Source: Acidobacteriaceae bacterium KBS 83 (GTDB taxonomy: Bacteria > Acidobacteriota > Terriglobia > Terriglobales > Acidobacteriaceae). Taken from it: a stretch of DNA of 64,000 nucleotides. Under the pieces are notes generated by a model. The model was not told where the DNA came from. It did not search any database and saw only the letters and a list, made by a program, of their open reading frames with translations. Shown piece after piece: positions 1-64,000 of this stretch; the stretch's first letter is position 1; each line of letters starts with the position of its first letter. The translations under genes and the position numbers were made by a program. The stretch lies in assembly GCA_000381585.1 (NCBI GenBank), contig KB906737.1, forward strand, positions 248,001 to 312,000, given 5' to 3'.

Positions 1-16
1 CGAACGACTACCCGGT

Positions 17-92
17 AACAGAAAGATGAGCTACGGCTCTCTGAGTCACAGGAAACCTGGAGGAATTTATGAAATACATCTGTTTGGGATAC
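17..92 (+). repeat. Duplicated leader, copy 1 (pairs with 604-679)
   Basis: About 76 bp covering the leader, ribosome binding site and first codons of the first YCII-like gene. It recurs at 604-679, offset 587 bp, with only a handful of mismatches. The conserved part includes the GGAGG Shine-Dalgarno and the ATG. The two downstream coding regions are clearly more diverged than this leader, so either the duplication is old and the leader is under selection, or the 5' ends have been homogenised. Confidence 0.85.
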
Positions 93-473
93 ATCCAGCC
101 AGGAAAATTCGAAGGGATGACCGAGGACGAGCGACACGCAGTGCTCGACGAATGCTTTGAGCACAATGACCATCTGCGCGCCAACGGACATCTTGTTGCC
201 GAAGTACCTCTTCAGCCTCCGGAGACCGCGTTGACCCTGTACTGGAAAAACGGCAAAGTCGCGACGACCGACGGCCCCTATGCGGAAACAAAGGAACAGC
301 TCGGCGGCATTCAAATCCTTGAGGCACGAGACCTCAATCACGCCATTCAGCTTGTCTCACAGCTTCCAGGCTTTAAGTATGGACTTGGACCGATTGAGAT
401 ACGGCCGGTTGCGGATTTGAACGAAATGATCAAGGAGAGCGAGCAACGGCGGCGAAAGAACACCGCGCGATGA
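69..473 (+). CDS. YCII/DGPF-domain protein, copy 1
   Basis: A 134-residue cytosolic protein of the YCII-related (DGPF) family. The hallmark DGPYAETKEQ lies at residues 68-77 and is followed by LGG; the C-terminal half has the usual IEIRP element (109-113) and a basic tail. The family folds as a small ferredoxin-like dimer. Its biochemical role is mostly unknown; many members sit beside ECF sigma factors, but none is present here. GGAGG ends six bases before the ATG. A paralogue starts at 656. Family assignment is firm; no substrate can be named. Confidence 0.9.
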   Translation: MKYICLGYIQPGKFEGMTEDERHAVLDECFEHNDHLRANGHLVAEVPLQPPETALTLYWKNGKVATTDGPYAETKEQLGGIQILEARDLNHAIQLVSQLPGFKYGLGPIEIRPVADLNEMIKESEQRRRKNTAR

Positions 474-603
474 GGCAATCCTCTTATCAGGAAGCTCTCG
501 CGTTGACCCAACAAGAACCGCGGCGGAGGTTCCTGCAAGAGCGGCCTCGGCAGTTGAACTAAAACAATTAAAATGGCTGTCGATTTTTCGGCTCCCTAAC
601 GAC

Positions 604-679
604 AACAGAACGATGAGTTACGGCTCTCTGAGTCACAGGAAACATGGAGGAATTTATGAAATACATCTGTTTGGGATAT
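604..679 (+). repeat. Duplicated leader, copy 2 (pairs with 17-92)
   Basis: Second copy of the leader plus start region seen at 17-92, preceding the second YCII-like gene. Identity is high through the Shine-Dalgarno, ATG and first eight codons, then falls. It marks the tandem duplication that made the gene pair. Confidence 0.85.
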
Positions 680-1057
680 TACCGGCCTGAAAACGTCGAA
701 AACATGTCTGAGAGCGAACGCAACGCCATGTTTGACGAGTGTTTTACCTACGACGACGAGCTGCGGAAAAACGGACATTTCGCCGCCGGCGAAGCTCTTC
801 AGCCCGCCAACACGGCGATGACCGTGTATTGGAAGAATGGAAAGGTCGCGGTGACGGACGGTCCGTACGCGGAAACGAAGGAGCAATTGGGTGGAATTCT
901 GGTGCTTGAAGCGCGAGATCTGAATCACGCAATTCAGCTCATGTCCCAGCATCCTGCAGTGAAGTATGGATCGTTGTTCGAGATACGGCCGGCGGCAGAT
1001 TTGAACGAAATGATTCAGCAGAGCGAGCAGCGACGGCGAACGAGCGTCGCACGATGA
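656..1057 (+). CDS. YCII/DGPF-domain protein, copy 2
   Basis: A 133-residue paralogue of the gene at 69, with the same opening residues (MKYICLGY) and the same DGPYAETKEQ signature near residues 68-77. The start at 656 is preferred over an upstream in-frame ATG at 644: it keeps the GGAGG spacing of copy 1 and matches its N-terminus. The tails are alike (DLNEMI then SEQRRR). Divergence is spread over the surface-like segment 10-50. A RibD-C-like reductase follows 84 bp downstream in the same direction, so co-transcription is possible. No catalytic role can be assigned. Confidence 0.9.
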   Translation: MKYICLGYYRPENVENMSESERNAMFDECFTYDDELRKNGHFAAGEALQPANTAMTVYWKNGKVAVTDGPYAETKEQLGGILVLEARDLNHAIQLMSQHPAVKYGSLFEIRPAADLNEMIQQSEQRRRTSVAR

Positions 1058-1141
1058 GGCCATCATGCTTGGGCCGGGGCAAGCTGACGCTGATGCGGCT
1101 TCGGCCAGAGCAACATGAAGTCTTTGAGGAGAGAAGCACAC

Positions 1142-1792
1142 ATGCCAAAAGTTCGCGTTGCTGGATTTGGTGTTTCGTTGGACGGTTTTAGCGCAGGCAT
1201 CGAGCAGAGCCTCAACGATCCTCTTGGCAAGCGCGGCCCGGAGATCTTTCAGTGGTTCTTCCATACCAAGACCTTCCGCGCTATGCATGGGCAGGAAGGC
1301 GGATCTGTCGATGTAGACGATGAGTTCGCACATCGGTCGATGGAAAACTTCGGCGCCTTCATCCTTGGTCGCAACATGTTTGGTCCAGTCCGTGGCCCAT
1401 GGCACGACAACTCGTGGAAGGGCTGGTGGGGCGACAACCCACCGTATCATGCGCCAACTTTCGTTCTGACGCACTATGAGCGTGAGCCGCTCGTGATGGA
1501 AGGCGGAACGACCTTCTACTTTGTCACCGGCGGAATCGAAGAGGCGCTGAGGCTAGCGAAGCAAGCAGCGGGCGACAAGGATGTCAAAATCGGAGGCGGT
1601 GTTTCCACAGTGCGACAGTATCTGCAAGCTGGGCTGATAGATTCCCTGCACTTCGCGCTTGCACCCGTCGCACTCGGTCAAGGAGAAGCGTTGTTTGCCG
1701 GTCTCAACCTCCCTGCGCTTGGATTTTCTGTAACAGAGCGCAAGGCTACTGAGCACGCGACACACGTCGTGCTGGAAAAAGCGCGAATTTGA
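1142..1792 (+). CDS. Dihydrofolate reductase family (RibD C-terminal-like) protein
   Basis: 216 residues. The SLDG element near the N-terminus (12-15), a central LGR motif and a glycine-rich GGG segment followed by LIDSLHF and APVALGQG are the pattern of stand-alone RibD-C/DHFR-fold reductases, which bind NADPH. The ATG at 1142 is chosen because AGGAGAG ends eight bases upstream; the longer ATG at 1115 lacks this. Substrate is unknown: such proteins are common next to YCII/DGPF genes in soil bacteria and are not folate-pathway DHFR. Cytosolic, no signal peptide. Confidence 0.87.
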   Translation: MPKVRVAGFGVSLDGFSAGIEQSLNDPLGKRGPEIFQWFFHTKTFRAMHGQEGGSVDVDDEFAHRSMENFGAFILGRNMFGPVRGPWHDNSWKGWWGDNPPYHAPTFVLTHYEREPLVMEGGTTFYFVTGGIEEALRLAKQAAGDKDVKIGGGVSTVRQYLQAGLIDSLHFALAPVALGQGEALFAGLNLPALGFSVTERKATEHATHVVLEKARI

Positions 1793-1951
1793 AACGAATC
1801 GGGTCCAATCTCGCCTCAATGCGGCGTCACACGATCCCCTGGACCCATTCTTCCCCCCAAGCCGGCTGGCGACGCGTGCGGTGCGATTCGCGGCTTCACG
1901 TATCTGTTCCTGTTGCATGGACTGCTCAAGGTTCTTACTTGGCCTTCATCT

Positions 1952-2890
1952 TCATCTGCCTTGTGCAATGAAACCGGGACTGCCCGTCTTCACCACTTCG
2001 TTGAGCCTCTGTCTGGTCTGAATTCGATTGATCTGCTCAAACGCATCTTCCGGAAGGGTGGAGATATTGAAATTCTCCCGCGCGCGGGCCGGAGTCTTGG
2101 GCGTAGTGAGCAATGCCGTGCCGCGTTGCACCGCCCACGCCAGCAGCACCTGTGCGGGCGTCTTTCCAATTCGTGCCGCGATTGCTGAAATGACTGGATC
2201 TTCGAGCAGCCCCGGCCTCAATCCGTGACCCAATGGCGCAAAAGCCAAAAACACAACGCCCTTGTCCTTGCAGAATTCCAGAAGCTCGGTCTCCGGCAGA
2301 TACGGATGCGCTTCGACTTGAACCACGGCTGGCTTGATCCTCGCGGATTCGTAGATAGGCAACACTTCATTCAAGCCAATGTCAGACAAACCGATGGCCC
2401 GGCATCTGCCACGGTCCACGAGACTCTCCATCGACCTCCAGGTCTCGAGCAAAGTCACGCCACGGTCGTAAATGATGTTGCCGTTTTGATCCCGCGGATC
2501 CTGGTCGTCCCCCGGTTGAAACGCAAATGGAGTGTGAATGAGATAGAGATCCAGATAGTCGAGCCCGAGTCTGTTTAGACTCGCCTCGAAAGCCGGTTCA
2601 ACGCGTTCGGGCCGATGATTGGAGTTCCACAACTTCGTGGTAACAAAAATCTCTTCGCGCGCGATTCCTCCAGCGGCTAGTCCTGCCTGCAACGCCTCGC
2701 CCACCTCACGCTCGTTCCGGTATCGCTCCGCGCAATCGAAGTGTCTAAATCCGGCTTCCAGCGCGTCTCTGGTAGCACGTATCGTCACGGCGGCATCGGG
2801 AATCAGGGTGCCGAACCCGAGCGCGGGGATATGGCCCGCTCCGTTGTTGAGCGGTATTCTCATCATCTGAAAATCGGAAGATTCGACCAT
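1952..2890 (-). CDS. Aldo/keto reductase
   Basis: 312 residues with the complete aldo/keto reductase tetrad: Asp52 and Tyr57 (in FRHFDCAERY), Lys86 (TTKLWN) and His119 (YLIHTPF). The length and the N-terminal sequence IPALGFGT fit the AKR 3/5-like group (2,5-diketo-gluconate reductase type). It is expected to reduce aldehydes or ketones with NADPH. The start at 2890 is preferred because GAGAGG lies about eight bases upstream; an upstream ATG at 2971 would add 27 residues unlike the family. It is transcribed toward the reductase gene ending at 1792. Natural substrate cannot be told. Confidence 0.9.
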   Translation of the reverse strand: MVESSDFQMMRIPLNNGAGHIPALGFGTLIPDAAVTIRATRDALEAGFRHFDCAERYRNEREVGEALQAGLAAGGIAREEIFVTTKLWNSNHRPERVEPAFEASLNRLGLDYLDLYLIHTPFAFQPGDDQDPRDQNGNIIYDRGVTLLETWRSMESLVDRGRCRAIGLSDIGLNEVLPIYESARIKPAVVQVEAHPYLPETELLEFCKDKGVVFLAFAPLGHGLRPGLLEDPVISAIAARIGKTPAQVLLAWAVQRGTALLTTPKTPARARENFNISTLPEDAFEQINRIQTRQRLNEVVKTGSPGFIAQGR

Positions 2891-3105
2891 GGTGGCAGCC
2901 TCTCGGTATTTCGCGTTCAGCATCACCGCCCCGATGGGCAATCCACTTGTCGGCAGGCGGGCAAACCGCAATCTTTAATATTAGTACTCATTGCTCCAAT
3001 TCCTCGTCGGGTCGCTCCACGCTCCGCCTCAAAAAATGGCGCCGATGGGAGGGCGAAGGTGGGGTAATTAAACGGTTCGAGGTGAAGGTCGACGCCTCCT
3101 GATTG

Positions 3106-3125
3106 GGCCGCCTATTCAGGCGGCC
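3106..3125. terminator. GC-rich hairpin, possible terminator
   Basis: A perfect 7-bp stem (GGCCGCC/GGCGGCC) with a 6-base loop, followed on the plus strand by TTCTC. The T-tract is poor, so termination efficiency is doubtful. It lies upstream of the minus-strand aldo/keto reductase, so it would stop transcripts coming from outside rather than end that gene. Confidence 0.4.
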
Positions 3126-3229
3126 TTCTCATGGCAGGTCGGATCGCTGACTGAGCGTGTCGCGAGGTTCTGCCGCGATTAGTAGCGAGAAACGCGCTTC
3201 TCGTGAGTTGTCTCCGGATTACATGCACT

Positions 3230-3384
3230 ATCTGCCAGATATTCCCACCGAAATTGCTATCCTCAAATCAGCGCTGAGAAAGCAAAAAGCCACGGAGCGA
3301 CCACTCCGTGGCTTTCCTCTTTTCTGAGTCCTTTATTTGGACATTACGCGCAAGTCTTTTGCAAAGAAATTTTAAGCTATCGGA
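3230..3384 (+). repeat. Direct repeat copy 1 with terminator
   Basis: 155 bp nearly identical to 6439-6598, in the same orientation 3.2 kb away. Both copies contain, in order, a stretch readable as LPDIPTEIAILK, a 12-bp AAAGCCACGGAG hairpin, a smaller GTCC/GGAC hairpin and a shared 3' segment ending AGCTATCGGA. The differences are scattered substitutions and short indels, some synonymous in the readable frame. The copies bracket the methyltransferase and FG-GAP genes. Confidence 0.85.
3286..3315. terminator. Strong bidirectional hairpin terminator (repeat copy 1)
   Basis: A perfect 12-bp stem, AAAGCCACGGAG against CTCCGTGGCTTT, closes a 6-base loop. An A-run precedes it and TTTCCTCTTTT follows, so it can act as an intrinsic terminator in either direction. 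The same stem is present in repeat copy 2 with loop changes only, so the stem is conserved while the loop drifts. Confidence 0.75.
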
Positions 3385-3488
3385 TGCTCGCTCTCTCCGA
3401 GTATGCAGCAACAGCACATTCCCTTCAGGTATCATCTCGTTGCTCCACGATGGAGGAAGGCGTATCTGTGAGTAGCCTTGAGTGAGAC

Positions 3489-4406
3489 ATGGTCTCGTCA
3501 ACCACCAAGTACTCTCTTTCACTAAGGAAGCGGTCGTTCTCGTTCGTGCGTAGGCATAGCTGGCTCCCGCTTGCAGCGACACTCTTGTCTGCTGGGTTGT
3601 TCATCGCGGCTTTAGGGTTGCGGTCCCCACGCTTATGGGTTATGGCAGCTGGAATACTGCTTGCAATCACTTCCTATGTCTACGGCTACAGCGCCCGTGC
3701 CCTGAAGTATGTGAACGCTCCGATGCTTGAACAATTTCACCGCAGACAGTATGAAAAAGTATGGGACTCTCTCGCTGCGTCCTCATGGCAGGCTCGATGG
3801 GCAGCGTCGGGCGAAGCAGCGGAGGCGGGCCTTCAACGATCCGCAGCGCGCGCCGTTAGCAACATCTTGGATCTGGCGAAGATTGGGGCTGGGGATGACG
3901 TGCTTGAGATAGGCTGTGGTGTCGGGCGTATCGGATCGGAGCTTGCCCCACGGTGCCGGTTCTGGACTGGCGTCGATATTTCCGGAAACATGCTGGCTGT
4001 CGCGAGAACGCGCCTGGCAAAATTACAAAACGTACGCCTTGTCAAATTGGATCGTGCTGGCTTGCACCCGTTCGAGGCTCATTCCTTCGATGTCGCCTAT
4101 TCCACGAACGTGTTCGACCATCTGGATAAAACTGATCGTTGGCTCTATATCAGAGAGGCGTTGCGTGTACTTCGTGAGGGTGGCCGATTGTTCATCGATA
4201 ATACTGATCTTGAATCAGACGCTGGCTGGAACGCTTTTGCGAACGGCGCAGGCGCATTCGACGACAAAGAACGGCCGCCATACACGCCAACGCCTGCGAC
4301 TGCCGCCGAATATATGACATATGCCCGACGTGCGGGATTCCAGCAGATTCAGGTTCACAAGCGTCCGTCTTTGTTAATTCTTACGGCCAGTAAGTTCACC
4401 GGCTAG
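3489..4406 (+). CDS. Membrane-anchored SAM-dependent methyltransferase
   Basis: 305 residues. A basic N-terminus is followed by two hydrophobic segments (about 24-44 and 49-67), then a cytosolic class I methyltransferase domain. Motif I is VLEIGCGVG (138-146), with GVDIS (161-165) supplying the acidic residue that binds the SAM ribose, then a motif-IV-like segment and an LREGGRLFIDN strand. The closest general type is the Methyltransf_11/25 group; substrate is unknown, though the anchor suggests a lipid or envelope substrate (inference). The Shine-Dalgarno before 3489 is weak. The gene lies just after repeat copy 1. Confidence 0.85.
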   Translation: MVSSTTKYSLSLRKRSFSFVRRHSWLPLAATLLSAGLFIAALGLRSPRLWVMAAGILLAITSYVYGYSARALKYVNAPMLEQFHRRQYEKVWDSLAASSWQARWAASGEAAEAGLQRSAARAVSNILDLAKIGAGDDVLEIGCGVGRIGSELAPRCRFWTGVDISGNMLAVARTRLAKLQNVRLVKLDRAGLHPFEAHSFDVAYSTNVFDHLDKTDRWLYIREALRVLREGGRLFIDNTDLESDAGWNAFANGAGAFDDKERPPYTPTPATAAEYMTYARRAGFQQIQVHKRPSLLILTASKFTG

Positions 4407-4764
4407 TCAGAGGATAGTGCTCGCAAGATTACGACTGCCGGCGCTCACTCCTTGTTGCGTGCGAGTCGTCAGCTACTCGGAAGGAACCGCCACAATCCGT
4501 CGCTGCTGCCGCAGGGGATATTCGTCCTACAAGGACATCTGCGTTCTTCTCATTCGACTGACTCTCTTCATTTACTGAGCCCGTGCCTGCGCCAGTCCGC
4601 ACCAGCCGTCGGGGTGGGTGAATTTGGGAAGCACCTGTAACCATCTACATTTGCATAGCTTCAATCGAAGAGCATGTTGCTAAGAATAAATCTTGCCCAT
4701 GAGCGATATTCGAGAGCACACTCTGGATGCCTGCATTCTCGACTTGTGCAGTCCGGAGGATCGC
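4407..4764. other. Intergenic region, nothing recognised
   Basis: About 358 bp between the methyltransferase stop and the chosen start of the FG-GAP gene. Short open frames on both strands lack ribosome binding sites and family-like sequence. No convincing terminator hairpin or repeat. It probably contains the promoter of the FG-GAP gene, but no clear -35/-10 pair stands out. Confidence 0.4.
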
Positions 4765-6285
4765 ATGGATATCTCCATTCGATGGAAGCAACTAGGAGTG
4801 ATCTCTTTCCTTTGCGCAGGAGCTGCGCTGGCAGCAGCACAAACGACTAGTGGGTCAAATATCACCTTCTCGGTGAATGGGAGAGTCGGGTTCGTCTTGA
4901 ACAAGGGGATTGCCGCAGCAGATTTTACGCATTCCGGTCAACTCAGCTACTTATTCCTGAGTTCAGCGCTGGGGCTGTGGGTAGAAAACCCGCCGCCTGG
5001 CTCGTTCCCGTACAACTTCCAGTTGCCGCAGAATGCCGATCCCGATGAGCTTCAAGTTGCCGATTTCAATAACGATGGCAATCTCGACGTTGCGGTCGAG
5101 CTTCGCGCTGCGAATCGGCTCAACATTCTGCTTGGGCACGGGGACGGAACCTTCCAGTTCGCCCCGGATGTGATTCTCTCCGGCCACCCCCGGGCGATCA
5201 TTCCTGCCAACTTCGATAAGGATGGCTTTGCCGATCTCGCGGTCATTGTCTGTAGCGATCAGTCAATCTGCTCTCTGCAGCGCTTTCACGGAAATGGCGA
5301 TGGCACTTTCGCCCTTGCGCAGACGATCTCTTTACCGGGCAACAAACATGTGTTCGCAGCCGGGATGATGACAAGCGTCGACTTCAACGGTGACGGCAAC
5401 AACGACGTAGCTCTCATTGCGAACAACAGCATCGTCATGGTCTTCACGTCTTCCGCGAATGGCACGCTCCAGTTGCATACGAAGTTCTCGCTTCCGGCGG
5501 GTACCACTGCCAGCGCCCTTGCGTGGGGTTCGATCAAACAGGCAACGCCACCCAAGCCGGACCTGGTGGTGCGAGTCGTCGGACCCTGCGTCTCTCCGTG
5601 CATCGCCAACACACTCAATACAGCGTATGTGTACGTGAATGACGGGACCGGACACTTTCACCTTTCTGCCCACCTTGCGTTTACGAACAGCGCCTCCGGG
5701 GGACTGATCGGAGTGGGTGACATAGATGGCGACCAGAAGGCAGATATCGTTGGCTTCACTTCGGACCCGAACAACCAGGTGATGGACTACGCGCTTGGCC
5801 GCGGTGACGGAACATTCAAGGGCACGGTTCATGCGCTGGGGCAGAAGGATTTGACTCCTGGCTCGGACACGCTTCCACCGACCTACTTTGACCGTCCGCG
5901 TGCCATGGTGATGCGGGATGTGAACGGCGACTCGCGATTGGACATTGCTCTTCAGGATTCTGGAGCGCTGCAGATTGTGAATCAGAACGGCGCGACCAAC
6001 TGCATTCCACCTTCGACTGCGCAATTGGGAGCGAGGATTTGCACACCGGCTGGGACAACGGCCAAGGCCGGACAGCCGTTTGTGGTGTCAGCATCCGGCG
6101 CTTCGCCGGCCGGCGTGAAAAGGCTCGAGCTCTGGGTGAATGGTAAGAAGGCGTATCAGACTTGGAGCGAACAGTTGAAATTTCCGCTGACCCTTAGCGC
6201 TGGTACATATCGCATCACCGTGATCGGGGTGGACGTTGGCGACACACACGTCACGTCGCAACCCGTGTTGCTGACAGTGCAATAG
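4765..6285 (+). CDS. Secreted FG-GAP/VCBS repeat protein
   Basis: 506 residues. A signal peptide (basic start, then VISFLCAGAALAAAQ) leads into at least five FG-GAP-type calcium-binding repeats, seen as FNNDGNLDVAV, FDKDGFADLAV, FNGDGNNDVAL, IDGDQKADIVG and VNGDSRLDIAL. These build an integrin-like beta-propeller. A C-terminal module of about 90 residues looks Ig-like. The likely location is extracytoplasmic, with a binding or structural role. The start at 4765 has GGAGG five bases upstream and places the signal peptide at the N-terminus; in-frame ATGs at 4693 and 4699 do not. Ligand unknown. Confidence 0.85.
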   Translation: MDISIRWKQLGVISFLCAGAALAAAQTTSGSNITFSVNGRVGFVLNKGIAAADFTHSGQLSYLFLSSALGLWVENPPPGSFPYNFQLPQNADPDELQVADFNNDGNLDVAVELRAANRLNILLGHGDGTFQFAPDVILSGHPRAIIPANFDKDGFADLAVIVCSDQSICSLQRFHGNGDGTFALAQTISLPGNKHVFAAGMMTSVDFNGDGNNDVALIANNSIVMVFTSSANGTLQLHTKFSLPAGTTASALAWGSIKQATPPKPDLVVRVVGPCVSPCIANTLNTAYVYVNDGTGHFHLSAHLAFTNSASGGLIGVGDIDGDQKADIVGFTSDPNNQVMDYALGRGDGTFKGTVHALGQKDLTPGSDTLPPTYFDRPRAMVMRDVNGDSRLDIALQDSGALQIVNQNGATNCIPPSTAQLGARICTPAGTTAKAGQPFVVSASGASPAGVKRLELWVNGKKAYQTWSEQLKFPLTLSAGTYRITVIGVDVGDTHVTSQPVLLTVQ

Positions 6286-6497
6286 CGGCAGGAGAGGCCC
6301 ATGAATGGACGAAAAGCGAAATGTGCTCATCGAGCACGGTTTGATCAGTCTCCAGTGGATCAGCTTACAGACTATGGACTGTCTGAAGCCAAGCGGTCCG
6401 TACCAAAAAGAACCTGACCCGCATAAAGGCACTCATAAATCTGCCAGATATTCCCACTGAAATTGCTATCCTTAAATTAGAGCTGAAGAAAAAACCA

Positions 6498-6527
6498 AAA
6501 GCCACGGAGCGATGACTCCGTGGCTTT
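6498..6527. terminator. Strong bidirectional hairpin terminator (repeat copy 2)
   Basis: A perfect 12-bp stem, AAAGCCACGGAG against CTCCGTGGCTTT, with loop CGATGA, flanked by A-rich sequence on the left and TTTCCTCTTT on the right. It sits between convergent genes and probably terminates both. Confidence 0.8.
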
Positions 6528-6536
6528 CCTCTTTCT

Positions 6537-6559
6537 AAGTCCTTTATTTGGACTTTTTT
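6537..6559 (+). terminator. Second intrinsic terminator in tandem
   Basis: A 6-bp stem (AAGTCC/GGACTT) with an A/T loop, followed directly by four more T residues: a classic though short intrinsic terminator on the plus strand, 10 bp after the larger hairpin. In repeat copy 1 the right arm is eroded and the T-run lost. Confidence 0.6.
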
Positions 6560-6628
6560 ACGCGTAAGTCTTTTGCAATGACATTTTTAGCTATCGGAAA
6601 CAGGTCTAAACGAATGCAGGAACGAGAC

Positions 6629-8206
6629 TTAGAAGGTGCCCTCCGGTACCGGAGGGGGGGAGGGGGGGTCCCCCTGCCACTCGTCGAATGCGCCTTCGCG
6701 AATCGCCGCAGCCAATGTCGCGATATCTCCGGCCAGCACCCGGTCCTCGCGCAGCGGCGCCACGAACTCACGTACTCGTGCGCATGCAGCCTCCACCTGA
6801 AGCGCGGCCCGCAACGGCAAACGAAATTCAAGGGCTTGTGCCGCCGTCATCAACTCGATCGCGAGCACCATCTCCGCATTCTCCACAACCTGCCGCAGCT
6901 TCAGCGCGGCCGTCATCCCCATCGAGACGTGGTCCTCCTTGCCGCCCGAGGTCGGCACCGAATCCACACTCGCCGGATGCGCCAGCACCTTCGCTTCGTT
7001 CAACAGCGCGGCAGCGGTCACATGCGAAATCATGAAGCCTGACGAGATACCCGGATTATCGGAGAGAAATGGCGGCAGCCCCTCGTTGATATCCGGATTG
7101 ATCAGCCGGTCGATTCTCCGCTCGCTGATGCTCAACAAATCAGCGAGCCCGATCGCTGCATAATCCAGCGCGAACGCCAGCGGCGCGCCATGGAAATTGC
7201 CGCCGGAGAGAATATCTCCTCCGCCGTCGTCAGTAAGCGCAAATATGAGCGGGTTATCAGTGGCTGATCCCGTCTCCGTCTCGATCACCGCCGTCGCATG
7301 GTCGAGTACGCCCCGCACCGCCCCATGCACCTGCGGCATGCAGCGCAGACAGTAAGCATCCTGCACCCGCGGATCGTTCAGCCGGTGCGATTCGCGGATC
7401 TCGCTCTCCTCCATCAGAGCGCGCAGATGCGCCGCCGCCGCGATCTGACCCGCGTGTGGACGCGCCTCATGGATGCGCGCATCGAACGCTGCCGGGGTGC
7501 CCCTCAATCCCTCAAGCGACATCGCCCCTGTCAAATCAAAAAGCCGTACCACGCGCTGCGCTCGCGCCAGGCTCAGCCCGCCAACGGAAGCCATCGCCTG
7601 CGTGCCATTCAAGAGAGCGAGACCTTCCTTGGCCTGTAACTTGAGCGGCGAGAGTCCAGCCGCGGCCAACGCCTTCACCGCCTGCATGCGCTCGCCGCGC
7701 ACAAACACCTCGCCCTCGCCGATCAGCGCCAATGCCAGATGCGCGAGCGGAGCAAGATCCCCGCTGGCACCGACAGAACCGCGCGACGGCACCACTGGAT
7801 GAATGCGATGGCGAAGCATCGCCACCAGCAACTCCGCGACCTCGATGCGCACGCCACTGAACCCTTTGGTCAGCACATTCGCTCGCAGCAGCAGCATGCC
7901 GCGCACTTCGGCCTCGCTCAACGGCTCGCCTACTCCGCAGCAGTGACTGCGCACCAGGTTCTGCTGCAGTGCCGCCACTTGGTCCGGTGCCACGCGCACC
8001 TCGGCGAGCTTCCCGAATCCGGTGTTGATGCCATAGGCCGCCGCATCTCCTGCAGCCGCACGATCGACAACCGCCCGTGAAGCAAGAATGCGGTTCGTCG
8101 AACCGGGAGCAATCGCAACACTGAGCGTTGCGGTAGCAACCGCCTCGAGTTGCGCCAATGTCAGAGGATCACCGTTAAGCAGGAGAGGAGCGGAAGACTT
8201 GGTCAT
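6629..8206 (-). CDS. hutH: Histidine ammonia-lyase
   Basis: 525 residues. It deaminates L-histidine to urocanate, the first step of histidine use. The prosthetic MIO group forms from the Ala-Ser-Gly triad at 147-149 (in GSVGASGDLAPL), and YGINTGFG (58-65) carries the active-site tyrosine. The length is normal for the family. No other hut gene is in the window, so the rest of the pathway must lie elsewhere, or the enzyme may serve another aromatic amino acid (less likely). The last dozen codons run through two G7 tracts on the plus strand, giving a proline-rich tail. Confidence 0.93.
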   Translation of the reverse strand: MTKSSAPLLLNGDPLTLAQLEAVATATLSVAIAPGSTNRILASRAVVDRAAAGDAAAYGINTGFGKLAEVRVAPDQVAALQQNLVRSHCCGVGEPLSEAEVRGMLLLRANVLTKGFSGVRIEVAELLVAMLRHRIHPVVPSRGSVGASGDLAPLAHLALALIGEGEVFVRGERMQAVKALAAAGLSPLKLQAKEGLALLNGTQAMASVGGLSLARAQRVVRLFDLTGAMSLEGLRGTPAAFDARIHEARPHAGQIAAAAHLRALMEESEIRESHRLNDPRVQDAYCLRCMPQVHGAVRGVLDHATAVIETETGSATDNPLIFALTDDGGGDILSGGNFHGAPLAFALDYAAIGLADLLSISERRIDRLINPDINEGLPPFLSDNPGISSGFMISHVTAAALLNEAKVLAHPASVDSVPTSGGKEDHVSMGMTAALKLRQVVENAEMVLAIELMTAAQALEFRLPLRAALQVEAACARVREFVAPLREDRVLAGDIATLAAAIREGAFDEWQGDPPSPPPVPEGTF

Positions 8207-8255
8207 AGGAATGCATCAGGCAAACCCTTCACTATAGCGATCACAGGACAGAAGG

Positions 8256-8774
8256 TCACGCCGGACTGAGCATTCTCCGGCGACGCGCGCGTCGCTTCTC
8301 CGTCTGTACCCATGCGAACAGCGCGATCGCACATGCCGGCAGCACGGCAAAGAACCACACCGTTCCCCGGCGCGCCGAGTAATTCGCCACGATCAGATCA
8401 GTCGCGACGCTCGCCTCGCGACCCCGCTCGCTCACATGGAGTACAGCCCGCCACCGCCCGGCGCGCGGCAACTGCACAACCGCATCCTGCAGCAGCCGGT
8501 TCGCAGCATGCGCATACGACAGCCGCGCGACTAAAGGCGTGGCGCTCGCGTCCTCAGACGTTAGTGTGACGACCACATTCGCGTCCAGCAGAACGCTTCC
8601 CTGCTCCTCCACCATCACGCTCAAGTCGGCCGGACCCACTGCCGGCGACTCAGGTGCAGTGAAGAGTGACACCACGAACGGTCCGGCAGCTTGCCGCATC
8701 TGCAGCCGCCCGCCATCCGCATGCGCTGCCATCGCACAGCACCCAAGCGCGAGGCATGCAAGGAGACGCCTCAC
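8256..8774 (-). CDS. Small exported membrane protein of the respiratory operon (FixH/YtkA-like)
   Basis: 172 residues. The GTG at 8774 overlaps the TGA of the upstream CtaG fusion gene (ATGTGAGG), so the two are translationally coupled. The N-terminus is a signal peptide (RRLLACLALGCCAMAAHA); the middle is a beta-rich extracytoplasmic domain (FVVSLFTAPESPAVGPADLSV); a hydrophobic helix and a basic tail (TEKRRARRRR) end it. The pattern resembles FixH/YtkA-like proteins that accompany oxidase assembly genes. A longer open frame to 9122 is only a shadow of the neighbour. Role in oxidase maturation is inferred from position. Confidence 0.7.
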   Translation of the reverse strand: MRRLLACLALGCCAMAAHADGGRLQMRQAAGPFVVSLFTAPESPAVGPADLSVMVEEQGSVLLDANVVVTLTSEDASATPLVARLSYAHAANRLLQDAVVQLPRAGRWRAVLHVSERGREASVATDLIVANYSARRGTVWFFAVLPACAIALFAWVQTEKRRARRRRMLSPA

Positions 8775-11044
8775 ATCGCCCCCATCATCATGCCGCGCAT
8801 CTGCATCGGCTGGAGCAGCACCCAGAAGCCGAATGCATACAGAACTACGGTAAGCAGCGCCAGTGGCGCGATGGCCAGCGCCCGACGGGTAACCTGCGTA
8901 GCTGCCGCCATCCGCCACAGGAGGTAGAGGGAGAGCAGCAGACCTCCATCGAGGAAGAGGAGCTGCAACTGCAGCAGACCATTCGCGCCGAGCAGCGTCC
9001 GGCTTGTGCCCCAATGCGGCAATCCCATCCAGCGCAGTCCAAAGTCCACTCCCGACTGCTGCACCAGAGGCAGCAACGCCGGTATTCCCATCGCCAGGTG
9101 GAATGTCAGGTGCGCCGCCCACATCCCCATCCCCAGTGGCACCAGAGCCAGCGCACTTCTCACGAATGCCTCACTCCGGGACTCCGCACCGCGAGCGCTC
9201 TGAGAGACAAGCCACACCACCCCCGTCACCACGAGAGTCGCGAAGACCACTCCGGCAAAAATCCCCATCCCCGTCGCCAGCCAGGGCACCTTCCGCGCTG
9301 CAGCCGCCAGAAGCGCCCCCCTGGGCCCCACCATTGCCAGCGCATTCGCAAATCCCGCAAAAACCAACACCAGAGCGGCACAGGCAACGTCGGTTCTGCG
9401 GTGCAGTCGCCCTAGCGATGAAGTGGGCTCTGTCCCCAGCACATCCCGCGTCACGCTGCGCGGCGTGAGAATGATATTGTCGTTCGGGCAAGCCTTCACG
9501 CAATCCATGCACAGGGTGCAGTCCGCATTGCTGCGCTTCTCCGGCAGATAGAGCTCAAGCTCGCAGCCACGCTGCTGTGTGTTGCCTCGGATGCAGTCGT
9601 GCGTCAAACAAGCGGTACAGGTAGATAGACTGCTGATCTGCAAAGTGGTAGGCGAGATCAGTGATCCGACAAAGTTGAATTGTCCAATCGGGCAGACATA
9701 TTTGCAGAAGCTCGCGCCTCGGAAAAGGGAGTCCACTAAAAATGCGGCGCCTGTATAACCAACCAACAACCATGCGGTGCTGGCAGGCTTGTTCCACAGT
9801 GCGAAACGTTCATACCCGAAGAAGAACCCCAGCATCAACCCGACGCCAATCCACTTCACGCGCAGCCACTGCGGCCAGCGAAAGTGGGCCCAGCCAAGAC
9901 GTCGGCCGAGTTCGCGCGGCAGCGTGAAAGGACATGCCATGCAGAAGAGGTTGCCCACAAACAGCAATGCCAGGACCCCGAGCGCGCGCAGAATATTCCA
10001 GGGCAACACTCCCGCCAGGTTCATGGCCGCCATCGGATGCCCGACAAAGCCGTGGACAATAACGACCACCATTACGGCTAAACTCATCGTCTGCAGAAGC
10101 TGACGTCCATAGCGCGCACGAAGGAGTGGACCCAGAACCGGTAAACGCAGCAGGTCGGATGACTGCCCCGCGTTCATCTTTCCCGAAGCCGGCGCACCGC
10201 CGATCGTAACCAGTGCAGACCTGGGCCGGCGCCGCGAAAGCAGCGATAGCGTAACGCCGATCGCGGGCACGAGATAGATAGCTGAACCCACCACCCACAT
10301 GAATGCACCCGCAGCCGCCTGATCCTGCATTGCAGTCAATCCAAACATGCGCGGCGCCATGGCATAGGTGGGATACAAGACACGGTTGGAGAATGCCAGA
10401 AATGCGGAAAGCGCCGTGTTCACCAGGTCAGCGGTGACCAGATACGGCACTACCGCCCAGCGTGACCAGCGCGCGCGGCTCGGCCAGGGCTGAAGCACTG
10501 TCCACCAGAAGAGCAGCGATGTGAAGAAGAAGCAGGCATGCTCTACTTCGTGCCATGCTGGCGAGCGCAGCGCGAGCTCATATGCCGCCGGCACATGCCA
10601 GGCTAAATATGCCACGTTCATCGCGATCCAGCCCGTCGCGGGGTGCGTCATGAACCGCGCAACGCAGTGCACGGTACGCGAACGGAACATCGGTCCGAAT
10701 CCATCGCGCACCCAGCCGCGCGGCAGCCCACGCAGCAGCGGTACCGTGGGCGCGCCCAACAGCAGCAGAGGCGGGGCCACGGACATCAACGTCAGATGTT
10801 GCACCATATGGGCAAGCAGCAGCCAGTTGCCAAGGACATCGAGCGGCGACGCAATGGCCAGCCAGACAGTGACGAGTCCCGCGAAGAAACAAGCTGCGCG
10901 CCACGAGGGCAGTGCAGCCGCTCGGGTCAACTTCGCAACGCGCCAACCTCGGCAGTAGATAATTGCCGTCAACAGCAGCGACAAGGTGCCCCACAGCGGA
11001 ACGCTCCATGAGGCCGCAATCGCGTCTGACAGCTCAGGATTCAC
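8771..11044 (-). CDS. CtaG-polyferredoxin fusion, oxidase assembly membrane protein
   Basis: 757 residues in one uninterrupted frame. Residues 1-275 resemble CtaG (caa3 oxidase assembly factor), multi-pass, with conserved His residues in HMVQHL and HEVEHA. Residues 310-530 form a NapH/CcoG-like membrane ferredoxin: FCMACP (Cys368, Cys371), CKYVCP (447, 451), CTAC (476, 479) and a 4Fe-4S motif CTLCMDCVKACP (509-520). Residues 550-757 add several more helices. The likely job is copper and redox handling during assembly of the oxidase encoded upstream. GTG start with GGAG five bases before it. The fusion is unusual; a missed frameshift is unlikely because the frame is continuous. Confidence 0.82.
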   Translation of the reverse strand: MNPELSDAIAASWSVPLWGTLSLLLTAIIYCRGWRVAKLTRAAALPSWRAACFFAGLVTVWLAIASPLDVLGNWLLLAHMVQHLTLMSVAPPLLLLGAPTVPLLRGLPRGWVRDGFGPMFRSRTVHCVARFMTHPATGWIAMNVAYLAWHVPAAYELALRSPAWHEVEHACFFFTSLLFWWTVLQPWPSRARWSRWAVVPYLVTADLVNTALSAFLAFSNRVLYPTYAMAPRMFGLTAMQDQAAAGAFMWVVGSAIYLVPAIGVTLSLLSRRRPRSALVTIGGAPASGKMNAGQSSDLLRLPVLGPLLRARYGRQLLQTMSLAVMVVVIVHGFVGHPMAAMNLAGVLPWNILRALGVLALLFVGNLFCMACPFTLPRELGRRLGWAHFRWPQWLRVKWIGVGLMLGFFFGYERFALWNKPASTAWLLVGYTGAAFLVDSLFRGASFCKYVCPIGQFNFVGSLISPTTLQISSLSTCTACLTHDCIRGNTQQRGCELELYLPEKRSNADCTLCMDCVKACPNDNIILTPRSVTRDVLGTEPTSSLGRLHRRTDVACAALVLVFAGFANALAMVGPRGALLAAAARKVPWLATGMGIFAGVVFATLVVTGVVWLVSQSARGAESRSEAFVRSALALVPLGMGMWAAHLTFHLAMGIPALLPLVQQSGVDFGLRWMGLPHWGTSRTLLGANGLLQLQLLFLDGGLLLSLYLLWRMAAATQVTRRALAIAPLALLTVVLYAFGFWVLLQPMQMRGMMMGAM

Positions 11045-11071
11045 TCAAACTCCAATGGGCGGCGTAACTCC

Positions 11072-12568
11072 TTACGGGCGGATCGCCTCCACCGGCTCCT
11101 TCGGCGCGGGATTGTTCGTCTCCGCAACATGCCGCGAGGCATCGATCGCGACCGGCTGGTTCGAAGGATGCAGCGTCTCGAGAAATGCAACCAACGCTGT
11201 CACCTGTGCGGGGGACAGTGTCTTTCCATAAGCCGGCATATTGCCACCGCCCTGCGTCACCTGGCGGACCAGTTGGTCCTCGGTCAATCGCGTTGCGACG
11301 TCATCCAGCGACGGGCCGCGACGCCCTCCAAGTCCTCCCATCTGATGGCAGTTGCGGCACTGCTTTTGCTGAAAGACGATCGCACCCTGCCGCTCCAACG
11401 GCTTTGTTTGGTCCACAAAGTGAACGGGAACGGGATCCGCGCTCCATCCGTCCATCTGCGGACTCCACGGAACGTACGTGCCGAGATGTGTGAGTGTCGC
11501 AAAGCCAGCAGCGAGCACCACAACGAGCAGCACCGCCACTGGACGCCTATACCAGCTCTTCTCACCGAGTCCCGCGACGAAAGGCAGCACCAGCATGACG
11601 ATGATTCCGATCACCGGCGCGATCAGCATGACCGGCGTCTCGATGGATGGCGGCAGAAACGCAAGCGCTGAATAGATCCACAGGAAGAAGAAGTCGGGCT
11701 TCGGCACTGTCTGCACAATTGTGGGATCCGGCACACCGGTTGGCCCGATCGGTCCTAATAGCAGCGCGCAGACTGCCACCGCCAGCACGATGCCCGCGCT
11801 GAACATCGCGTCCTTCCATATCGCACCGGAGAAAAATGGCACCCCGTCTTTATGCGTGAGTTCGTTGTATTCCTGGATGTATGTTTCGCGCTTGACCAGC
11901 CGTCCCGGAGTCGGCCACTCATTGATGCCCAGCTTAAGAACCAGCCACACATGCAGCGAAGCAAATGCCAGCATTGTCGCCGGAATGACAAAAACGTGCA
12001 GCGTGAAAAAGCGGCTAAGCGTAGCGCCGGCGATGATGGGTCCGCCCAGCATGAACTCGACAAGTTGCCTTCCTATAAAGGGCACGCGGCTCATGATCGA
12101 TGCGCCGATGCCCAGCCCCCAATAAGCATCCTGATCAAAACGCAGAACCTGTCCGGTGAAGGCCATCCCAAGCGTCATCAACAGCAGGAACACACCTAAG
12201 ATCCACGTCAGCTCTCGCGGAAACTTGTATGCGCCGAAGAGGAACACCTGGCACATATGGATAAGAACGACGGCGACCATGAAATTCGATCCCCATCCGT
12301 GCATGCCGCGCAGAAACCAGCCCAGAGGCAGTTGATGATTCAACACCTGCAGGCTCGACCATGCGGAACCGGCCGAGGGTACGTAAACGAGCGCCAGCAG
12401 AATGCCAGTGACGATTTGCAGTAGCAGCAGCACAAAACTTGCACTGCCGAAGACGTACCACCAACTCGCAGTCTTGCTCGGGACGGGGTGCTCTGCGGAC
12501 TCCTTGACGAAACCCTCGAGCTGCACACGACGCTCTACCCAATCGTAGGCTTGCTTGTACCAGGGCAT
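11072..12568 (-). CDS. Cytochrome b fused to a C-terminal cytochrome c domain
   Basis: 498 residues. The cytochrome b part has haem ligands His90/His104 in helix B and His191/His206 in helix D; the 15-residue spacing in helix D is the b6f/Bacillus style. N- and C-terminal cytochrome b halves are in one chain. A helix near 343-362 leads into a c-type domain with CRNCH (404-408) and Met in NMPAYG. Where the Qo-site PEWY motif is expected, this protein has PDFF (291-294). It receives electrons from quinol and passes them via Rieske and c hemes to the oxidase. AAGGA precedes the ATG; the start overlaps the Rieske gene by 34 bp. Confidence 0.9.
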   Translation of the reverse strand: MPWYKQAYDWVERRVQLEGFVKESAEHPVPSKTASWWYVFGSASFVLLLLQIVTGILLALVYVPSAGSAWSSLQVLNHQLPLGWFLRGMHGWGSNFMVAVVLIHMCQVFLFGAYKFPRELTWILGVFLLLMTLGMAFTGQVLRFDQDAYWGLGIGASIMSRVPFIGRQLVEFMLGGPIIAGATLSRFFTLHVFVIPATMLAFASLHVWLVLKLGINEWPTPGRLVKRETYIQEYNELTHKDGVPFFSGAIWKDAMFSAGIVLAVAVCALLLGPIGPTGVPDPTIVQTVPKPDFFFLWIYSALAFLPPSIETPVMLIAPVIGIIVMLVLPFVAGLGEKSWYRRPVAVLLVVVLAAGFATLTHLGTYVPWSPQMDGWSADPVPVHFVDQTKPLERQGAIVFQQKQCRNCHQMGGLGGRRGPSLDDVATRLTEDQLVRQVTQGGGNMPAYGKTLSPAQVTALVAFLETLHPSNQPVAIDASRHVAETNNPAPKEPVEAIRP

Positions 12569-13134
12569 GGCAGAATTCCTTTAACCAGTTTGGCTTCGTT
12601 TGCGAGCGTCGGCATCTGCCCGGCGTTGATCATTAGCTTGCCGCCCACGACGTGGTAGTCGTACGTAAACAGCCCGCGCTCCGGCGGTCCCGCCGCACGC
12701 TCGCCGTTCGAGTAGTACACGCCGCCGTGACACGGGCACATGAAAAGCTCCGACTGCGGGAACCAGCGCACGGGGCAGCCCAGATGGGCGCAGTTCACTG
12801 CAAACACGGTAAACGTGTTGCCCTTCTCGCGGCGCACGTAACAGGCTACCTTCCCCGTGTCGCCGTCCCAGGCATCCGTATGCGGATTACGATATGTGGC
12901 CAGCACCGTCTCGCCTTCGTGATAGTCGCTGACCTGCCCCAGTGCGATCCACGAATTGTAGGCGCCCCTCTTGCGTATCGGTCCCAGCAGATAGCCGATC
13001 ACCGGCGTCGCGATAGCAGCAGCTACGAGCGCATTGATCGCGATGCTCACCTTCAGGAGAAAGCGGCGCCGCGACACCGTTGCTTCGCCGTCGCGCGCAA
13101 CCTTCGTGAATGCCTGGTTGGGCTCCGGATTCAT
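12535..13134 (-). CDS. Rieske iron-sulfur protein of a bc-type complex
   Basis: 199 residues. The Tat-type SRRRFLL at 21-27 precedes one transmembrane helix (about 31-50) that serves as signal anchor. The [2Fe-2S] box is complete: Cys115, His117, Cys120 in CAHLGC and Cys133, Cys135, His136 in CPCHGG. It takes the first electron from quinol at the Qo site of the adjacent cytochrome b. GGAGGAG lies four to five bases before the ATG, which overlaps the stop of the upstream cytochrome c gene (ATGA). Confidence 0.94.
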   Translation of the reverse strand: MNPEPNQAFTKVARDGEATVSRRRFLLKVSIAINALVAAAIATPVIGYLLGPIRKRGAYNSWIALGQVSDYHEGETVLATYRNPHTDAWDGDTGKVACYVRREKGNTFTVFAVNCAHLGCPVRWFPQSELFMCPCHGGVYYSNGERAAGPPERGLFTYDYHVVGGKLMINAGQMPTLANEAKLVKGILPCPGTSKPTIG

Positions 13135-13898
13135 CGCGCTCCTCCACTGATCCTTGGCTGAAGTGCCCGCTGGTGAGCCGCTCCCTGGGTTGCTTGCGGT
13201 GCCTGCGTTCTTCCCGCAGGGGCGTTTGGCTTCTGCGCCATCAAAAACGCCACCACATCGCTTACCTGTTGTGCAGTCATCGGACTATCCATCTGGTCGC
13301 GCCAATCGGGCATCCCAAGGTCCGGCCTCCCGACGATCACAGTTGTCCGAAAAGTCTGTGGTGCCATCAATGTCATGAAATCCGGATTCAGTACCGACCC
13401 TGCCTCCCCGATCTTGCCTCCGGCGGGTCCGTGACAATTCGCGCAGTTGTTTGCGTACACCTGCTCGCCCGCTTTTGCATCTCCCTTTCCGTCATCGGCA
13501 TACGGGGGCAGATTCGCGACCTTCAGTGCATCTCCCTTGTTCCACTTCGCGCGAATCCCACGGACGATGGAGTCCACCTGCGCATCCGTCAACTCGCCAC
13601 CTGCGCTCTGCGCGAACGCCGGCATCATCGAACCGGGTAGCCCCCGCGAAATCACGCGACGCAGCGTTGCATCATCCACCAGAGCCTGATAGACCGGTGA
13701 CGCCAGCGGTGTCGCCGGCCCGTGTTGTCCTTCCGTGCCATGGCATCCCGAGCAGTTTTGCGCAAAGAGCACCTGCGGCGACAAAATGCTCTCCGGACGC
13801 GGCACCTCCGGCCCCGGTGCCGGCTTTCCCGGCAGGCTGTTGCAGCCGCTCGCGAGCAGCGCACACGAAACCGCGAACGCGAACACACCTGCTCTCAT
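13131..13898 (-). CDS. Diheme cytochrome c lipoprotein
   Basis: 255 residues with a lipoprotein signal (LASGC; the acylated residue is Cys19), so it should be anchored to a membrane on the outer face. Two c-type domains carry CSGCH (49-53) and CANCH (152-156), with likely Met ligands in GSMMPAF and LGMPDW. The C-terminal 40 residues are Pro/Ala/Gln-rich and probably disordered. It sits between oxidase and Rieske genes with 4-bp overlaps on both sides, so it probably carries electrons between the bc complex and the oxidase, possibly as a fixed subunit of a supercomplex (inference). Confidence 0.9.
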   Translation of the reverse strand: MRAGVFAFAVSCALLASGCNSLPGKPAPGPEVPRPESILSPQVLFAQNCSGCHGTEGQHGPATPLASPVYQALVDDATLRRVISRGLPGSMMPAFAQSAGGELTDAQVDSIVRGIRAKWNKGDALKVANLPPYADDGKGDAKAGEQVYANNCANCHGPAGGKIGEAGSVLNPDFMTLMAPQTFRTTVIVGRPDLGMPDWRDQMDSPMTAQQVSDVVAFLMAQKPNAPAGRTQAPQATQGAAHQRALQPRISGGAR

Positions 13899-14764
13899 CG
13901 GCGGCCCTCGTCGTCATGCTTCAGCGGTTCCGCAGTCTCCACGCCCAGCCGCACGGAAAGCGGCACATCCCTCAGACTCTTGAGGCGTCCTTCGCGCGCG
14001 ACCACCCAGCCGGCCACGAGGCCATAGCCGACCTGACTTAATGCAAACCAGTACCAGTTGATGTGGTCATCAAAATAAGGATTGAGCAGCCCCAGCGTCG
14101 AATGCAGCAGGCCGGTCCAAAGTGCCGGTGCAATCAGGCCACCCAACACAATCGGGTGCCGCGGAAGAATCGGAAGCAGTGCGCCATAGAGCAGCCCCAC
14201 CAGGAACGACGAAGCCGTGTGAATCACAATCGCGATCAGGAACGCCGCCAAATGAAATGTACCTAGGTCGTGCTCGGTCGGTGCATTCCAGCCAGCCACG
14301 CCTGCACCGCCCAGCAGGTTCACTACATACCAGATGCTATGGAAGCGCACTACGCCATAAATCTCTGCCAGCAGGATCATTACCGTGCCACCCGCGAACC
14401 CGCCCTTAATGCCCGATGAAATCGGATAGGTAGAAATACCAGTAATCGCGCGTCCCGCGACGGGATGCAGATGCTCCACGCGCGTCACGCGCCGGCCTTC
14501 GCGCTCAATCGCAATCTCTTCTAACGTCACCGGCAGCATCTCATGCGCCTCTTGCGGCAGCACCTGACGGAACCATCCCACCGCGCCGCAGACAGCCATC
14601 ACTACGCCCAGCGCGGAGATCATCACGTTTGTCACGAGACCGGCGAAGAGCAGCGTCAAACCCACTGCCAAAATCAGTGGCCACTGCGTCGGCGCTGGCA
14701 GGTGAATTGCATTCTCCGCCTGACTGGCGGTAGCAGAATGTTCGCGTTGTGCGCCCGTGCTCAT
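13895..14764 (-). CDS. Multi-pass membrane protein of the bc/caa3 operon
   Basis: 289 residues. The first 70 residues (two helices, WPLILAVGLTLLFAGLV and the next) look like a small oxidase subunit IV or the tail often found fused to subunit I. A soluble stretch of about 50 residues follows, then five or so helices containing GGFAGGTVMILL and SFLVGLLYGALLP. I do not recognise the C-terminal family. It lies 3 bp after subunit III and overlaps the cytochrome c gene (ATGA), so it is firmly part of the operon. It may be a structural subunit joining the oxidase and bc parts; no cofactor ligand is obvious. Confidence 0.7.
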   Translation of the reverse strand: MSTGAQREHSATASQAENAIHLPAPTQWPLILAVGLTLLFAGLVTNVMISALGVVMAVCGAVGWFRQVLPQEAHEMLPVTLEEIAIEREGRRVTRVEHLHPVAGRAITGISTYPISSGIKGGFAGGTVMILLAEIYGVVRFHSIWYVVNLLGGAGVAGWNAPTEHDLGTFHLAAFLIAIVIHTASSFLVGLLYGALLPILPRHPIVLGGLIAPALWTGLLHSTLGLLNPYFDDHINWYWFALSQVGYGLVAGWVVAREGRLKSLRDVPLSVRLGVETAEPLKHDDEGRR

Positions 14765-14767
14765 GCT

Positions 14768-15376
14768 TTATCGTCCAATCACGTACACGACACTAAAGAC
14801 CACCACCCACACCCAGTCCACAAAGTGCCAGTACAGCGCGAGCACTTCCACCTTCTCCGTGTGTTCTGGCTTCAACGCGCCCAGCAGTGTAAAAACGAGG
14901 ACCGCACTCAGCATGACGAGCCCGACGATGACGTGCGAAGCATGCAGGCCGACCAGCGAATAGAACGTTGTGCCGAACAGATTGGTGCTGATCGTCAGTC
15001 CGTCCTTCGTAATGAGCTTATGCCACTCCTGCGCCGTTCCCAGGAGGAAGATTGCGCCCAGCGCGATCGTCAGGGCCCACCAGGCGATGAACGCGGCCAT
15101 GGCGCGTTTCACCAGTGCGCGCTCCGCCATCAAGATGGTGCCGCTGCTCGACAGCAGGAAGATCGTGTTCAGAATCGGCAGCTCAAGCACCTGCCTCGGC
15201 TGCGGTCCAAACGTGCTTCTGCCGATGTTGTAGACGTAGGCCACCACGAAAATCACGAAGATCGCTGACTCGGCCAGGATCAACGAGAACATGCCAACGC
15301 GCCCACGCGAAGGCAGACGCCAGTCGGAATCGGCAGCGTGGCCATGCGCGGGAGTGGTCATGGGAATTGTGCTCAT
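14768..15376 (-). CDS. ctaE: Cytochrome c oxidase subunit III
   Basis: About 202 residues with five hydrophobic helices, fitting the short bacterial subunit III. Recognisable pieces are GMFSLILAESAIF near the start, LLGTAQEWHKL in the middle, and the final VLALYWHFVDWVWVVVF, the family's most conserved stretch. It stabilises subunit I of the haem-copper oxidase. The start is uncertain: ATG 15376 (chosen) lies 25 bp after subunit I; ATG 15424 would overlap subunit I and add 16 residues. Neither has a strong Shine-Dalgarno. Confidence 0.9.
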   Translation of the reverse strand: MSTIPMTTPAHGHAADSDWRLPSRGRVGMFSLILAESAIFVIFVVAYVYNIGRSTFGPQPRQVLELPILNTIFLLSSSGTILMAERALVKRAMAAFIAWWALTIALGAIFLLGTAQEWHKLITKDGLTISTNLFGTTFYSLVGLHASHVIVGLVMLSAVLVFTLLGALKPEHTEKVEVLALYWHFVDWVWVVVFSVVYVIGR

Positions 15377-15401
15377 GAAAGTGACATTCCGATCTGTTCT
15401 C

Positions 15402-17111
15402 TCATCCTTCTTCCAATGGCTCATCCGGGTCGTTTGGATGTTTCAAGTCCCACAGCGGCCGCCGGCTGCGAGCCACCGGCTCAATGGCAAAGTTGTAGGG
15501 CGGCGGCGGCGAGTTCGTGGCCCACTCCAGCGTCCATGCATCCCACGGATCGGGGCCTGCCTCCTGACCCTTCAGAGCCGAATGAATCATGTTGTAGACC
15601 AGAATCGCGATCGCAATCCCCTGGATGATTGCGCCCACGCTCACGATCTGGTTCAGACCGGTCCATCCGCGGTCCGCCTCGTAGGTATAAATCGACCGCG
15701 GCATGCCCAGCACACCCGGGATATGCATCACGTCAAAGCAGACGTGAAAGCCGATAACAAACAGCCAGAAGTTCCATTTCCCCAACCGCTCGTCCAGCAT
15801 CCGCCCCGTCACCTTCGGAAACCAGTAGTAGATGCCGGAGAAGATCGCGAAAAGGATTGCGCCGACAATCACGTAGTGAAAGTGAGCGATAACGAAATAC
15901 GAATTATGTAACTGCCAGTTGAATGGCGCCACCGAAAGAATGATCCCCGTCAGCCCGGCGATCAGGAATTGCACCAGGAACCCTACTGCGAACAGCATCG
16001 GAGTGCGGTACCGGATCTTCCCGCCCCACATCGTCGCGATCCAGTTGAAAATCTTGATGCCCGTCGGAATTCCCACCAGCATCGTCGACAGGACGAAGAA
16101 CGCGTTCGAAATCGACGTCATTCCGATTGTGAACATGTGGTGCGCCCACACACCCAGGCTCACAAAACCAATCCCCACCGACGCCGCCACCATCGCCGGA
16201 TACCCGAAGATCGCCTTGCGCGAAAACACGGGCACAACCTCATTGATAATCGCGAACGCCGGCAGCACCAGTACGTAGACCTCTGGGTGCCCGAATATCC
16301 AGAAGAAGTGCGCCCACACGACCGCCGACCCGCCCGCCTGCGTGTCGAAAAAGTGGCCGCCCAGATAGCGATCGATTGTCAGCATCACCTGCGCCGCGGT
16401 CAGTGGGCTCACCGCCACTAGCACCAGTCCCGACGACACAACATATAGCCATACAAACAACGGCATGCGGAACAACGTCATTCCCTTGCAACGCATGCAG
16501 AACGCCGTAGCAATAAAGTTGATCGCCGCCCCGATCGACCCGAAGCCGGAGACAATCAGAGCCAGCGCCCAGTAATCCGTGGAGTGCCCCCGCGAGAATG
16601 CGCGCGACGTCAGCGGCGCGTATGCCCACCAGCCCACATCGGGCGCGCTGCCCGCTCCCTGCAGGCCCACGCCTCCAATAAAGCTGTAGTACAGCAGCAG
16701 GCCGCCAAATGCCGACATCCAGAAGCTGAAGGCATTCAGCCGTGGAAACGCCATATCGCGCACACCCAGCATCAGCGGCATCAGGTAATTGCCGAATCCA
16801 AACACGATCGGCATCGCCACGAAGAAGATCATCGTGGTTCCGTGCATCGTGAACACGCGATTGAACGTCTCGGCGCTGACGAAGTGGTTGTCTGGGAAGA
16901 AAAGCTGAATGCGAATGATCAGCGCCTCGATTCCTCCCACCACCAGGAACAGCAGCGCGTACAGCACGTACATGACCCCAAGTTTCTTGTGGTCAACCGT
17001 AACCACCCAGCTATGCAGGTGCTCCAGCCAGGTCGCTCCGTCGGCTTCGGTGGCCGCCACATCGGCGGCGCTGCCCAGCCCTCCAGGTACCGGTATGCTC
17101 CCTCCGGCCAT
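15402..17111 (-). CDS. ctaD: Cytochrome c oxidase subunit I
   Basis: 569 residues, the catalytic subunit of an A-type haem-copper oxidase. The low-spin haem ligand is His90 (TMHGTTM). The active site GHPEVYVLVLP has CuB ligand His275, Glu277 and the cross-link Tyr279. Further ligands lie in the WAHHMF and HFHYVIVG segments. The Glu in HPEV marks the A1 family with a full D-channel. It reduces O2 to water and pumps protons. AAGGA stands six bases before the ATG. It is the second gene of a nine-gene minus-strand operon starting at 18207. Confidence 0.96.
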   Translation of the reverse strand: MAGGSIPVPGGLGSAADVAATEADGATWLEHLHSWVVTVDHKKLGVMYVLYALLFLVVGGIEALIIRIQLFFPDNHFVSAETFNRVFTMHGTTMIFFVAMPIVFGFGNYLMPLMLGVRDMAFPRLNAFSFWMSAFGGLLLYYSFIGGVGLQGAGSAPDVGWWAYAPLTSRAFSRGHSTDYWALALIVSGFGSIGAAINFIATAFCMRCKGMTLFRMPLFVWLYVVSSGLVLVAVSPLTAAQVMLTIDRYLGGHFFDTQAGGSAVVWAHFFWIFGHPEVYVLVLPAFAIINEVVPVFSRKAIFGYPAMVAASVGIGFVSLGVWAHHMFTIGMTSISNAFFVLSTMLVGIPTGIKIFNWIATMWGGKIRYRTPMLFAVGFLVQFLIAGLTGIILSVAPFNWQLHNSYFVIAHFHYVIVGAILFAIFSGIYYWFPKVTGRMLDERLGKWNFWLFVIGFHVCFDVMHIPGVLGMPRSIYTYEADRGWTGLNQIVSVGAIIQGIAIAILVYNMIHSALKGQEAGPDPWDAWTLEWATNSPPPPYNFAIEPVARSRRPLWDLKHPNDPDEPLEEG

Positions 17112-17139
17112 TTGCGTCCTTCTCTCCTCTAGCGACTGC

Positions 17140-18207
17140 TTACTGCAATGTGTTCAGATACGCTGTGATTTCGCGCACCTGGTCTGGCGTCAGATGCATC
17201 GAGGGCATTAGCGAGCCCGGTTTGATCGAATCCGGATCTTCAATCCAGCGCTCGAGGTTCTCGGTCGTGTTATCAGCGGCACCGGAAGCAAGTGTCTTTC
17301 TGCTCGCAAAGTGCGTCAGGTCCGGCCCGAACTGCCCATGTGCCGCCGTGCCCGCAATGGCATGGCAGTTCATGCACGCCTGCGACTCAAACTCCCGCCG
17401 TCCCGCTGCTGACGCAGGACTCTGCGCACCCGGCTGCTGTTCCTGTTTCACCCATGCGGCAAACTGCTCCGGAGTGTCCACATATACGCGGAGCAGCATC
17501 TTCGCGTGTTCCACACCGCAGAATTGCGCGCATTGTCCCACGTACAAACCCGGCGTATGCGGATCCATCCACAACTCGTTAATACGGTTGGGCACCAGGT
17601 CCACCTTGCCCGCCAGCCGCGGAACCCAGAAGCTGTGGATCACGTCGGCGGACGTAAGCTTCATAAACGTCGGCCGCGGATCTGCATCGGTGCTAACCGG
17701 AATATGCAACTCATTCGCTGTCGTAATGTGCAGTGCCGGGTAGCGGAACTCCCACCAGAACTGGTGCCCGATCGCCGACATCTCCAGTGCGGCAGCCGGC
17801 TTCGGTGCGTCCTGGATCGCAAAAATCATGCGCGCCGTCGCAAGAAACAGCACCACAACAATCAGCACCGGAATGATCGTCCACGACAATTCAATCTGAT
17901 TGCTGCCGAAGATTTGCGGTGGCTCGCTGCCGTCGTCATCCGGCCGCTCTCGGAAGCGCACCGCCGCATACACAATCAGCCCGCCCACCACGACGAAAAT
18001 GCCGCCGGTAACCGCGAGCACAAACAGCGAAAGCTCATAGATCGAGCGAGACGGCGTTGATTCCGGCGAGAAGATGCTCGTGTTGGTATTGCTCGTCAGT
18101 GCGACTGCGCGCTGGGCTCCGGCTGCAGCCAGCGCCACCGCTGCACTCAGCATGCGGCGCGGGCAAAATGGGAAGCATCCCCTTGCACTCGCTCCTGATC
18201 GAGCCAT
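17140..18207 (-). CDS. ctaC: Cytochrome c oxidase subunit II with fused cytochrome c (caa3 type)
   Basis: 355 residues: signal peptide, two helices (about 60-85 and 105-130), a cupredoxin domain with the CuA site CAQFCGVEHAKM, and a C-terminal c-type domain with CMNCH and a Met ligand in LMPSMH. The fused heme makes this a caa3-type oxidase. ATG 18207 is chosen; an in-frame GTG at 18225 would add six residues. The next gene starts divergently at 18235, leaving only 27 bp between the start codons, so promoters must overlap or be embedded in coding sequence. First gene of the operon down to 8256. Confidence 0.93.
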   Translation of the reverse strand: MARSGASARGCFPFCPRRMLSAAVALAAAGAQRAVALTSNTNTSIFSPESTPSRSIYELSLFVLAVTGGIFVVVGGLIVYAAVRFRERPDDDGSEPPQIFGSNQIELSWTIIPVLIVVVLFLATARMIFAIQDAPKPAAALEMSAIGHQFWWEFRYPALHITTANELHIPVSTDADPRPTFMKLTSADVIHSFWVPRLAGKVDLVPNRINELWMDPHTPGLYVGQCAQFCGVEHAKMLLRVYVDTPEQFAAWVKQEQQPGAQSPASAAGRREFESQACMNCHAIAGTAAHGQFGPDLTHFASRKTLASGAADNTTENLERWIEDPDSIKPGSLMPSMHLTPDQVREITAYLNTLQ

Positions 18208-18234
18208 ACCTTCAGCATAACGCACTTGCGCCTG

Positions 18235-19518
18235 ATGACTAAGTCCGATCTCATTCGCCCATCGCCGCGCTCTACGCCACCGCGCGCAAACGTTCGCGCA
18301 CGGTGGAACATCGCATTCCTACTCGGGTTCGGTGTGCTGATCAATTTTTTCGATCGCGTGAATCTCTCTGTTGCACATGATGCGCTGCGCTCTACTTTTC
18401 GCATCGATGAAGTTGCATTCGGCTACCTTGCCGGTGCCTACAACTGGACGTACGCTGCTTGCCAGTTACCCATCGGGGCGCTTTTGGATGCTGTGGGCGT
18501 CGCCGTGGTGGGACGCATCGGATCGTTTGTCTGGGGTATAGCCACACTCGCCGCGGCCGTATCGCCCACCTATGGAACGCTATTCGCGTCGCGCATGCTG
18601 CTGGGTATCGGCGAGTCGCCCATCTTCCCGGCAAACGCCAAAGCGATCGGGCTCTGGTTTCCACCAGAAGAGCGCGGCCTCCCCACTGCCATCTTTGACG
18701 CCGCTGCAAAGTTCTCCACCGCCATCGGCGTTCCCATCATCGGTGTTCTGCTGCTCTACGCCGGCTGGCGGTGGGCGTTTGCAGCCACAGCGCTCACCAG
18801 TTTCCTCTATTTCGCAATCTTCTACTTCGTCTATCGTGATCCGCCTCCCGGCCAGCGGTATGGCGATACCGCTGACGAGCGCCATCCGGCCGTGCCCTTC
18901 CTCTACCTCCTGCGCCAGCGCAAGGTGTACGGCCTCTTCATCGGGTACGGCGCATACAACTATGTCTTCTATCTCCTGCTCACCTGGCTTCCGACATATC
19001 TCGCTGTCACCCTCCATATCAACCTAATGCATTCCTTCCTCTACACAGGTGTGCCCTGGCTCATCGCTACCGCTACAGACCTCATCGGCGGCGGTTGGCT
19101 GGTCGACACCCTCATGCGTCGCGGCTTCTCGTCGACCATCGTGCGCCAGGCAATCCTCATCGCCGGCATGTTGCTGGGCATGGGACTGCTCGGCGCCGTG
19201 CATTCCACCACGCCGGGCACTGCGCTGCTTTGGATCAGCGTGTCCATCGGGGGCCTGGCCGCGGCCGCGCCCGTCAGTTGGTCTCTCCCGGCACTTGTTG
19301 CTCCCCCCGGTGCAGTCGGCCGCGTTGCCGGCATCATGAATCTCTCCAGCCAGATCTCCGCCATCGCTGCACCCGTCATCACCGGTTACCTCTACGGCCA
19401 CACCCGTTCCTTCGCCATCGCCTTCAGCGTGCCCGCCATCTATCTTTTCGCCGGCATCGCCGGCTACATCTTCCTGCTCGGATGCATCGAGCCAATCCCA
19501 GCCCCAACCTTACCCTGA
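18235..19518 (+). CDS. MFS transporter (ACS/sugar-acid type)
   Basis: 427 residues, twelve predicted helices of the major facilitator superfamily. The early INFFDRVNLSVAHDAL and YNWTYAACQLPIGALLDAVG are characteristic of anion:cation symporters that carry hexuronates, glucarate and similar organic acids; the loop 2-3 motif and GIGESPIFPANAKAIGLWFPPEERG support this. Cargo cannot be named more closely. A TTG at 18226 in frame is a less likely start. No nearby catabolic genes hint at the substrate; the next gene in the same direction is a sensor kinase 72 bp downstream. Confidence 0.88.
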   Translation: MTKSDLIRPSPRSTPPRANVRARWNIAFLLGFGVLINFFDRVNLSVAHDALRSTFRIDEVAFGYLAGAYNWTYAACQLPIGALLDAVGVAVVGRIGSFVWGIATLAAAVSPTYGTLFASRMLLGIGESPIFPANAKAIGLWFPPEERGLPTAIFDAAAKFSTAIGVPIIGVLLLYAGWRWAFAATALTSFLYFAIFYFVYRDPPPGQRYGDTADERHPAVPFLYLLRQRKVYGLFIGYGAYNYVFYLLLTWLPTYLAVTLHINLMHSFLYTGVPWLIATATDLIGGGWLVDTLMRRGFSSTIVRQAILIAGMLLGMGLLGAVHSTTPGTALLWISVSIGGLAAAAPVSWSLPALVAPPGAVGRVAGIMNLSSQISAIAAPVITGYLYGHTRSFAIAFSVPAIYLFAGIAGYIFLLGCIEPIPAPTLP

Positions 19519-19590
19519 TTGGGTAGTGCAAGCGGCTGTATCCTTAGTCCAAAAGTCCATGTCTTCATCAGCTTTGGGTTTGTCAACTCA

Positions 19591-22500
19591 ATGATGCGTC
19601 GGTACCTCCGGACCGCCCGCCTGCCCGCACTTGCAGTGCTCGCGGCGTTGCTCTCGCTGGTTTTCGGCGCACCCCCGCTTCACGCGCTCGATCCTGCACA
19701 GTCCCTCCGTCAGTATGGCCAGCAGCTCTGGCAGACCGACAATGGCCTGCCCCAAAACACAGTTCATGCCATCCGCCAGACTCGCGACGGCTACTTGTGG
19801 CTGGCCACCGACGGCGGCCTCGTCCGCTTCGACGGCATCGACTTCACTCTCTTCGACAGGCGCTCCACGCCGCAGTTGCGCAGCAATCTGATCAGCGCGC
19901 TCACCGAGACTGCCGACGGTACGTTGTGGGTAGCGACTGCCGACGGACTGCTCCGGCGCAACCAGGGATCCCTTGAGCTGCTCGGCGCTGCCAATGGCCT
20001 TCCGTCCGGCCCCATCGCAGGCGTCATACCGGCTGGCCCAACCAGCCTGTGGGTCCTCACTCCGGAGGGAGTCGCGTTTGGCGCCGCCGATCGCTTCACC
20101 CTTCTCCATGGCCTCGATGCCCCACTCACCCAACGCGATGGCAGGCCCGTCGCTTCGGGTGCTCCGGACGGCTCTCTCTGGCTGGCTACCGCAAGCAACG
20201 TCGTTCAATTGCGCGATGGCCGCATTGTGACTACGCTGCTCGGTTCTGCGGACCTGATTGCCATCGCGCACGACGGTTCCCCCTGGGTTACCCGCGAAGA
20301 CGCCCTGTTTCATTACCAGAACGGCACGCTGAGCTCTGTTCCGCTCCGCGTGCCGGTATCAGCGAAGCAAAGCGTTCCAGACAACGCCATCCGTGCACTA
20401 TGCACAGGCCGGAACGGCACGGTGTACGTAGCCACGGCCAACACACTCGGCATTCTTTCTCCTACAGGCACATGGACGTGGAAGAGCGCCTCGGATGGTT
20501 TGCCCGCTGGCCGCATCCTCCATCTCTTCGAAGACCGCCAGGGCGCTCTCTGGATGAGCACTCAGGGCGCTGTCGCCCGTTACGCAGACGGCCGGTTCGA
20601 GACTCTGCGCGCCCGCAGCGGCGCCGCGGGCATCGAGGCCTTCTACGAGGATCGCGAGGGCAACCTCTGGCTCGGCACCGATGCCGCCGGCCTGCTCGAG
20701 TTGCGGGAACAGCGCTTCACTACCCTTACCACCGCAGATGGTCTGCCCGGCGATGCAGTCCGCACTCTCCTCGCGGACAAGGGCGACATTTGGGCCGGCA
20801 CCGACGGCAATGGCCTCTCGCACCTCCACGGCACCTCGTGGCAGACACTGACCACGCAGCAGGGCCTCGCCAGTAACACCATCCTCTCGCTGGCCGCCGA
20901 GCGCGACGGCTCGCTCGCAGTCGGTACGCCGGATGGGCTCAACCACCTGGTGAATGGCCGCGCCACCGCCGCACAGCACAGCGATACGCTGCCCGACGAC
21001 TTCGTCCGCTCCGTCCTCTACGATCCCGATGACAATTCATTGTGGATCGGCACCCGCCGGGGCCTCGCCCACCAGAACGCTCACGGCCTCACCTTGTGGA
21101 GCCGCAGGAATGGCCTCGGCAGCGATCTCGTAGGCACACTGGCGCTTGACGTCGCTCACCCCGGTGCGTTGTGGATCGGTACACGCGGCGGTCTCAGCCA
21201 TCTTGAAAAGGGCCGTATCTCAACCCTCGTTACGCGCGACGGGCTCTCCTCCGACGTCATCACCGCGCTCTATCAGGAGTCTTCCAGGGCGCTATGGATT
21301 GGCACCAATGGCGGCGGCCTCAACCTCCTCCGCGACGGACACATCGTCGCCTTTCCTTCCTCATCGACGGGGCTGCCCGAGATCATCCATTCCATCGTCG
21401 AAGATGGCCGCGGCAATCTCTGGCTGGGCGCCCCCACCGGCATCTACCGTGTCTCGCGGCAGCAGCTTGTGGACTTCGCCCGCCATGCGGTCACTCGCGT
21501 CGATGTCTCGGCCTACGGAGTCTCGGACGGCATGCGCATCAATGAGTGCTCCTCTGGCCATCCCGCTGCTGTCCGCACACCGGATGGCACCTTATGGTTC
21601 GCCACTCTGCGGGGCATCAGCGTCACCAACCCGGATCATCAGCGGGAAAATCGCCTGCCACCACCCGTCGTGATTGAAAACGTAACCGTCGATGATCAAC
21701 CTGCGTCTTCTATCGAGCGCATTACCGTGAACCCCAGTCAAACGCGCCTCTCATTGCATTACGCCGGCCTCAGCTTTGTCGCGCCGGCACGTGTGCGTTA
21801 TCGCTACCGGCTGGACGGCTTCGATACCAAGTGGATCGATGCCGGAGCGCGCCGTGTCGCTTACTACACCAACATTCCACCCGGACGCTACACCTTCCAT
21901 GTGCTCGCTTCCAACAACGACAGCGTGTGGAACGAGATCGGCGCCGCCCTGGACATCCGCGTGCTCCCGCATACCTGGCAGACCTGGTGGTTCCGCACGC
22001 TGCTCGGGCTCGCCGTGCTCCTCATCGGGTATCAGATCTACCGAATGCGCGTCCGCAGTGTGGAGTTGCGCTTCGACGCCGTGCTCGCTGAACGCACCCG
22101 GATTGCGCGCGAGATCCACGACACACTTGCTCAGGACATCGTCGGTATCAGCGTGCAGCTTGAGGTCGTCTCCCGACTCCTCGGCACCTCAGTTGATGCC
22201 GCACGCACGCAGCTCGATGGAGCCCGCAGCTTGGTCAAGAGCAGTCTCGCGGAAGCGCGCCGCTCCATCTGGAACCTGCGGTCCACCTCCGCAGGCACGG
22301 ACGATCTGCCCGCGCGAGTGAATCGCGTCGTTACTCAGGCAGCAGCAAACGGACCGGCGAAGGTGCGCTTCCAGGTCCGCGGCACTTACCGCGCTGCTCC
22401 ACCTGCTATCGAAGATCAGCTGCTCCGTGTGTCGCAGGAGGCCGTCAATAACGCCCTCCATCACTCCGGCGGGTCTACCATCGATGTCACGCTCAGTTAC

Positions 22501-22695
22501 GACGCGCGCTCTGTCCAACTTTCGGTTGATGACGACGGTCGCGGCTTCATCCATGATGCGAGAAGCCTCGTCGAGGGCGGCCACTTCGGACTTCAGGGGA
22601 TGCAGGAGCGCGCGGTGGAAATCGGCGGGGTTCTTCGCGTAGACACCCAACCCGCGAAAGGTACGCGCATTTCGCTGCGCATCGATATACCATGA
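19591..22695 (+). CDS. Reg_prop beta-propeller sensor histidine kinase
   Basis: 1034 residues. A signal peptide (VLAALLSLVFGAPPLHA) is followed by some 650 residues of Reg_prop repeats of the form DGLPxDxVRTLLxDxxGxLWxGT, predicted to form one or two periplasmic seven-bladed propellers. A Y_Y_Y domain (YRYRLDGFDTKW), one helix near residue 800, then HisKA_3 with His843 (REIHDTLAQD) and a HATPase with DDDGRGF complete it. It should sense an extracellular ligand, perhaps a polysaccharide fragment, and phosphorylate the regulator encoded next, whose ATG overlaps its stop. No sulfatase or SusCD genes lie nearby. Confidence 0.92.
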   Translation: MMRRYLRTARLPALAVLAALLSLVFGAPPLHALDPAQSLRQYGQQLWQTDNGLPQNTVHAIRQTRDGYLWLATDGGLVRFDGIDFTLFDRRSTPQLRSNLISALTETADGTLWVATADGLLRRNQGSLELLGAANGLPSGPIAGVIPAGPTSLWVLTPEGVAFGAADRFTLLHGLDAPLTQRDGRPVASGAPDGSLWLATASNVVQLRDGRIVTTLLGSADLIAIAHDGSPWVTREDALFHYQNGTLSSVPLRVPVSAKQSVPDNAIRALCTGRNGTVYVATANTLGILSPTGTWTWKSASDGLPAGRILHLFEDRQGALWMSTQGAVARYADGRFETLRARSGAAGIEAFYEDREGNLWLGTDAAGLLELREQRFTTLTTADGLPGDAVRTLLADKGDIWAGTDGNGLSHLHGTSWQTLTTQQGLASNTILSLAAERDGSLAVGTPDGLNHLVNGRATAAQHSDTLPDDFVRSVLYDPDDNSLWIGTRRGLAHQNAHGLTLWSRRNGLGSDLVGTLALDVAHPGALWIGTRGGLSHLEKGRISTLVTRDGLSSDVITALYQESSRALWIGTNGGGLNLLRDGHIVAFPSSSTGLPEIIHSIVEDGRGNLWLGAPTGIYRVSRQQLVDFARHAVTRVDVSAYGVSDGMRINECSSGHPAAVRTPDGTLWFATLRGISVTNPDHQRENRLPPPVVIENVTVDDQPASSIERITVNPSQTRLSLHYAGLSFVAPARVRYRYRLDGFDTKWIDAGARRVAYYTNIPPGRYTFHVLASNNDSVWNEIGAALDIRVLPHTWQTWWFRTLLGLAVLLIGYQIYRMRVRSVELRFDAVLAERTRIAREIHDTLAQDIVGISVQLEVVSRLLGTSVDAARTQLDGARSLVKSSLAEARRSIWNLRSTSAGTDDLPARVNRVVTQAAANGPAKVRFQVRGTYRAAPPAIEDQLLRVSQEAVNNALHHSGGSTIDVTLSYDARSVQLSVDDDGRGFIHDARSLVEGGHFGLQGMQERAVEIGGVLRVDTQPAKGTRISLRIDIP

Positions 22696-23354
22696 GGACG
22701 CTTGAGAGTGCGCTTGTGACCGTCTCTGCCGCCAAACCCGTGCGCCTGCTTGTCGTCGACGACCACCACATCGTCCGGCAGGGCCTCATCGCGTTGCTCA
22801 CGACTGTTCCAGAGATGCAAGTGGTCGCTGAAGCCTCCGATGGACAGCGGGCCCTTGAGCTCTATCGTCAGCATCAGCCAGATGTCACGCTGATGGATTT
22901 GCGCATGAATACGATGAACGGCGTCGAGACCACCCGGGCAATCCGCGCCGAGTTCCCCAACGCGCGCATCATCGTGCTCACGACCTTCGATGGAGATGAG
23001 GACATCTATCGCGCTCTGCAGGCTGGTGCCCGCGGCTACCTCCTGAAGGGGATGGATACCGAAGAGCTGCTCGCGGCGATCCGTACCGTCCACAGTGGAA
23101 AATCCCGTATTCCGGCGCCGGTCGCTGAACGTCTTGCCGAGCGCATGAATACCCCGACGCTCACCGATCGCGAGACTGAGGTTTTGCGTCTCATCGTCGG
23201 CGGCAACAGCAACAAGGAAATTGCGGCAGCCCTCTTTATCTCCGAAGCAACGGTAAAGACCCACATCAACAGCCTGCTCAGCAAGCTCGGAGTCAGCGAT
23301 CGCACGCAGGCCGCCACCACCGCATTGCAGCGAGGCATCGTCCACTTTGACTGA
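22692..23354 (+). CDS. NarL/FixJ-type response regulator
   Basis: 220 residues: receiver domain (acidic pocket DD at 23-24, phospho-acceptor Asp69 in TLMDLRMN) and a C-terminal LuxR-type helix-turn-helix (LTDRETEVLRLIVGG, then ISEATVKTHINSLLSKL). Its ATG overlaps the kinase stop codon (ATGA), so it is the cognate partner. Targets may include the exported protein that follows and the MFS gene upstream; I found no clear operator. Confidence 0.94.
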   Translation: MRTLESALVTVSAAKPVRLLVVDDHHIVRQGLIALLTTVPEMQVVAEASDGQRALELYRQHQPDVTLMDLRMNTMNGVETTRAIRAEFPNARIIVLTTFDGDEDIYRALQAGARGYLLKGMDTEELLAAIRTVHSGKSRIPAPVAERLAERMNTPTLTDRETEVLRLIVGGNSNKEIAAALFISEATVKTHINSLLSKLGVSDRTQAATTALQRGIVHFD

Positions 23355-23898
23355 TTCGAACCGCCGTCGTTTTCTGCTCACGTTCTCCGCGGCGCTCGCT
23401 CTCTCGCTCACGCCCGCCATTCTCCACGCGCAGCCCACGGAAAACTGGCGTGCCGCCACTCCGGATGAGCTGAAATCCATCATCCCCGCGCGCGCGCCCG
23501 TCATATCCGAGCGCATCGAAACCGAGTTCCGAACTGCCTCCGGCGTCACTGACGGCAGCGGCCACTTCATAGCCGGCGTCGTCATGATCACCGCCGGCTA
23601 CTCTGCTGAAGGCAAGTTCTCGCACTACTTTCTGGTCCAGGCGCCCATGCGTGTCGGCACAGTTGACTTCTCTCCCGGAGACTACGTCTTCGGCTGGACC
23701 CGCTCCCAGGACGCGCTCAAGGTCAGCTTCTATCAGGCCGCCACCGGCAAAGAAGTCGGTCAGGTCGATGCTGTGCGTAACCCTTCGATCACCCGAGTGG
23801 AAAGTTTCCGCATCTGGCCGCCCCACGGTGCCGCCACCGAGCCACATTCCGTCATCCAGATCGGCCGCTTTTCGTTCCCCTATTTGCTCACCAAATAA
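23347..23898 (+). CDS. Exported protein of unknown function, third gene of the two-component operon
   Basis: 183 residues. It begins with a TTG overlapping the end of the regulator gene and carries a Tat-like signal (NRRRFLLTFSAALALSL, cleaved near HAQ). The mature part is beta-rich (IAGVVMITAGYSAEGKFSHYFLVQ, then VDFSPGDYVFGW) and ends in VIQIGRFSFPYLLTK. I do not recognise a named family. The tight coupling to the kinase and regulator suggests an accessory or output role in the same signalling. The last 19 bp overlap the convergent hydrolase gene. Confidence 0.75.
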   Translation: MTDSNRRRFLLTFSAALALSLTPAILHAQPTENWRAATPDELKSIIPARAPVISERIETEFRTASGVTDGSGHFIAGVVMITAGYSAEGKFSHYFLVQAPMRVGTVDFSPGDYVFGWTRSQDALKVSFYQAATGKEVGQVDAVRNPSITRVESFRIWPPHGAATEPHSVIQIGRFSFPYLLTK

Positions 23899-25154
23899 CG
23901 CCGAGCTTTGGCGTCCGTCGCCGCCCTTAGCCCTTTGACCCGCTGAAGAGGCACAGGATCTACCGCCTCATCGAACATCTCTGACATGAAATACACCAAT
24001 CGAACCTTCTCACGGAAGGGAGCCTGCGGAACCAGAACCGAGTGATCGATCCACGGTGAAATGATCACCTTCACTTTTCCGTTATGTGCGGCTTCCGCTC
24101 TTGTCCACTCCGCCTCCTCGGTTGGGATTCGTCGATCTCCGTAGCCGTGCACAACATAAAGTGAGCCCCGGAGTTGGCTGATCTTCCCTATCGGCGAAAT
24201 GTAATCCAATTCTGCTCGATTGCGCTCCAGCACCGCGTGATAGCGCGCACGCATTGCCTGCGTTCTTACGTTCAGCAGATCATCCAGCAATACGCGTTGG
24301 CTTGCCGTCAGCGCGCGCACCGCAGGCACTTCCAAGGAACCTCCCTGAGCCAAAGTGGCTCGCAGGGCATTCGTAAACGGGCCAATGTCCTCGCGCGGAA
24401 CCAACTCATCTAGGTACTGCAGTGCTATGAGAGTTAGCGCGTTCGGAGTAGGAGTTTCCGAATATCGCTGCGAATCCGGTCTTCTAACGTCCTCACGTAG
24501 ATAAAATAGTCCCACCCGCGCAATGCTGTTATAGCCAGAGATGCAGAGCGTTGCCTTTACGTAGTCGGCGAAATCCGGATTGGCGGCCGCGGAAACTACC
24601 AGACCGCCGGAAAAACTGATGCCGACCACAGAGACCTTCTGACCTGAACTTATCGCGCTCCAGCGAATCGCATCATCCACGTCTCCCACCGCCGCCCGAT
24701 CGATCCGAAGCATCTTTTCAGACTTTATTTCCGGCATCACCACTTTCAAGCCGCTTTGAGACAGGCGGTGAGCGAACGCATTCAACAGACCGTCCCGAAT
24801 ACCATTTCCTGCAAAACCATGCACCAGGACAATGACCGGAGCATTGGGCGAGTCTTTTGGTGCAATAACCCTAAGCTCTAGAGGCCCGCCCCGACCTTGG
24901 ATCCAGAGATCACTCGTAACAATCGAGTGGCGGAAGGCCCTTGAGTAAGCACGAATGATGAGGGGCGGCGTCGCATAGGTCATCCCATACATAAATGTTG
25001 CCGCGCGCAGCACCCTGAATCCCCAGTTGAAGGCAAGAGCCAGTCCAACGGCGAGCAAAATTGCAGATAGTGAGTACGTTGTGACTCGGACTGGCCGGAG
25101 ACCACTTAGCTTGTTTTCTTTAACTTCGTCGACTGCGCTTAAGCTAGACGTCAA
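23880..25154 (-). CDS. Membrane-anchored alpha/beta hydrolase-like protein
   Basis: 424 residues with one N-terminal helix (about 28-45) and an alpha/beta-hydrolase fold: oxyanion strand VIVLVHGFAGNG (107-118), nucleophile elbow GISFSGG (178-184), a late Asp in the VHGYGDRRIP loop and a His in WIDHSVL. The elbow departs from GxSxG at the final glycine (GISFS), so Ser180 as nucleophile is probable but not certain. The TTG start is supported by AAGGTGG seven bases upstream. Convergent with, and overlapping by 19 bp, the exported protein gene. Substrate unknown; prolyl-oligopeptidase/esterase-like is the best general label. Confidence 0.75.
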   Translation of the reverse strand: MTSSLSAVDEVKENKLSGLRPVRVTTYSLSAILLAVGLALAFNWGFRVLRAATFMYGMTYATPPLIIRAYSRAFRHSIVTSDLWIQGRGGPLELRVIAPKDSPNAPVIVLVHGFAGNGIRDGLLNAFAHRLSQSGLKVVMPEIKSEKMLRIDRAAVGDVDDAIRWSAISSGQKVSVVGISFSGGLVVSAAANPDFADYVKATLCISGYNSIARVGLFYLREDVRRPDSQRYSETPTPNALTLIALQYLDELVPREDIGPFTNALRATLAQGGSLEVPAVRALTASQRVLLDDLLNVRTQAMRARYHAVLERNRAELDYISPIGKISQLRGSLYVVHGYGDRRIPTEEAEWTRAEAAHNGKVKVIISPWIDHSVLVPQAPFREKVRLVYFMSEMFDEAVDPVPLQRVKGLRAATDAKARRYLVSK

Positions 25155-25287
25155 GCAGTTACCACCTTGGACGAGATATACCTGGGCCCGAGATAGAAAC
25201 CGGAGATTCCTTTTAGCGCCTTCTAGCCTTGAAATTGAAAAAGTTTCTCGACTTTCCTTATGTCGACAAATCGCGTCTGAACAACAA

Positions 25288-27150
25288 TCAGCCCTTCCAT
25301 CCAGCCATCGTTTCAGCTTTCACTAGCTTGCCTCCCTCGGCCAGAACATACAGCTTGTTCGCTGCCAGTTTCTTCCACGTGTCAACCTGGCCTGAGGGCC
25401 AGCGAATCTCAATCGAATCCACCGTCTCCGCCTTGTCCACCCCGAAGTGCAGCCGCAGATCGTTCTGCGAGTAGTAGCTGCCCCCGCTGCGCACCTCGTC
25501 CACTTGTACCAGCGGCTTTGCAGCCCCAGGATCGGTCTTCGCTGTCACCGTCACGCGAGCCCCGATACCCGTACGGTTGGACTTCACCCCGATCACTTTG
25601 ATCTTGATCCAGTTTCGCTTCACTGTTGCGTCGCACCGTAATAACTGCGGATAGGTATTGACGCAATTTACAACAATGTCCACATCGCCGTCGTTGTCGT
25701 AGTCGCCGAAAGCACAGCCGCGCGCCGGGGCCACCGCACTGATCCCTGAGCCGGCCTTGTCACTTACATCTTCAAACCGGCCGTTGCGCAGATTTCGATA
25801 GAGATACTTGTGCTCCGCGTAAGGTGCTTCCGTTTTCGAGCTGCTTACCTCAGGGTACACATGACCGTTGGACACCAGCAGATCCAGCCAGCCATCGTTA
25901 TCCATATCGAAGAAACCAACTCCCCAGCCCAGGTACCGCGTGTTGATGCCGAGCCCGGCCTCGTATGTGCGGTCTTCAAAGCTGCCATCACCCAGATTGC
26001 TGTAAAGCGAGTCCGTGTCGCCCGCAAAATTCGTCTTCGCTATGTCCAGCGTCCCGTCCCGGTTGTAGTCCCCTACCGAGACCCCCATCCCCGCCTGCGG
26101 TTTGCCATCCGGCGACAGCGCAACGCCAGCTTCGATTCCGACATCCTTGAATGTGCCGTCTTTCTGGTTCTGGTAGAGGGTTGCCGCAGTCGAATCATTC
26201 GCTACGTAGATGTCCGGCCAGCCGTCATTGTCCAGGTCGGCGACCGCTACGCTGAGCGCGTAGTTCCCCACGGCGGTCCACATGCCAGCCTTTTGCGATA
26301 CATCGGTAAACGTCCCATCGCCATTGTTGTGGTACAGGAGGTTCTTCCCGCCCGCCAGGCCCGGCGGTCCGCACGCAACCATGATCCCTTTGTAAGTGCA
26401 CGGACCCGATTCGGGTAACGGCGCGGTCTTTAAATCCAGATCGATGTAGTTCGCCACAAATAGGTCCAGATGCCCGTCGCGGTCATAGTCCAGAAAAGCG
26501 CAGCCGGAGTTCCAGCGCGTCTTCGACTGCGTCAGACCCGCCTTCGCCGTCACATCCGTGAAGGTGCCATCGCCATTGTTGTGAAAGAGCGCGCACTGCC
26601 CGTAGTAGCTGACGAACAGGTCATCGTGCCCGTCGTTATCGTAGTCACCTACACAGCATCCCTGTCCCCATCCGCTGCGCGCCAGCCCGGATTTCACGGT
26701 CACATCGGTGAAGGTGCCGTCACGGTTGTTCTTGAACAAATGACAGGTCGGCTCCGCGCCTTTGGCAAAACCCTCCAGCCGCCATCCATTCACCAGAAAT
26801 ATATCGATCCAGCCGTCCGCATCGTAGTCGTAAAAGGCCACGCCGCAACCTGTCGTCTCCAAAAGGTATTTGTTCTTCCCCACGCCGCCGTAGGTTGTCT
26901 GCGTGTTCAATCCGCTCTGTTTTGCTACATCCACGAAGCTCACGCCGAGCGGCGTGCCGGCGATGGGCGATGCGGGTCCGGGGGGCGGCGCCACCGGCTT
27001 CGTCTGGTACTCGCGTTGTGCGGCCGGTGCTTGCTGTCGTCCCTCCGCGCGGGCCCAGGGTGGAACTGCCATGGCTAACACATCGGCAAACGGTAGCACC
27101 AGCGCGCTCCGGCTCAGCGAGCCAAGCACACGTCGGCGAGTCCAGCTCAA
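25288..27150 (-). CDS. CRTAC1-family FG-GAP/ASPIC-UnbV secreted protein
   Basis: About 620 residues. A Tat-like signal (WTRRRVLGSLSRSALV) precedes a series of FG-GAP/VCBS calcium-binding repeats (YDADGWIDIF, YDNDGHDDLF, YDRDGHLDLF, LDNDGWPDIY, MDNDGWLDLL) and a C-terminal ASPIC/UnbV domain (GARVTV, VRSGGSYYSQND, RWPSGQ). It is expected to be exported as a propeller. The start is ambiguous: TTG 27150 is chosen because GAGGTG lies six bases upstream and it leads into the twin-arginine signal; the open frame extends to 27324 but overlaps the TPR gene. Downstream of two TPR genes, a common acidobacterial arrangement. A paralogue starts at 59955. Confidence 0.85.
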   Translation of the reverse strand: MSWTRRRVLGSLSRSALVLPFADVLAMAVPPWARAEGRQQAPAAQREYQTKPVAPPPGPASPIAGTPLGVSFVDVAKQSGLNTQTTYGGVGKNKYLLETTGCGVAFYDYDADGWIDIFLVNGWRLEGFAKGAEPTCHLFKNNRDGTFTDVTVKSGLARSGWGQGCCVGDYDNDGHDDLFVSYYGQCALFHNNGDGTFTDVTAKAGLTQSKTRWNSGCAFLDYDRDGHLDLFVANYIDLDLKTAPLPESGPCTYKGIMVACGPPGLAGGKNLLYHNNGDGTFTDVSQKAGMWTAVGNYALSVAVADLDNDGWPDIYVANDSTAATLYQNQKDGTFKDVGIEAGVALSPDGKPQAGMGVSVGDYNRDGTLDIAKTNFAGDTDSLYSNLGDGSFEDRTYEAGLGINTRYLGWGVGFFDMDNDGWLDLLVSNGHVYPEVSSSKTEAPYAEHKYLYRNLRNGRFEDVSDKAGSGISAVAPARGCAFGDYDNDGDVDIVVNCVNTYPQLLRCDATVKRNWIKIKVIGVKSNRTGIGARVTVTAKTDPGAAKPLVQVDEVRSGGSYYSQNDLRLHFGVDKAETVDSIEIRWPSGQVDTWKKLAANKLYVLAEGGKLVKAETMAGWKG

Positions 27151-27214
27151 ATCCAGCACCTCGGGTGTTGCAATGGAAAGTTCGATCCAGTATAGCGACG
27201 GTGGCCGCGCCCAC

Positions 27215-28990
27215 TCATTCGGCAGGCTTCGCCAGTGCGACGGCCTTGGCACGCTCCGTGGCTGCCTCCTCCGTGCGCCCTTGCCTTTCCAAAGCGGACG
27301 CCAACCCGACATGCGCATCCGCATAACTCGGGTCGCTGGTCACTGCCTCCTGGTAGCGATCGATGGCATCCGCCACTTGCCCTTTTGCCAGCAGCATGTT
27401 GCCGGTATTCGTCGCAAACGTGGCTCGCTGCCGGTTCACGGCGACACGCGTCAGCTCCGCTGCCTGCTTGCGCTCCGCAGCAGCTTCGGTTTTCTCTCCC
27501 TGGTCCGCAAGCACGCTCGCCAACGTGATGTGCGGGCCGGGCTGATTTGGCAACAGGGCAATAGCATGCCGCAGCGCGTCCGCCGCCTCCGGCAGCTTGT
27601 TGTCCTGCTTGTACACGCTGCCCAGAACCGCCCATGCATCCCCATTCTGCGGACGCAGCTCGAGCATATGGCGCAGCTGCCCCTCCGCATCACTGAACCG
27701 CCCCGCCTGCATATAAAGAACGCCCAGGGTATACGCCGGGTCAGGCGAGGTGGGATCGAGCCGCGCTGCCAGCTCTAGTTCAGGCACGGCACGGGCCGGG
27801 TCGTCCTTCAGCTTGTAGGCCAGTCCCAGGTTGTAGTGCAGTTGCTGGCTCTCGTTGTCTAACTTCAATCCGGCCTGAAATTCGCGGATCGCGTCGTCCA
27901 GATCACTCTGTTGCAGATATGCCACCCCGAAATCCTCATGGACCACCGGGTCGTTCGGCGTCAGGGCAACCGCCCTCTGGTACAGCGGAATCGCCTCCTT
28001 CGCCCTTCCCTGCTGCACCAGCGCGAGCGCGTAGTTCGTCAGCGCGGAGGCATTTTTTGGCTCCGCTTCCACCACTCGCGCAAACAGCGGAGTTGCTTCC
28101 CGCTCACGTCCCAGGCCCTGCAGAGCAATCGCGGTCTGGTCGGCAGCTGCAGAACTCTCCGGAGCCAGCCGCATGGCTTCCTGAGCGAGCGGAAGTGCTT
28201 TCTCGTAACTTCCCTGTGCGGCGTAGGAAAGCGCAAGTTCCACCAACACATCTACGTTCTGCGGCTGTTGCTCGCGAGCTGGCTCGAGCGTCGCCGCAGC
28301 CTCGACCGGCTGGTTGAGCTGCATCAATACGGTTGCCAGATGAAGCCGCGCCGCTACCATCTTCGGGTCGAGCTCCACGGCTCGCGCAAACTCCGGCTGC
28401 GCCGCGGTCCATCGCTGTTCCTGCGCCAGCAGCGAGCCGAGCGCATCGTGCAGCGGCGCGCTCTCCGGTGCTGCCGCCACAGCCACACGCAAGCGATCAA
28501 GCGCGACAGCCCGCTGCCCTTTTTCGGTCAGCACCTGCGCATAGCCGATCTCAACCTCCGGCGGGAGCGCCGAATTCTGTGCCGTCAGTTCCTGAAACAG
28601 CCGCGCCGCCTCCGACGAATGTCCTGAGCGTGCCTCAGCCAGCGCCAGGTTCATCTTCATGTCTCGATCCGCAGGCTTCAACGCCAAGCCACGCTTCAGT
28701 TCAGCTGCGGCTTCCTGTGGCCGGCTCAGATTCAGCAACACCGACCCCAGTGCCGCATGTCCTTCCGGTACCTTCGGCTCCAGCCGCACTACCTCCGCAA
28801 AGGAGCTCCGGGCCCGTTCGAGATCCCCCGCATTCGCCGCCTCATAACCAGCGCGGAAGGCCTCGTCGGCTTGCTTCGCGGCTGCGCTGCCGGGGCCCGG
28901 CGCCTGGCCCGAAGAAACTAGGCCAGGAAACACGCACAGCAAGCTCGCGAGCGCCACTCGAAGTGCTGTCCGTCTTGTGATCCCACTCAT
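27215..28990 (-). CDS. Exported TPR-repeat protein (long)
   Basis: 591 residues. A signal peptide with twin arginine (GITRRTALRVALASLL) is followed by about fifteen tetratricopeptide repeats filling the chain (repeating pattern AAxxLGxxL...PxxxxAxxxYxxAL...P). TPR arrays act as protein-docking scaffolds; here probably in the periplasm. Its ATG overlaps the stop of the shorter TPR gene upstream (ATGA), and the CRTAC1 gene begins just after it, so the three likely act together. Partner unknown. Confidence 0.88.
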   Translation of the reverse strand: MSGITRRTALRVALASLLCVFPGLVSSGQAPGPGSAAAKQADEAFRAGYEAANAGDLERARSSFAEVVRLEPKVPEGHAALGSVLLNLSRPQEAAAELKRGLALKPADRDMKMNLALAEARSGHSSEAARLFQELTAQNSALPPEVEIGYAQVLTEKGQRAVALDRLRVAVAAAPESAPLHDALGSLLAQEQRWTAAQPEFARAVELDPKMVAARLHLATVLMQLNQPVEAAATLEPAREQQPQNVDVLVELALSYAAQGSYEKALPLAQEAMRLAPESSAAADQTAIALQGLGREREATPLFARVVEAEPKNASALTNYALALVQQGRAKEAIPLYQRAVALTPNDPVVHEDFGVAYLQQSDLDDAIREFQAGLKLDNESQQLHYNLGLAYKLKDDPARAVPELELAARLDPTSPDPAYTLGVLYMQAGRFSDAEGQLRHMLELRPQNGDAWAVLGSVYKQDNKLPEAADALRHAIALLPNQPGPHITLASVLADQGEKTEAAAERKQAAELTRVAVNRQRATFATNTGNMLLAKGQVADAIDRYQEAVTSDPSYADAHVGLASALERQGRTEEAATERAKAVALAKPAE

Positions 28991-30060
28991 GGTTTCGTGA
29001 GCTTCGGCGCGGTCGCCGATTGCAGCTCAATCGACTTCGCGGTCTCCCGCTCTGCATCTTCCGTCCGGCCTGCGGCCCGGTACGCCTGCCCCAGCAGGCT
29101 GTGTGTCATAAAGTTGTTCGGGTCCATATCGCGCGCGCGCTCCAGGTACATTGTCGCCATCGCGGCGTTGTGTTGTTTCAACAGCACCTTGCCCAGCAGA
29201 ATGTAGGGCCCCGTCGAGGCCGGTTCCAGAAGCACGGCGCGGTTCAACGCCTGCTGCGCCTTGTCATACTGGCCCGCGCGCAGATACGCATCTCCCAGCC
29301 GGTCGTAGAGACCGCCATACAACGGGTTGATAGAGCGTTCTTGTTCGAATTCCGCGATCGCATCCTCTCCTCGCGATTGCGCCAGTGCGATCTCCCCCAG
29401 CAGTTCGTGGACCAGGGGCATCTTCGGCGCCAACGCTAAAGCCTTCTGCGCCGACGCGATGGCCGCCGGCAGATACTCCCGCCGGAATAGCAGCCGCGCC
29501 GAAAGCAGATAAGCCTCCGCTCCCTCTGGCGGGAAGCCGTATTGAGCCGCAAAGGCCTTCCGCGCGTCGTCGTAACGGCGCGTGTCCATGTAACAGAGCC
29601 CGAGTACGTAGTTGCCGTCTACATTCGCCGCGGCCACCTTCTGGTCGCGGGAGCGCTCCAGCAGTGGAATCGCGTCCGCCGGGCGCCCCATCCGGAACAA
29701 GGTCACCCCCTGCATTTGTGCCGCTTCAATATCGCCCGGGTCCTGCGCCACCGCGCTCGAGAAGGCGGCCGCCGCATCCTCCAGCTTGTTCTGCTGGTAA
29801 AGAGCCATCCCCCGCAGCTTCTCCACCCCAGCTGGCTCGGGTTTCTGGGCCGTCAATGGCTCCAAGGCCCGCAGTGCCTCTGCTGTGCGGCCTTCCTGGA
29901 TCAGCTTCTCCACGGCAGTGTTCGCCTGTCCAGGAGCGACCGCCGTTGTAGGCATTTGCGTTGTGGCAGAAGGGGTCTGTGCGACAGAAGTCAAAACGCC
30001 AGGGGAAACCGCCAAAAGAAGGGCACCGCGCCGGCCCAGCAGTTCAGCACAGAACTTCAT
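28987..30060 (-). CDS. Exported TPR-repeat protein (short)
   Basis: 357 residues with a signal peptide (LLGRRGALLLAVSPGVLTSVAQ) and roughly eight TPR units from residue 45 on. First gene of the TPR-TPR-CRTAC1 operon, overlapping the next by 4 bp. ATG 30060 is preferred over 30111 because it places the signal peptide at the N-terminus. Probably a periplasmic scaffold; no enzymatic motif. Confidence 0.85.
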   Translation of the reverse strand: MKFCAELLGRRGALLLAVSPGVLTSVAQTPSATTQMPTTAVAPGQANTAVEKLIQEGRTAEALRALEPLTAQKPEPAGVEKLRGMALYQQNKLEDAAAAFSSAVAQDPGDIEAAQMQGVTLFRMGRPADAIPLLERSRDQKVAAANVDGNYVLGLCYMDTRRYDDARKAFAAQYGFPPEGAEAYLLSARLLFRREYLPAAIASAQKALALAPKMPLVHELLGEIALAQSRGEDAIAEFEQERSINPLYGGLYDRLGDAYLRAGQYDKAQQALNRAVLLEPASTGPYILLGKVLLKQHNAAMATMYLERARDMDPNNFMTHSLLGQAYRAAGRTEDAERETAKSIELQSATAPKLTKP

Positions 30061-30128
30061 CGCTTCGACTCTATCCGAAAAGAAGCGAGGAAGGCAGGCT
30101 GTTGTTCCCAACCGTCATGCTCCGCGGA

Positions 30129-30359
30129 TCAGTCCACGAAATAGCCTATCTCAGTCAGCACCTTGTCACTCATCTCCACGCCAAGCAGCTTTGCTGCCCT
30201 CGTGAGTTGCAAGTCCTTTTCAAAAGTCTCAATCACCGTCGATCGCAACTCCGTGCCCTGTCGCAGCAGCTTCAGCAGTGATTTGCCGTCCGTCATATAG
30301 CGGAAGTCGCCAGGAATTCGGCACGCCGGTCGCACCGTCAGGACCACAGGCTCCGACAT
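30129..30359 (-). CDS. Small conserved-looking hypothetical protein
   Basis: 76 residues from ATG 30359 (an ATG at 30410 would make 93). It reads like a folded protein, with a beta start (EPVVLTVRPACRIPG), a helix (DGKSLLKLLRQG) and a long amphipathic helix (FEKDLQLTRAAKLLGVEM), and ends naturally at YFVD. No family recognised and no strong Shine-Dalgarno for either start. It lies 68 bp upstream of the TPR operon in the same direction and may be its first gene. Confidence 0.55.
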   Translation of the reverse strand: MSEPVVLTVRPACRIPGDFRYMTDGKSLLKLLRQGTELRSTVIETFEKDLQLTRAAKLLGVEMSDKVLTEIGYFVD

Positions 30360-30615
30360 GCCCGTGTCGGCCCCGAAGGAACTCGTGTGAGCAGTCAGGT
30401 TCACTCTCATAATGCATGGAGAGTGTCACGTGTGCAGACCACTGGAAATGCGCTCAATAGGGGATACGCATACCGCTTTCGCCTCATTTTGCATGCGACG
30501 AAAGGGACTTCTCGTCCGATCTTTAGTAAGGCACTCGACCTCCGGTGGCTTCGATAGCCCGCCACTGGCACCTATCCCGGTTTCGCTCCCCCGCTCCGCA
30601 TGACAAGATCAATGC

Positions 30616-32751
30616 ATGCCGGACTTGCGAATCAGGACCCTCTGCCTCCTCGTATTCTTCCTAGCTACGCTCCGCCCCGCACACGCACAAGGAACTATCC
30701 CCACTTTCACCCGAGCCATTGGCGGAAGCTCGTATACGCTTGTCGGCCGCGATCCCGCACAGCAGGGCACCACCGTGATCCCCACGGTGCTCGTTCCCAT
30801 CACCCTTTCCTTCGAGGGCAAGAGCATTCAAATGGACGCGGCGCCGGACCTGCCGCCCATCATTAAGTCACCCGTCTTTTCGAACTTCTCATTTTCCTCT
30901 GGAAAGAAAACTCAGTATGCCGACGCGCTGCTCCGGGCCACCTTTCCAAAGGACACGACGGGCCACACTTTGCTCGGAAAACCGGTCGTCAAACCGATCA
31001 CCATTTCTGTTCCCGTCGGTTATGGCTATCTGCTGACGTCGAAGAAGGCCGGCACATCGTTTGGCGTTGTGGATTCCGAATTTCTCCAGAAGCAGCTCTT
31101 TCAGCAGATTCCGCGTCAGGACGGCGCACTGGTCGTCGCCGTCACCCATAACACCACCTACTACGCCGACGCCGACGCAACCGTATGCTGCTCCTGGGGA
31201 ACACACGGCATCGACGCCGCCACCGGCAACTCCTTCGTGCTCGGGTCCTTTCTCCGCAACGCTCCAGCCATCGTGAAAGATCAGGACGTCCAGCCTCTCA
31301 CGCAGCAGCTCGCGGAGTTCTTCAACGATCCACTGCACGATCCAAAGACCTATCTCCGCACTGTCACGGCGAGCGGCAATTACTTCCCGGCTTGGCAGCT
31401 TCCGTCATCGGCTTCAAGCGACGAACGCTGCGGGGGTGCCGGCATCGGCTCCAACTATTTCCTTCTCGAGCCCACCAACACCAATCCGAAAAACGGCTTT
31501 CCCGCGTCACCCTCCTTCTCCGTCCGGAGCGGCGGCTTCACCTACCATCTGCAGAACGTTGCCCTTCTGCCCTGGTACCTCGGAGCATCTTCGTCCCCCG
31601 CTACTGTCTACAGTTTTCCCGATCCTCACGCGCTAACCGGGCCCGCCCAACCATGTCCAGATCGCAATTTCGCCAACGCCGCCGAGCCCACCGCGCCCGT
31701 CGTTGCGCCCGCACCATCCAGCGGCCATGCCAATGGCCACCAGCTCATCGGGTATTGGACAGGCTCGAGGTTCACTGCTAATGCAACACCGTTCCCGCTC
31801 CATGAGGTTCCGCCGCAATGGGACGTCGTCCTCATCGCTTTTGCTATGCCCGACAAGACCGCACCCGAGGGGACTCTGCAGTTCCACGCTCCTCGCGGCA
31901 TAGAACCCGATCAGCTGAAGGCCGACATTGCCGCACTGAAAGCCCAGGGCAGAAAGGTCATGCTCTCGCTCGGGGGCGGTGGCGAGTACTTCAAGCTAGA
32001 TGACGCGAAGAACATTCCAAACTTCGTGTCGTCTGTCTCGAACATCCTCTCCGACTATGGATTCGAGGGCGTCGATATCGACTTCGAGACTCCGTCCCTC
32101 GTCCTTGCGCCTGGTGACACCGACTTCCGACGTCCCACCACACCGTCGATCGTGAACCTGATTGCCGGACTCCGCGAGTTACGCGAACACTTCGGCCCTG
32201 ACTTCATGATCAGCCTCGTGCCTGAAGGGAGCCAGATTCCGGCTGGTTTCGCCAGCTACGGAGGCCAGTTCGGCTCCTATCTTCCTCTCGCCTACGGCCT
32301 CCGCGACATCCTTTCCTTCATCGACGTGCAGGACTACAACACTCCCCCGCTCCAGGCTCTCGATGGCGAGATCTACGAATCTAGTTCCATCGACTATCAC
32401 GCCGCCATGACGGAGCTTCTGCTGCGCGGCTTCAACGTAGGCCGCGATCCTCGCTACTTCTTTCCACCGATGCCCGCAGATAAAGTGGCCGTCGGCTTCC
32501 TCACCGGCTACACAACGCCTGACATCGTCAGCCAGGCAATGGACTACATCGTCACCGGAAAGACCCCGGCCGGCGCCACTTACAAACTCCACGAGCCCTC
32601 CGGATACCCAGCCGTCATAGGCGCCATGTTCTGGACGATCGACGCCGACCGCCACGACAACTACAAATACTCCAACCTGATCGGTCCGCAGCTTCACAGT
32701 TATCCAAAAAATCAGGTAATTGACCACCAGCGCGAGCAGTCGCAACGGTAG
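30616..32751 (+). CDS. Secreted protein with C-terminal GH18 (chitinase-like) domain
   Basis: 711 residues. A signal peptide (LCLLVFFLATLRPAHA) precedes an N-terminal region of about 330 residues that I do not recognise (it contains VAVTHNTTYYADAD and a CCSWGTHG segment), then a Pro/Ala linker (about 355-370) and a GH18 TIM barrel. In the barrel, KVMLSLGGGGE and VDIDFE give the catalytic DxDxE (Asp487, Asp489, Glu491), and MFWTIDADRHD is the usual last strand. Likely acts outside the cell on chitin or related GlcNAc polymers. Wholly intact. Confidence 0.88.
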   Translation: MPDLRIRTLCLLVFFLATLRPAHAQGTIPTFTRAIGGSSYTLVGRDPAQQGTTVIPTVLVPITLSFEGKSIQMDAAPDLPPIIKSPVFSNFSFSSGKKTQYADALLRATFPKDTTGHTLLGKPVVKPITISVPVGYGYLLTSKKAGTSFGVVDSEFLQKQLFQQIPRQDGALVVAVTHNTTYYADADATVCCSWGTHGIDAATGNSFVLGSFLRNAPAIVKDQDVQPLTQQLAEFFNDPLHDPKTYLRTVTASGNYFPAWQLPSSASSDERCGGAGIGSNYFLLEPTNTNPKNGFPASPSFSVRSGGFTYHLQNVALLPWYLGASSSPATVYSFPDPHALTGPAQPCPDRNFANAAEPTAPVVAPAPSSGHANGHQLIGYWTGSRFTANATPFPLHEVPPQWDVVLIAFAMPDKTAPEGTLQFHAPRGIEPDQLKADIAALKAQGRKVMLSLGGGGEYFKLDDAKNIPNFVSSVSNILSDYGFEGVDIDFETPSLVLAPGDTDFRRPTTPSIVNLIAGLRELREHFGPDFMISLVPEGSQIPAGFASYGGQFGSYLPLAYGLRDILSFIDVQDYNTPPLQALDGEIYESSSIDYHAAMTELLLRGFNVGRDPRYFFPPMPADKVAVGFLTGYTTPDIVSQAMDYIVTGKTPAGATYKLHEPSGYPAVIGAMFWTIDADRHDNYKYSNLIGPQLHSYPKNQVIDHQREQSQR

Positions 32752-32819
32752 GGACGTCTCTCAGCCGTTGGAACCATGCGACGCTCAGCCAAATCACTTG
32801 AATCAGATCCGCGATCCAT

Positions 32820-32834
32820 TCGCACCCGGTGCGA
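32820..32834. promoter_or_regulatory. Inverted repeat upstream of aldo/keto reductase
   Basis: TCGCAC-CCG-GTGCGA, a 15-bp perfect inverted repeat 48 bp before the ATG at 32883. It is too short and lacks a T-run for a terminator, so it is more likely a repressor site for the downstream gene. No regulator gene is adjacent. Confidence 0.35.
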
Positions 32835-32882
32835 TGTTAGAAATGAGAGGCTAGTGCTTAGACATAAAGGAGACGGCAGCCG

Positions 32883-33914
32883 ATGAGTTACGTGCCCGAC
32901 GCAAAGCGATACGAAGCAGCCAACTTCCGCCGATGCGGAAGATCCGGTCTGGTCTTGCCGCCTGTGTCCCTGGGTTTGTGGCAGAACTTTGGAGGTGCCG
33001 ACGTCTTTGAAACGGGCCGGGCTGTAGTCCGTCGCGCTTTCGATCGCGGCGTAACCCACTTTGACCTAGCGAACAACTATGGCCCCCCTTACGGCTCGGC
33101 GGAGGAAAACTTCGGCGAGATTCTCCGCAAGGATCTTCGCAACTATCGCAATGAGCTCGTGATCTCGACCAAGGCCGGCTGGGACATGTGGCCCGGCCCT
33201 TACGGCGTGGGTGGTTCGCGCAAGTATCTGTTGGCTTCGCTCGATGAAAGCCTGCAGCGTATGGGCCTGGACTATGTCGACATCTTCTATTCACACCGCC
33301 CCACCCCCGATGCGCCTTTGGAGGAGACCATGGGTGCGCTTGCTCACGCAGTCCGCCAGGGGAAAGCATTGTATGCGGGCATATCGTCGTACAGCCCGGA
33401 GCGGACTCGGGATGCCCATCGCCTGCTGCAAGCGGAAGGAGTGCCCTTACTCATCCATCAGCCCTCCTACTCGATGCTGAACCGCTGGATCGAGCGGGAG
33501 CTGCTGGCAACCCTCGATGAGTTGGGAGTGGGATGCATTGCCTTCTCTCCGCTGGGTCAGGGACTCCTCACAAACAAATATCTGAATGGCGTACCGGACA
33601 CCTCGCGCGCAAGCGCGGAGGGCTCCTTTCCAAAGGCCTTTCTGAGTGAGGAGAACCTAAATCGCGTGCGGGCACTGAACCGACTTGCTCAAGGGCGCGG
33701 ACAAACGCTGGCACAGATGGCGATCGCCTGGGTGCTGCGGGACTCGCGGGTCACCTCCGCGTTGATCGGAGCGCGCGACGTAAGGCAACTCGACAACTCT
33801 CTCGATGCAATCGAACGGCCGAAGTTCAGCGACGAAGAGTTAGGGGAGATCGACAGGTACGCCCAGGAGGGCTCGATCGATCTTTGGAAAGAGGCTCGTG
33901 AAAGCGTGAGTTGA
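32883..33914 (+). CDS. Aldo/keto reductase, YghZ (AKR14)-like
   Basis: 343 residues with the tetrad Asp61, Tyr66 (FDLANNYGPPYGSAE), Lys97 (ISTKAGW) and His138 (IFYSHRP). The WPGPYG insert and the long loop with GSRKYLLASLDESL match YghZ-type L-glyceraldehyde-3-phosphate reductases and Kv-beta-like AKRs, which detoxify aldehydes such as methylglyoxal with NADPH. AAAGGAG lies upstream of the ATG. Convergent with the hydantoinase genes, with 37 bp between stops. Confidence 0.9.
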   Translation: MSYVPDAKRYEAANFRRCGRSGLVLPPVSLGLWQNFGGADVFETGRAVVRRAFDRGVTHFDLANNYGPPYGSAEENFGEILRKDLRNYRNELVISTKAGWDMWPGPYGVGGSRKYLLASLDESLQRMGLDYVDIFYSHRPTPDAPLEETMGALAHAVRQGKALYAGISSYSPERTRDAHRLLQAEGVPLLIHQPSYSMLNRWIERELLATLDELGVGCIAFSPLGQGLLTNKYLNGVPDTSRASAEGSFPKAFLSEENLNRVRALNRLAQGRGQTLAQMAIAWVLRDSRVTSALIGARDVRQLDNSLDAIERPKFSDEELGEIDRYAQEGSIDLWKEARESVS

Positions 33915-33951
33915 TTGCGGGAACGCCTGGCTTCGCGCTGCACGATGTCGT

Positions 33952-35535
33952 TCAGGCTTTGCCCCAGCCGCCTCCGCCGGGGGTCTCAATCCGCAGCACG
34001 CTTCCTGCCGCAGCGCGGCGGCTGCACTTGCCGGGTAACTCGACCTCGCCGTCGCTTCCGGCATCGATGACAGCGGCGCGGCCTGCTGCTCCCTCACTTC
34101 CGCCATGCAATCCATATGGCCGAAACCTTCTGCGGTCCGCCAGCAGCGTGACCTGCGCCTCTGCCAGCAGTTCAATCTCACGCACCAGCCCGTCGCCTCC
34201 ACGATACCGGCCGACGCCACCCGACCCTTCTCGGTATCCGTAGCGCCGCACCCGGAACGGATAGGCATACTCGAGCGCCTCGACAGGCGTGTTCAGCGAG
34301 TTAGTCATATGCGTCTGCACGCCGGAGATGCCATCGAGCGTCGGCCGTGCTCCCATACCGCCCGCTGTCGTCTCGTAGTAGGTAAACGGCTCGTTACTGC
34401 GGGGATTCACTCCTCCTATCGTCAGATTACTCATCGTGCCCGCACTCGCCGCCGGCACGCGCGAGGGAACAGCCTGCGACAATGCGCGCAACAGCACATC
34501 CACAATGCGCTGCGATGTCTCCACATTCCCTCCGGCAACGGGTGCCGGCGACCGCGCATCCACGATGCTCCCTGCCACCGTCGTCACCGTGAGCGGCCGA
34601 AGAATGCCCGCTGTTGCGGGAGCGCCTTCAGCCAGCAGGCAGCGCAACATGTAGAAGCAAGCGGAGACCGTAATCGCTCGAACGGCATTCACGCTGCCCG
34701 CCACCTGCGCACAGGAGCCGGTGAAATCGATATCCATGGACGAAGCCGGCGGATTGATGCGAATCTCAACTGCGATTCGGCAGGCAGCGTCTGTCACGCC
34801 ATCATTATCCAGCCAGTCCTCAGCTCGAAACATACCGCCCGGCATGCCACGCAGCTCTGAGCGCACCAGCCTTTCGGAGTAGTCAAGCAATTCCTCGATC
34901 AGGACCTGCAGTTTCCCTGCGCGATACTTATCCACCAGCTGCCGCACACGCATCTCACCCACGCGGCACGACCCGATCTGTGCCTCCAGATCGCCTCTCC
35001 GCTCATTTGGAGTGCGCACATTCAGCAAGATCAGGCCGAGAACTTCGCGGCATACCTCGCCTCTCCGCACGATAAGGACAGGCGGAATGCGGATTCCCTC
35101 CTGAAAAATTTCGCGCGCTGGTCCCATCGATCCCGCAAAGGCCCCGCCGACATCAGCGTGATGCGCGCGATTCGCGACATAAAAGGCCGGCGCGCCGCGC
35201 TCATCACCAAACACGGGTAACACCATCGTGATGTCCGGCAGATGCGTCCCACCTGCATACGGATCGTTCAGGACTGCGATGTCGCCGGGTTCAAATGCAA
35301 TCGCATCAATAGCCGCCTGTACCGACATCGGCATCGATCCCAGATGCACAGGCATGTGATCGCCCATCGCAATCACTCTGCCCCGGCCGTCAAAAACCGC
35401 GCACGAATAGTCGCGCCGTTCTTTGATGTTCGGAGAAACAGCCGTGCGCCTGAGTGCAGCTCCCATCTCTTCCGCAATGGAATGCACGCGGCTCTGAAAC
35501 ACTGCCAGCTCCACTGCATCGACCGCAGCACTCAC
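33952..35535 (-). CDS. hyuB: Hydantoinase B/oxoprolinase family protein
   Basis: 527 residues, the full length of HyuB-type subunits. Family landmarks are the early DYSCAVFDGRGRVIAMGDHMPVHLGSM, NDPYAGGTHLPD (metal-site region) and the late GYREGSGGVGRYRGGDGLVRE, ending in GGGGWG. With HyuA it forms an ATP-dependent amidase acting on 5-oxoproline, N-methylhydantoin or a related ring; the substrate cannot be decided from sequence. GTG start overlapping the hyuA stop (GTGA). Confidence 0.92.
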   Translation of the reverse strand: MSAAVDAVELAVFQSRVHSIAEEMGAALRRTAVSPNIKERRDYSCAVFDGRGRVIAMGDHMPVHLGSMPMSVQAAIDAIAFEPGDIAVLNDPYAGGTHLPDITMVLPVFGDERGAPAFYVANRAHHADVGGAFAGSMGPAREIFQEGIRIPPVLIVRRGEVCREVLGLILLNVRTPNERRGDLEAQIGSCRVGEMRVRQLVDKYRAGKLQVLIEELLDYSERLVRSELRGMPGGMFRAEDWLDNDGVTDAACRIAVEIRINPPASSMDIDFTGSCAQVAGSVNAVRAITVSACFYMLRCLLAEGAPATAGILRPLTVTTVAGSIVDARSPAPVAGGNVETSQRIVDVLLRALSQAVPSRVPAASAGTMSNLTIGGVNPRSNEPFTYYETTAGGMGARPTLDGISGVQTHMTNSLNTPVEALEYAYPFRVRRYGYREGSGGVGRYRGGDGLVREIELLAEAQVTLLADRRRFRPYGLHGGSEGAAGRAAVIDAGSDGEVELPGKCSRRAAAGSVLRIETPGGGGWGKA

Positions 35536-37532
35536 GCGCGCTCCTCCGCAACATCAATCACAAGGTTGCCGAGACCATCCAGCTCCGCGCGACATCGTGG
35601 CGGCAACGCAGTTGCAGAGGTGTATTCGGTGATCATCGCCGGCCCCGGCACCACATCGCCCGGCACTAGCCCATCGCGCCTGTAGAACCGCGACAGCACG
35701 AAATCACCGTCGAAGAAGGCATCTCGCTCCGCGTAACATGCCGCGCGCCCATCTCCGGCAACCGGCGTACGCAGCGCAGGCATAGAGCGTTCGCCGGCTG
35801 AAATCATCCGCAGCCGTATGTTCACAATTTCAACCGGCCGCTCCTCATCGCAAAAACCGTACCGCTGCTGATGTACGCGGTGGAAGGCCTCCAAACCGCG
35901 CGTCGGAGAATGTGTGTCGTATGAAACATTCAGTTCGTAACCCTGCCCGCGATAGCGCACATCCATCGATCGATGCACAACGCCTTCCACTCCCTCTTCA
36001 GCAAGCTCGCCCGTCGCGCTCCGCTCCAGTTCCACGAAAATCTCGTCACAACTTTTCACTGCGTCACCGGGCAGCATCACCGTTCGCGAAAAATCGCGCG
36101 CAGTATCGGCAAACAGAATCCCGACCGCCGACAGAGCTCCGGGCATCGCCGGGACCAGCACACGCGAAATGCGGAGCGAGCGCGCAAGCGAGCAGGCGTG
36201 CAGCGGACCGCCGCCCCCAAAGGCCACCAGCGTGAACTCGCGGGGATCATGTCCGCGTTCGACAGAAATGACACGGATCGCTTTCTCCATCTCCGTGTCA
36301 ATCACGCGGAGTATTCCAGCGGCAAAGTCCTTCGCAGTCCGAAGCGAGCCCTTCTGCTCATTTAGAATCCCCTCCGTTCGTCGCCGATCGAGGTGCACAC
36401 CGCCGCCCAGAAAACTCGCCTCATCGAGCCGTCCCAGCAGAAGGTTTGCGTCCGTCACCGTCGGCCGAGTGCCGCGTCCAAAACAGATCGGCCCTGGCTC
36501 CGCGCCCGCCGACTCCGGTCCCACGCGCAGCATCCCGCCGGCATCGAAGCGTGCGATAGAGCCCCCACCCGCCCCCGCAGTATGAATATCGAGCATCGGT
36601 ACGCTGATTGGGACTCCGGCCACCGCGGACTCGCGCGTGTGTTGCGGGCCACCGGTCGCCGCATCCGCCAGAAAAACATCGGTCGACGTGCCGCCCATGT
36701 CGATGCCGATGATTTTGTCCAGGCTCGCCCATCGCGCCATTTGCCACGCACCGATCGCGCCTCCCGCCGGACCGGACAGAATGGTGCGCACCGGCTGCTG
36801 TGCGGCAATGCGCGCCGGGATAATGCCGCCCGAAGACTGCATCACCTGCACACGTCCGCGATGTCGCTGCGCGACGTTTTCCTCCAGGTCCAGTAGATAT
36901 CGTTGCATTAGAGGTGAGAGGGCGGCATTGACCACCGTCGTCGAAGCCCGCTCGTATTCGCGAAACTCGGGCAGGATGCGATGTGAAGTGGACACAGGAA
37001 CCCCCAGGCGCTGCAACGCTGCCTCGACCCGTTTCTCCGTCGCCGGATTTGCAAACGAAAACAGCAGCGAAATCGCGGCCGCCTCCGCTCCGCTCGCCCG
37101 CACTTTTTCGACAAGAATCTCCAGCTCTTTATCTGTGGGCGACCGCTGAATCGCGCCCTCCGCACTCACTCGCTCCGGCACACCGAAGCGCAATTCCCGC
37201 GGCACCAGGCACCGCGATGCCGGCTCGAACCAGTCATAGAGCCGGCTGCGGGTCTGCCGTCCGATCGCAATCGTATCTTCGAATCCAGCGGTCGTGATAA
37301 AGGCAACGCGTGCGGTCTTACCCTCCAGCATCGCGTTCGTTCCCACCGTTGTTCCATGTCGCACTTCTGTCGCGTGTAGAGCCTCGTCTGCGCCGCCAAT
37401 CCGCCCCAGAGCGTCGAGCACAGCCGCCGAGGGATCGGCTGGGGTCGAGAAAATCTTAAGCACCCGAAGCTCTCCAGCTTCGACATAAACGCAGTCCGTA
37501 AAGGTTCCGCCGGTATCAATAGCTGCGCGCAA
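35532..37532 (-). CDS. hyuA: Hydantoinase A/oxoprolinase family protein
   Basis: 666 residues. RAAIDTGGTFTDCV opens an actin/ASKHA-type ATPase fold, with GIDMGGTSTDV (phosphate loop) and FGGGGPLHACSLA later on: all standard for HyuA. It supplies the ATP-dependent half of the hydantoinase/oxoprolinase. It starts with TTG exactly where family members start; the Shine-Dalgarno is weak. Divergent from the orphan hydrogenase small subunit, with 303 bp between starts. Confidence 0.92.
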   Translation of the reverse strand: MRAAIDTGGTFTDCVYVEAGELRVLKIFSTPADPSAAVLDALGRIGGADEALHATEVRHGTTVGTNAMLEGKTARVAFITTAGFEDTIAIGRQTRSRLYDWFEPASRCLVPRELRFGVPERVSAEGAIQRSPTDKELEILVEKVRASGAEAAAISLLFSFANPATEKRVEAALQRLGVPVSTSHRILPEFREYERASTTVVNAALSPLMQRYLLDLEENVAQRHRGRVQVMQSSGGIIPARIAAQQPVRTILSGPAGGAIGAWQMARWASLDKIIGIDMGGTSTDVFLADAATGGPQHTRESAVAGVPISVPMLDIHTAGAGGGSIARFDAGGMLRVGPESAGAEPGPICFGRGTRPTVTDANLLLGRLDEASFLGGGVHLDRRRTEGILNEQKGSLRTAKDFAAGILRVIDTEMEKAIRVISVERGHDPREFTLVAFGGGGPLHACSLARSLRISRVLVPAMPGALSAVGILFADTARDFSRTVMLPGDAVKSCDEIFVELERSATGELAEEGVEGVVHRSMDVRYRGQGYELNVSYDTHSPTRGLEAFHRVHQQRYGFCDEERPVEIVNIRLRMISAGERSMPALRTPVAGDGRAACYAERDAFFDGDFVLSRFYRRDGLVPGDVVPGPAMITEYTSATALPPRCRAELDGLGNLVIDVAEERA

Positions 37533-37835
37533 ATGAGTTAGTTTCCGTAGCGGGATATCGCGGATCGTGCAGACTGGCCGCCGTATTTGAACTCTATTCT
37601 GTTTTCACAATTGGCGTAATCCAATGGGAGCACTCTTGAGCGGGATCTACGGTTGGCTGTTCGAAGCGGCGAAGGCTCAGCAGCGCTTCTCTTGGCCGGG
37701 CCATTTTTCTGACCTGCTTGCCCTGACTGGCATTTCAAGAGCAGGATAATCCGGCCGCACCTTTTGCGCTTTCTGACTGCACCAAACTCGACGCAAAACA
37801 GGACGCGGCCATTCGTTCTGCTGAAGAAATCGCAA
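37533..37835. promoter_or_regulatory. Divergent intergenic region hyuA / orphan hhyS paralogue
   Basis: 303 bp that must contain both promoters. The only notable element is an inverted repeat ATTGG-CGTAAT-CCAAT at 37610-37625, a possible operator. No sigma-54 type -24/-12 pair and no copy of the GGGGA/TCCCC palindrome found before hhyS. Confidence 0.4.
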
Positions 37836-38858
37836 ATGGGACCTGGCACAGCGTCAACACGAATGTCTTCGCCCATCGAGGAGATCGACATCCTGTGGAT
37901 AACCGCAGGGCTTAGCTGCGACGGGGACACCATAGCAATGACCGCGGCCACGCAGCCCGGCATCGAGGATCTCCTGGACGGAGTATTGCCATGGATCCCA
38001 AAGGTCAGATTGCTGAATCCATTTCTTTCCTTTGAGAACGGTGATGAATTTCTGGCGCGCTTTCACCTGGCTGCCGAGGGCAGTGTTGACCCTTTCATTC
38101 TGGTCGTAGAGGGCTCGATTCCAAACGAGAACAATAAGGACGAAGGCTACTGGGCATCTCTGGGGACCGACGATGCGACAGGCCAGCCCATCACAACCTG
38201 CGAATGGATTGATCGCCTCACTCCCCATGCTTGGGCCGTGATCGCGGCAGGCACCTGCGCTACTTACGGTGGCATCCATGCAATGGAGGGAAATCCGACG
38301 GGCTGCATGGGCCTTGCCGACTACCTGGGCTGGAAATGGAGATCAAAGGCAGGGATTCCGATCGTCTGCGTTCCTGGGTGTCCCGTGCAGCCGGACAACT
38401 TTATGCAGACGCTCTTATATCTCCTCTATATGGCTGCTGGGCGAGCACCCATGATTCCTCTCGATGAGGCACTCCGTCCAACCTGGCTTTTTGGCAGCAC
38501 ATTGCATGAAGGATGCGATCGCGGCGGCTACTATGAGCAGGCGCAGTTTGCTGAAGAATACGGATCGCCGTTTTGCATCGTAAAGCTGGGATGCTGGGGT
38601 CCAGTCGTGCAGTGCAACGTGGGCAAACGCGGATGGATCTCCGGTATCGGTGGTTGCCCAAATGTGGGCGGCATCTGCATCGGCTGCACGATGCCCGGCT
38701 TTCCGGACAAGTTCATGCCATTCATGAATCAGCCTCCGGGATCGCTCCTCTCTTCGGCGGCTGTGCAGACCTATGGGCGCGCCATCCATGCGCTGCGCAA
38801 GTTCACCCAGGCATCGATGAACCGGGTCCCAAGCTGGAGGCAACCTCGTGTCTCCTGA
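37836..38858 (+). CDS. Orphan [NiFe]-hydrogenase small-subunit paralogue (HhyS-like)
   Basis: About 340 residues, very similar throughout to the hhyS product encoded at 41523 but with no large-subunit gene beside it. Cluster ligands are kept: Cys28 with Asp31 in place of the usual second Cys (CDGD), Cys141 (GTCATYGG), Cys182 (PGCPVQ), and the C-terminal HEGCDR, IVKLGCWGP, GGCPNVGG and ICIGCTMP set. It has three cysteines its paralogue lacks: Cys122, Cys157 and Cys178, all near the proximal-cluster segments. No signal peptide. Its 3' end overlaps the GTG start of a PAS kinase, so the two are made together. It may be a redox or H2 sensor subunit, or an alternative electron-transfer subunit for HhyL. 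Start uncertain (37836 or 37863). Confidence 0.88.
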   Translation: MGPGTASTRMSSPIEEIDILWITAGLSCDGDTIAMTAATQPGIEDLLDGVLPWIPKVRLLNPFLSFENGDEFLARFHLAAEGSVDPFILVVEGSIPNENNKDEGYWASLGTDDATGQPITTCEWIDRLTPHAWAVIAAGTCATYGGIHAMEGNPTGCMGLADYLGWKWRSKAGIPIVCVPGCPVQPDNFMQTLLYLLYMAAGRAPMIPLDEALRPTWLFGSTLHEGCDRGGYYEQAQFAEEYGSPFCIVKLGCWGPVVQCNVGKRGWISGIGGCPNVGGICIGCTMPGFPDKFMPFMNQPPGSLLSSAAVQTYGRAIHALRKFTQASMNRVPSWRQPRVS

Positions 38859-40485
38859 ACTATCCGCCACGAACGAAGCCGCTTCCGCTCGCGATCCTAG
38901 CCGGCCATCTCCATCAGATAGAACGCGAGATGCCTTCGCTAAAAGTCCGACCTTCATACCGAATCTACCGGACCTCAACCTCCCGGATCTTGGTGAAGCG
39001 GAAGCTACCCTATTGGATCTTGCAAAGGTGTTTTCCTCATCAGCGGCAAAGTCGCCTGTATCGCCCAAACAGGAACCCGGCGATCAGCACACGCCGAATC
39101 TTGAGGCCAAGTATCGCGCACTGCTCGAACAGATCCCGGCCGTCGTGTTCATGGCATATCTGGACCGCGGCATCAGTGAGGCCTACGTCAGCCCGCAGAT
39201 CGAAGCCGCGCTCGGATACTCGCGCGAGGAGTGGCTGGAGGATCCGGTTCGCTGGTATCAGCGCATCCATCCAGACGACAAGCAGCGCTGGAGTCTGGAA
39301 GCCGCCGAAATGTTTCTCTCAGGCAAGCCTCTGCGCTCCTCCTATCGTGTGATCGCCCGCGACGGCCGGATTATCTGGTTCCATTGCGATGCCAGAATGA
39401 TGCGGCACGCGAACGGGGAGCCCTGGTTTATCCATGGTGTCGCCTTCGATATCTCCGACCTCAAGCGTTCTGAATCTGAACTTCAAGACGAGCGCAATGT
39501 AGTCTCCGCGATTCTCGACACGGTCGGCGCGCTCGTTGTCGTTCTGGACCAGGAAGGCCGTATCATCCGCTTCAATCGAGCTTCGGAACTCACGACCGGC
39601 TATTCGCTCGAGGAAGTACGCGGCAAGCGCATCTGGGACCTTTTTCTTTTGCCCGATGAAGTGAGCCGTTTCAAAGTGATATTTCAGCAAATGAGCTCTG
39701 ACGTTCTGCCCCAGGAGTATCAGAGCTACTGGGTCACGCGGCACAAGTCGCATCGGCTTATCGCGTGGTCCAGCACGATGCTTCCAGGAAGCAATGGAAC
39801 ACCGAACCTGGTAATTGCGACCGGAATTGATATCACTGAGCGAGAGCAGTTGGAGAAGGCGATCCTGAACATCAGCGCTCGCGAGCAACGGCGGATCGGC
39901 CAGGATCTGCACGATGGACTTGGCCAGCATCTGACCGGTATTGCGTTCATGGCCAAGGTGCACGAAGCGAAGTTGGCTGAGAAGCACGTGGATGAAACCA
40001 CTGATGCAGCCAAGCTCGTAAGACTCGTCAACGAAGCGATCCATAAAACACGCGAACTAGCTCGCGGTTTGCTCCCCGTCGTGTCAGATGAGCATGGCCT
40101 CATGTCGGCTCTGCAACTCTGGGCCACAGAGGTGGAAGATATCTTCAACGTGCCATGCCGCTTTCAGTGCGACACACCAGTGTTGGTTCGGGATGATGAG
40201 GTCGCCACTCATCTCTACCACATCGCACAAGAGGCAGTGCACAACGCAATCAAGCACGGCCATCCTCACAACATCTTGATCTGCCTTACGGCAAATCACG
40301 GTAGGGGTACACTGCTGGTCAAAGATGACGGCACCGGATTCGCGGTGGTTCGGGAATCGTCGCAAGGTATGGGCCTCCACATCATGAACTATCGTGCGGG
40401 CATGATCGGCGGAACCCTTGATGTTCGCCCTGATCCCATCCGAGGCACGGCGGTGACATGCACTTTTCCGATACACACCCAATGA
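38848..40485 (+). CDS. PAS-PAS sensor histidine kinase linked to the hydrogenase island
   Basis: 545 residues, soluble, no transmembrane segment. A low-complexity N-terminus (1-85) with repeated LPDLNLPDL precedes PAS 1 (about 88-210, PAS_3 type, with YSREEWLEDPVRWYQRIHPDD), PAS 2 (about 213-335), HisKA_3 with His355 (GQDLHDGLGQHL) and a HATPase (EAVHNAIKHG, DDGTGF). It starts at GTG 38848, with GGAGG seven bases upstream, inside the last codons of the orphan small-subunit gene. Classical H2-sensing kinases (HoxJ/HupT) are also soluble PAS kinases driven by a regulatory hydrogenase, so an H2- or redox-responsive role is a reasonable inference. Confidence 0.92.
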   Translation: MSPELSATNEAASARDPSRPSPSDRTRDAFAKSPTFIPNLPDLNLPDLGEAEATLLDLAKVFSSSAAKSPVSPKQEPGDQHTPNLEAKYRALLEQIPAVVFMAYLDRGISEAYVSPQIEAALGYSREEWLEDPVRWYQRIHPDDKQRWSLEAAEMFLSGKPLRSSYRVIARDGRIIWFHCDARMMRHANGEPWFIHGVAFDISDLKRSESELQDERNVVSAILDTVGALVVVLDQEGRIIRFNRASELTTGYSLEEVRGKRIWDLFLLPDEVSRFKVIFQQMSSDVLPQEYQSYWVTRHKSHRLIAWSSTMLPGSNGTPNLVIATGIDITEREQLEKAILNISAREQRRIGQDLHDGLGQHLTGIAFMAKVHEAKLAEKHVDETTDAAKLVRLVNEAIHKTRELARGLLPVVSDEHGLMSALQLWATEVEDIFNVPCRFQCDTPVLVRDDEVATHLYHIAQEAVHNAIKHGHPHNILICLTANHGRGTLLVKDDGTGFAVVRESSQGMGLHIMNYRAGMIGGTLDVRPDPIRGTAVTCTFPIHTQ

Positions 40486-41186
40486 GTGTTTGTATGGCAT
40501 CTGCGGCGAATGCTGAGAAGGAAATCAATACAAGGAAAAGGACTGTCTTCATCGTCGATGATCATCCACTACTGCGACAAGGTCTCGCATTGCTGATCAA
40601 TCGCGAAAATGATTTAACCGTCTGCGGCGAAGCGGAAGAGGCGTTGACGGCAATGCATGCAATCTCTCAGTGTCAGCCCGATATCATGATCGTCGATATC
40701 TCGCTCAATGGACCTGACGGGCTGGATCTGCTCAAGAATATTCGCAGCTCCTATCCGGCTCTGCCCGTCCTGATCCTCTCCATGCATGATGAGGCGACTT
40801 ATGCCGAACGCGCTCTCAGGGCGCGCGCGAACGGCTACATCATGAAGCACGAGGCGACCGAAAAGGTGCTCGTTGCTGTACGCCGGATCTTGAATGGCGA
40901 GATCTATCTGAGCGATCGCATCGCAAACAAGATGCTGCAGCAGTACATCGGCGGAGCGTCCACAGCTCTGCAAACTCGCCTGAGCACACTCTCTGATCGC
41001 GAGCTCGAAGTCTTTCGTTCCATCGGCGAAGGCCGAAGCACACGCCAGATTGCGGACGAGCTGCACCTGAGCGTGAAGACCGTCGAGACCTACCAGGCCC
41101 ACCTCAAGGAGAAGCTTGCACTCCGCAGCGGACGGGAGCTGATCCAGCACGCAATTCAGTGGAAGATCGATGAGGGCGCGGCATAA
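40482..41186 (+). CDS. NarL/FixJ-type response regulator of the hydrogenase island
   Basis: 234 residues: receiver with DD at 26-27 and phospho-acceptor Asp72 (IMIVDISLNG), switch Lys in IMKHEAT, and a LuxR-type DNA-binding domain (LSDRELEVFRSIGEGRSTRQIADEL, then SVKTVETYQAHL). ATG 40482 overlaps the kinase stop (ATGA). Its best candidate target is the region at 41187-41522 just downstream, ahead of hhyS. Unlike HoxA/HupR it is not an NtrC-type sigma-54 activator. Confidence 0.93.
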   Translation: MSVCMASAANAEKEINTRKRTVFIVDDHPLLRQGLALLINRENDLTVCGEAEEALTAMHAISQCQPDIMIVDISLNGPDGLDLLKNIRSSYPALPVLILSMHDEATYAERALRARANGYIMKHEATEKVLVAVRRILNGEIYLSDRIANKMLQQYIGGASTALQTRLSTLSDRELEVFRSIGEGRSTRQIADELHLSVKTVETYQAHLKEKLALRSGRELIQHAIQWKIDEGAA

Positions 41187-41522
41187 ACCGTGAACAATCC
41201 GCGAACGCGAGCACATAGTTACAAATGCATGACTTGCACTGCGCTCCTACCGCGTCTCATCCCCTGTCCCTCGGGGAATCCCCTATAAGTCTCCTAGTAA
41301 AAAGGACGACAGCGAAATAAGGTCTGTCCCGCTTGTGAGCTGTTTCGAGGCTCTGTTGGTATGGACCGTCGCGGTAGAACCAACTCCGCCGGGACTGGAG
41401 TGTGCGGGTAACGCGCATCCCTGAATGAGAACTCAGACAAGACGATCCACAAGGGTCGGAACGTGGGCGTCTGCGTCTGCTGCCTATAGTCCTGAGCCGA
41501 CAAAGCGATAGGAGATGAGAGT
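41187..41522 (+). promoter_or_regulatory. Upstream region of the hydrogenase operon
   Basis: 336 bp with no gene. It contains a GC-rich element at 41259-41284 (separate entry) and a long leader of about 220 bp before the AGGAG that serves hhyS. No sigma-54 promoter was recognised, consistent with control by a NarL-type regulator with a sigma-70-like promoter. No intrinsic terminator is seen after the regulator gene, so read-through from the kinase operon is possible. Confidence 0.5.
41259..41284. promoter_or_regulatory. ATCCCCT direct repeat and GGGGA-A-TCCCC palindrome
   Basis: ATCCCCT occurs at 41259-41265 and 41278-41284, 19 bp apart (about two helical turns), and the second copy is the right arm of the 11-bp palindrome GGGGAATCCCC (41273-41283). 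This arrangement of three half-sites is a plausible binding site for a dimeric LuxR-type regulator. It lies about 240 bp before the hhyS ATG. Confidence 0.45.
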
Positions 41523-42587
41523 ATGCCCGCAAAAGCAGCTCCTTACGGCCGAGTAACCCAGAAGGCGCCCGCCGTTCCGGAAGTGCACATCTTGTGGATC
41601 ACCGCAGGACTAGGCTGTGACGGCGATTCGGTATCGGTGACCGCAGCCATGCAGCCCAGCATTGAAGATGTTCTGCTGGGCGCGATTCCCGGCCTGCCCA
41701 AGGTGCACCTGCATAACCCGGTGCTCGCCTACGAAGTCGGTGACGACTTCATGAAGTACTTCTACATGGCGGAAGAAGGAAACCTGGAGCCATTCGTTCT
41801 CGTCGTGGAAGGCTCCATCCCAAACGAGAGGATCAAGAAGGAAGGCTACTGGGCAGCCCTGGGTACCAATCCGAATACCGGACAGCCGATCACCACAAAC
41901 GAGTGGATCGATCGTCTTGCTCCCAAGGCCCTCGCAGTCATCTGTGCTGGGACGTGCGCCACGTACGGCGGCATTCACGCGATGGAAGGCAATCCCACCG
42001 GAGCCATGGGACTGGCGGACTATCTCGGCTGGGATTGGAAATCGAAGGCGGGACTGCCGATTGTCAACGTTCCCGGCTGTCCGGTTCAGCCCGACAATTT
42101 TATGGAGACAGTCCTCTATCTCCTCTACCAGGTCGCAGGTCTTGCCCCGATGATCCCGCTGGACGACCAGTTGCGGCCAACCTGGCTCTTTGGCAACACC
42201 GTACATGAAGGCTGCGATCGTGCCGGCTATTACGAGAGCGGCGATTTCGCAACGAGCTACAGCTCCCCGAAGTGCATCGTGAAGCTCGGCTGCTGGGGAC
42301 CTGTAGTGAACTGCAATGTGCCCAAACGCGGCTGGATGGCGGGAATTGGCGGCTGCCCGAATGTCGGCGGCATCTGCATCGGTTGTACCATGCCCGGCTT
42401 TCCCGATAAGTTCATGCCCTTCATGGATGAGCCGCCTGGCGCAAAGCTGTCGAGCACTGCCATAGGCGCCTATGGAATGGCCATCCGCAACCTGCGCAAT
42501 ATGACCAACCGCACCGTCAACAAAGAACCGAAGTGGCGGCATTCCGGCACAAAACTCACGACTGGCTATCAACCCAGAGCCTACTAA
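41523..42587 (+). CDS. hhyS: [NiFe]-hydrogenase small subunit, high-affinity (group 1h) type
   Basis: 354 residues carrying the iron-sulfur relay of an H2-oxidising hydrogenase. It has the group 1h mark of CDGD (Cys32, Asp35) where most hydrogenases have CxxC, followed by GTCATYGG, PGCPVQ, HEGCDR, IVKLGCWGP and GGCPNVGG-ICIGCTMP. There is no Tat signal, so the enzyme should sit on the cytoplasmic side. Such enzymes oxidise H2 at atmospheric levels and feed electrons into the respiratory chain. AGGAG lies upstream of the ATG. First gene of a run continuing to 55820. Confidence 0.95.
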   Translation: MPAKAAPYGRVTQKAPAVPEVHILWITAGLGCDGDSVSVTAAMQPSIEDVLLGAIPGLPKVHLHNPVLAYEVGDDFMKYFYMAEEGNLEPFVLVVEGSIPNERIKKEGYWAALGTNPNTGQPITTNEWIDRLAPKALAVICAGTCATYGGIHAMEGNPTGAMGLADYLGWDWKSKAGLPIVNVPGCPVQPDNFMETVLYLLYQVAGLAPMIPLDDQLRPTWLFGNTVHEGCDRAGYYESGDFATSYSSPKCIVKLGCWGPVVNCNVPKRGWMAGIGGCPNVGGICIGCTMPGFPDKFMPFMDEPPGAKLSSTAIGAYGMAIRNLRNMTNRTVNKEPKWRHSGTKLTTGYQPRAY

Positions 42588-42603
42588 CGAAAAAGGAGCC
42601 ACG

Positions 42604-44400
42604 ATGGCCACGATCACAACCACATATAAGGAAGAAGAGGTTAGCTCCGGAAACCTGGTGGAGATGAACTGGGACCCGATTACAAGGATCGTGGGCAGCC
42701 TCGGCATCTTCACCAAGATCGACTTCGGCAAGCGCAGAGTTGCAGAGTGTCACAGCACATCCTCGATCTTCCGCGGCTACAGCATATTTATGAAGGGAAA
42801 GGATCCGCGAGACGCGCACTTCATCACCAGCCGTATCTGCGGCATCTGCGGCGATAACCACGCGACCTGCGCTACCTACGCGCAGAACATGGCCTTCGGT
42901 GTGCGGCCACCGACGATGGCCGAGTGGATCGTCAACCTCGGCGAGGCGGCCGAGTACATGTTCGACCACAACATATTTCAAGACAACCTGGTCGGTGTGG
43001 ACTTTTGCGAGCAGATGGTCAAAGAGACCAATCCCGGCGTATGGGCGCAGGCGCAGAAGACCGCTTCGCCCCATGCAAACCTGCACGGGTACAAGACCAT
43101 CGGCGACATCATGACCGCGTTGAATCCGTTTACCGGCACCTTCTATCGCGAGGCTCTGCAGATGAGCCGCATGACGCGCGAGATGTTCTGCCTGATGGAA
43201 GGCCGTCACGTCCACCCATCGACACTCTACCCAGGCGGCGTAGGCACAGTGCCGACAGTCCAGCTGTTCACCGACTATCTCGTCCGCCTCATGAAATATG
43301 TAGAGTTCATGAAGAAAGTCCTTCCGCTGCATGATGATCTCTTCAACTTCTTCTATGAGGCGCTGCCTGGCTATGAACAGGTAGGCCAGCGTCGGATCCT
43401 GCTCGGCTGCTGGGGCTCCTTCAATAATCCCGATGTGTGCGATTACACCTATCAGAAGATGACCGAGTGGGGCCGCGGCATGTACGTCACGCCCGGCGTC
43501 GTAGTGGACGGTGAGTTGGTGACTACCGACCTCGTCGATATCAATCTGAACATCCGCATTCTTCTCGGTAGCTCCTATTACGACGACTGGCAGAGCGCCG
43601 AGACTTTCGTGAAGAAGGATCCGCTGGGAAATCCCGTCGATCAGCGACATCCCTGGAACCAGAGCACCTTCCCCAGGCCACAAAAGCGCAACTTCAAAGA
43701 CAAGTACACCTGGGTCATGTCGCCGCGCTGGTATGACAAACGCACCAAGGATCACCTCGCCCTCGACACGGGCGGAGGCCCGATCGCGCGTCTATGGGCT
43801 ACGGCTCTGGCTGGCATCGTCGACATCGGATACATCAAGGCCACAGGAAAGAGCGTGAAGATCTATCTTCCGAAAACCACTTCCCTGCCTGAGGTCGAAT
43901 TCGAATGGAAGATCCCCAAGTGGAGCAATGCGATTGAGCGCGATCGGGCACGCACATATTTCCAGGCATATGCCGCGGCTGCTGCCCTGCACTTTGTTGA
44001 GCAGGCCTTAGCCGAGTTGCATGCCGGAAGAACCAAAACGTGGAACGACTTCAAAGTGCCGGAGGAAGCTATCGGCTGCGGCTTCCACGAGGCGGTACGC
44101 GGCGTACTGTCGCACCACGTTGTCATTCGCGACCACAAGATCGCCAACTATCATCCGTACCCGCCTACACCATGGAACGCGAATCCTCGCGATATCTACG
44201 GAACACCCGGCCCCTATGAAGACGCGGTGCAGAACACTCCCATCTTCGAGGAAAACGGCCCGGATAAGTTCAAAGGCATCGATATCATGCGCGCAGTCCG
44301 TAGCTTCGATCCCTGCCTGCCATGCGGGGTGCATATGTATCTGGGGAATGGCAAGGTGTTGGAGACCCATCACTCCCCCATGTTTGGTCTGCAGCCCTGA
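42604..44400 (+). CDS. hhyL: [NiFe]-hydrogenase large subunit, high-affinity (group 1h) type
   Basis: 598 residues with the nickel site: L1 motif RICGICGDNHATC (Cys79, Cys82) and L2 motif DPCLPCGVH (Cys571, Cys574). The 21 residues after His577 would be removed by the maturation protease encoded at 47454 once Ni-Fe(CN)2CO is inserted. AAGGAG stands close before the ATG, 16 bp after hhyS. Long antisense open frames across this gene are shadows. Catalyses H2 splitting. Confidence 0.96.
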   Translation: MATITTTYKEEEVSSGNLVEMNWDPITRIVGSLGIFTKIDFGKRRVAECHSTSSIFRGYSIFMKGKDPRDAHFITSRICGICGDNHATCATYAQNMAFGVRPPTMAEWIVNLGEAAEYMFDHNIFQDNLVGVDFCEQMVKETNPGVWAQAQKTASPHANLHGYKTIGDIMTALNPFTGTFYREALQMSRMTREMFCLMEGRHVHPSTLYPGGVGTVPTVQLFTDYLVRLMKYVEFMKKVLPLHDDLFNFFYEALPGYEQVGQRRILLGCWGSFNNPDVCDYTYQKMTEWGRGMYVTPGVVVDGELVTTDLVDINLNIRILLGSSYYDDWQSAETFVKKDPLGNPVDQRHPWNQSTFPRPQKRNFKDKYTWVMSPRWYDKRTKDHLALDTGGGPIARLWATALAGIVDIGYIKATGKSVKIYLPKTTSLPEVEFEWKIPKWSNAIERDRARTYFQAYAAAAALHFVEQALAELHAGRTKTWNDFKVPEEAIGCGFHEAVRGVLSHHVVIRDHKIANYHPYPPTPWNANPRDIYGTPGPYEDAVQNTPIFEENGPDKFKGIDIMRAVRSFDPCLPCGVHMYLGNGKVLETHHSPMFGLQP

Positions 44401-44448
44401 TCGCTGAACGATGGGGCTGGAACAGAACCGGCAGTCAAAAGGAGCCGC

Positions 44449-45045
44449 GTGGCAAATGCAACTGAATTCCAGCAACGAGTCCAGCAGCTTGGCAAGCTGA
44501 TCGCTGAACTCGAACAGATGCCGGACAGCCCACTGAAAGTGGCAACCGGTGAATTGGTCCAGCTGTTGATGGAGGTGCACGGCACTGGGATTGAACGAAT
44601 GATGGAGATCGTCTTCGATTCCCACGGTACAGGCGCGGAGACGATCGAGAAGCTGGGGAACGACGCCATCGTTCGTAGCTTGCTTCTTCTCTATTCTCTG
44701 CATCCGGAAAATCTGGAGACGCGTGTGCACAAGTCGCTGGATGCCCTCCGCCCGCGACTTCGCAAGCTCAATTACACGATTGAGTTCATCAGCGTCGAAG
44801 ACGGCGCGGTGCGCTTACAAATCGAATCGTCGGGCCATGCCTGCGGTAGCACAACGGAAAACGTCCGCCGCATGGTAGAGGAGGTCGTCTACGAATATGC
44901 GCCTGACGTCACATCGCTGGCCATCCTGGGTCTCGAGGACCGTCCATCGTCCGGTTTCGTCGCACTTGGAAGCCTAACGGCGCCTTCCATCGCGCACACC
45001 GTGCAGCCTACTTCACACGCCGTCACGGTGGGAGGCGCCGATTGA
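44449..45045 (+). CDS. NifU C-terminal-like protein with a reduced cysteine motif
   Basis: 198 residues. Residues 1-95 are helical (QRVQQLGKLIAELEQMPD, then LLLLYSLHPENLETRV); the rest resembles the NifU C-terminal scaffold. Where that family has a CxxC, this protein has only HACGST, one cysteine and two residues fewer. It may help load or carry clusters for HhyS, or act as a structural adaptor. GTG start with AAAAGGAG eight bases upstream. A similar gene occurs next to group 1h hydrogenases in other phyla, as I recall. Confidence 0.75.
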   Translation: MANATEFQQRVQQLGKLIAELEQMPDSPLKVATGELVQLLMEVHGTGIERMMEIVFDSHGTGAETIEKLGNDAIVRSLLLLYSLHPENLETRVHKSLDALRPRLRKLNYTIEFISVEDGAVRLQIESSGHACGSTTENVRRMVEEVVYEYAPDVTSLAILGLEDRPSSGFVALGSLTAPSIAHTVQPTSHAVTVGGAD

Positions 45046-45078
45046 AATCTCAGGCTCACGCCGACGGAGGCAACCACC

Positions 45079-45750
45079 ATGCCGAATGAGCAGCTATCAG
45101 GAATGGAACAGGCATTCGGCGCCTTGCGTCAGTTCACTCGTGCGCGCCGCGCCTCCGCAGAGCCACTCGAGCGTTGCGAGTTTTGCAGCGCCGGTCTGAG
45201 CCATGAGCATCCCCACCTAGTGGAGCTTGCCACTCGAACCATAATTTGCGCGTGCGATCCATGCGCACTCCTCTTCGACAATGCCGCCACAGGCAAGTAC
45301 AAGCGCGTCAGTCGACGCGCGCTGCGCCTGGCCGACTTTGAGATGACCGATGCACAGTGGGACGGGTTGCTGATTCCAATCAACATGGCCTTCTTCTTCC
45401 GCTCCAGCCGGGAGAATCGGGTCGTCGCTCTCTATCCCAGCCCGGCAGGTGCAGTGGAATCTCTGCTCCCGATGGAGGCGTGGCAGGAAATCGAGAAATC
45501 CCATCTCCAGCTATTACAAATGAAGCCGGACATCGAGGCTCTGTTGGTCAATCGAGTGGGACATGCCCGCGGTGTAGCGAAGGCCGAGTACTACATCGCG
45601 CCCATGGATGATTGCTACCGCCTTGTAGGCGAGATCCGCATGCATTGGAAGGGCCTTTCCGGTGGCGCTGAAGTTTGGACCGAGATTGGCAGATTCTTCT
45701 CAGAGCTTCGCGCAAGGGCGGAAGTCGTCGGCGGAGTGCGGCATGCCTGA
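45079..45750 (+). CDS. DUF5947-like protein with a cysteine-rich metal-site motif
   Basis: 223 residues. Near the N-terminus five cysteines, CEFC (33-36) and CACDPC (57-62), could hold a zinc or a rubredoxin-like iron. The rest is an alpha/beta domain (DGLLIPINMAFFFRSS, VALYPSPAGAVESL, YRLVGEIRMHWKGLSGG). It resembles the family labelled DUF5947 found in hydrogenase clusters (recalled, not searched). Possibly an electron carrier or assembly factor for HhySL. Its stop overlaps the next start. Confidence 0.75.
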   Translation: MPNEQLSGMEQAFGALRQFTRARRASAEPLERCEFCSAGLSHEHPHLVELATRTIICACDPCALLFDNAATGKYKRVSRRALRLADFEMTDAQWDGLLIPINMAFFFRSSRENRVVALYPSPAGAVESLLPMEAWQEIEKSHLQLLQMKPDIEALLVNRVGHARGVAKAEYYIAPMDDCYRLVGEIRMHWKGLSGGAEVWTEIGRFFSELRARAEVVGGVRHA

Positions 45751-46399
45751 ACTCAGCTTCAAGATCGAGCAGGCGACGGTGCTGCCATTCGCTGTATCAC
45801 CGACCATTGCATTTCAGCTCTACGTTGCAAACGCCGTCGATGGCCAGGCCATTCACACCGTCGCGTTGAACTGCCAGATCCAGATTGAAGTGACGCGCCG
45901 GCGCTACACTCCCGATGAACAGCAGCAGATGCTCGATCTTTTTGGCGAGCCCGACCGTTGGAGCCAGACACTACATAACCTACTGTGGACGAGCGTCAGT
46001 GTCATCATTCCCGGCTTCAAAGGCAGCACGCACACCGATATTCGCGTGCCTTGCACATTTGATTTCAATGTCGCCGCGACGAAATATTTCTACGGGCTTG
46101 TCGGCGGCGAAGTGCCGCTGATCATGCTATTCAGCGGAACTGTCTTTTATGCGGATTCCGATGGGTCTTTGCAGGTAGCGCCTATCTCCTGGGACCAGGA
46201 GACAAAATTCAGGCTGCCGGTGCAGGTGTGGCGGGACATGATGGATGCCTACTACCCCAACGGTGCATGGCTCCACGTACGGCGCGATATATTCGACAGG
46301 CTCTACCGGCTCAAGATGCAACGCGGCATCCCCACCTGGGAGCAGGCGCTCGAGCACATCCTTCCTTGCGAGGAAATGGAAGAGACGGTGCAATCGTGA
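45743..46399 (+). CDS. DUF6084-like hydrogenase-cluster protein
   Basis: 218 residues, beta-rich first half (LSFKIEQATVLPFAVSPTIAF), then LLWTSVSVIIPGFKGST and a C-terminal part with WRDMMDAYYPNGAWLHV. No metal or nucleotide motif. It resembles proteins labelled DUF6084 in hydrogenase operons. ATG 45743 overlaps the preceding stop and has GGAG eight bases upstream; longer frames upstream are read-through. Function unknown; retained with DUF5947-like protein, which suggests they act together. Confidence 0.72.
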   Translation: MPELSFKIEQATVLPFAVSPTIAFQLYVANAVDGQAIHTVALNCQIQIEVTRRRYTPDEQQQMLDLFGEPDRWSQTLHNLLWTSVSVIIPGFKGSTHTDIRVPCTFDFNVAATKYFYGLVGGEVPLIMLFSGTVFYADSDGSLQVAPISWDQETKFRLPVQVWRDMMDAYYPNGAWLHVRRDIFDRLYRLKMQRGIPTWEQALEHILPCEEMEETVQS

Positions 46400-47457
46400 A
46401 CCTGGACCGCGTGGAGAAGATCGCCGAGGCAATTCTGTACGAGGGATACATGTTGTATCCGTATCGCCCGTCTTCTATGAAGAATCAGCAACGTTGGAAC
46501 TTTGGCGTGCTCTGCCCGCCTTCTTACTGCGAGCAGCAGCGCGGAACCGAACGTGACCTCATGCAGACCGAAGTCCTCGTAATCGGCGACTCTGGCGCCA
46601 AGATCACAATAAAAGTCCGCTTCCTGCAGATCATCCGGCGATCCATCGGCAAACTTCGCGCCCCAGTAACCTCCCTTCCACTTGATACCAATCCCGTGTT
46701 CGATTATGTGGACAAGCTGGAAGCAGGCAGCCGTGTCTACCGGCCATGGCAAGAGGCCGTAGAGCGCGAGATTGTCTGCGAAGAATTCCAGTTGGTAGAT
46801 CTTGGCATACCAAGGCTTCTTCCGATCGATTTTCCAGCACACCCGGAAGCCGAAGCTGTGCGCGACGAGACCGGCGATGTGATCGGCATGATCGTTCGCA
46901 GGTGGGAGCATCTAGCAGGATCCATTGTCATCAGCGCCGACAGAGCGCGCGACAATATCTTCAAGGTTCGAGTGTTGCTACGCAATGACTCGCACTTTCC
47001 TGCGCTGGCCGAAGCACCCCGCGAAGAGGCGGTGCTCTTTTCACTGGTCTCGGCTCACATTGTCCTGGGCGTGGAGAATGGCGAGTTTCTCTCCTTGCTC
47101 GAACCTCCCGCAGAGTTTGAGGCGATGGCAGCTGAGTGCAAAAACATCGGGACCTGGCCGGTGCTGGTCGGTGGGCAGAACACGCGTCAGGCCATGCTGT
47201 CCTCACCCATCATCCTCTACGACTATCCTCAGATTGCGCCGGAGAGCCCAGGCAGCCTCTTCGACGGCACAGAGATCGACGAGATCCTGTCGCTTCGCAT
47301 CATGACCCTCACCGACCAGGAGAAGCACGAAATACGCCAATCGGATGACCGTGCCCGCGAAATTCTCGATCGCACGGAACAGCTTCCAGAAGAGCAGTTC
47401 ATGAAGCTCCACGGCATTCTCCGGAGTCTGCAGCCTGTCAGAGAGGAGTTGCAATGA
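46396..47457 (+). CDS. Uncharacterised hydrogenase-cluster protein
   Basis: 353 residues from a GTG that overlaps the previous stop (CGTGA). I do not recognise a named family. Visible pieces: YEGYMLYPYRPSSMKNQQRW at the start, a beta-rich middle (VRFLQIIRR, GSIVISADRA, FKVRVLLRNDS), AEAPREEAVLFSLVSAHIVL, a conserved-looking YDYPQIAPESPGSLFDGTEI, and a helical tail with LTDQEKHEIRQSDDRAREIL. Position between DUF6084-like and protease genes, with overlaps on both sides, makes an accessory role in group 1h assembly likely. Confidence 0.75.
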   Translation: MNLDRVEKIAEAILYEGYMLYPYRPSSMKNQQRWNFGVLCPPSYCEQQRGTERDLMQTEVLVIGDSGAKITIKVRFLQIIRRSIGKLRAPVTSLPLDTNPVFDYVDKLEAGSRVYRPWQEAVEREIVCEEFQLVDLGIPRLLPIDFPAHPEAEAVRDETGDVIGMIVRRWEHLAGSIVISADRARDNIFKVRVLLRNDSHFPALAEAPREEAVLFSLVSAHIVLGVENGEFLSLLEPPAEFEAMAAECKNIGTWPVLVGGQNTRQAMLSSPIILYDYPQIAPESPGSLFDGTEIDEILSLRIMTLTDQEKHEIRQSDDRAREILDRTEQLPEEQFMKLHGILRSLQPVREELQ

Positions 47458-48311
47458 GAGAGTGGGAGTGGCAGCTCCTGGAAGACAAGGCGATGCTCGA
47501 CCATATCGAGATCTCCGGCGTAACCGTGAGCGCAGGTGATCGCGTTCGTCTGTGTCCGCACGACGGCGGCGACATTCTGGACATCGCACTCCGGGGGCAG
47601 GTCGCCACCATCGAAGGCATTGAGGAGGATTACGAGGGCAAGCGCCACGTATGCGTCGTCCTCGACGAGGATCCTGGTCGCGATCTTGGTCTCATGCGCC
47701 AACCCGGTCATCGCTTCTTCTTCGATCCGGCCGAAATTGAGCCGCTTCCCGCCGGCCTGGAACCAGAGCAGACTCATCGGACCAAAGCCCGTGTATTGAT
47801 CGCCGGCATCGGAAACATCTTTCTCGGAGACGACGCATTCGGAGTGGAAGTGGCACGGCGTCTGGCGGACTGTGAGTTACCAAACGAAGTGCGCGTAGTG
47901 GACTTCGGCATTAGAGGGCTCGACCTCGTTTACGCGCTCCAGGACGGCTACGACACCACAATCCTGATCGATGCCTTCCCGCATGGAAAACATCCCGGCA
48001 CCGTTTCCATCGTCGAGCCCTGCTTGAACGATCTCGACGTTGGCTCCGATGAGAGCGGATGTGTCGAGCCCCACGGAATGCATCCGATGAATGTGCTGCG
48101 CATGGCAAAGGCTATGCAGGCGCCTCTCGAACACATCCTGCTCATTGGTTGCGAGCCGGCTTACCTGGGCGGTGACGACGGCCATATGGGATTGAGTGAG
48201 AGCGTGGAGGCAGCAGTTGGCGAAGCAGTAAACACAACGCGAACTCTGGTGAACCAGATTCTGAATGGCGGCTGGCCACAACTCCAGTCTCAAATAGAGG
48301 TTCGCAAATAA
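47454..48311 (+). CDS. Hydrogenase maturation protease with N-terminal extension
   Basis: 285 residues. Residues 113-275 are a HyaD/HybD-type endopeptidase (VLIAGIGNIFLGDD, DFGIRGLDL, LIDAFPHG, HGMHPMNVL); Asp127, Asp173 and the His in the last motif match the nickel-sensing residues. It clips the HhyL C-terminus after nickel insertion. Residues 1-100 form a separate small beta domain (GDRVRLCPHDGGDI, VCVVLDEDPGRD, GHRFFFDPAEIEPL), not part of normal proteases and perhaps a docking module for HhyL. ATG overlaps the previous stop (ATGA). Confidence 0.88.
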   Translation: MREWEWQLLEDKAMLDHIEISGVTVSAGDRVRLCPHDGGDILDIALRGQVATIEGIEEDYEGKRHVCVVLDEDPGRDLGLMRQPGHRFFFDPAEIEPLPAGLEPEQTHRTKARVLIAGIGNIFLGDDAFGVEVARRLADCELPNEVRVVDFGIRGLDLVYALQDGYDTTILIDAFPHGKHPGTVSIVEPCLNDLDVGSDESGCVEPHGMHPMNVLRMAKAMQAPLEHILLIGCEPAYLGGDDGHMGLSESVEAAVGEAVNTTRTLVNQILNGGWPQLQSQIEVRK

Positions 48312-48354
48312 GGATAGATACCATGGCCCATAATTTGATCTCTGGAGCAACACA

Positions 48355-48690
48355 ATGTGCTTAGCGATTCCCGGGAAAATTGTGTCGCTCGTGCCTGACG
48401 AACCGCACCTCGGCGTCGTCGAAGTCACCGGCGTACGCCGCAGGGTCGATCTCGGCCTCCTAGTGGAGGACATGCCAAAGATCGGCGATTGGGTTCTCAT
48501 TCACGTGGGATTTGCAATGTCCAGAATCAGCGAGCAAGACGCTACGGAACAGATGCAGCTGCTCACCATGCTCGGAGAAGGTGAGGCGGCAATGAACGAA
48601 GTGCGCGGCTACGGCCTGGAAGAACGCGGCGATTTCCGAACTGGGGAAAAACATCGCCTAGGCACAGGGAAAACTCCCACCGTTCAATAG
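48355..48690 (+). CDS. hypC: Hydrogenase maturation chaperone HypC
   Basis: 111 residues with the signature N-terminus MCLAIPGK; Cys2 carries the Fe(CN)2CO precursor. The core (GVVEVTGVRRRVDLGLL, GDWVLIHVGFAMSRI) is typical; about 30 C-terminal residues rich in charge are longer than usual. With HypD it builds the iron centre delivered to HhyL. A CTGGAG precedes the ATG. Confidence 0.94.
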   Translation: MCLAIPGKIVSLVPDEPHLGVVEVTGVRRRVDLGLLVEDMPKIGDWVLIHVGFAMSRISEQDATEQMQLLTMLGEGEAAMNEVRGYGLEERGDFRTGEKHRLGTGKTPTVQ

Positions 48691-48716
48691 GCCTGGCAGT
48701 GATCAGGAGACACGTG

Positions 48717-49850
48717 ATGCGATTCGTCGATGAATTTCGCGATCCAGGGTTAATCACGAAGGCTGTTGAAGAAATCCATCGCCTCGCGCAGCCAGGACGC
48801 CACTATCGCATCATGGAAGTGTGCGGCGGCCACACTCATGCCATCTATCGCTTCGGCCTGAAAGACATCCTTCCGGAAGATATCGAGCTCATCCACGGTC
48901 CGGGCTGCCCGGTCTGCGTACTTCCCATGGGCCGGATCGATGACGGACTCGCCCTGGCCCAGAAGAACGGCACAATCTTCGCCGCCTTCGGCGACATGAT
49001 GCGCGTTCCAGGAACTCACGGCAGCCCTTTTGAGCACAAGGCCCGCGGTACGGACGTGCGCATCGTGTATTCGCCTGCCGACGCCTTGCAGATAGCGAGA
49101 AAGAATCCGAAGCGCCACGTGATCTTCTTCGCGATTGGGTTTGAGACGACAGCGCCCTCCACCGCGCTGACACTCATGCACGCGAAGCGCGAGGCCATTC
49201 GCAACTTCTCGGTCTTCTGCAATCACGTAACTATCGTGCCTGCAATTCGGGCAATTCTTGACTCTCCGGATATGCGCCTCGACGCCTTCATCGGTCCGGG
49301 ACACGTCTCCACTGTCATTGGTTGCCGTCCCTACGAGTGGATCGCGCGCGCAGAAGGCAAGCCGGTCGTCACATCCGGATTCGAGCCGCTCGACCTTCTG
49401 CAATCCATAGTCATGCTGCTGCGACAATTGCGGGCTGGCGAAGCCAGGGTAGAAAACCAGTACAAGCGAGTCGTGCCCTGGGAGGGCAACCGGGCAGCAC
49501 TGAAGGCAATGGCAGAAGTCTTTGAGCTGCGCCCGCATTTCGAATGGCGTGGCCTCGGATTTATCTCGCAATCGGCGTTGCGGATCCGCAAAGAATATGC
49601 AGACTGGGATTCAGAGCAACGCTTTGATGTGCCCGAAACGCGCGTCGCGGATCCCAAGGCCGCCCAATGCGGAGAAGTTTTGAAAGGTGTCTTGAAACCG
49701 GCACAGTGCAAATTGTTTGGCAAGGAGTGCACGCCCGAGCACCCGATCGGTGCGCTCATGGTTTCATCAGAGGGCTCATGCGCAGCATATTACAACTACG
49801 AGTACCGCAAGACCGCCTCGCTGGTGACGGAGATAAGCTCAGTAGCCTGA
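48717..49850 (+). CDS. hypD: Hydrogenase maturation protein HypD
   Basis: 377 residues. It holds a [4Fe-4S] cluster and, with HypC, is the scaffold on which CN and CO are attached to iron. The conserved blocks are MEVCGGHTHAIYRFG, IHGPGCPVCVLP, FAIGFETTAPSTA and the C-terminal cysteines around CTPEHPIGALMVSSEGSC. ATG 48717 is chosen because AGGAG lies eight bases upstream; the GTG at 48699 is less likely. Confidence 0.95.
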   Translation: MRFVDEFRDPGLITKAVEEIHRLAQPGRHYRIMEVCGGHTHAIYRFGLKDILPEDIELIHGPGCPVCVLPMGRIDDGLALAQKNGTIFAAFGDMMRVPGTHGSPFEHKARGTDVRIVYSPADALQIARKNPKRHVIFFAIGFETTAPSTALTLMHAKREAIRNFSVFCNHVTIVPAIRAILDSPDMRLDAFIGPGHVSTVIGCRPYEWIARAEGKPVVTSGFEPLDLLQSIVMLLRQLRAGEARVENQYKRVVPWEGNRAALKAMAEVFELRPHFEWRGLGFISQSALRIRKEYADWDSEQRFDVPETRVADPKAAQCGEVLKGVLKPAQCKLFGKECTPEHPIGALMVSSEGSCAAYYNYEYRKTASLVTEISSVA

Positions 49851-49876
49851 GCAATGGCCCTGTCGTCGACAGCGGC

Positions 49877-50905
49877 TTGCCGAAGGTCCGCTTCCGCGAT
49901 TCGCAGATCGAAATGGCGCATGGTGCCGGTGGCAAAGCCAGCCGCAGGCTCGTGGAAGGACTCTTCGCTCCGCTGCTGTACGGAAGTCTGCAGGAGTCGC
50001 TTGGCGACGCTGCGCGTGTCGAGATGAACGGCACGCCCATCGCCATGACAACCGATAGTTTCGTCGTGAAGCCACTGCGCTTTCCCGGCGGCTCCATAGG
50101 GGAGCTCGCCGTCAACGGCACCATGAATGATCTCGCAGTCGCCGGTGCCAGGGGACATTCGATGGTCGTCACCTTTGTGCTCGAAGAAGGGCTGCCGTCC
50201 TCCATTCTCGAGGCAGAGGTTCGTGCGATGTCGAATGCGCTCCGCCGCGCAGGCGTTGCCATGGTGGGAGGCGACACCAAAGTCGTCGAACGGGGCAAGG
50301 CGGACGGCATGTACATTACGACCGCCGGCATCGGAATCCCGCTTCCAGACCTGCACCTGAACCCGAGAAGTGTCCATCCTGGCGACAAGGTACTGCTGTC
50401 GGGTCCTATTGGCGACCATGGCATCACCATCCTTCTGGCCCGTGGCGATCTCGAACTCGAAGCAGACTTGCGCTCGGATTCCCGCTGTGTGCTACCGCTC
50501 GTGGAAGCGCTCGTCCAGGAAGCGGCTCCTGGCGTTCGCTGGATGCGCGACCCCACTCGCGGCGGTGTTGCCACATCGCTCAACGAGCTGGCGCGCGACT
50601 GTGGACTTGGCATCTCTCTTCTGGAGGAGGAGATTCCAATGCGCGATGCAGTGCGTGGCGCATGTGAGCTGCTGGGGCTGGATCCCCTGCACATCGCCAA
50701 CGAAGGACAGTTCGTCGCCGTGGTTGCACCGGATTTCGCCGACTTGGCCCTTCACGCGCTTAACAACGCTCCGGGGGGCGAAGATGCCCGCGTCATCGGC
50801 GAGGTGCGAAAAGAGCCTGCAAACGCAGTCTTGGTCAGCACGCGGTATGGCGGAAGCCGCATCGTAGATATGCTGGCCGGCGACCCGCTGCCGCGAATCT
50901 GTTGA
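49877..50905 (+). CDS. hypE: Hydrogenase maturation protein HypE
   Basis: About 342 residues ending in PRIC, whose terminal Cys carries the thiocarboxamide that becomes cyanide. It has the PurM-like ATPase features AHGAGGKAS, MTTDSFVVKP, GDTKVVERG and RDPTRGGVATSLNELA. The start is not secure: TTG 49877 (chosen) follows the hypD stop by 26 bp and gives a normal N-terminus; ATG 49913 would cut into the first strand; ATG 49778 would overlap hypD by 73 bp. Confidence 0.92.
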   Translation: MPKVRFRDSQIEMAHGAGGKASRRLVEGLFAPLLYGSLQESLGDAARVEMNGTPIAMTTDSFVVKPLRFPGGSIGELAVNGTMNDLAVAGARGHSMVVTFVLEEGLPSSILEAEVRAMSNALRRAGVAMVGGDTKVVERGKADGMYITTAGIGIPLPDLHLNPRSVHPGDKVLLSGPIGDHGITILLARGDLELEADLRSDSRCVLPLVEALVQEAAPGVRWMRDPTRGGVATSLNELARDCGLGISLLEEEIPMRDAVRGACELLGLDPLHIANEGQFVAVVAPDFADLALHALNNAPGGEDARVIGEVRKEPANAVLVSTRYGGSRIVDMLAGDPLPRIC

Positions 50906-50920
50906 ACCATCCTGCTGACC

Positions 50921-52111
50921 ATGCTTATGGAAACGGCCTACTCACTCGCGGAACAGATCGAAACGCGGCTCCTGCTGCGCCACGAGATCTTCGAGCACTA
51001 CTTTTCTGCCGAGGCTCGACCTCTTGCCGAGGCATGCCGCGAGATGTCCGAGCGGTTTCTGCGCGGCGGCCGTCTGCTCGCGTTGGGCCGGGGTCCTTAC
51101 GCTACCGACGCGCAACACGTCTCAGTGGAATTTGTCCATCCGGTGATCGTTGGCAAACGGGCGTTGCCGGCGCTCGATCTCTCTCTGCTGATGCAGCCGT
51201 GGCTTGACGCAATCGTACGGCCCGACGATATGGTCATGGGCTTCGGTCCCCCCGAAGGAGACCCGGAGGTCTGGTCTGCTTTGCAATCCGCACAAAATCA
51301 CGGAGCCATGACCTTCGCTTTACCGGGACCATCAGGTCGCTATGCACTCAAGGCGGCGACGCAGGATGCCTTCATGCATCAGGAGTTGATAGAGATTTTG
51401 TGTCACACGCTTTGGGAGACAGTGCACGTCTTCTTTGAACACCGGGAGCTCGGTCAGGACATTGGACACACCGAGTTTCTCTACCCCTTCCTGGGGAAGC
51501 AGAAGCAGGAAACATCTGCTGTCGTGGATGATGTCGCTGCCTCCATCCAGATGAAAGTGCACGATGACAAGCTACTGCGCACGCGCCTGGCAAGAGAGGA
51601 GTCCGAAGTGATGGCGGGCGCAGCCCTCGATATGCATAGCCGATTGCGGAACGGCGGCAAGCTGATTCTCCTCGGCAACGGCGGTTCCGCCACCGACGCC
51701 AACGATTGGGCAATCGATTGCGTCATGCCTCCGGCCGGATATCATCCGATTCCGGCAATCTCCCTCGCAATGGAGCCCGCCACCATCACCGCAATGGCGA
51801 ACGACGTTGGTATCGAAGTGATCTTCCTGCGTCAGATGCTCGCGCAGGCTCAGCCCAACGACGTGATCATCGCCATCTCAACAAGCGGCGGATCACGCAA
51901 CGTTGTCGCGGCGATGGAGGAAGCACGCAAGCGCAACCTGATGACGGTGGCCTTACTCGGCAATGATGGCGGAGAGATATACCGGCGTGGACTCGCCAAC
52001 CATCCCATCATCGTCCGCAGCGACTATATCCCGCGCATTCAAGAGGTGCAGGCATCGGCCTATCACGTACTGCGAGATACATTGGAGGTGCTACACAATG
52101 GCCACGCTTGA
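50921..52111 (+). CDS. Double-SIS-domain protein inside the hyp operon
   Basis: 396 residues with two sugar-isomerase (SIS) folds. The C-terminal one is GmhA-like and well conserved (GGKLILLGNGGSATDAND, VIIAISTSGGSRNVV, VALLGNDGGEIYRRG); the N-terminal one is degenerate (GGRLLALGRGPYATDAQH and a loop without the Ser-rich phosphate site). GmhA proteins isomerise sedoheptulose-7-phosphate, but no heptose genes are near. Lying between hypE and hypF, 15 bp after the former, it may bind a phosphorylated ligand during hydrogenase maturation or regulation. The following gene overlaps it. Confidence 0.85.
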   Translation: MLMETAYSLAEQIETRLLLRHEIFEHYFSAEARPLAEACREMSERFLRGGRLLALGRGPYATDAQHVSVEFVHPVIVGKRALPALDLSLLMQPWLDAIVRPDDMVMGFGPPEGDPEVWSALQSAQNHGAMTFALPGPSGRYALKAATQDAFMHQELIEILCHTLWETVHVFFEHRELGQDIGHTEFLYPFLGKQKQETSAVVDDVAASIQMKVHDDKLLRTRLAREESEVMAGAALDMHSRLRNGGKLILLGNGGSATDANDWAIDCVMPPAGYHPIPAISLAMEPATITAMANDVGIEVIFLRQMLAQAQPNDVIIAISTSGGSRNVVAAMEEARKRNLMTVALLGNDGGEIYRRGLANHPIIVRSDYIPRIQEVQASAYHVLRDTLEVLHNGHA

Positions 52112-52334
52112 GCTCTACGGAAGCTCCCATTGCCCACATACGCGGGAGTTGCGCGAGTGGCTGGAGTGGACGCGGCGCGACTTTCAGGAATACGACGTCG
52201 AGGCCGATCCCGAAGCGCGTGCCCGCATGCAGGCCCTCGACAGCACCGTCCGTACGGTGCCCGTGCTGGTCGAAGAAGGCAAGATAATCCAGGTTGGCTG
52301 GCAGGGCCGCGGCTGCATCCTGGGGCCGGAATAG
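52098..52334 (+). CDS. Small glutaredoxin-like protein (UXX-star type)
   Basis: 78 residues. The thioredoxin-like start LELYGSSHCPHTRELREWL places a single redox cysteine in CPHT, as in the UXX-star (seleno)protein group; here the codon is TGC, so no selenocysteine. VRTVPVLVEEGKIIQVGWQG supplies the cis-Pro loop. GGAGG lies nine bases before ATG 52098, which is inside the end of the SIS gene; a longer frame from 51963 is read-through. It may reduce or guard a thiol on a maturation factor such as HypE or HypF. Easily overlooked because of its size. Confidence 0.8.
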   Translation: MATLELYGSSHCPHTRELREWLEWTRRDFQEYDVEADPEARARMQALDSTVRTVPVLVEEGKIIQVGWQGRGCILGPE

Positions 52335-52336
52335 CC

Positions 52337-54634
52337 ATGGCCAACGCCTGTTTCATTCGCGTGCGCGGCATCGTCCAAGGCGTTGGCTTCCGCCCGTTCG
52401 TATACCGCCTGGCTTATGCGAACGAGCTGTCTGGCTGGGTGCTCAACGGCGACCAGGGAGTCGAAATCTACCTCGAAGGCGAAGACGAGGACATGGACGC
52501 CTTCGTTCACGAAATGCGAAGCGCGCCGCCCACCGCTGCAAACATTTCTGACGTCGAGATAGAGCCAGCATCTTGCGAAGGTCTCACAGATTTCACGATT
52601 CGCGAGAGCCATCACTCGGAGCGGCCCACCGTTCGCGTCTCGCCCGATCTTCCCGTCTGCCACGACTGTCTTAAAGAATGCTTCGATCCCGACAATCCGC
52701 GATATCGATACCCTTACATCAACTGCACGAACTGCGGTCCACGTTACAGTGTCGTCCTCGCCTTGCCCTACGATCGCGTAAACACCACCGTGCGAGCGTG
52801 GCCGCTTGATGCATATTGCGATATCGAGTATCACGATCCCGCGAATCGCCGGTTTCATGCACAGCCGGTCGTCTGTCCCGCCTGCGGACCGGGCTTCACT
52901 CTGCGCGACGATGATGCCGAAATCGCGAACGGTTGGACCGCCATAGAACGCACCGTGAAACTTCTCTGCGAAGGCAAGATCGTCGCAATCAAGGGCCTTG
53001 GTGGATATCACCTCGCCTGCGACGCACGAAATCCCGCGTCAAACATGGCATTGCGGGAAAGAAAGTTCCGCAAAGAGAAGCCTTTCGCCATCATGGCGAA
53101 AGATATTGAAGCCGCGTGCCAGCTGGTTAGTCTCACGCCGGATGCGGAGGCCTTGCTCACCTCTCTGGCCCGTCCGATTGTGCTCGCGCCGGCGCGGATT
53201 GAGTTAGAGGGAGTCGCGCCGGAGAATCGCGACCTCGGAGTCATGCTGCCATACACCCCGCTGCAGCATCTGCTTTTTGCTGCGGGCGCTCCTGACGCAT
53301 TGGTGATGACCAGCGCTAACCGTTCCAGCGAGCCCATAGCCTATGACGACGCCGATGCGGTGGAACGACTCTCCGGAATCGCAGATGCCTTCCTGATAGG
53401 TGAACGTCCTATTGCGCGCCGCGTTGACGACTCGATCGCTCGCGCAGGAGCGTTTGGCCCAGTCATCCTGCGTCGATCACGTGGCTATGCGCCAGGCGCA
53501 GCGGCACGGCTGCCCATCGAGCGTCCGCTTCTCGCCCTGGGTGCTGACCTGAAGAACACGATCACGCTCGTCGTGGATGGCCAGGCGTTCGTCAGTCAAC
53601 ACATCGGCGACCTCTCCCACTATCAGGCCTTCCAGGCCTTCGCGGAGACCATCAAAGACTTGATTTCGATGTATGACATCCGGACTGACGATCTCCTCCT
53701 GGTACACGACGGACACCCTCAATACTTGTCTACCGGCCACGCCGCCGCGCTTCCGGTCCACGAGCGACATTCCGTGCAGCATCATCGCGCCCACCTGGCG
53801 TCCGTCCTTGCCGAGCGCGGGGAATGGCAAAGGAGTGTCGTCGGCGTCATCTGTGACGGCACTGGATTCGGCGACGACGGAAGCATCTGGGGTGGCGAGA
53901 TATTTCTGGGAAGCCTCGAAGGCGGCTTCGAACGCGCCGCACATCTTCGTCCCGCCGCTCTCCCCGGAGGCGACGGCGCAGCGCAATATCCGGTACAGGC
54001 AGCATCCGGATTCCTCGCGCAACTCGAAACTCTGCCCAATCTAACTCGGTCGCCGTTTCACTTTGGGTCGCGATATCAGGACGCGATGAAGCTGATTCAA
54101 CATGGGGTCCGTACTTTTTCGACGACATCCATGGGCAGACTCTTCGATGCGGCAGCTGCTCTGCTCGGTTTTGTGCGAGAGAGCACATTTGAAGGACAAG
54201 CCGCGATCTGGCTTGAGCAGCTCGCGCGCAACGCCCCCAATTCGGACGCATATTCTTTCACTCACGACGGGCGCGAACTCGACTTTCGTCCGCTCCTCCA
54301 GGCAGTTGTTTGGGATCGCATTCGCAATCGGCCAGAGCCGGAGATCGCGCGTTCGTTCCAAAGGGGCATTGCCACCGGCATGGCGGATCTGGTCGCTCAC
54401 CTGTGCCATAGCGCGTCAGTGGACACGGTAGTTCTATCCGGCGGCGTCTTTCAGAACGAATTGTTGCTCGAAGATCTTCGTTCGCTTCTTCTGCCCCATC
54501 GGCTGGATATCTGGACCAACCATGCTGTACCGCCGAACGATGGCGGCATCAGCCTCGGGCAGGCTGCCCTCGCCGCATTCGGACAGTTCAATGAAGTAGA
54601 TCAATCCACTACCGACGGCGAAGCCTATGCATGA
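52337..54634 (+). CDS. hypF: Carbamoyltransferase HypF
   Basis: 765 residues. It makes the cyanide ligands' precursor from carbamoyl phosphate and hands it to HypE. Domains in order: acylphosphatase (1-95, GIVQGVGFRPFVYRL), zinc fingers (CHDC, CTNC, CPAC region), YrdC-like (KGLGGYHLACDA), and a Kae1-like C-terminal half (HHRAHLASVLAE, ICDGTGFGDDGSIWGGE, LSGGVFQNELLLE). ATG 52337 is 2 bp after the previous stop; longer frames upstream are not supported. Confidence 0.95.
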   Translation: MANACFIRVRGIVQGVGFRPFVYRLAYANELSGWVLNGDQGVEIYLEGEDEDMDAFVHEMRSAPPTAANISDVEIEPASCEGLTDFTIRESHHSERPTVRVSPDLPVCHDCLKECFDPDNPRYRYPYINCTNCGPRYSVVLALPYDRVNTTVRAWPLDAYCDIEYHDPANRRFHAQPVVCPACGPGFTLRDDDAEIANGWTAIERTVKLLCEGKIVAIKGLGGYHLACDARNPASNMALRERKFRKEKPFAIMAKDIEAACQLVSLTPDAEALLTSLARPIVLAPARIELEGVAPENRDLGVMLPYTPLQHLLFAAGAPDALVMTSANRSSEPIAYDDADAVERLSGIADAFLIGERPIARRVDDSIARAGAFGPVILRRSRGYAPGAAARLPIERPLLALGADLKNTITLVVDGQAFVSQHIGDLSHYQAFQAFAETIKDLISMYDIRTDDLLLVHDGHPQYLSTGHAAALPVHERHSVQHHRAHLASVLAERGEWQRSVVGVICDGTGFGDDGSIWGGEIFLGSLEGGFERAAHLRPAALPGGDGAAQYPVQAASGFLAQLETLPNLTRSPFHFGSRYQDAMKLIQHGVRTFSTTSMGRLFDAAAALLGFVRESTFEGQAAIWLEQLARNAPNSDAYSFTHDGRELDFRPLLQAVVWDRIRNRPEPEIARSFQRGIATGMADLVAHLCHSASVDTVVLSGGVFQNELLLEDLRSLLLPHRLDIWTNHAVPPNDGGISLGQAALAAFGQFNEVDQSTTDGEAYA

Positions 54635-54971
54635 GCTATCAATCGCGATGAGTATCGTCGACATGGCACAGGAGGAGGCGGAACGTCGCAAAGTGCAGGT
54701 GGACGCGGTCCATCTTGACTTGGGCGCACTCTCCGGCGTGGTGAAGGAAGCGCTGCTCTTCTCCTATGGGGTAGCCTGTGACGGAACGCTCCTCGAAGGC
54801 TCTCGCCTGGTCGTCACGGATGTCCCCATCGAGGTCTTCTGTTCAGTCTGCAAGGTGCCGCGGACCCTCAAATCCATGCAGTGGTTTTGCTGCCCCGAGT
54901 GTGGAGCAGCAACATCTGAGATCCTCCATGGGAAAGAGCTGGTCATCACCGCTCTGGAGCTGAAGCAATGA
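54627..54971 (+). CDS. hypA: Nickel metallochaperone HypA
   Basis: 114 residues. MHELSIA gives the nickel ligand His2; a zinc site is formed by CSVC (72-75) and CPEC (89-92). It delivers nickel to HhyL with HypB. The start overlaps hypF by 8 bp and the stop overlaps hypB (ATGA), so hypF-hypA-hypB are coupled. Confidence 0.95.
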   Translation: MHELSIAMSIVDMAQEEAERRKVQVDAVHLDLGALSGVVKEALLFSYGVACDGTLLEGSRLVVTDVPIEVFCSVCKVPRTLKSMQWFCCPECGAATSEILHGKELVITALELKQ

Positions 54972-55693
54972 CAACTGAGCCTCGCCTGCTGGCAGTCCGC
55001 AAGAATGTGCTGAAACAAAACGATGTCCTGGCCCGCGCATTGAGAGATCGCTTTCGTGCGCAGGGCACATCGGTGATCAGCCTTGTTTCGAGCCCGGGCA
55101 CCGGCAAAACCGCCCTTCTGGAGCGCACGCTCACCCTGCTGAAGGAAAACTATCGAGTGGCTGCGCTTGTCGGTGATCTCGCCACTGAAAATGACGCTCT
55201 CCGCCTCGCTCGGAGCGGTGTTCCCGTGAAGCAGATCACTACGGGCACGATCTGTCATCTCGAAGCAGCGATGGTGGAACGGGCTTTAGAAGAATGGAGT
55301 ATCGGTCCGCTTGATCTGCTCTTTATCGAGAATGTCGGGAACCTGGTATGCCCCGCCTCCTATGACTTGGGCGAGGACCTTCGTCTGGTGCTGCTCTCAG
55401 TCACTGAAGGCGAAGATAAGCCGCTCAAATATCCCACCATCTTCAACAGTGCCGACGCCGCGGTCATCACCAAGTGTGATTTAGCGGTGGCCGTGGATTT
55501 TGACGAGGTGACAGCTTTGGCCAACATCCAGGCTGTGCGTCCCGGAATGCCGGCATTTCTGGTCTCATCCAAAACCGGCCAGGGCCTAAGTAATTATTTG
55601 CAATTTCTTACCGCGACACTTCACGCAAAACTTCACGTCCCTGCAGATGAAGCTTCCTCGCACGCAGAGATACACTCAGGTACATCCAGGTAA
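54968..55693 (+). CDS. hypB: Nickel-inserting GTPase HypB
   Basis: 241 residues: P-loop SSPGTGKTALLE, GDLATENDA, the inter-subunit metal site in GTICHLEA, and TKCDLAVAVDFD as the guanine-specificity region. The N-terminal CxxCGC nickel motif and the His-rich stretch seen in some HypB proteins are absent, so it is the short form without nickel storage. Uses GTP hydrolysis to help HypA release nickel. Confidence 0.95.
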   Translation: MTTEPRLLAVRKNVLKQNDVLARALRDRFRAQGTSVISLVSSPGTGKTALLERTLTLLKENYRVAALVGDLATENDALRLARSGVPVKQITTGTICHLEAAMVERALEEWSIGPLDLLFIENVGNLVCPASYDLGEDLRLVLLSVTEGEDKPLKYPTIFNSADAAVITKCDLAVAVDFDEVTALANIQAVRPGMPAFLVSSKTGQGLSNYLQFLTATLHAKLHVPADEASSHAEIHSGTSR

Positions 55694-55718
55694 CCGCATC
55701 GCTACGAGGTAATTCGCC

Positions 55719-55820
55719 ATGATGAAGCTGATCTTTCTTGCCGCCGGAATCGCAGTCGCAGTCCTTACGGTTTCAATTGCTCCCGATCTCACCCGCTACA
55801 TACGAATCCGATCGATGTGA
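55719..55820 (+). CDS. 33-residue membrane microprotein after hypB (DUF6893-like)
   Basis: MMKLIFLAAGIAVAVLTVS forms one hydrophobic helix; the tail is APDLTRYIRIRSM. GAGGT lies eight bases before the first ATG, good for a real gene. A short helix followed by PDxxRYxRIRSM matches the tiny proteins labelled DUF6893, which I recall next to hydrogenase genes in actinobacteria. Lying 25 bp after hypB at the end of the island, it may anchor the cytosolic HhySL to the membrane or its quinone partner. The function is unproven. Too short for normal gene calling. Confidence 0.75.
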   Translation: MMKLIFLAAGIAVAVLTVSIAPDLTRYIRIRSM

Positions 55821-55857
55821 GAGCTCTGCAGTTTCAAGTGAGCCAGCTCTAAGTTTT
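55820..55857 (+). terminator. Weak candidate terminator after the hydrogenase operon
   Basis: AGAGCT (55820-55825) can pair with AGCTCT (55845-55850) across a 19-base loop, followed by AAGTTTT. Short stem and large loop make it doubtful, but it is the only candidate between the microprotein and the convergent TonB receptor. Confidence 0.3.
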
Positions 55858-56017
55858 CGCCGCTTTCATAAGCAGAGCGCGGAACCAAGTGGTGATATGT
55901 GCGCCCAGGTCGCCGCTGTGGTTAGGCGATCACGATCGTCTGCTGCCGCCATCCAGCTTGGTCTAATCGTGGTCGGCCCGATTCTGCCACTACATATCTT
56001 CTTGATTCCAAATGAAA

Positions 56018-56041
56018 CGAGGAGAGCCGAAGCTCTCCTCG
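56018..56041 (-). terminator. Intrinsic terminator of the TonB receptor gene
   Basis: A perfect 10-bp stem (CGAGGAGAGC/GCTCTCCTCG) 18 bp past the receptor stop. On the minus strand the loop is TTCG, an exceptionally stable tetraloop, and TTTCATTT follows: a good intrinsic terminator for that gene. It would also block transcripts coming from the hydrogenase side. Confidence 0.8.
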
Positions 56042-56058
56042 CTGTGAATCGTTTGCGT

Positions 56059-59000
56059 TTAGAACTGCAGGCGGACTGAGAACTGCAGTTGCCGGGTCGG
56101 GAACTGGCTCCCGAACAGGCCACCGATGGTCTGATCGCCGTTGTCGATCGAACCGCCCGGGTTGCTCAGACTCATGTGGTTGAAGACGTTGTACGCATCC
56201 ATACGGAACTGCGCGAAGAGCGACTCATGAATCGGGAAGTTCTTCTGCACAGCCAGGTCGGTGTTGAAGAAGTTCGGGCCATATGTGCTGTTTCTGCCGG
56301 TATTGCCGATCTCATCCAACCCGGGAGCCGTGAAGCCTTGGAATGGCTGTTGCGTCAGAGGTACAGTAGCGCCATGGAAGGCCAACCGATTATGGTTCGT
56401 TGTATTCAGTCCTTGGATGTGAAGCTTTAGGTTGTTGCCGCGCCCGTTCGGATAGCAAGGTGGGCCGTTTCCCGGAATCGCGGTGCTGCACTCCTGATAA
56501 GTAAGGGTGAAGGGCGTCCCGCTCGCATACGTCAGTACCGGGCTGATCTGCCACCCGCCGATGATCTGGTTACCCCACCCCGAAACATTGGACCCAAACT
56601 GCTTATTGCGTCCGAATGGCAACTCATAGCTACCGTATGCCACGATCTCCTGCTCGCGGTTGGAATCATCGCGGCCTACTCCAGGCTGTTTGTTCCAGGT
56701 AGCATAGCCCGACGCCTCGTTTATCGAGCGCTGCCATGCATAGTTGGCATTGAATGTCAGACCCTTGGTGAATTGCTTCGCGACACTGACCTGCAGGGCA
56801 TTGAAGTGCGTGTTCATGTCGGCCGAGCGGTACTGTATGCCTTGACTCCAACCGCAGGCTCCCGCGGGAAGCCCTGCAATGTCTGGCCGCTTGTAGTTGG
56901 GATCGCTGCACGCAAGCAGTTTGCCGCCGTAATAACGCTGCAGCAGCGTCGAGTTATTGGTTCCGTTGTCGGGGTAGATGCCCAGCGCGTCTGGCACCGC
57001 AGAGCCTTCTGCCGCTTGGGTCGTGTAGTGCAGTTCCTGGCCGTTAATGCTGAACTGCGCCGGCAGGAAAATGGCAGACTCGTTCGGGTTGTTCGTGTTG
57101 CTGACAGCACCGCCCAGCGTATGCGTCCCCTTGTTGCCCACGTAAGCCATCGTTACCGAAAGCGTGGGCGTGATCGACCGCTGAAGGCTCAGGTTCCATG
57201 CATCGATGGTTGGCAGACGGAGCGGATTGGGACGGGCTATCGAATTGACTGTGCTGCCAGGATTCGGCAACAGCCCGCTGGCAGGAACCGGGGTCACTGC
57301 AATCGCTGGCGGACCACTCGCGAGAGTGAAGGCAGACGTGCTGGAGGTGGGGCCGTTCGGCTCAACAAGCGACTGGTTTGTGAGAATCGGCAGGTTCTGC
57401 GTCGCCGAATGGCCGAAGATTGAGCCGAAGATGCCCAGATCGAAGCTGCGTCCATATCCCGAGCGGATCACCGTCTTTGGGTTCAGCTGATAAGCAACAC
57501 CGATACGCGGCGTAATTGCTTTATAGGTCGGGCTGAACCCCATGTTGCTGCCGAACTTTCCGTACTCCGCGACCTGCAAATAGCCGGTCGTGTCGTTCGG
57601 GTTCTCCATATCAATCAGCGCGCCATTGCCCTTCCCGTTCACCGTTTCGGGGTAGTACAGCTCATATCGAACACCCAGATTCAAGGTCAGGTTCGGTGTG
57701 AAGCGCCAGGTATCCTGCACATAGAAGAAAAACCTCTTCTGGAACTCTTTTGCGTTGGTTGAGGTGCTTCCATAGCGGCCAAACGTGGACACGTCTCCGA
57801 GAACGAAGGTCGCAAAGCCCAGGCCGCCGACACCTTGGTTGGCTGTCGGTCCGGTGCCGAACCGAAGTTCGCCCGCCCGGTTTACGTCGCTCGGGACGCG
57901 CAGATTGCGCGCATACCGAAGATCAGCGCCGAACTTAACGGAGTGGTTGCCCAGGATCTTCGTCCAGTTGTTAACGACCTGGAACTGATCCTCCTTCTGT
58001 GTCACCGGGCAGTTGCAGCGGTTGATATTGAGGCCGCTGCCGTACTGTGGACCAACGTTGGACCCGTTGGTCGGATCGCCGGTCGAACCAACCTCTGTCA
58101 GGTTGAAGGCCGAGGCCCCGCTGGTAAATCCGGAATCCAGGTTTAGCCCCGGGATGCCCAGATCCTTCGAAAATGAGCTGCCCTGGTCATATTTGCTGGT
58201 AAGGATGTCAAAGCGGTAATAGCCAAGACGGAAGTCTGTCAGCAGTGTGGCGTTCACCGCCATGTCCGCACCACCCGCAAAGCTGTCGTTGGCGCCGGTC
58301 GATGAACCACCGTAGCCCTGGAGACCGAAGCCCGTGCCGCCGGCTGCTCCAAAGATCGTCCCACCGGTCAGCGTATCCGTGAAGCGACTGAATCGGCCAA
58401 AGGCGTGAATCTTCTGCGTCACCTGCATGTCCCCGCGCGCATCCCACTGATCGGCGTTGAAGAGGCCCGTGCCGCTGGCCGAGTAGTTTGAAGCAATGCC
58501 CGTATTTCCCTGGGCTCCACTTGGAGCCGTTGTTGGCGCATAGGGCTGCAGCAGTTTGAAAAGATTCAGCGCTTGCGGAGAAAGACGCGCCGTGGGGATG
58601 ACGTTATTCGGAAACTGCTTTCCGGTCAGCGGATCGTAAATAAGAGGATTGTTGGGGCCACCTGCCAGTTGTGTCGCATATTGGCTGAAGTCGCAACCCG
58701 GGATACCGCTCGGGCCAATCTGTGCACCCAGGCAGGTGTCCATCAGCAATTTCGTTGGCACAGTTTGCGTACCCGAAATGCCCGCTCTCTGCCGCTGCCC
58801 CTGATAGTCACCGAAGAAGAAGAGTCGATCTTTTATGGCCGGACCGCCGATCGACCCGCCAAACTCGTTGTAGAGACCGCCTGGAAATTTGGACTCGGGA
58901 GGCTGCGAAAAAGGATTGCGCGCCAGATTCGCATTGCTCCGGCGATAGTCGAAGGCGCTGCCGTGGAAGTTGTTGGTGCCCGACTTGGTCTGCGCCGTTA

Positions 59001-59730
59001 CCACCGCAGACACAGCCTTGCCGAACTCAGCGTCGAAATTTTGCGTTGCGATCTTCGACTCGGTGACCGCGTCGAGCGCCGGATTCACAACGATGATGCC
59101 AAGAATCGGATCCTGATTGTCGGTGCCGTCAAGTTCAAACGCGGTACCACCGAAAGCCTGGCCATCGATCTGGATCTGTTGGCTCGCCTGCGGGTTCTCG
59201 TCGGCTGCGTGGCCCCAACCCAACTGCTGTGCGCCAGGAAGGAGCAACTGCAGGCTGGTAAAGTTACGCCCGGCGACCGGCAAATCCGAAACTGTCTTCT
59301 GGTCGAATGTAGTGGACACATCCGCGCGATCCGTCTTCAGCTGCGGAATGGCATCGGCGTTGACGTTCACCGTCTCGCTCGCCCCGCCGGTCTGCATGGC
59401 TGCGTCTACCTTCGGCGACGTGTCAGCCAGCACCTGCAAATGGTTTGTCTCAAAGCTCTTGAAGCCGGTCATCTCCACCTTGACGGTGTAGAGATCCGGA
59501 ATCAGGTGTTCGATCGTATAGCCGCCCGAATCGTTGGTTTTCTCGGTGACGGAGGTGCCCTTCGACTCATCTGTGACTGTCACGGTTGCACCAGGGATGG
59601 CTGCACCTGATACATCGGTCACTGTTCCATAAACTGAACCGTAGACCGCCTGTGCGCGTACCGTATGCGGAAGAAAGGCTATCCCAATACCAAGGCAAGC
59701 GGTTAGGACCGCCTGTGCGCGTCTTGTCAT
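56059..59730 (-). CDS. Oar-like TonB-dependent receptor with carboxypeptidase-regulatory domain
   Basis: 1223 residues. A signal peptide (VLTACLGIGIAFLPHTVRAQ) is followed by a carboxypeptidase-regulatory-like beta domain (VYGTVTDVSGAAIPGATVTVTDE), a plug-like segment and a long beta-barrel ending in LQFSVRLQF, with the aromatic C-terminus typical of outer-membrane barrels. This Oar-like class is abundant in Acidobacteriota and probably imports oligomers or takes part in surface adhesion. GGGAG lies seven bases before ATG 59730. A TTCG-capped terminator follows. Divergent from the CRTAC1 gene at 59955. Confidence 0.92.
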   Translation of the reverse strand: MTRRAQAVLTACLGIGIAFLPHTVRAQAVYGSVYGTVTDVSGAAIPGATVTVTDESKGTSVTEKTNDSGGYTIEHLIPDLYTVKVEMTGFKSFETNHLQVLADTSPKVDAAMQTGGASETVNVNADAIPQLKTDRADVSTTFDQKTVSDLPVAGRNFTSLQLLLPGAQQLGWGHAADENPQASQQIQIDGQAFGGTAFELDGTDNQDPILGIIVVNPALDAVTESKIATQNFDAEFGKAVSAVVTAQTKSGTNNFHGSAFDYRRSNANLARNPFSQPPESKFPGGLYNEFGGSIGGPAIKDRLFFFGDYQGQRQRAGISGTQTVPTKLLMDTCLGAQIGPSGIPGCDFSQYATQLAGGPNNPLIYDPLTGKQFPNNVIPTARLSPQALNLFKLLQPYAPTTAPSGAQGNTGIASNYSASGTGLFNADQWDARGDMQVTQKIHAFGRFSRFTDTLTGGTIFGAAGGTGFGLQGYGGSSTGANDSFAGGADMAVNATLLTDFRLGYYRFDILTSKYDQGSSFSKDLGIPGLNLDSGFTSGASAFNLTEVGSTGDPTNGSNVGPQYGSGLNINRCNCPVTQKEDQFQVVNNWTKILGNHSVKFGADLRYARNLRVPSDVNRAGELRFGTGPTANQGVGGLGFATFVLGDVSTFGRYGSTSTNAKEFQKRFFFYVQDTWRFTPNLTLNLGVRYELYYPETVNGKGNGALIDMENPNDTTGYLQVAEYGKFGSNMGFSPTYKAITPRIGVAYQLNPKTVIRSGYGRSFDLGIFGSIFGHSATQNLPILTNQSLVEPNGPTSSTSAFTLASGPPAIAVTPVPASGLLPNPGSTVNSIARPNPLRLPTIDAWNLSLQRSITPTLSVTMAYVGNKGTHTLGGAVSNTNNPNESAIFLPAQFSINGQELHYTTQAAEGSAVPDALGIYPDNGTNNSTLLQRYYGGKLLACSDPNYKRPDIAGLPAGACGWSQGIQYRSADMNTHFNALQVSVAKQFTKGLTFNANYAWQRSINEASGYATWNKQPGVGRDDSNREQEIVAYGSYELPFGRNKQFGSNVSGWGNQIIGGWQISPVLTYASGTPFTLTYQECSTAIPGNGPPCYPNGRGNNLKLHIQGLNTTNHNRLAFHGATVPLTQQPFQGFTAPGLDEIGNTGRNSTYGPNFFNTDLAVQKNFPIHESLFAQFRMDAYNVFNHMSLSNPGGSIDNGDQTIGGLFGSQFPTRQLQFSVRLQF

Positions 59731-59954
59731 AATGGTCTCCCTGAAAATGCTGCGTTGGCGCCCTGCCATGCCCTCTGCAATCTGCATCAGCAGTTATGCG
59801 TTTGCTACCGGGTTGTTGTAATCGGCGGTACTGCTTCGTTCTCGTTCAAAAGGATGATTACTTCCCGGCGTCGAACTATAAAGAGCGACCAATATCGGTG
59901 TCAAAAGAAAAAAGCGGCGATCGCGTCCGCCTCGTTTCACTACAATCGAACGCG
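59731..59954. promoter_or_regulatory. Divergent intergenic region TonB receptor / CRTAC1
   Basis: 224 bp between start codons that must drive both genes. An open frame from 59796 joins the CRTAC1 gene but lacks a signal peptide or family-like sequence, so it is treated as leader. No clear operator seen. Confidence 0.35.
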
Positions 59955-61742
59955 ATGCCCCGGTCGGACAAACGATATGCAAAAGCGCTGAGAGTTAGCG
60001 TTTACGTGGCTTTCTTTTCTCTCGCCGTCCTCGCCCAGAAGGCCGTTACGAAGATATCCGAACCGTACCCGGCCGGTACTGTTCATACCCCTCCCGCCTG
60101 GTTCGAAGACGTCGCTCCGCAGGCTGGCATTAAGGTAATCAATGTTAACGGGGGAGTAACTTCCAAACGTTACATTCTTGAGGCCACCGGGTCCGGTGTC
60201 GCCATCCTTGACTACGACAACGACGGCTACGCAGATATCTTCTTGGTCAATGGCGCCTACCTACAACCGCAGAACGCAAAAAACGGCCCTCCACCCACCA
60301 GCCATCTCTTTCATAACAACCACGACGGCACCTTCACAGACGTCACCGCAAACTCCGGACTCGCCGATACCGGCTGGGGTCAGGGCGCGTGCGTCGGCGA
60401 CTACGACAACGATGGCCTGCCCGACCTGTACGTAACCAGCTACGGTAAAAACCGCCTGTATCACAACGAGGGCCGCGGCCGCTTCCACGAGGTTGCCGAA
60501 CAGGCAGGCGTCGCCGGCACAGGCAAGGAATGGGGCACCGGTTGCGCCTTCGTCGACTACGACCGGGACGGTAAGCTCGACATCGCTGTCGCCAACTACG
60601 TCCACTTTGACATCAAGGACGTGCCGGAGCCCGGCAAATCCGCAGGCTGCATGTGGAAGGGCGTAGCCGTCATGTGTGGTCCGCGCGGTCTCGAGTGGGC
60701 GCCTAACACCCTCTACCACAACCTGGGCAACGGCAAGTTCGAAGACGTCTCAGTCAAGAGCGGCTTCACCAAAACCACCGGCCACTACTGTTTCTCCGTC
60801 TCCACCGTTGACGCCGACGAAGACGGGTGGCCGGACATCTACGTGGCGTGCGACTCCACCCCCGCGATCCTCTACCGCAATAACCATGACGGCACCTTCA
60901 CCGATCGCGCACCCGATGCCGGCGTTGCTTTCAACGAGGACGGCCGCGAGCAGGCCGGTATGGGTTCCACGCTCGGCGACTACGACGGCGACGGCCATCT
61001 CGACATCTTTAAGACCAACTTCTCAGACGACACCGCCACCCTCTATCACGCACACGGCGACGGGATCTACGAGGACGTCACCTATCTCGCTGGCCTCGGC
61101 ATCAACACCGACAAGCTCGGCTGGGGCACAATGTTCCTCGACATCGACAATGACGGCTGGCCCGACATCATCTCCGCGAATGGCCACGTCTATCCCGAAG
61201 TCGACTCCAGCCACCTCGGCTCTGATTACCGCGAGTCCCGCCTTCTCTATCACAACCTCGGCAACGGCAAGTTCGCCGACATCACCAAAGACTCCGGCCC
61301 GGGCATCACCACGCCAGCCTCCGCGCGCGGCCTCGCCGTCGCCGATCTGTGGAATGACGGCCGCCAAGAGGTGGTCATCAACGACGTGAGTTCCCTGCCC
61401 ATGCTGCTCGTCAATCGCGCGTTGAACACAAACCACTGGATCGGCCTCGGTCTCACCGGGACCAAATCCAATCGCAGCGCCATCGGCGCGCGCGTCACCG
61501 TGCGTGGCATCGCAGCCGGCAAGGAGCGCGTCTGGGTCAATGAAGTGCGCAGCGGCTCCTCCTACAGTTCCTCAAGCGACTTGCGCCTCCACTTCGGCCT
61601 CGGCCCCTCGCCAGTACTGCACGAGATCGAAGTGAGCTGGCCCTCCGGCCTCACCGAACTCTTCCCCGCCCCACCCGTCGACCACATCACCACGTTGACC
61701 GAAGGTGCCGGAAAAGCAATACCCCCGGTACCAGCCAAGTAG
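59955..61742 (+). CDS. CRTAC1-family FG-GAP/ASPIC-UnbV secreted protein, second paralogue
   Basis: 595 residues. An N-terminal hydrophobic segment (VSVYVAFFSLAVLAQ) acts as signal; then FG-GAP repeats (YDNDGYADIF, YDNDGLPDLY, YDRDGKLDIA, YDGDGHLDIF, IDNDGWPDII) and a C-terminal ASPIC/UnbV domain (IGARVTV, VRSGSSYSSSSDLRLHFGL, WPSG). Closely related to the protein encoded at 25288-27150, but its neighbour is a TonB receptor rather than TPR proteins. ATG 59955 is chosen for its signal peptide; the Shine-Dalgarno is weak. Likely extracytoplasmic; role unknown. Confidence 0.85.
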   Translation: MPRSDKRYAKALRVSVYVAFFSLAVLAQKAVTKISEPYPAGTVHTPPAWFEDVAPQAGIKVINVNGGVTSKRYILEATGSGVAILDYDNDGYADIFLVNGAYLQPQNAKNGPPPTSHLFHNNHDGTFTDVTANSGLADTGWGQGACVGDYDNDGLPDLYVTSYGKNRLYHNEGRGRFHEVAEQAGVAGTGKEWGTGCAFVDYDRDGKLDIAVANYVHFDIKDVPEPGKSAGCMWKGVAVMCGPRGLEWAPNTLYHNLGNGKFEDVSVKSGFTKTTGHYCFSVSTVDADEDGWPDIYVACDSTPAILYRNNHDGTFTDRAPDAGVAFNEDGREQAGMGSTLGDYDGDGHLDIFKTNFSDDTATLYHAHGDGIYEDVTYLAGLGINTDKLGWGTMFLDIDNDGWPDIISANGHVYPEVDSSHLGSDYRESRLLYHNLGNGKFADITKDSGPGITTPASARGLAVADLWNDGRQEVVINDVSSLPMLLVNRALNTNHWIGLGLTGTKSNRSAIGARVTVRGIAAGKERVWVNEVRSGSSYSSSSDLRLHFGLGPSPVLHEIEVSWPSGLTELFPAPPVDHITTLTEGAGKAIPPVPAK

Positions 61743-61914
61743 CCCGTCGCTGCACCAGCCAATCCCGTCACGGGTTGCCTTCAGGCGAAAGATTGGAGAC
61801 CGCGCCTCGGGGCTTGGTCCTTTTTTCTCAATGCTGAAAAACCGAAGCAAACATGGGCCGCAATTGAGAATCCAAAAAACGTTTGTACTCGCACTAAGAA
61901 GAAAAATAAAAGGA

Positions 61915-63483
61915 ATGATCAGCCAGATCCCAATGATCAAAAACTTCTCAGTCTCCAGCCAAAATGGACCTCGATCCGCGGCGGACACCCACAGCAGGAA
62001 TCTCCTGAATACGGGCGTTTCGGGCTTCGATGAGATCCTGCATGGCGGATTGCCGAAAGGCCACCTGTATCTCATCGAGGGAAATCCCGGCACTGGCAAG
62101 ACCACCCTCGCCCTGCAGTTTTTGCTGGCAGGCATCCAGAACGGCGAACGAGTCCTCTATATCACTCTCTCCGAATCGGAAGAGGAGCTGCAGGAGGCGA
62201 TGCGCTCCCATGGATGGTCGTTCGAGTCCCTGCGCATCTGTGAGATGGCCCCTCCGGAGGAAGACCTCAAGCCGGAGACGCAGTACACCGTCTTCCATCC
62301 CTCAGAGGTTGAGCTCGCTGACACGATCGCCTCCATCTTCAAAGAGGTGGATGCGATGCAGCCGCATCGTCTGGTCTTCGACTCCCTCTCGGAACTGCGC
62401 ATGCTGGCCCGCGATCCTCTCAAGTACCGCCGCCAGATTCTCGCGCTCAAACGGCATCTCGCCGGCCGCGACTGCACCATCCTTCTGCTCGACGACGGCA
62501 CTGCCGAAGGCGGCCACGACTTGCAATTGCAGAGCATCGCGCACGGAGTCGTACACATGGAGACCATCAATCGCGACTACGGTGTCAACCGGCGCCGCAT
62601 CCAGATCTGCAAGGTGCGTGGATCGTCCTATCGCGACGGCTTTCACGACTACACCATCGAAAGGGGCGGCATCTTCATCTATCCCCGGCTTGTCGCCGCA
62701 GAACATAAGCCAGGCTTTGAGCGCAAGAACGTCCCTAGCGGCATCGACGAGCTCGACGCATTGTTTCGCGGCGGCATCGATACCGGGACCAGCACCCTGC
62801 TGCTGGGGCCGGCCGGCTGCGGCAAATCGACCATTGCTCTTCGCTATGCGGTCTCCGCCGCGCAGCGAGACGAAAAGGCCATGATCTTTACCTTCGACGA
62901 GTCCATCAGCACGCTCCTCGACCGCGCCCGAAGTCTGAACATGGATCCCGATCCACTCATCAAGAAAGGTCTTCTCGAGGTGCAGCAGGTCGATCCCGCA
63001 GAGCTTTCACCGGGCCAGTTCGTCGCCCGGGTGCGGCAGTTGGTCGACGCAGAAAATCTGCGCGTGCTGGTGATTGACAGCATGAACGGCCTGCTCAACG
63101 CCATGCCCCACGAGCAGTTTCTTGCAATGCAATTGCATGAGCTCTTTTCCTACCTAGGTCAGCAGGGGATCGCCACCATTCTCACCTTGGCTCAACATGG
63201 CTTCATCGGAACATCGATGGGTACCCCCATCGACGTAAGCTATCTGGCAGACACGGTTCTGCTCTTCCGATATTTTGAGAGGGCCGGTCAGATACGTCAG
63301 GCCCTCTCCGTTGTGAAGAAGCGCAGCGGCCCACATGAACGTGCAATCCGCGAACTCATATTTGGAGAGGGCAAAGTCTATGTTGGTGAGCCGCTTACGA
63401 ATTTCGAAGGAGTCCTCACCGGAGTACCGAGATTCCTCGGAGCGTCAGCCGCTTCGAATGACACCCCGTTTGCTGGAAAATGA
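61915..63483 (+). CDS. KaiC-like double RecA-domain ATPase
   Basis: About 522 residues with two KaiC/RecA domains. Domain 1 has Walker A GNPGTGKTTLAL and a catalytic Glu-Glu (SESEEEL); domain 2 has GPAGCGKSTIALRY and FDESISTLLDRA, with a single Glu. Walker B-like strands are RLVFDSLSEL and RVLVIDSMNGL. No KaiA or KaiB gene is present, so a circadian clock is unlikely; such KaiC homologues usually pair with histidine kinases, and one starts inside its 3' end. Start uncertain: ATG 61915 has AAGGA immediately before it. Confidence 0.85.
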   Translation: MISQIPMIKNFSVSSQNGPRSAADTHSRNLLNTGVSGFDEILHGGLPKGHLYLIEGNPGTGKTTLALQFLLAGIQNGERVLYITLSESEEELQEAMRSHGWSFESLRICEMAPPEEDLKPETQYTVFHPSEVELADTIASIFKEVDAMQPHRLVFDSLSELRMLARDPLKYRRQILALKRHLAGRDCTILLLDDGTAEGGHDLQLQSIAHGVVHMETINRDYGVNRRRIQICKVRGSSYRDGFHDYTIERGGIFIYPRLVAAEHKPGFERKNVPSGIDELDALFRGGIDTGTSTLLLGPAGCGKSTIALRYAVSAAQRDEKAMIFTFDESISTLLDRARSLNMDPDPLIKKGLLEVQQVDPAELSPGQFVARVRQLVDAENLRVLVIDSMNGLLNAMPHEQFLAMQLHELFSYLGQQGIATILTLAQHGFIGTSMGTPIDVSYLADTVLLFRYFERAGQIRQALSVVKKRSGPHERAIRELIFGEGKVYVGEPLTNFEGVLTGVPRFLGASAASNDTPFAGK

Positions 63484-64000
63484 TCCGGGCTTGGCGGACC
63501 GCCGTACCATCATCCTGGCCCCCACGGGCCGTGACAGTGACCTTATCGCAGGGCTGCTTGGTCGGGCTGCCTTGCCTTGCCACCCAACTGGTTGTATCGC
63601 TGAGCTGGTCGATGAGATTCGATTGGGCGCAGGTGCAGCCATCATCTCTGAAGAGGCCTTGGTTGGAGACGTCATCCCGCAAATTCTCGAGGTGCTGAAC
63701 GAACAACCGTCCTGGTCCGACTTTCCTCTGATACTGCTGACCGTCGGCGGTCAGGTCACCGCCGAAAGCGAGCGGCTCCGCGAGTTGCGCCGCCCTCTCG
63801 GCAATGTTTTTCTTCTCGAACGGCCCATCCGTCCCGAAACTCTGCTCGGCACACTCGAAATCGCCCTGCGCGGACGGCAACGCCAATATCAGATTCGCGA
63901 TCAGTTGCTGCAGTATGAACGTGCCCAGGAGGCGCTACGCCGCTCGGAAAAGCTCGCAGTTACAGGACGCCTCGCCGCCAGCATCGCGCATGAAATCAAC
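63458..64000 (+). CDS. Histidine kinase, 5' part, cut by window edge
   Basis: 181 codons visible, reading on past the window end. ATG 63458 lies within the last codons of the KaiC-like gene (26-bp overlap). Residues 15-130 look like a degenerate receiver-like domain (RTIILAPTGRDSDLIAGLLG, then FPLILLTVGG and NVFLLERPIRPETLL); a coiled linker (RRQ, QLLQYERAQEALRRSEKL) leads into the H-box GRLAASIAHEIN at the edge. It should be a HisKA/HATPase kinase working with the KaiC-like protein. Completeness cannot be judged. Confidence 0.82.
   Translation, partial: MTPRLLENDPGLADRRTIILAPTGRDSDLIAGLLGRAALPCHPTGCIAELVDEIRLGAGAAIISEEALVGDVIPQILEVLNEQPSWSDFPLILLTVGGQVTAESERLRELRRPLGNVFLLERPIRPETLLGTLEIALRGRQRQYQIRDQLLQYERAQEALRRSEKLAVTGRLAASIAHEIN

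Follow-up and report, generated by a model that had tools for sequence, protein, structure and literature searches.

A conserved DUF6893 membrane microprotein tied to group 1h [NiFe] hydrogenase loci, a candidate membrane tether

Background

Group 1h [NiFe] hydrogenases are regarded as a main biological sink of atmospheric H2. The catalytic subunits (HhySL) are membrane-associated although they carry neither a membrane helix nor a signal peptide, their membrane partner has been described as 'currently unknown', and the association seems essential to high affinity (PMC7174314). In M. smegmatis the accessory protein HhyE is required (PMC6883350). The window, a stretch of 64,000 nucleotides from Acidobacteriaceae bacterium KBS 83 (contig KB906737.1, positions 248,001 to 312,000), contains a group 1h hydrogenase island that ends with an open reading frame (ORF) of only 33 codons, which a preliminary description had read as a membrane microprotein.

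Methods

Eighty named loci were fetched with an HhyL alignment, and a profile built from nine seed sequences was run on their stop-to-stop frames, with matches in most loci. A dedicated model was built from these loci because Pfam PF21833 under-counts divergent copies, many of which score below its cut-off. Loci were scored using a second-round profile and a tail pattern combined with hydropathy, and negatives were inspected by eye; three divergent positives (L074, L097, and L178) were accepted by eye. A locus was considered testable when its contig extended over the stretch that follows the protease gene. In 4.06 Mb of control sequence shuffled by a first-order Markov model, neither criterion gave a match.

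The hydrogenase island

The island genes all lie in one direction, on the forward strand, in the order hhyS, hhyL, NifU-domain gene, DUF5947, DUF6084, a hypothetical gene, protease gene, hypC, hypD, hypE, a SIS-domain gene, a thioredoxin-like ORF, hypF, hypA, hypB, and finally the microprotein gene. The small subunit gene hhyS (41523..42587) encodes a protein with no signal peptide or transmembrane helix seen, and the large subunit gene hhyL (42604..44400) encodes both group 1h motifs, TSRICGICGDNH and SFDPCLPCGVH. The window HhyL is 82.6% identical to the large subunit of C. necator H16, and its sole close solved structure is 5aa5. The NifU-domain protein (44449..45045) resembles HhyE in position and domain (cf. 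PMC6883350), and is followed by the DUF5947 protein (45079..45750), the DUF6084 protein (45743..46399), a conserved hypothetical protein with no Pfam match and an uncertain start (46453..47457), and a maturation protease of the HycI family (47454..48311). Between the SIS-domain gene and hypF lies a short ORF resembling thioredoxin or glutaredoxin (52094-52330, forward strand; ATLELYGSSHCPHTRELREWLEW...), which is also kept in the sister genome G001 and in other Acidobacteriaceae. The hypB gene (54968..55693), with a CobW/HypB/UreG nucleotide-binding domain, is the co-directional upstream neighbour of the microprotein gene, and a TonB-dependent-receptor-like ORF on the reverse strand (56059-59787) converges on it from downstream. 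A search of 55400-56100 gave neither promoter-like nor intrinsic-terminator-like sites.

By crude hydropathy only, the highest 19-residue Kyte-Doolittle means of HhyS and HhyL were 1.37 and 1.25; together with the published account (PMC7174314), these values bear out the earlier statement that HhySL lacks an anchor of its own. The microprotein was the sole membrane protein predicted by hydropathy among the 16 island products, and the same was true among 15 products in C. necator.

The microprotein and its gene

The ORF (55719..55820, forward strand) encodes 33 residues, MMKLIFLAAGIAVAVLTVSIAPDLTRYIRIRSM, and the stop codon of hypB precedes it by 25 nt. The Shine-Dalgarno sequence noted in the preliminary description was located as GAGG at 55706..55709, 9 nt 5' of the ATG. 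A second in-frame ATG at 55722 would give a protein of 32 residues. The single hydrophobic helix described earlier was likewise recovered, as one stretch with a mean Kyte-Doolittle value of 2.41 over 19 residues (transmembrane helix at about residues 4-22) followed by a basic 11-residue tail; the conserved and putatively cytoplasmic segment, PDLTRYIRIRSM, covers residues 22-33 and ends in RYxxIxxM. The AlphaFold2 model was a single helix over residues 2-32 (pLDDT 92) and says little beyond that.

The microprotein matched Pfam PF21833 (DUF6893) with 39.3 bits (E = 6.6e-10), above the gathering cut-off of 24.6 bits, and over the full length of the model (positions 1-32 of 32, corresponding to residues 2-33). 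It was the only DUF6893 match at E <= 0.01 in its own 6.25 Mb genome; a second match in this genome (G000:C9, E 0.6) was dismissed as a chance frame. Copies from C. necator, where the ORF lies at 66753-66854 of pHG1, and from Actinobacteria also match PF21833. Nothing sets the window protein apart from the family, for which Pfam states no function. No NCBIfam model matched the microprotein, and the only PDB match to the microprotein profile, PscE (E 0.38), is weak and looks like chance. No paper naming DUF6893 was found among 5.39 million in a literature search that left preprints and most subscription papers outside its range, no report on the DUF6893 microprotein was found in the literature on hydrogenase microproteins and Hhy structure, and the Hhy papers checked for a small subunit mentioned none. 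DUF6893 is already catalogued as a sequence family; its tie to group 1h hydrogenases and atmospheric H2 oxidation is apparently unreported and appears to be new.

The tail that had looked conserved in the window sequence proved to be so across the family, with the consensus PD[IL]xRY[LI][RK]IRxM. Among the 62 sequences of the second profile, which were selected by similarity so that the counts lean towards conservation, and for which the profile did not demand a terminal Met before the stop, the eighth residue from the end was R in 62, the seventh from the end was Y in 61, and the last was M in 62. The protein is typically 33-40 residues long (median 36), and Shine-Dalgarno-like sites precede nearly all copies. 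In 14 close pairs compared over the last 33 codons, pooled pN was 0.122 and pooled pS 0.414, and seven pairs were individually significant (p < 0.005); the microprotein is under purifying selection. A length of 33 codons might by itself suggest a chance open frame behind hypB rather than a gene, but with the above-cut-off Pfam match, homologues across phyla, pN below pS, Shine-Dalgarno-like sites, and the absence of any match in the shuffled control, the likelihood of this explanation is negligible. The ORF is a genuine coding gene, and its earlier reading as a 33-residue microprotein with one hydrophobic helix was borne out.

Acidobacteriaceae also have a long form of 65-80 residues, in which an acidic N-terminus is followed by a helix and then by two RRYL-like segments. 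The last of these is the conserved tail, and the arrangement resembles a tail duplication behind the helix. The long form was located at about 15.5-16.3 kb in six loci (L054, L055, L057, L059, L060, and L063) and at 18181-18492 in L034. Short and long copies lie in tandem in L072 and L075, and two tandem copies are present in L111.

Association with group 1h hydrogenases

A search for similar ORFs in related clusters had been set beforehand as a test that could refute the microprotein, and its outcome was strongly positive, as an ORF ending in RYxxIxxM was found in group 1h loci across phyla. Of 93 testable group 1h loci, drawn from seven phyla, 79 had a copy and 14 had no recognisable one. 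In Mycobacteriaceae, 38 of 40 loci were positive.

The comparison with other hydrogenases was made in two sets of genomes. Among 150 acidobacterial relatives, 44 encoded a [NiFe] hydrogenase-family large subunit of some kind, 15 a group 1h HhyL, and 13 a DUF6893 match, the latter two sets having 11 genomes in common. DUF6893 was thus present in 11 of 15 genomes with HhyL versus none of the 29 whose [NiFe] hydrogenases all belong to other groups (Fisher p = 1.8e-7). One match outside the group 1h genomes belonged to an incomplete genome (G037) in which the contig carries hypE to hypB, and another (G035) was rejected as spurious because it lay inside a 470-aa frame. Among 347 actinobacterial genomes, in which HhyL of at least 65% identity was counted as group 1h, above-cut-off matches occurred in 25 of the 36 that encode group 1h HhyL and in 6 of the other 311 (p = 4e-24, the genomes not being independent). 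In the credible exceptions (G304, G330, G335, G355, and G399) the microprotein gene adjoins the hydrogenase protease or hyp genes, and the match in G359 was discarded since it fell inside a 795-aa frame. No microprotein was found in 11 stretches around hydrogenases 37-46% identical to the query (L173, L186, L197-L204). When 72,556 plasmids were searched by tblastn with the window protein, only two matches were obtained at E <= 10; twelve of the plasmids encode a group 1h large subunit, and both matches fall on members of this set, at a distance of 4-6 kb downstream from the large-subunit gene. The microprotein gene is tied exclusively to group 1h loci.

The expectation that so short a gene would be missed by annotation was confirmed in all five annotated plasmid records examined, none of which annotates it. 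In four loci, RefSeq labels HhyS as 'hydrogenase expression protein HypE' (L045, 7878-8939; L046, 12908-13963; L047, 12911-13990; L048, 8902-9957), and the microprotein beside each mislabelled HhyS is unannotated.

Two further kinds of loci were observed. L050, L177, L179, and L180 represent a Streptomyces-type group 1h lineage, of which S. cattleyicolor pSCATT is one member. Its gene order is rearranged, and it is without DUF6084 and without a recognisable microprotein; these enzymes may use another membrane route or be soluble. The locus L167 of G304 (8431-9400) has an intact microprotein ORF before the protease gene, only a 47-codon hhyS-like stretch, and no detected hhyL, and is probably a decaying group 1h locus.

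Gene position and a possible role in maturation

The preliminary description had the microprotein closing the hydrogenase island. This holds for the window, where a convergent ORF lies beyond it, and is otherwise the exception, the usual site being directly after the protease gene: of 89 copies, 74 have the protease as upstream neighbour and seven have the hypothetical protein that is encoded immediately ahead of the protease. A position after hypB was seen only in the window genome and in G001. In several Acidobacteriaceae the copy behind the protease gene is of the long form, and a short form is located elsewhere.

This arrangement allows a different role, in which the microprotein would be a membrane-bound assembly or maturation factor: it would recruit the protease, the hyp proteins, or the immature enzyme without being part of the working complex. 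Besides the 74 copies directly after the protease gene, most others lie just before it, and all 79 positive loci also have the protease. G304 keeps the gene beside the protease and hyp genes though only an hhyS-like fragment was found there, and in one Methylocystis metagenome-assembled genome (L095, 14813-15607) protease and microprotein share one open frame, which is either a fusion or a sequence error. However, [NiFe] hydrogenases of other groups manage without the microprotein although their proteases and hyp genes are homologous, and adjacency to the protease has been lost in the probable Methylacidiphilum genomes, where the gene lies before hhyS, in the genus of the window, where it follows hypB, and in several Acidobacteriaceae. 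A maturation role is unlikely. The link with group 1h survives these changes of position, which speaks for a function and against hitch-hiking.

The microprotein might instead be merely co-expressed with the hydrogenase and have a regulatory or a proton- or gas-related task, which would agree with the second copies that G007 and G116 (both Acidobacteriaceae) carry away from the hydrogenase genes. Among the acidobacterial relatives, however, unlinked copies occur only in genomes with group 1h genes, apart from the incomplete G037 with its hyp genes, and the strict restriction to group 1h and the invariant, putatively cytoplasmic tail argue for a direct role; mere co-expression is very improbable.

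Accessory proteins and the Methylacidiphilum-like loci

A group 1h enzyme was also found in two genomes of Verrucomicrobiota (2,476,671 and 2,202,032 bases), which we take to be, probably, those of M. fumariolicum SolV and M. kamchatkense Kam1. In the larger genome the stretch immediately 5' of hhyS encodes MKLWRYLFLILFAWVIVAIVIPSFPGFVRYLRIRQM, preceded by a strong Shine-Dalgarno sequence, and the smaller has a matching stretch in the same place. DUF6084, the hypothetical protein, and the protease were detected in these genomes, while HhyE and DUF5947 were not; hhyE is reported as absent from Methylacidiphilum (PMC6688271), and the assignment draws on this and on the genome sizes. The hypothetical membrane proteins MfumV2_0985-6 of SolV were considered as the microprotein and this was not borne out, as in the larger genome the microprotein lies upstream of hhyS and the proteins near hypB are larger small membrane proteins.

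HhyE, an iron-sulfur protein with a NifU domain, has been proposed to link HhySL to the respiratory chain (PMC6883350). It shares its operon with the microprotein; it differs in being soluble-looking, and it was not detected in the probable Methylacidiphilum genomes, which do carry the microprotein. HhyE is for this reason unlikely to be the only partner of the microprotein.

DUF6084 and the microprotein tend to occur together. DUF6084 was detected in 76 of 79 microprotein-positive versus 6 of 14 negative loci (Fisher p = 4e-6), a test that overstates independence because loci are related, with four of the eight double-negative loci (L050, L177, L179, and L180) looking like one clade. It is also kept with the microprotein in the probable Methylacidiphilum genomes from which HhyE and DUF5947 appear to be missing. 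The correlation, confounded as it is by shared ancestry, suggests DUF6084 as a partner of the microprotein. The tail might then anchor DUF6084 instead of HhySL, with DUF5947, HhyE, or the hypothetical protein, as a module that carries electrons or shapes the complex, which would suit the beta-sandwich predicted for DUF6084; L110, however, has the microprotein without detected DUF6084, and such an adaptor is improbable. The model of the window DUF6084 (45743-46399, forward strand; pLDDT 89) is a two-layer beta-sandwich with C-terminal helices, and a Foldseek search with it gave only beta-sandwich matches of low TM-score (ApaG and LEA-like, TM 0.25-0.37), with no functional clue.

A candidate membrane tether

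A single helix, a basic and near-invariant tail that is predicted to be cytoplasmic, and presence with nearly every group 1h enzyme together point to a tether or docking subunit. The earlier suggestion, that a microprotein could dock HhySL to the membrane or to a quinone-reactive partner, is supported in part. The preferred reading, with a probability of roughly 0.6, is that the microprotein is a dedicated tether or adaptor in N-out/C-in orientation whose tail docks the Hhy complex. The helix would cross the membrane so that the N-terminus faces outwards and the C-terminus faces the cytoplasm, an orientation suggested by charge and consistent with the long forms, in which the N-termini have a net charge of -1 to -4 and the tails are basic. 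The C-terminal peptide, PD[IL]xRY[LI][RK]IRxM-COOH, would then dock the Hhy complex (HhySL, probably with accessory proteins) on the cytoplasmic face, and docking would allow electrons from H2 to reach the membrane quinone pool. The topology, the docking, the subunit bound, and any effect on electron transfer or H2 affinity are all inferred. A bolder version, in which the tail docks beside the terminal iron-sulfur cluster and completes a quinone-reduction site, so that a protein of about 33 residues would provide anchor, quinone access, and high apparent H2 affinity at once, is rather improbable.

Known systems offer partial parallels to such a tether. The cytochrome b hydrogenase anchor is a multi-helix haem protein serving Tat-exported enzymes. 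In the group 1 membrane-bound hydrogenases it fills the role sought here, namely membrane anchoring and passage of electrons to quinone (PMC6883350); the microprotein, with 33 residues, one helix, and no histidine, shows neither the multiple helices nor the haem histidines of such an anchor. HucM, the membrane-associated stalk of Huc, a group 2a hydrogenase from Mycobacterium smegmatis (PMC10017518), is likewise non-catalytic and connects a high-affinity enzyme of the cytoplasm with the quinone pool, so that the analogy is functional; with 188-189 residues, HucM builds a tetrameric scaffold and a hydrophobic tube, it is part of a different hydrogenase group, and no sequence resemblance to the microprotein was noted. 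Small subunits of respiratory complexes, of the CydX type, are similar in size, single helix, and place at the operon edge, with no homology claimed. CydX of cytochrome bd has about 30-40 residues and one membrane helix, and its gene, at the edge of the operon, is often missed in annotation. In the microprotein, unlike CydX-type subunits, the conserved part is the tail and not the helix.

Conclusions

Because the microprotein is too short for routine annotation, it may be absent from the constructs used for overproduction and from structural work on these enzymes. A conserved, unannotated membrane microprotein encoded near nearly every group 1h hydrogenase is a concrete candidate for the missing membrane link of this enzyme.
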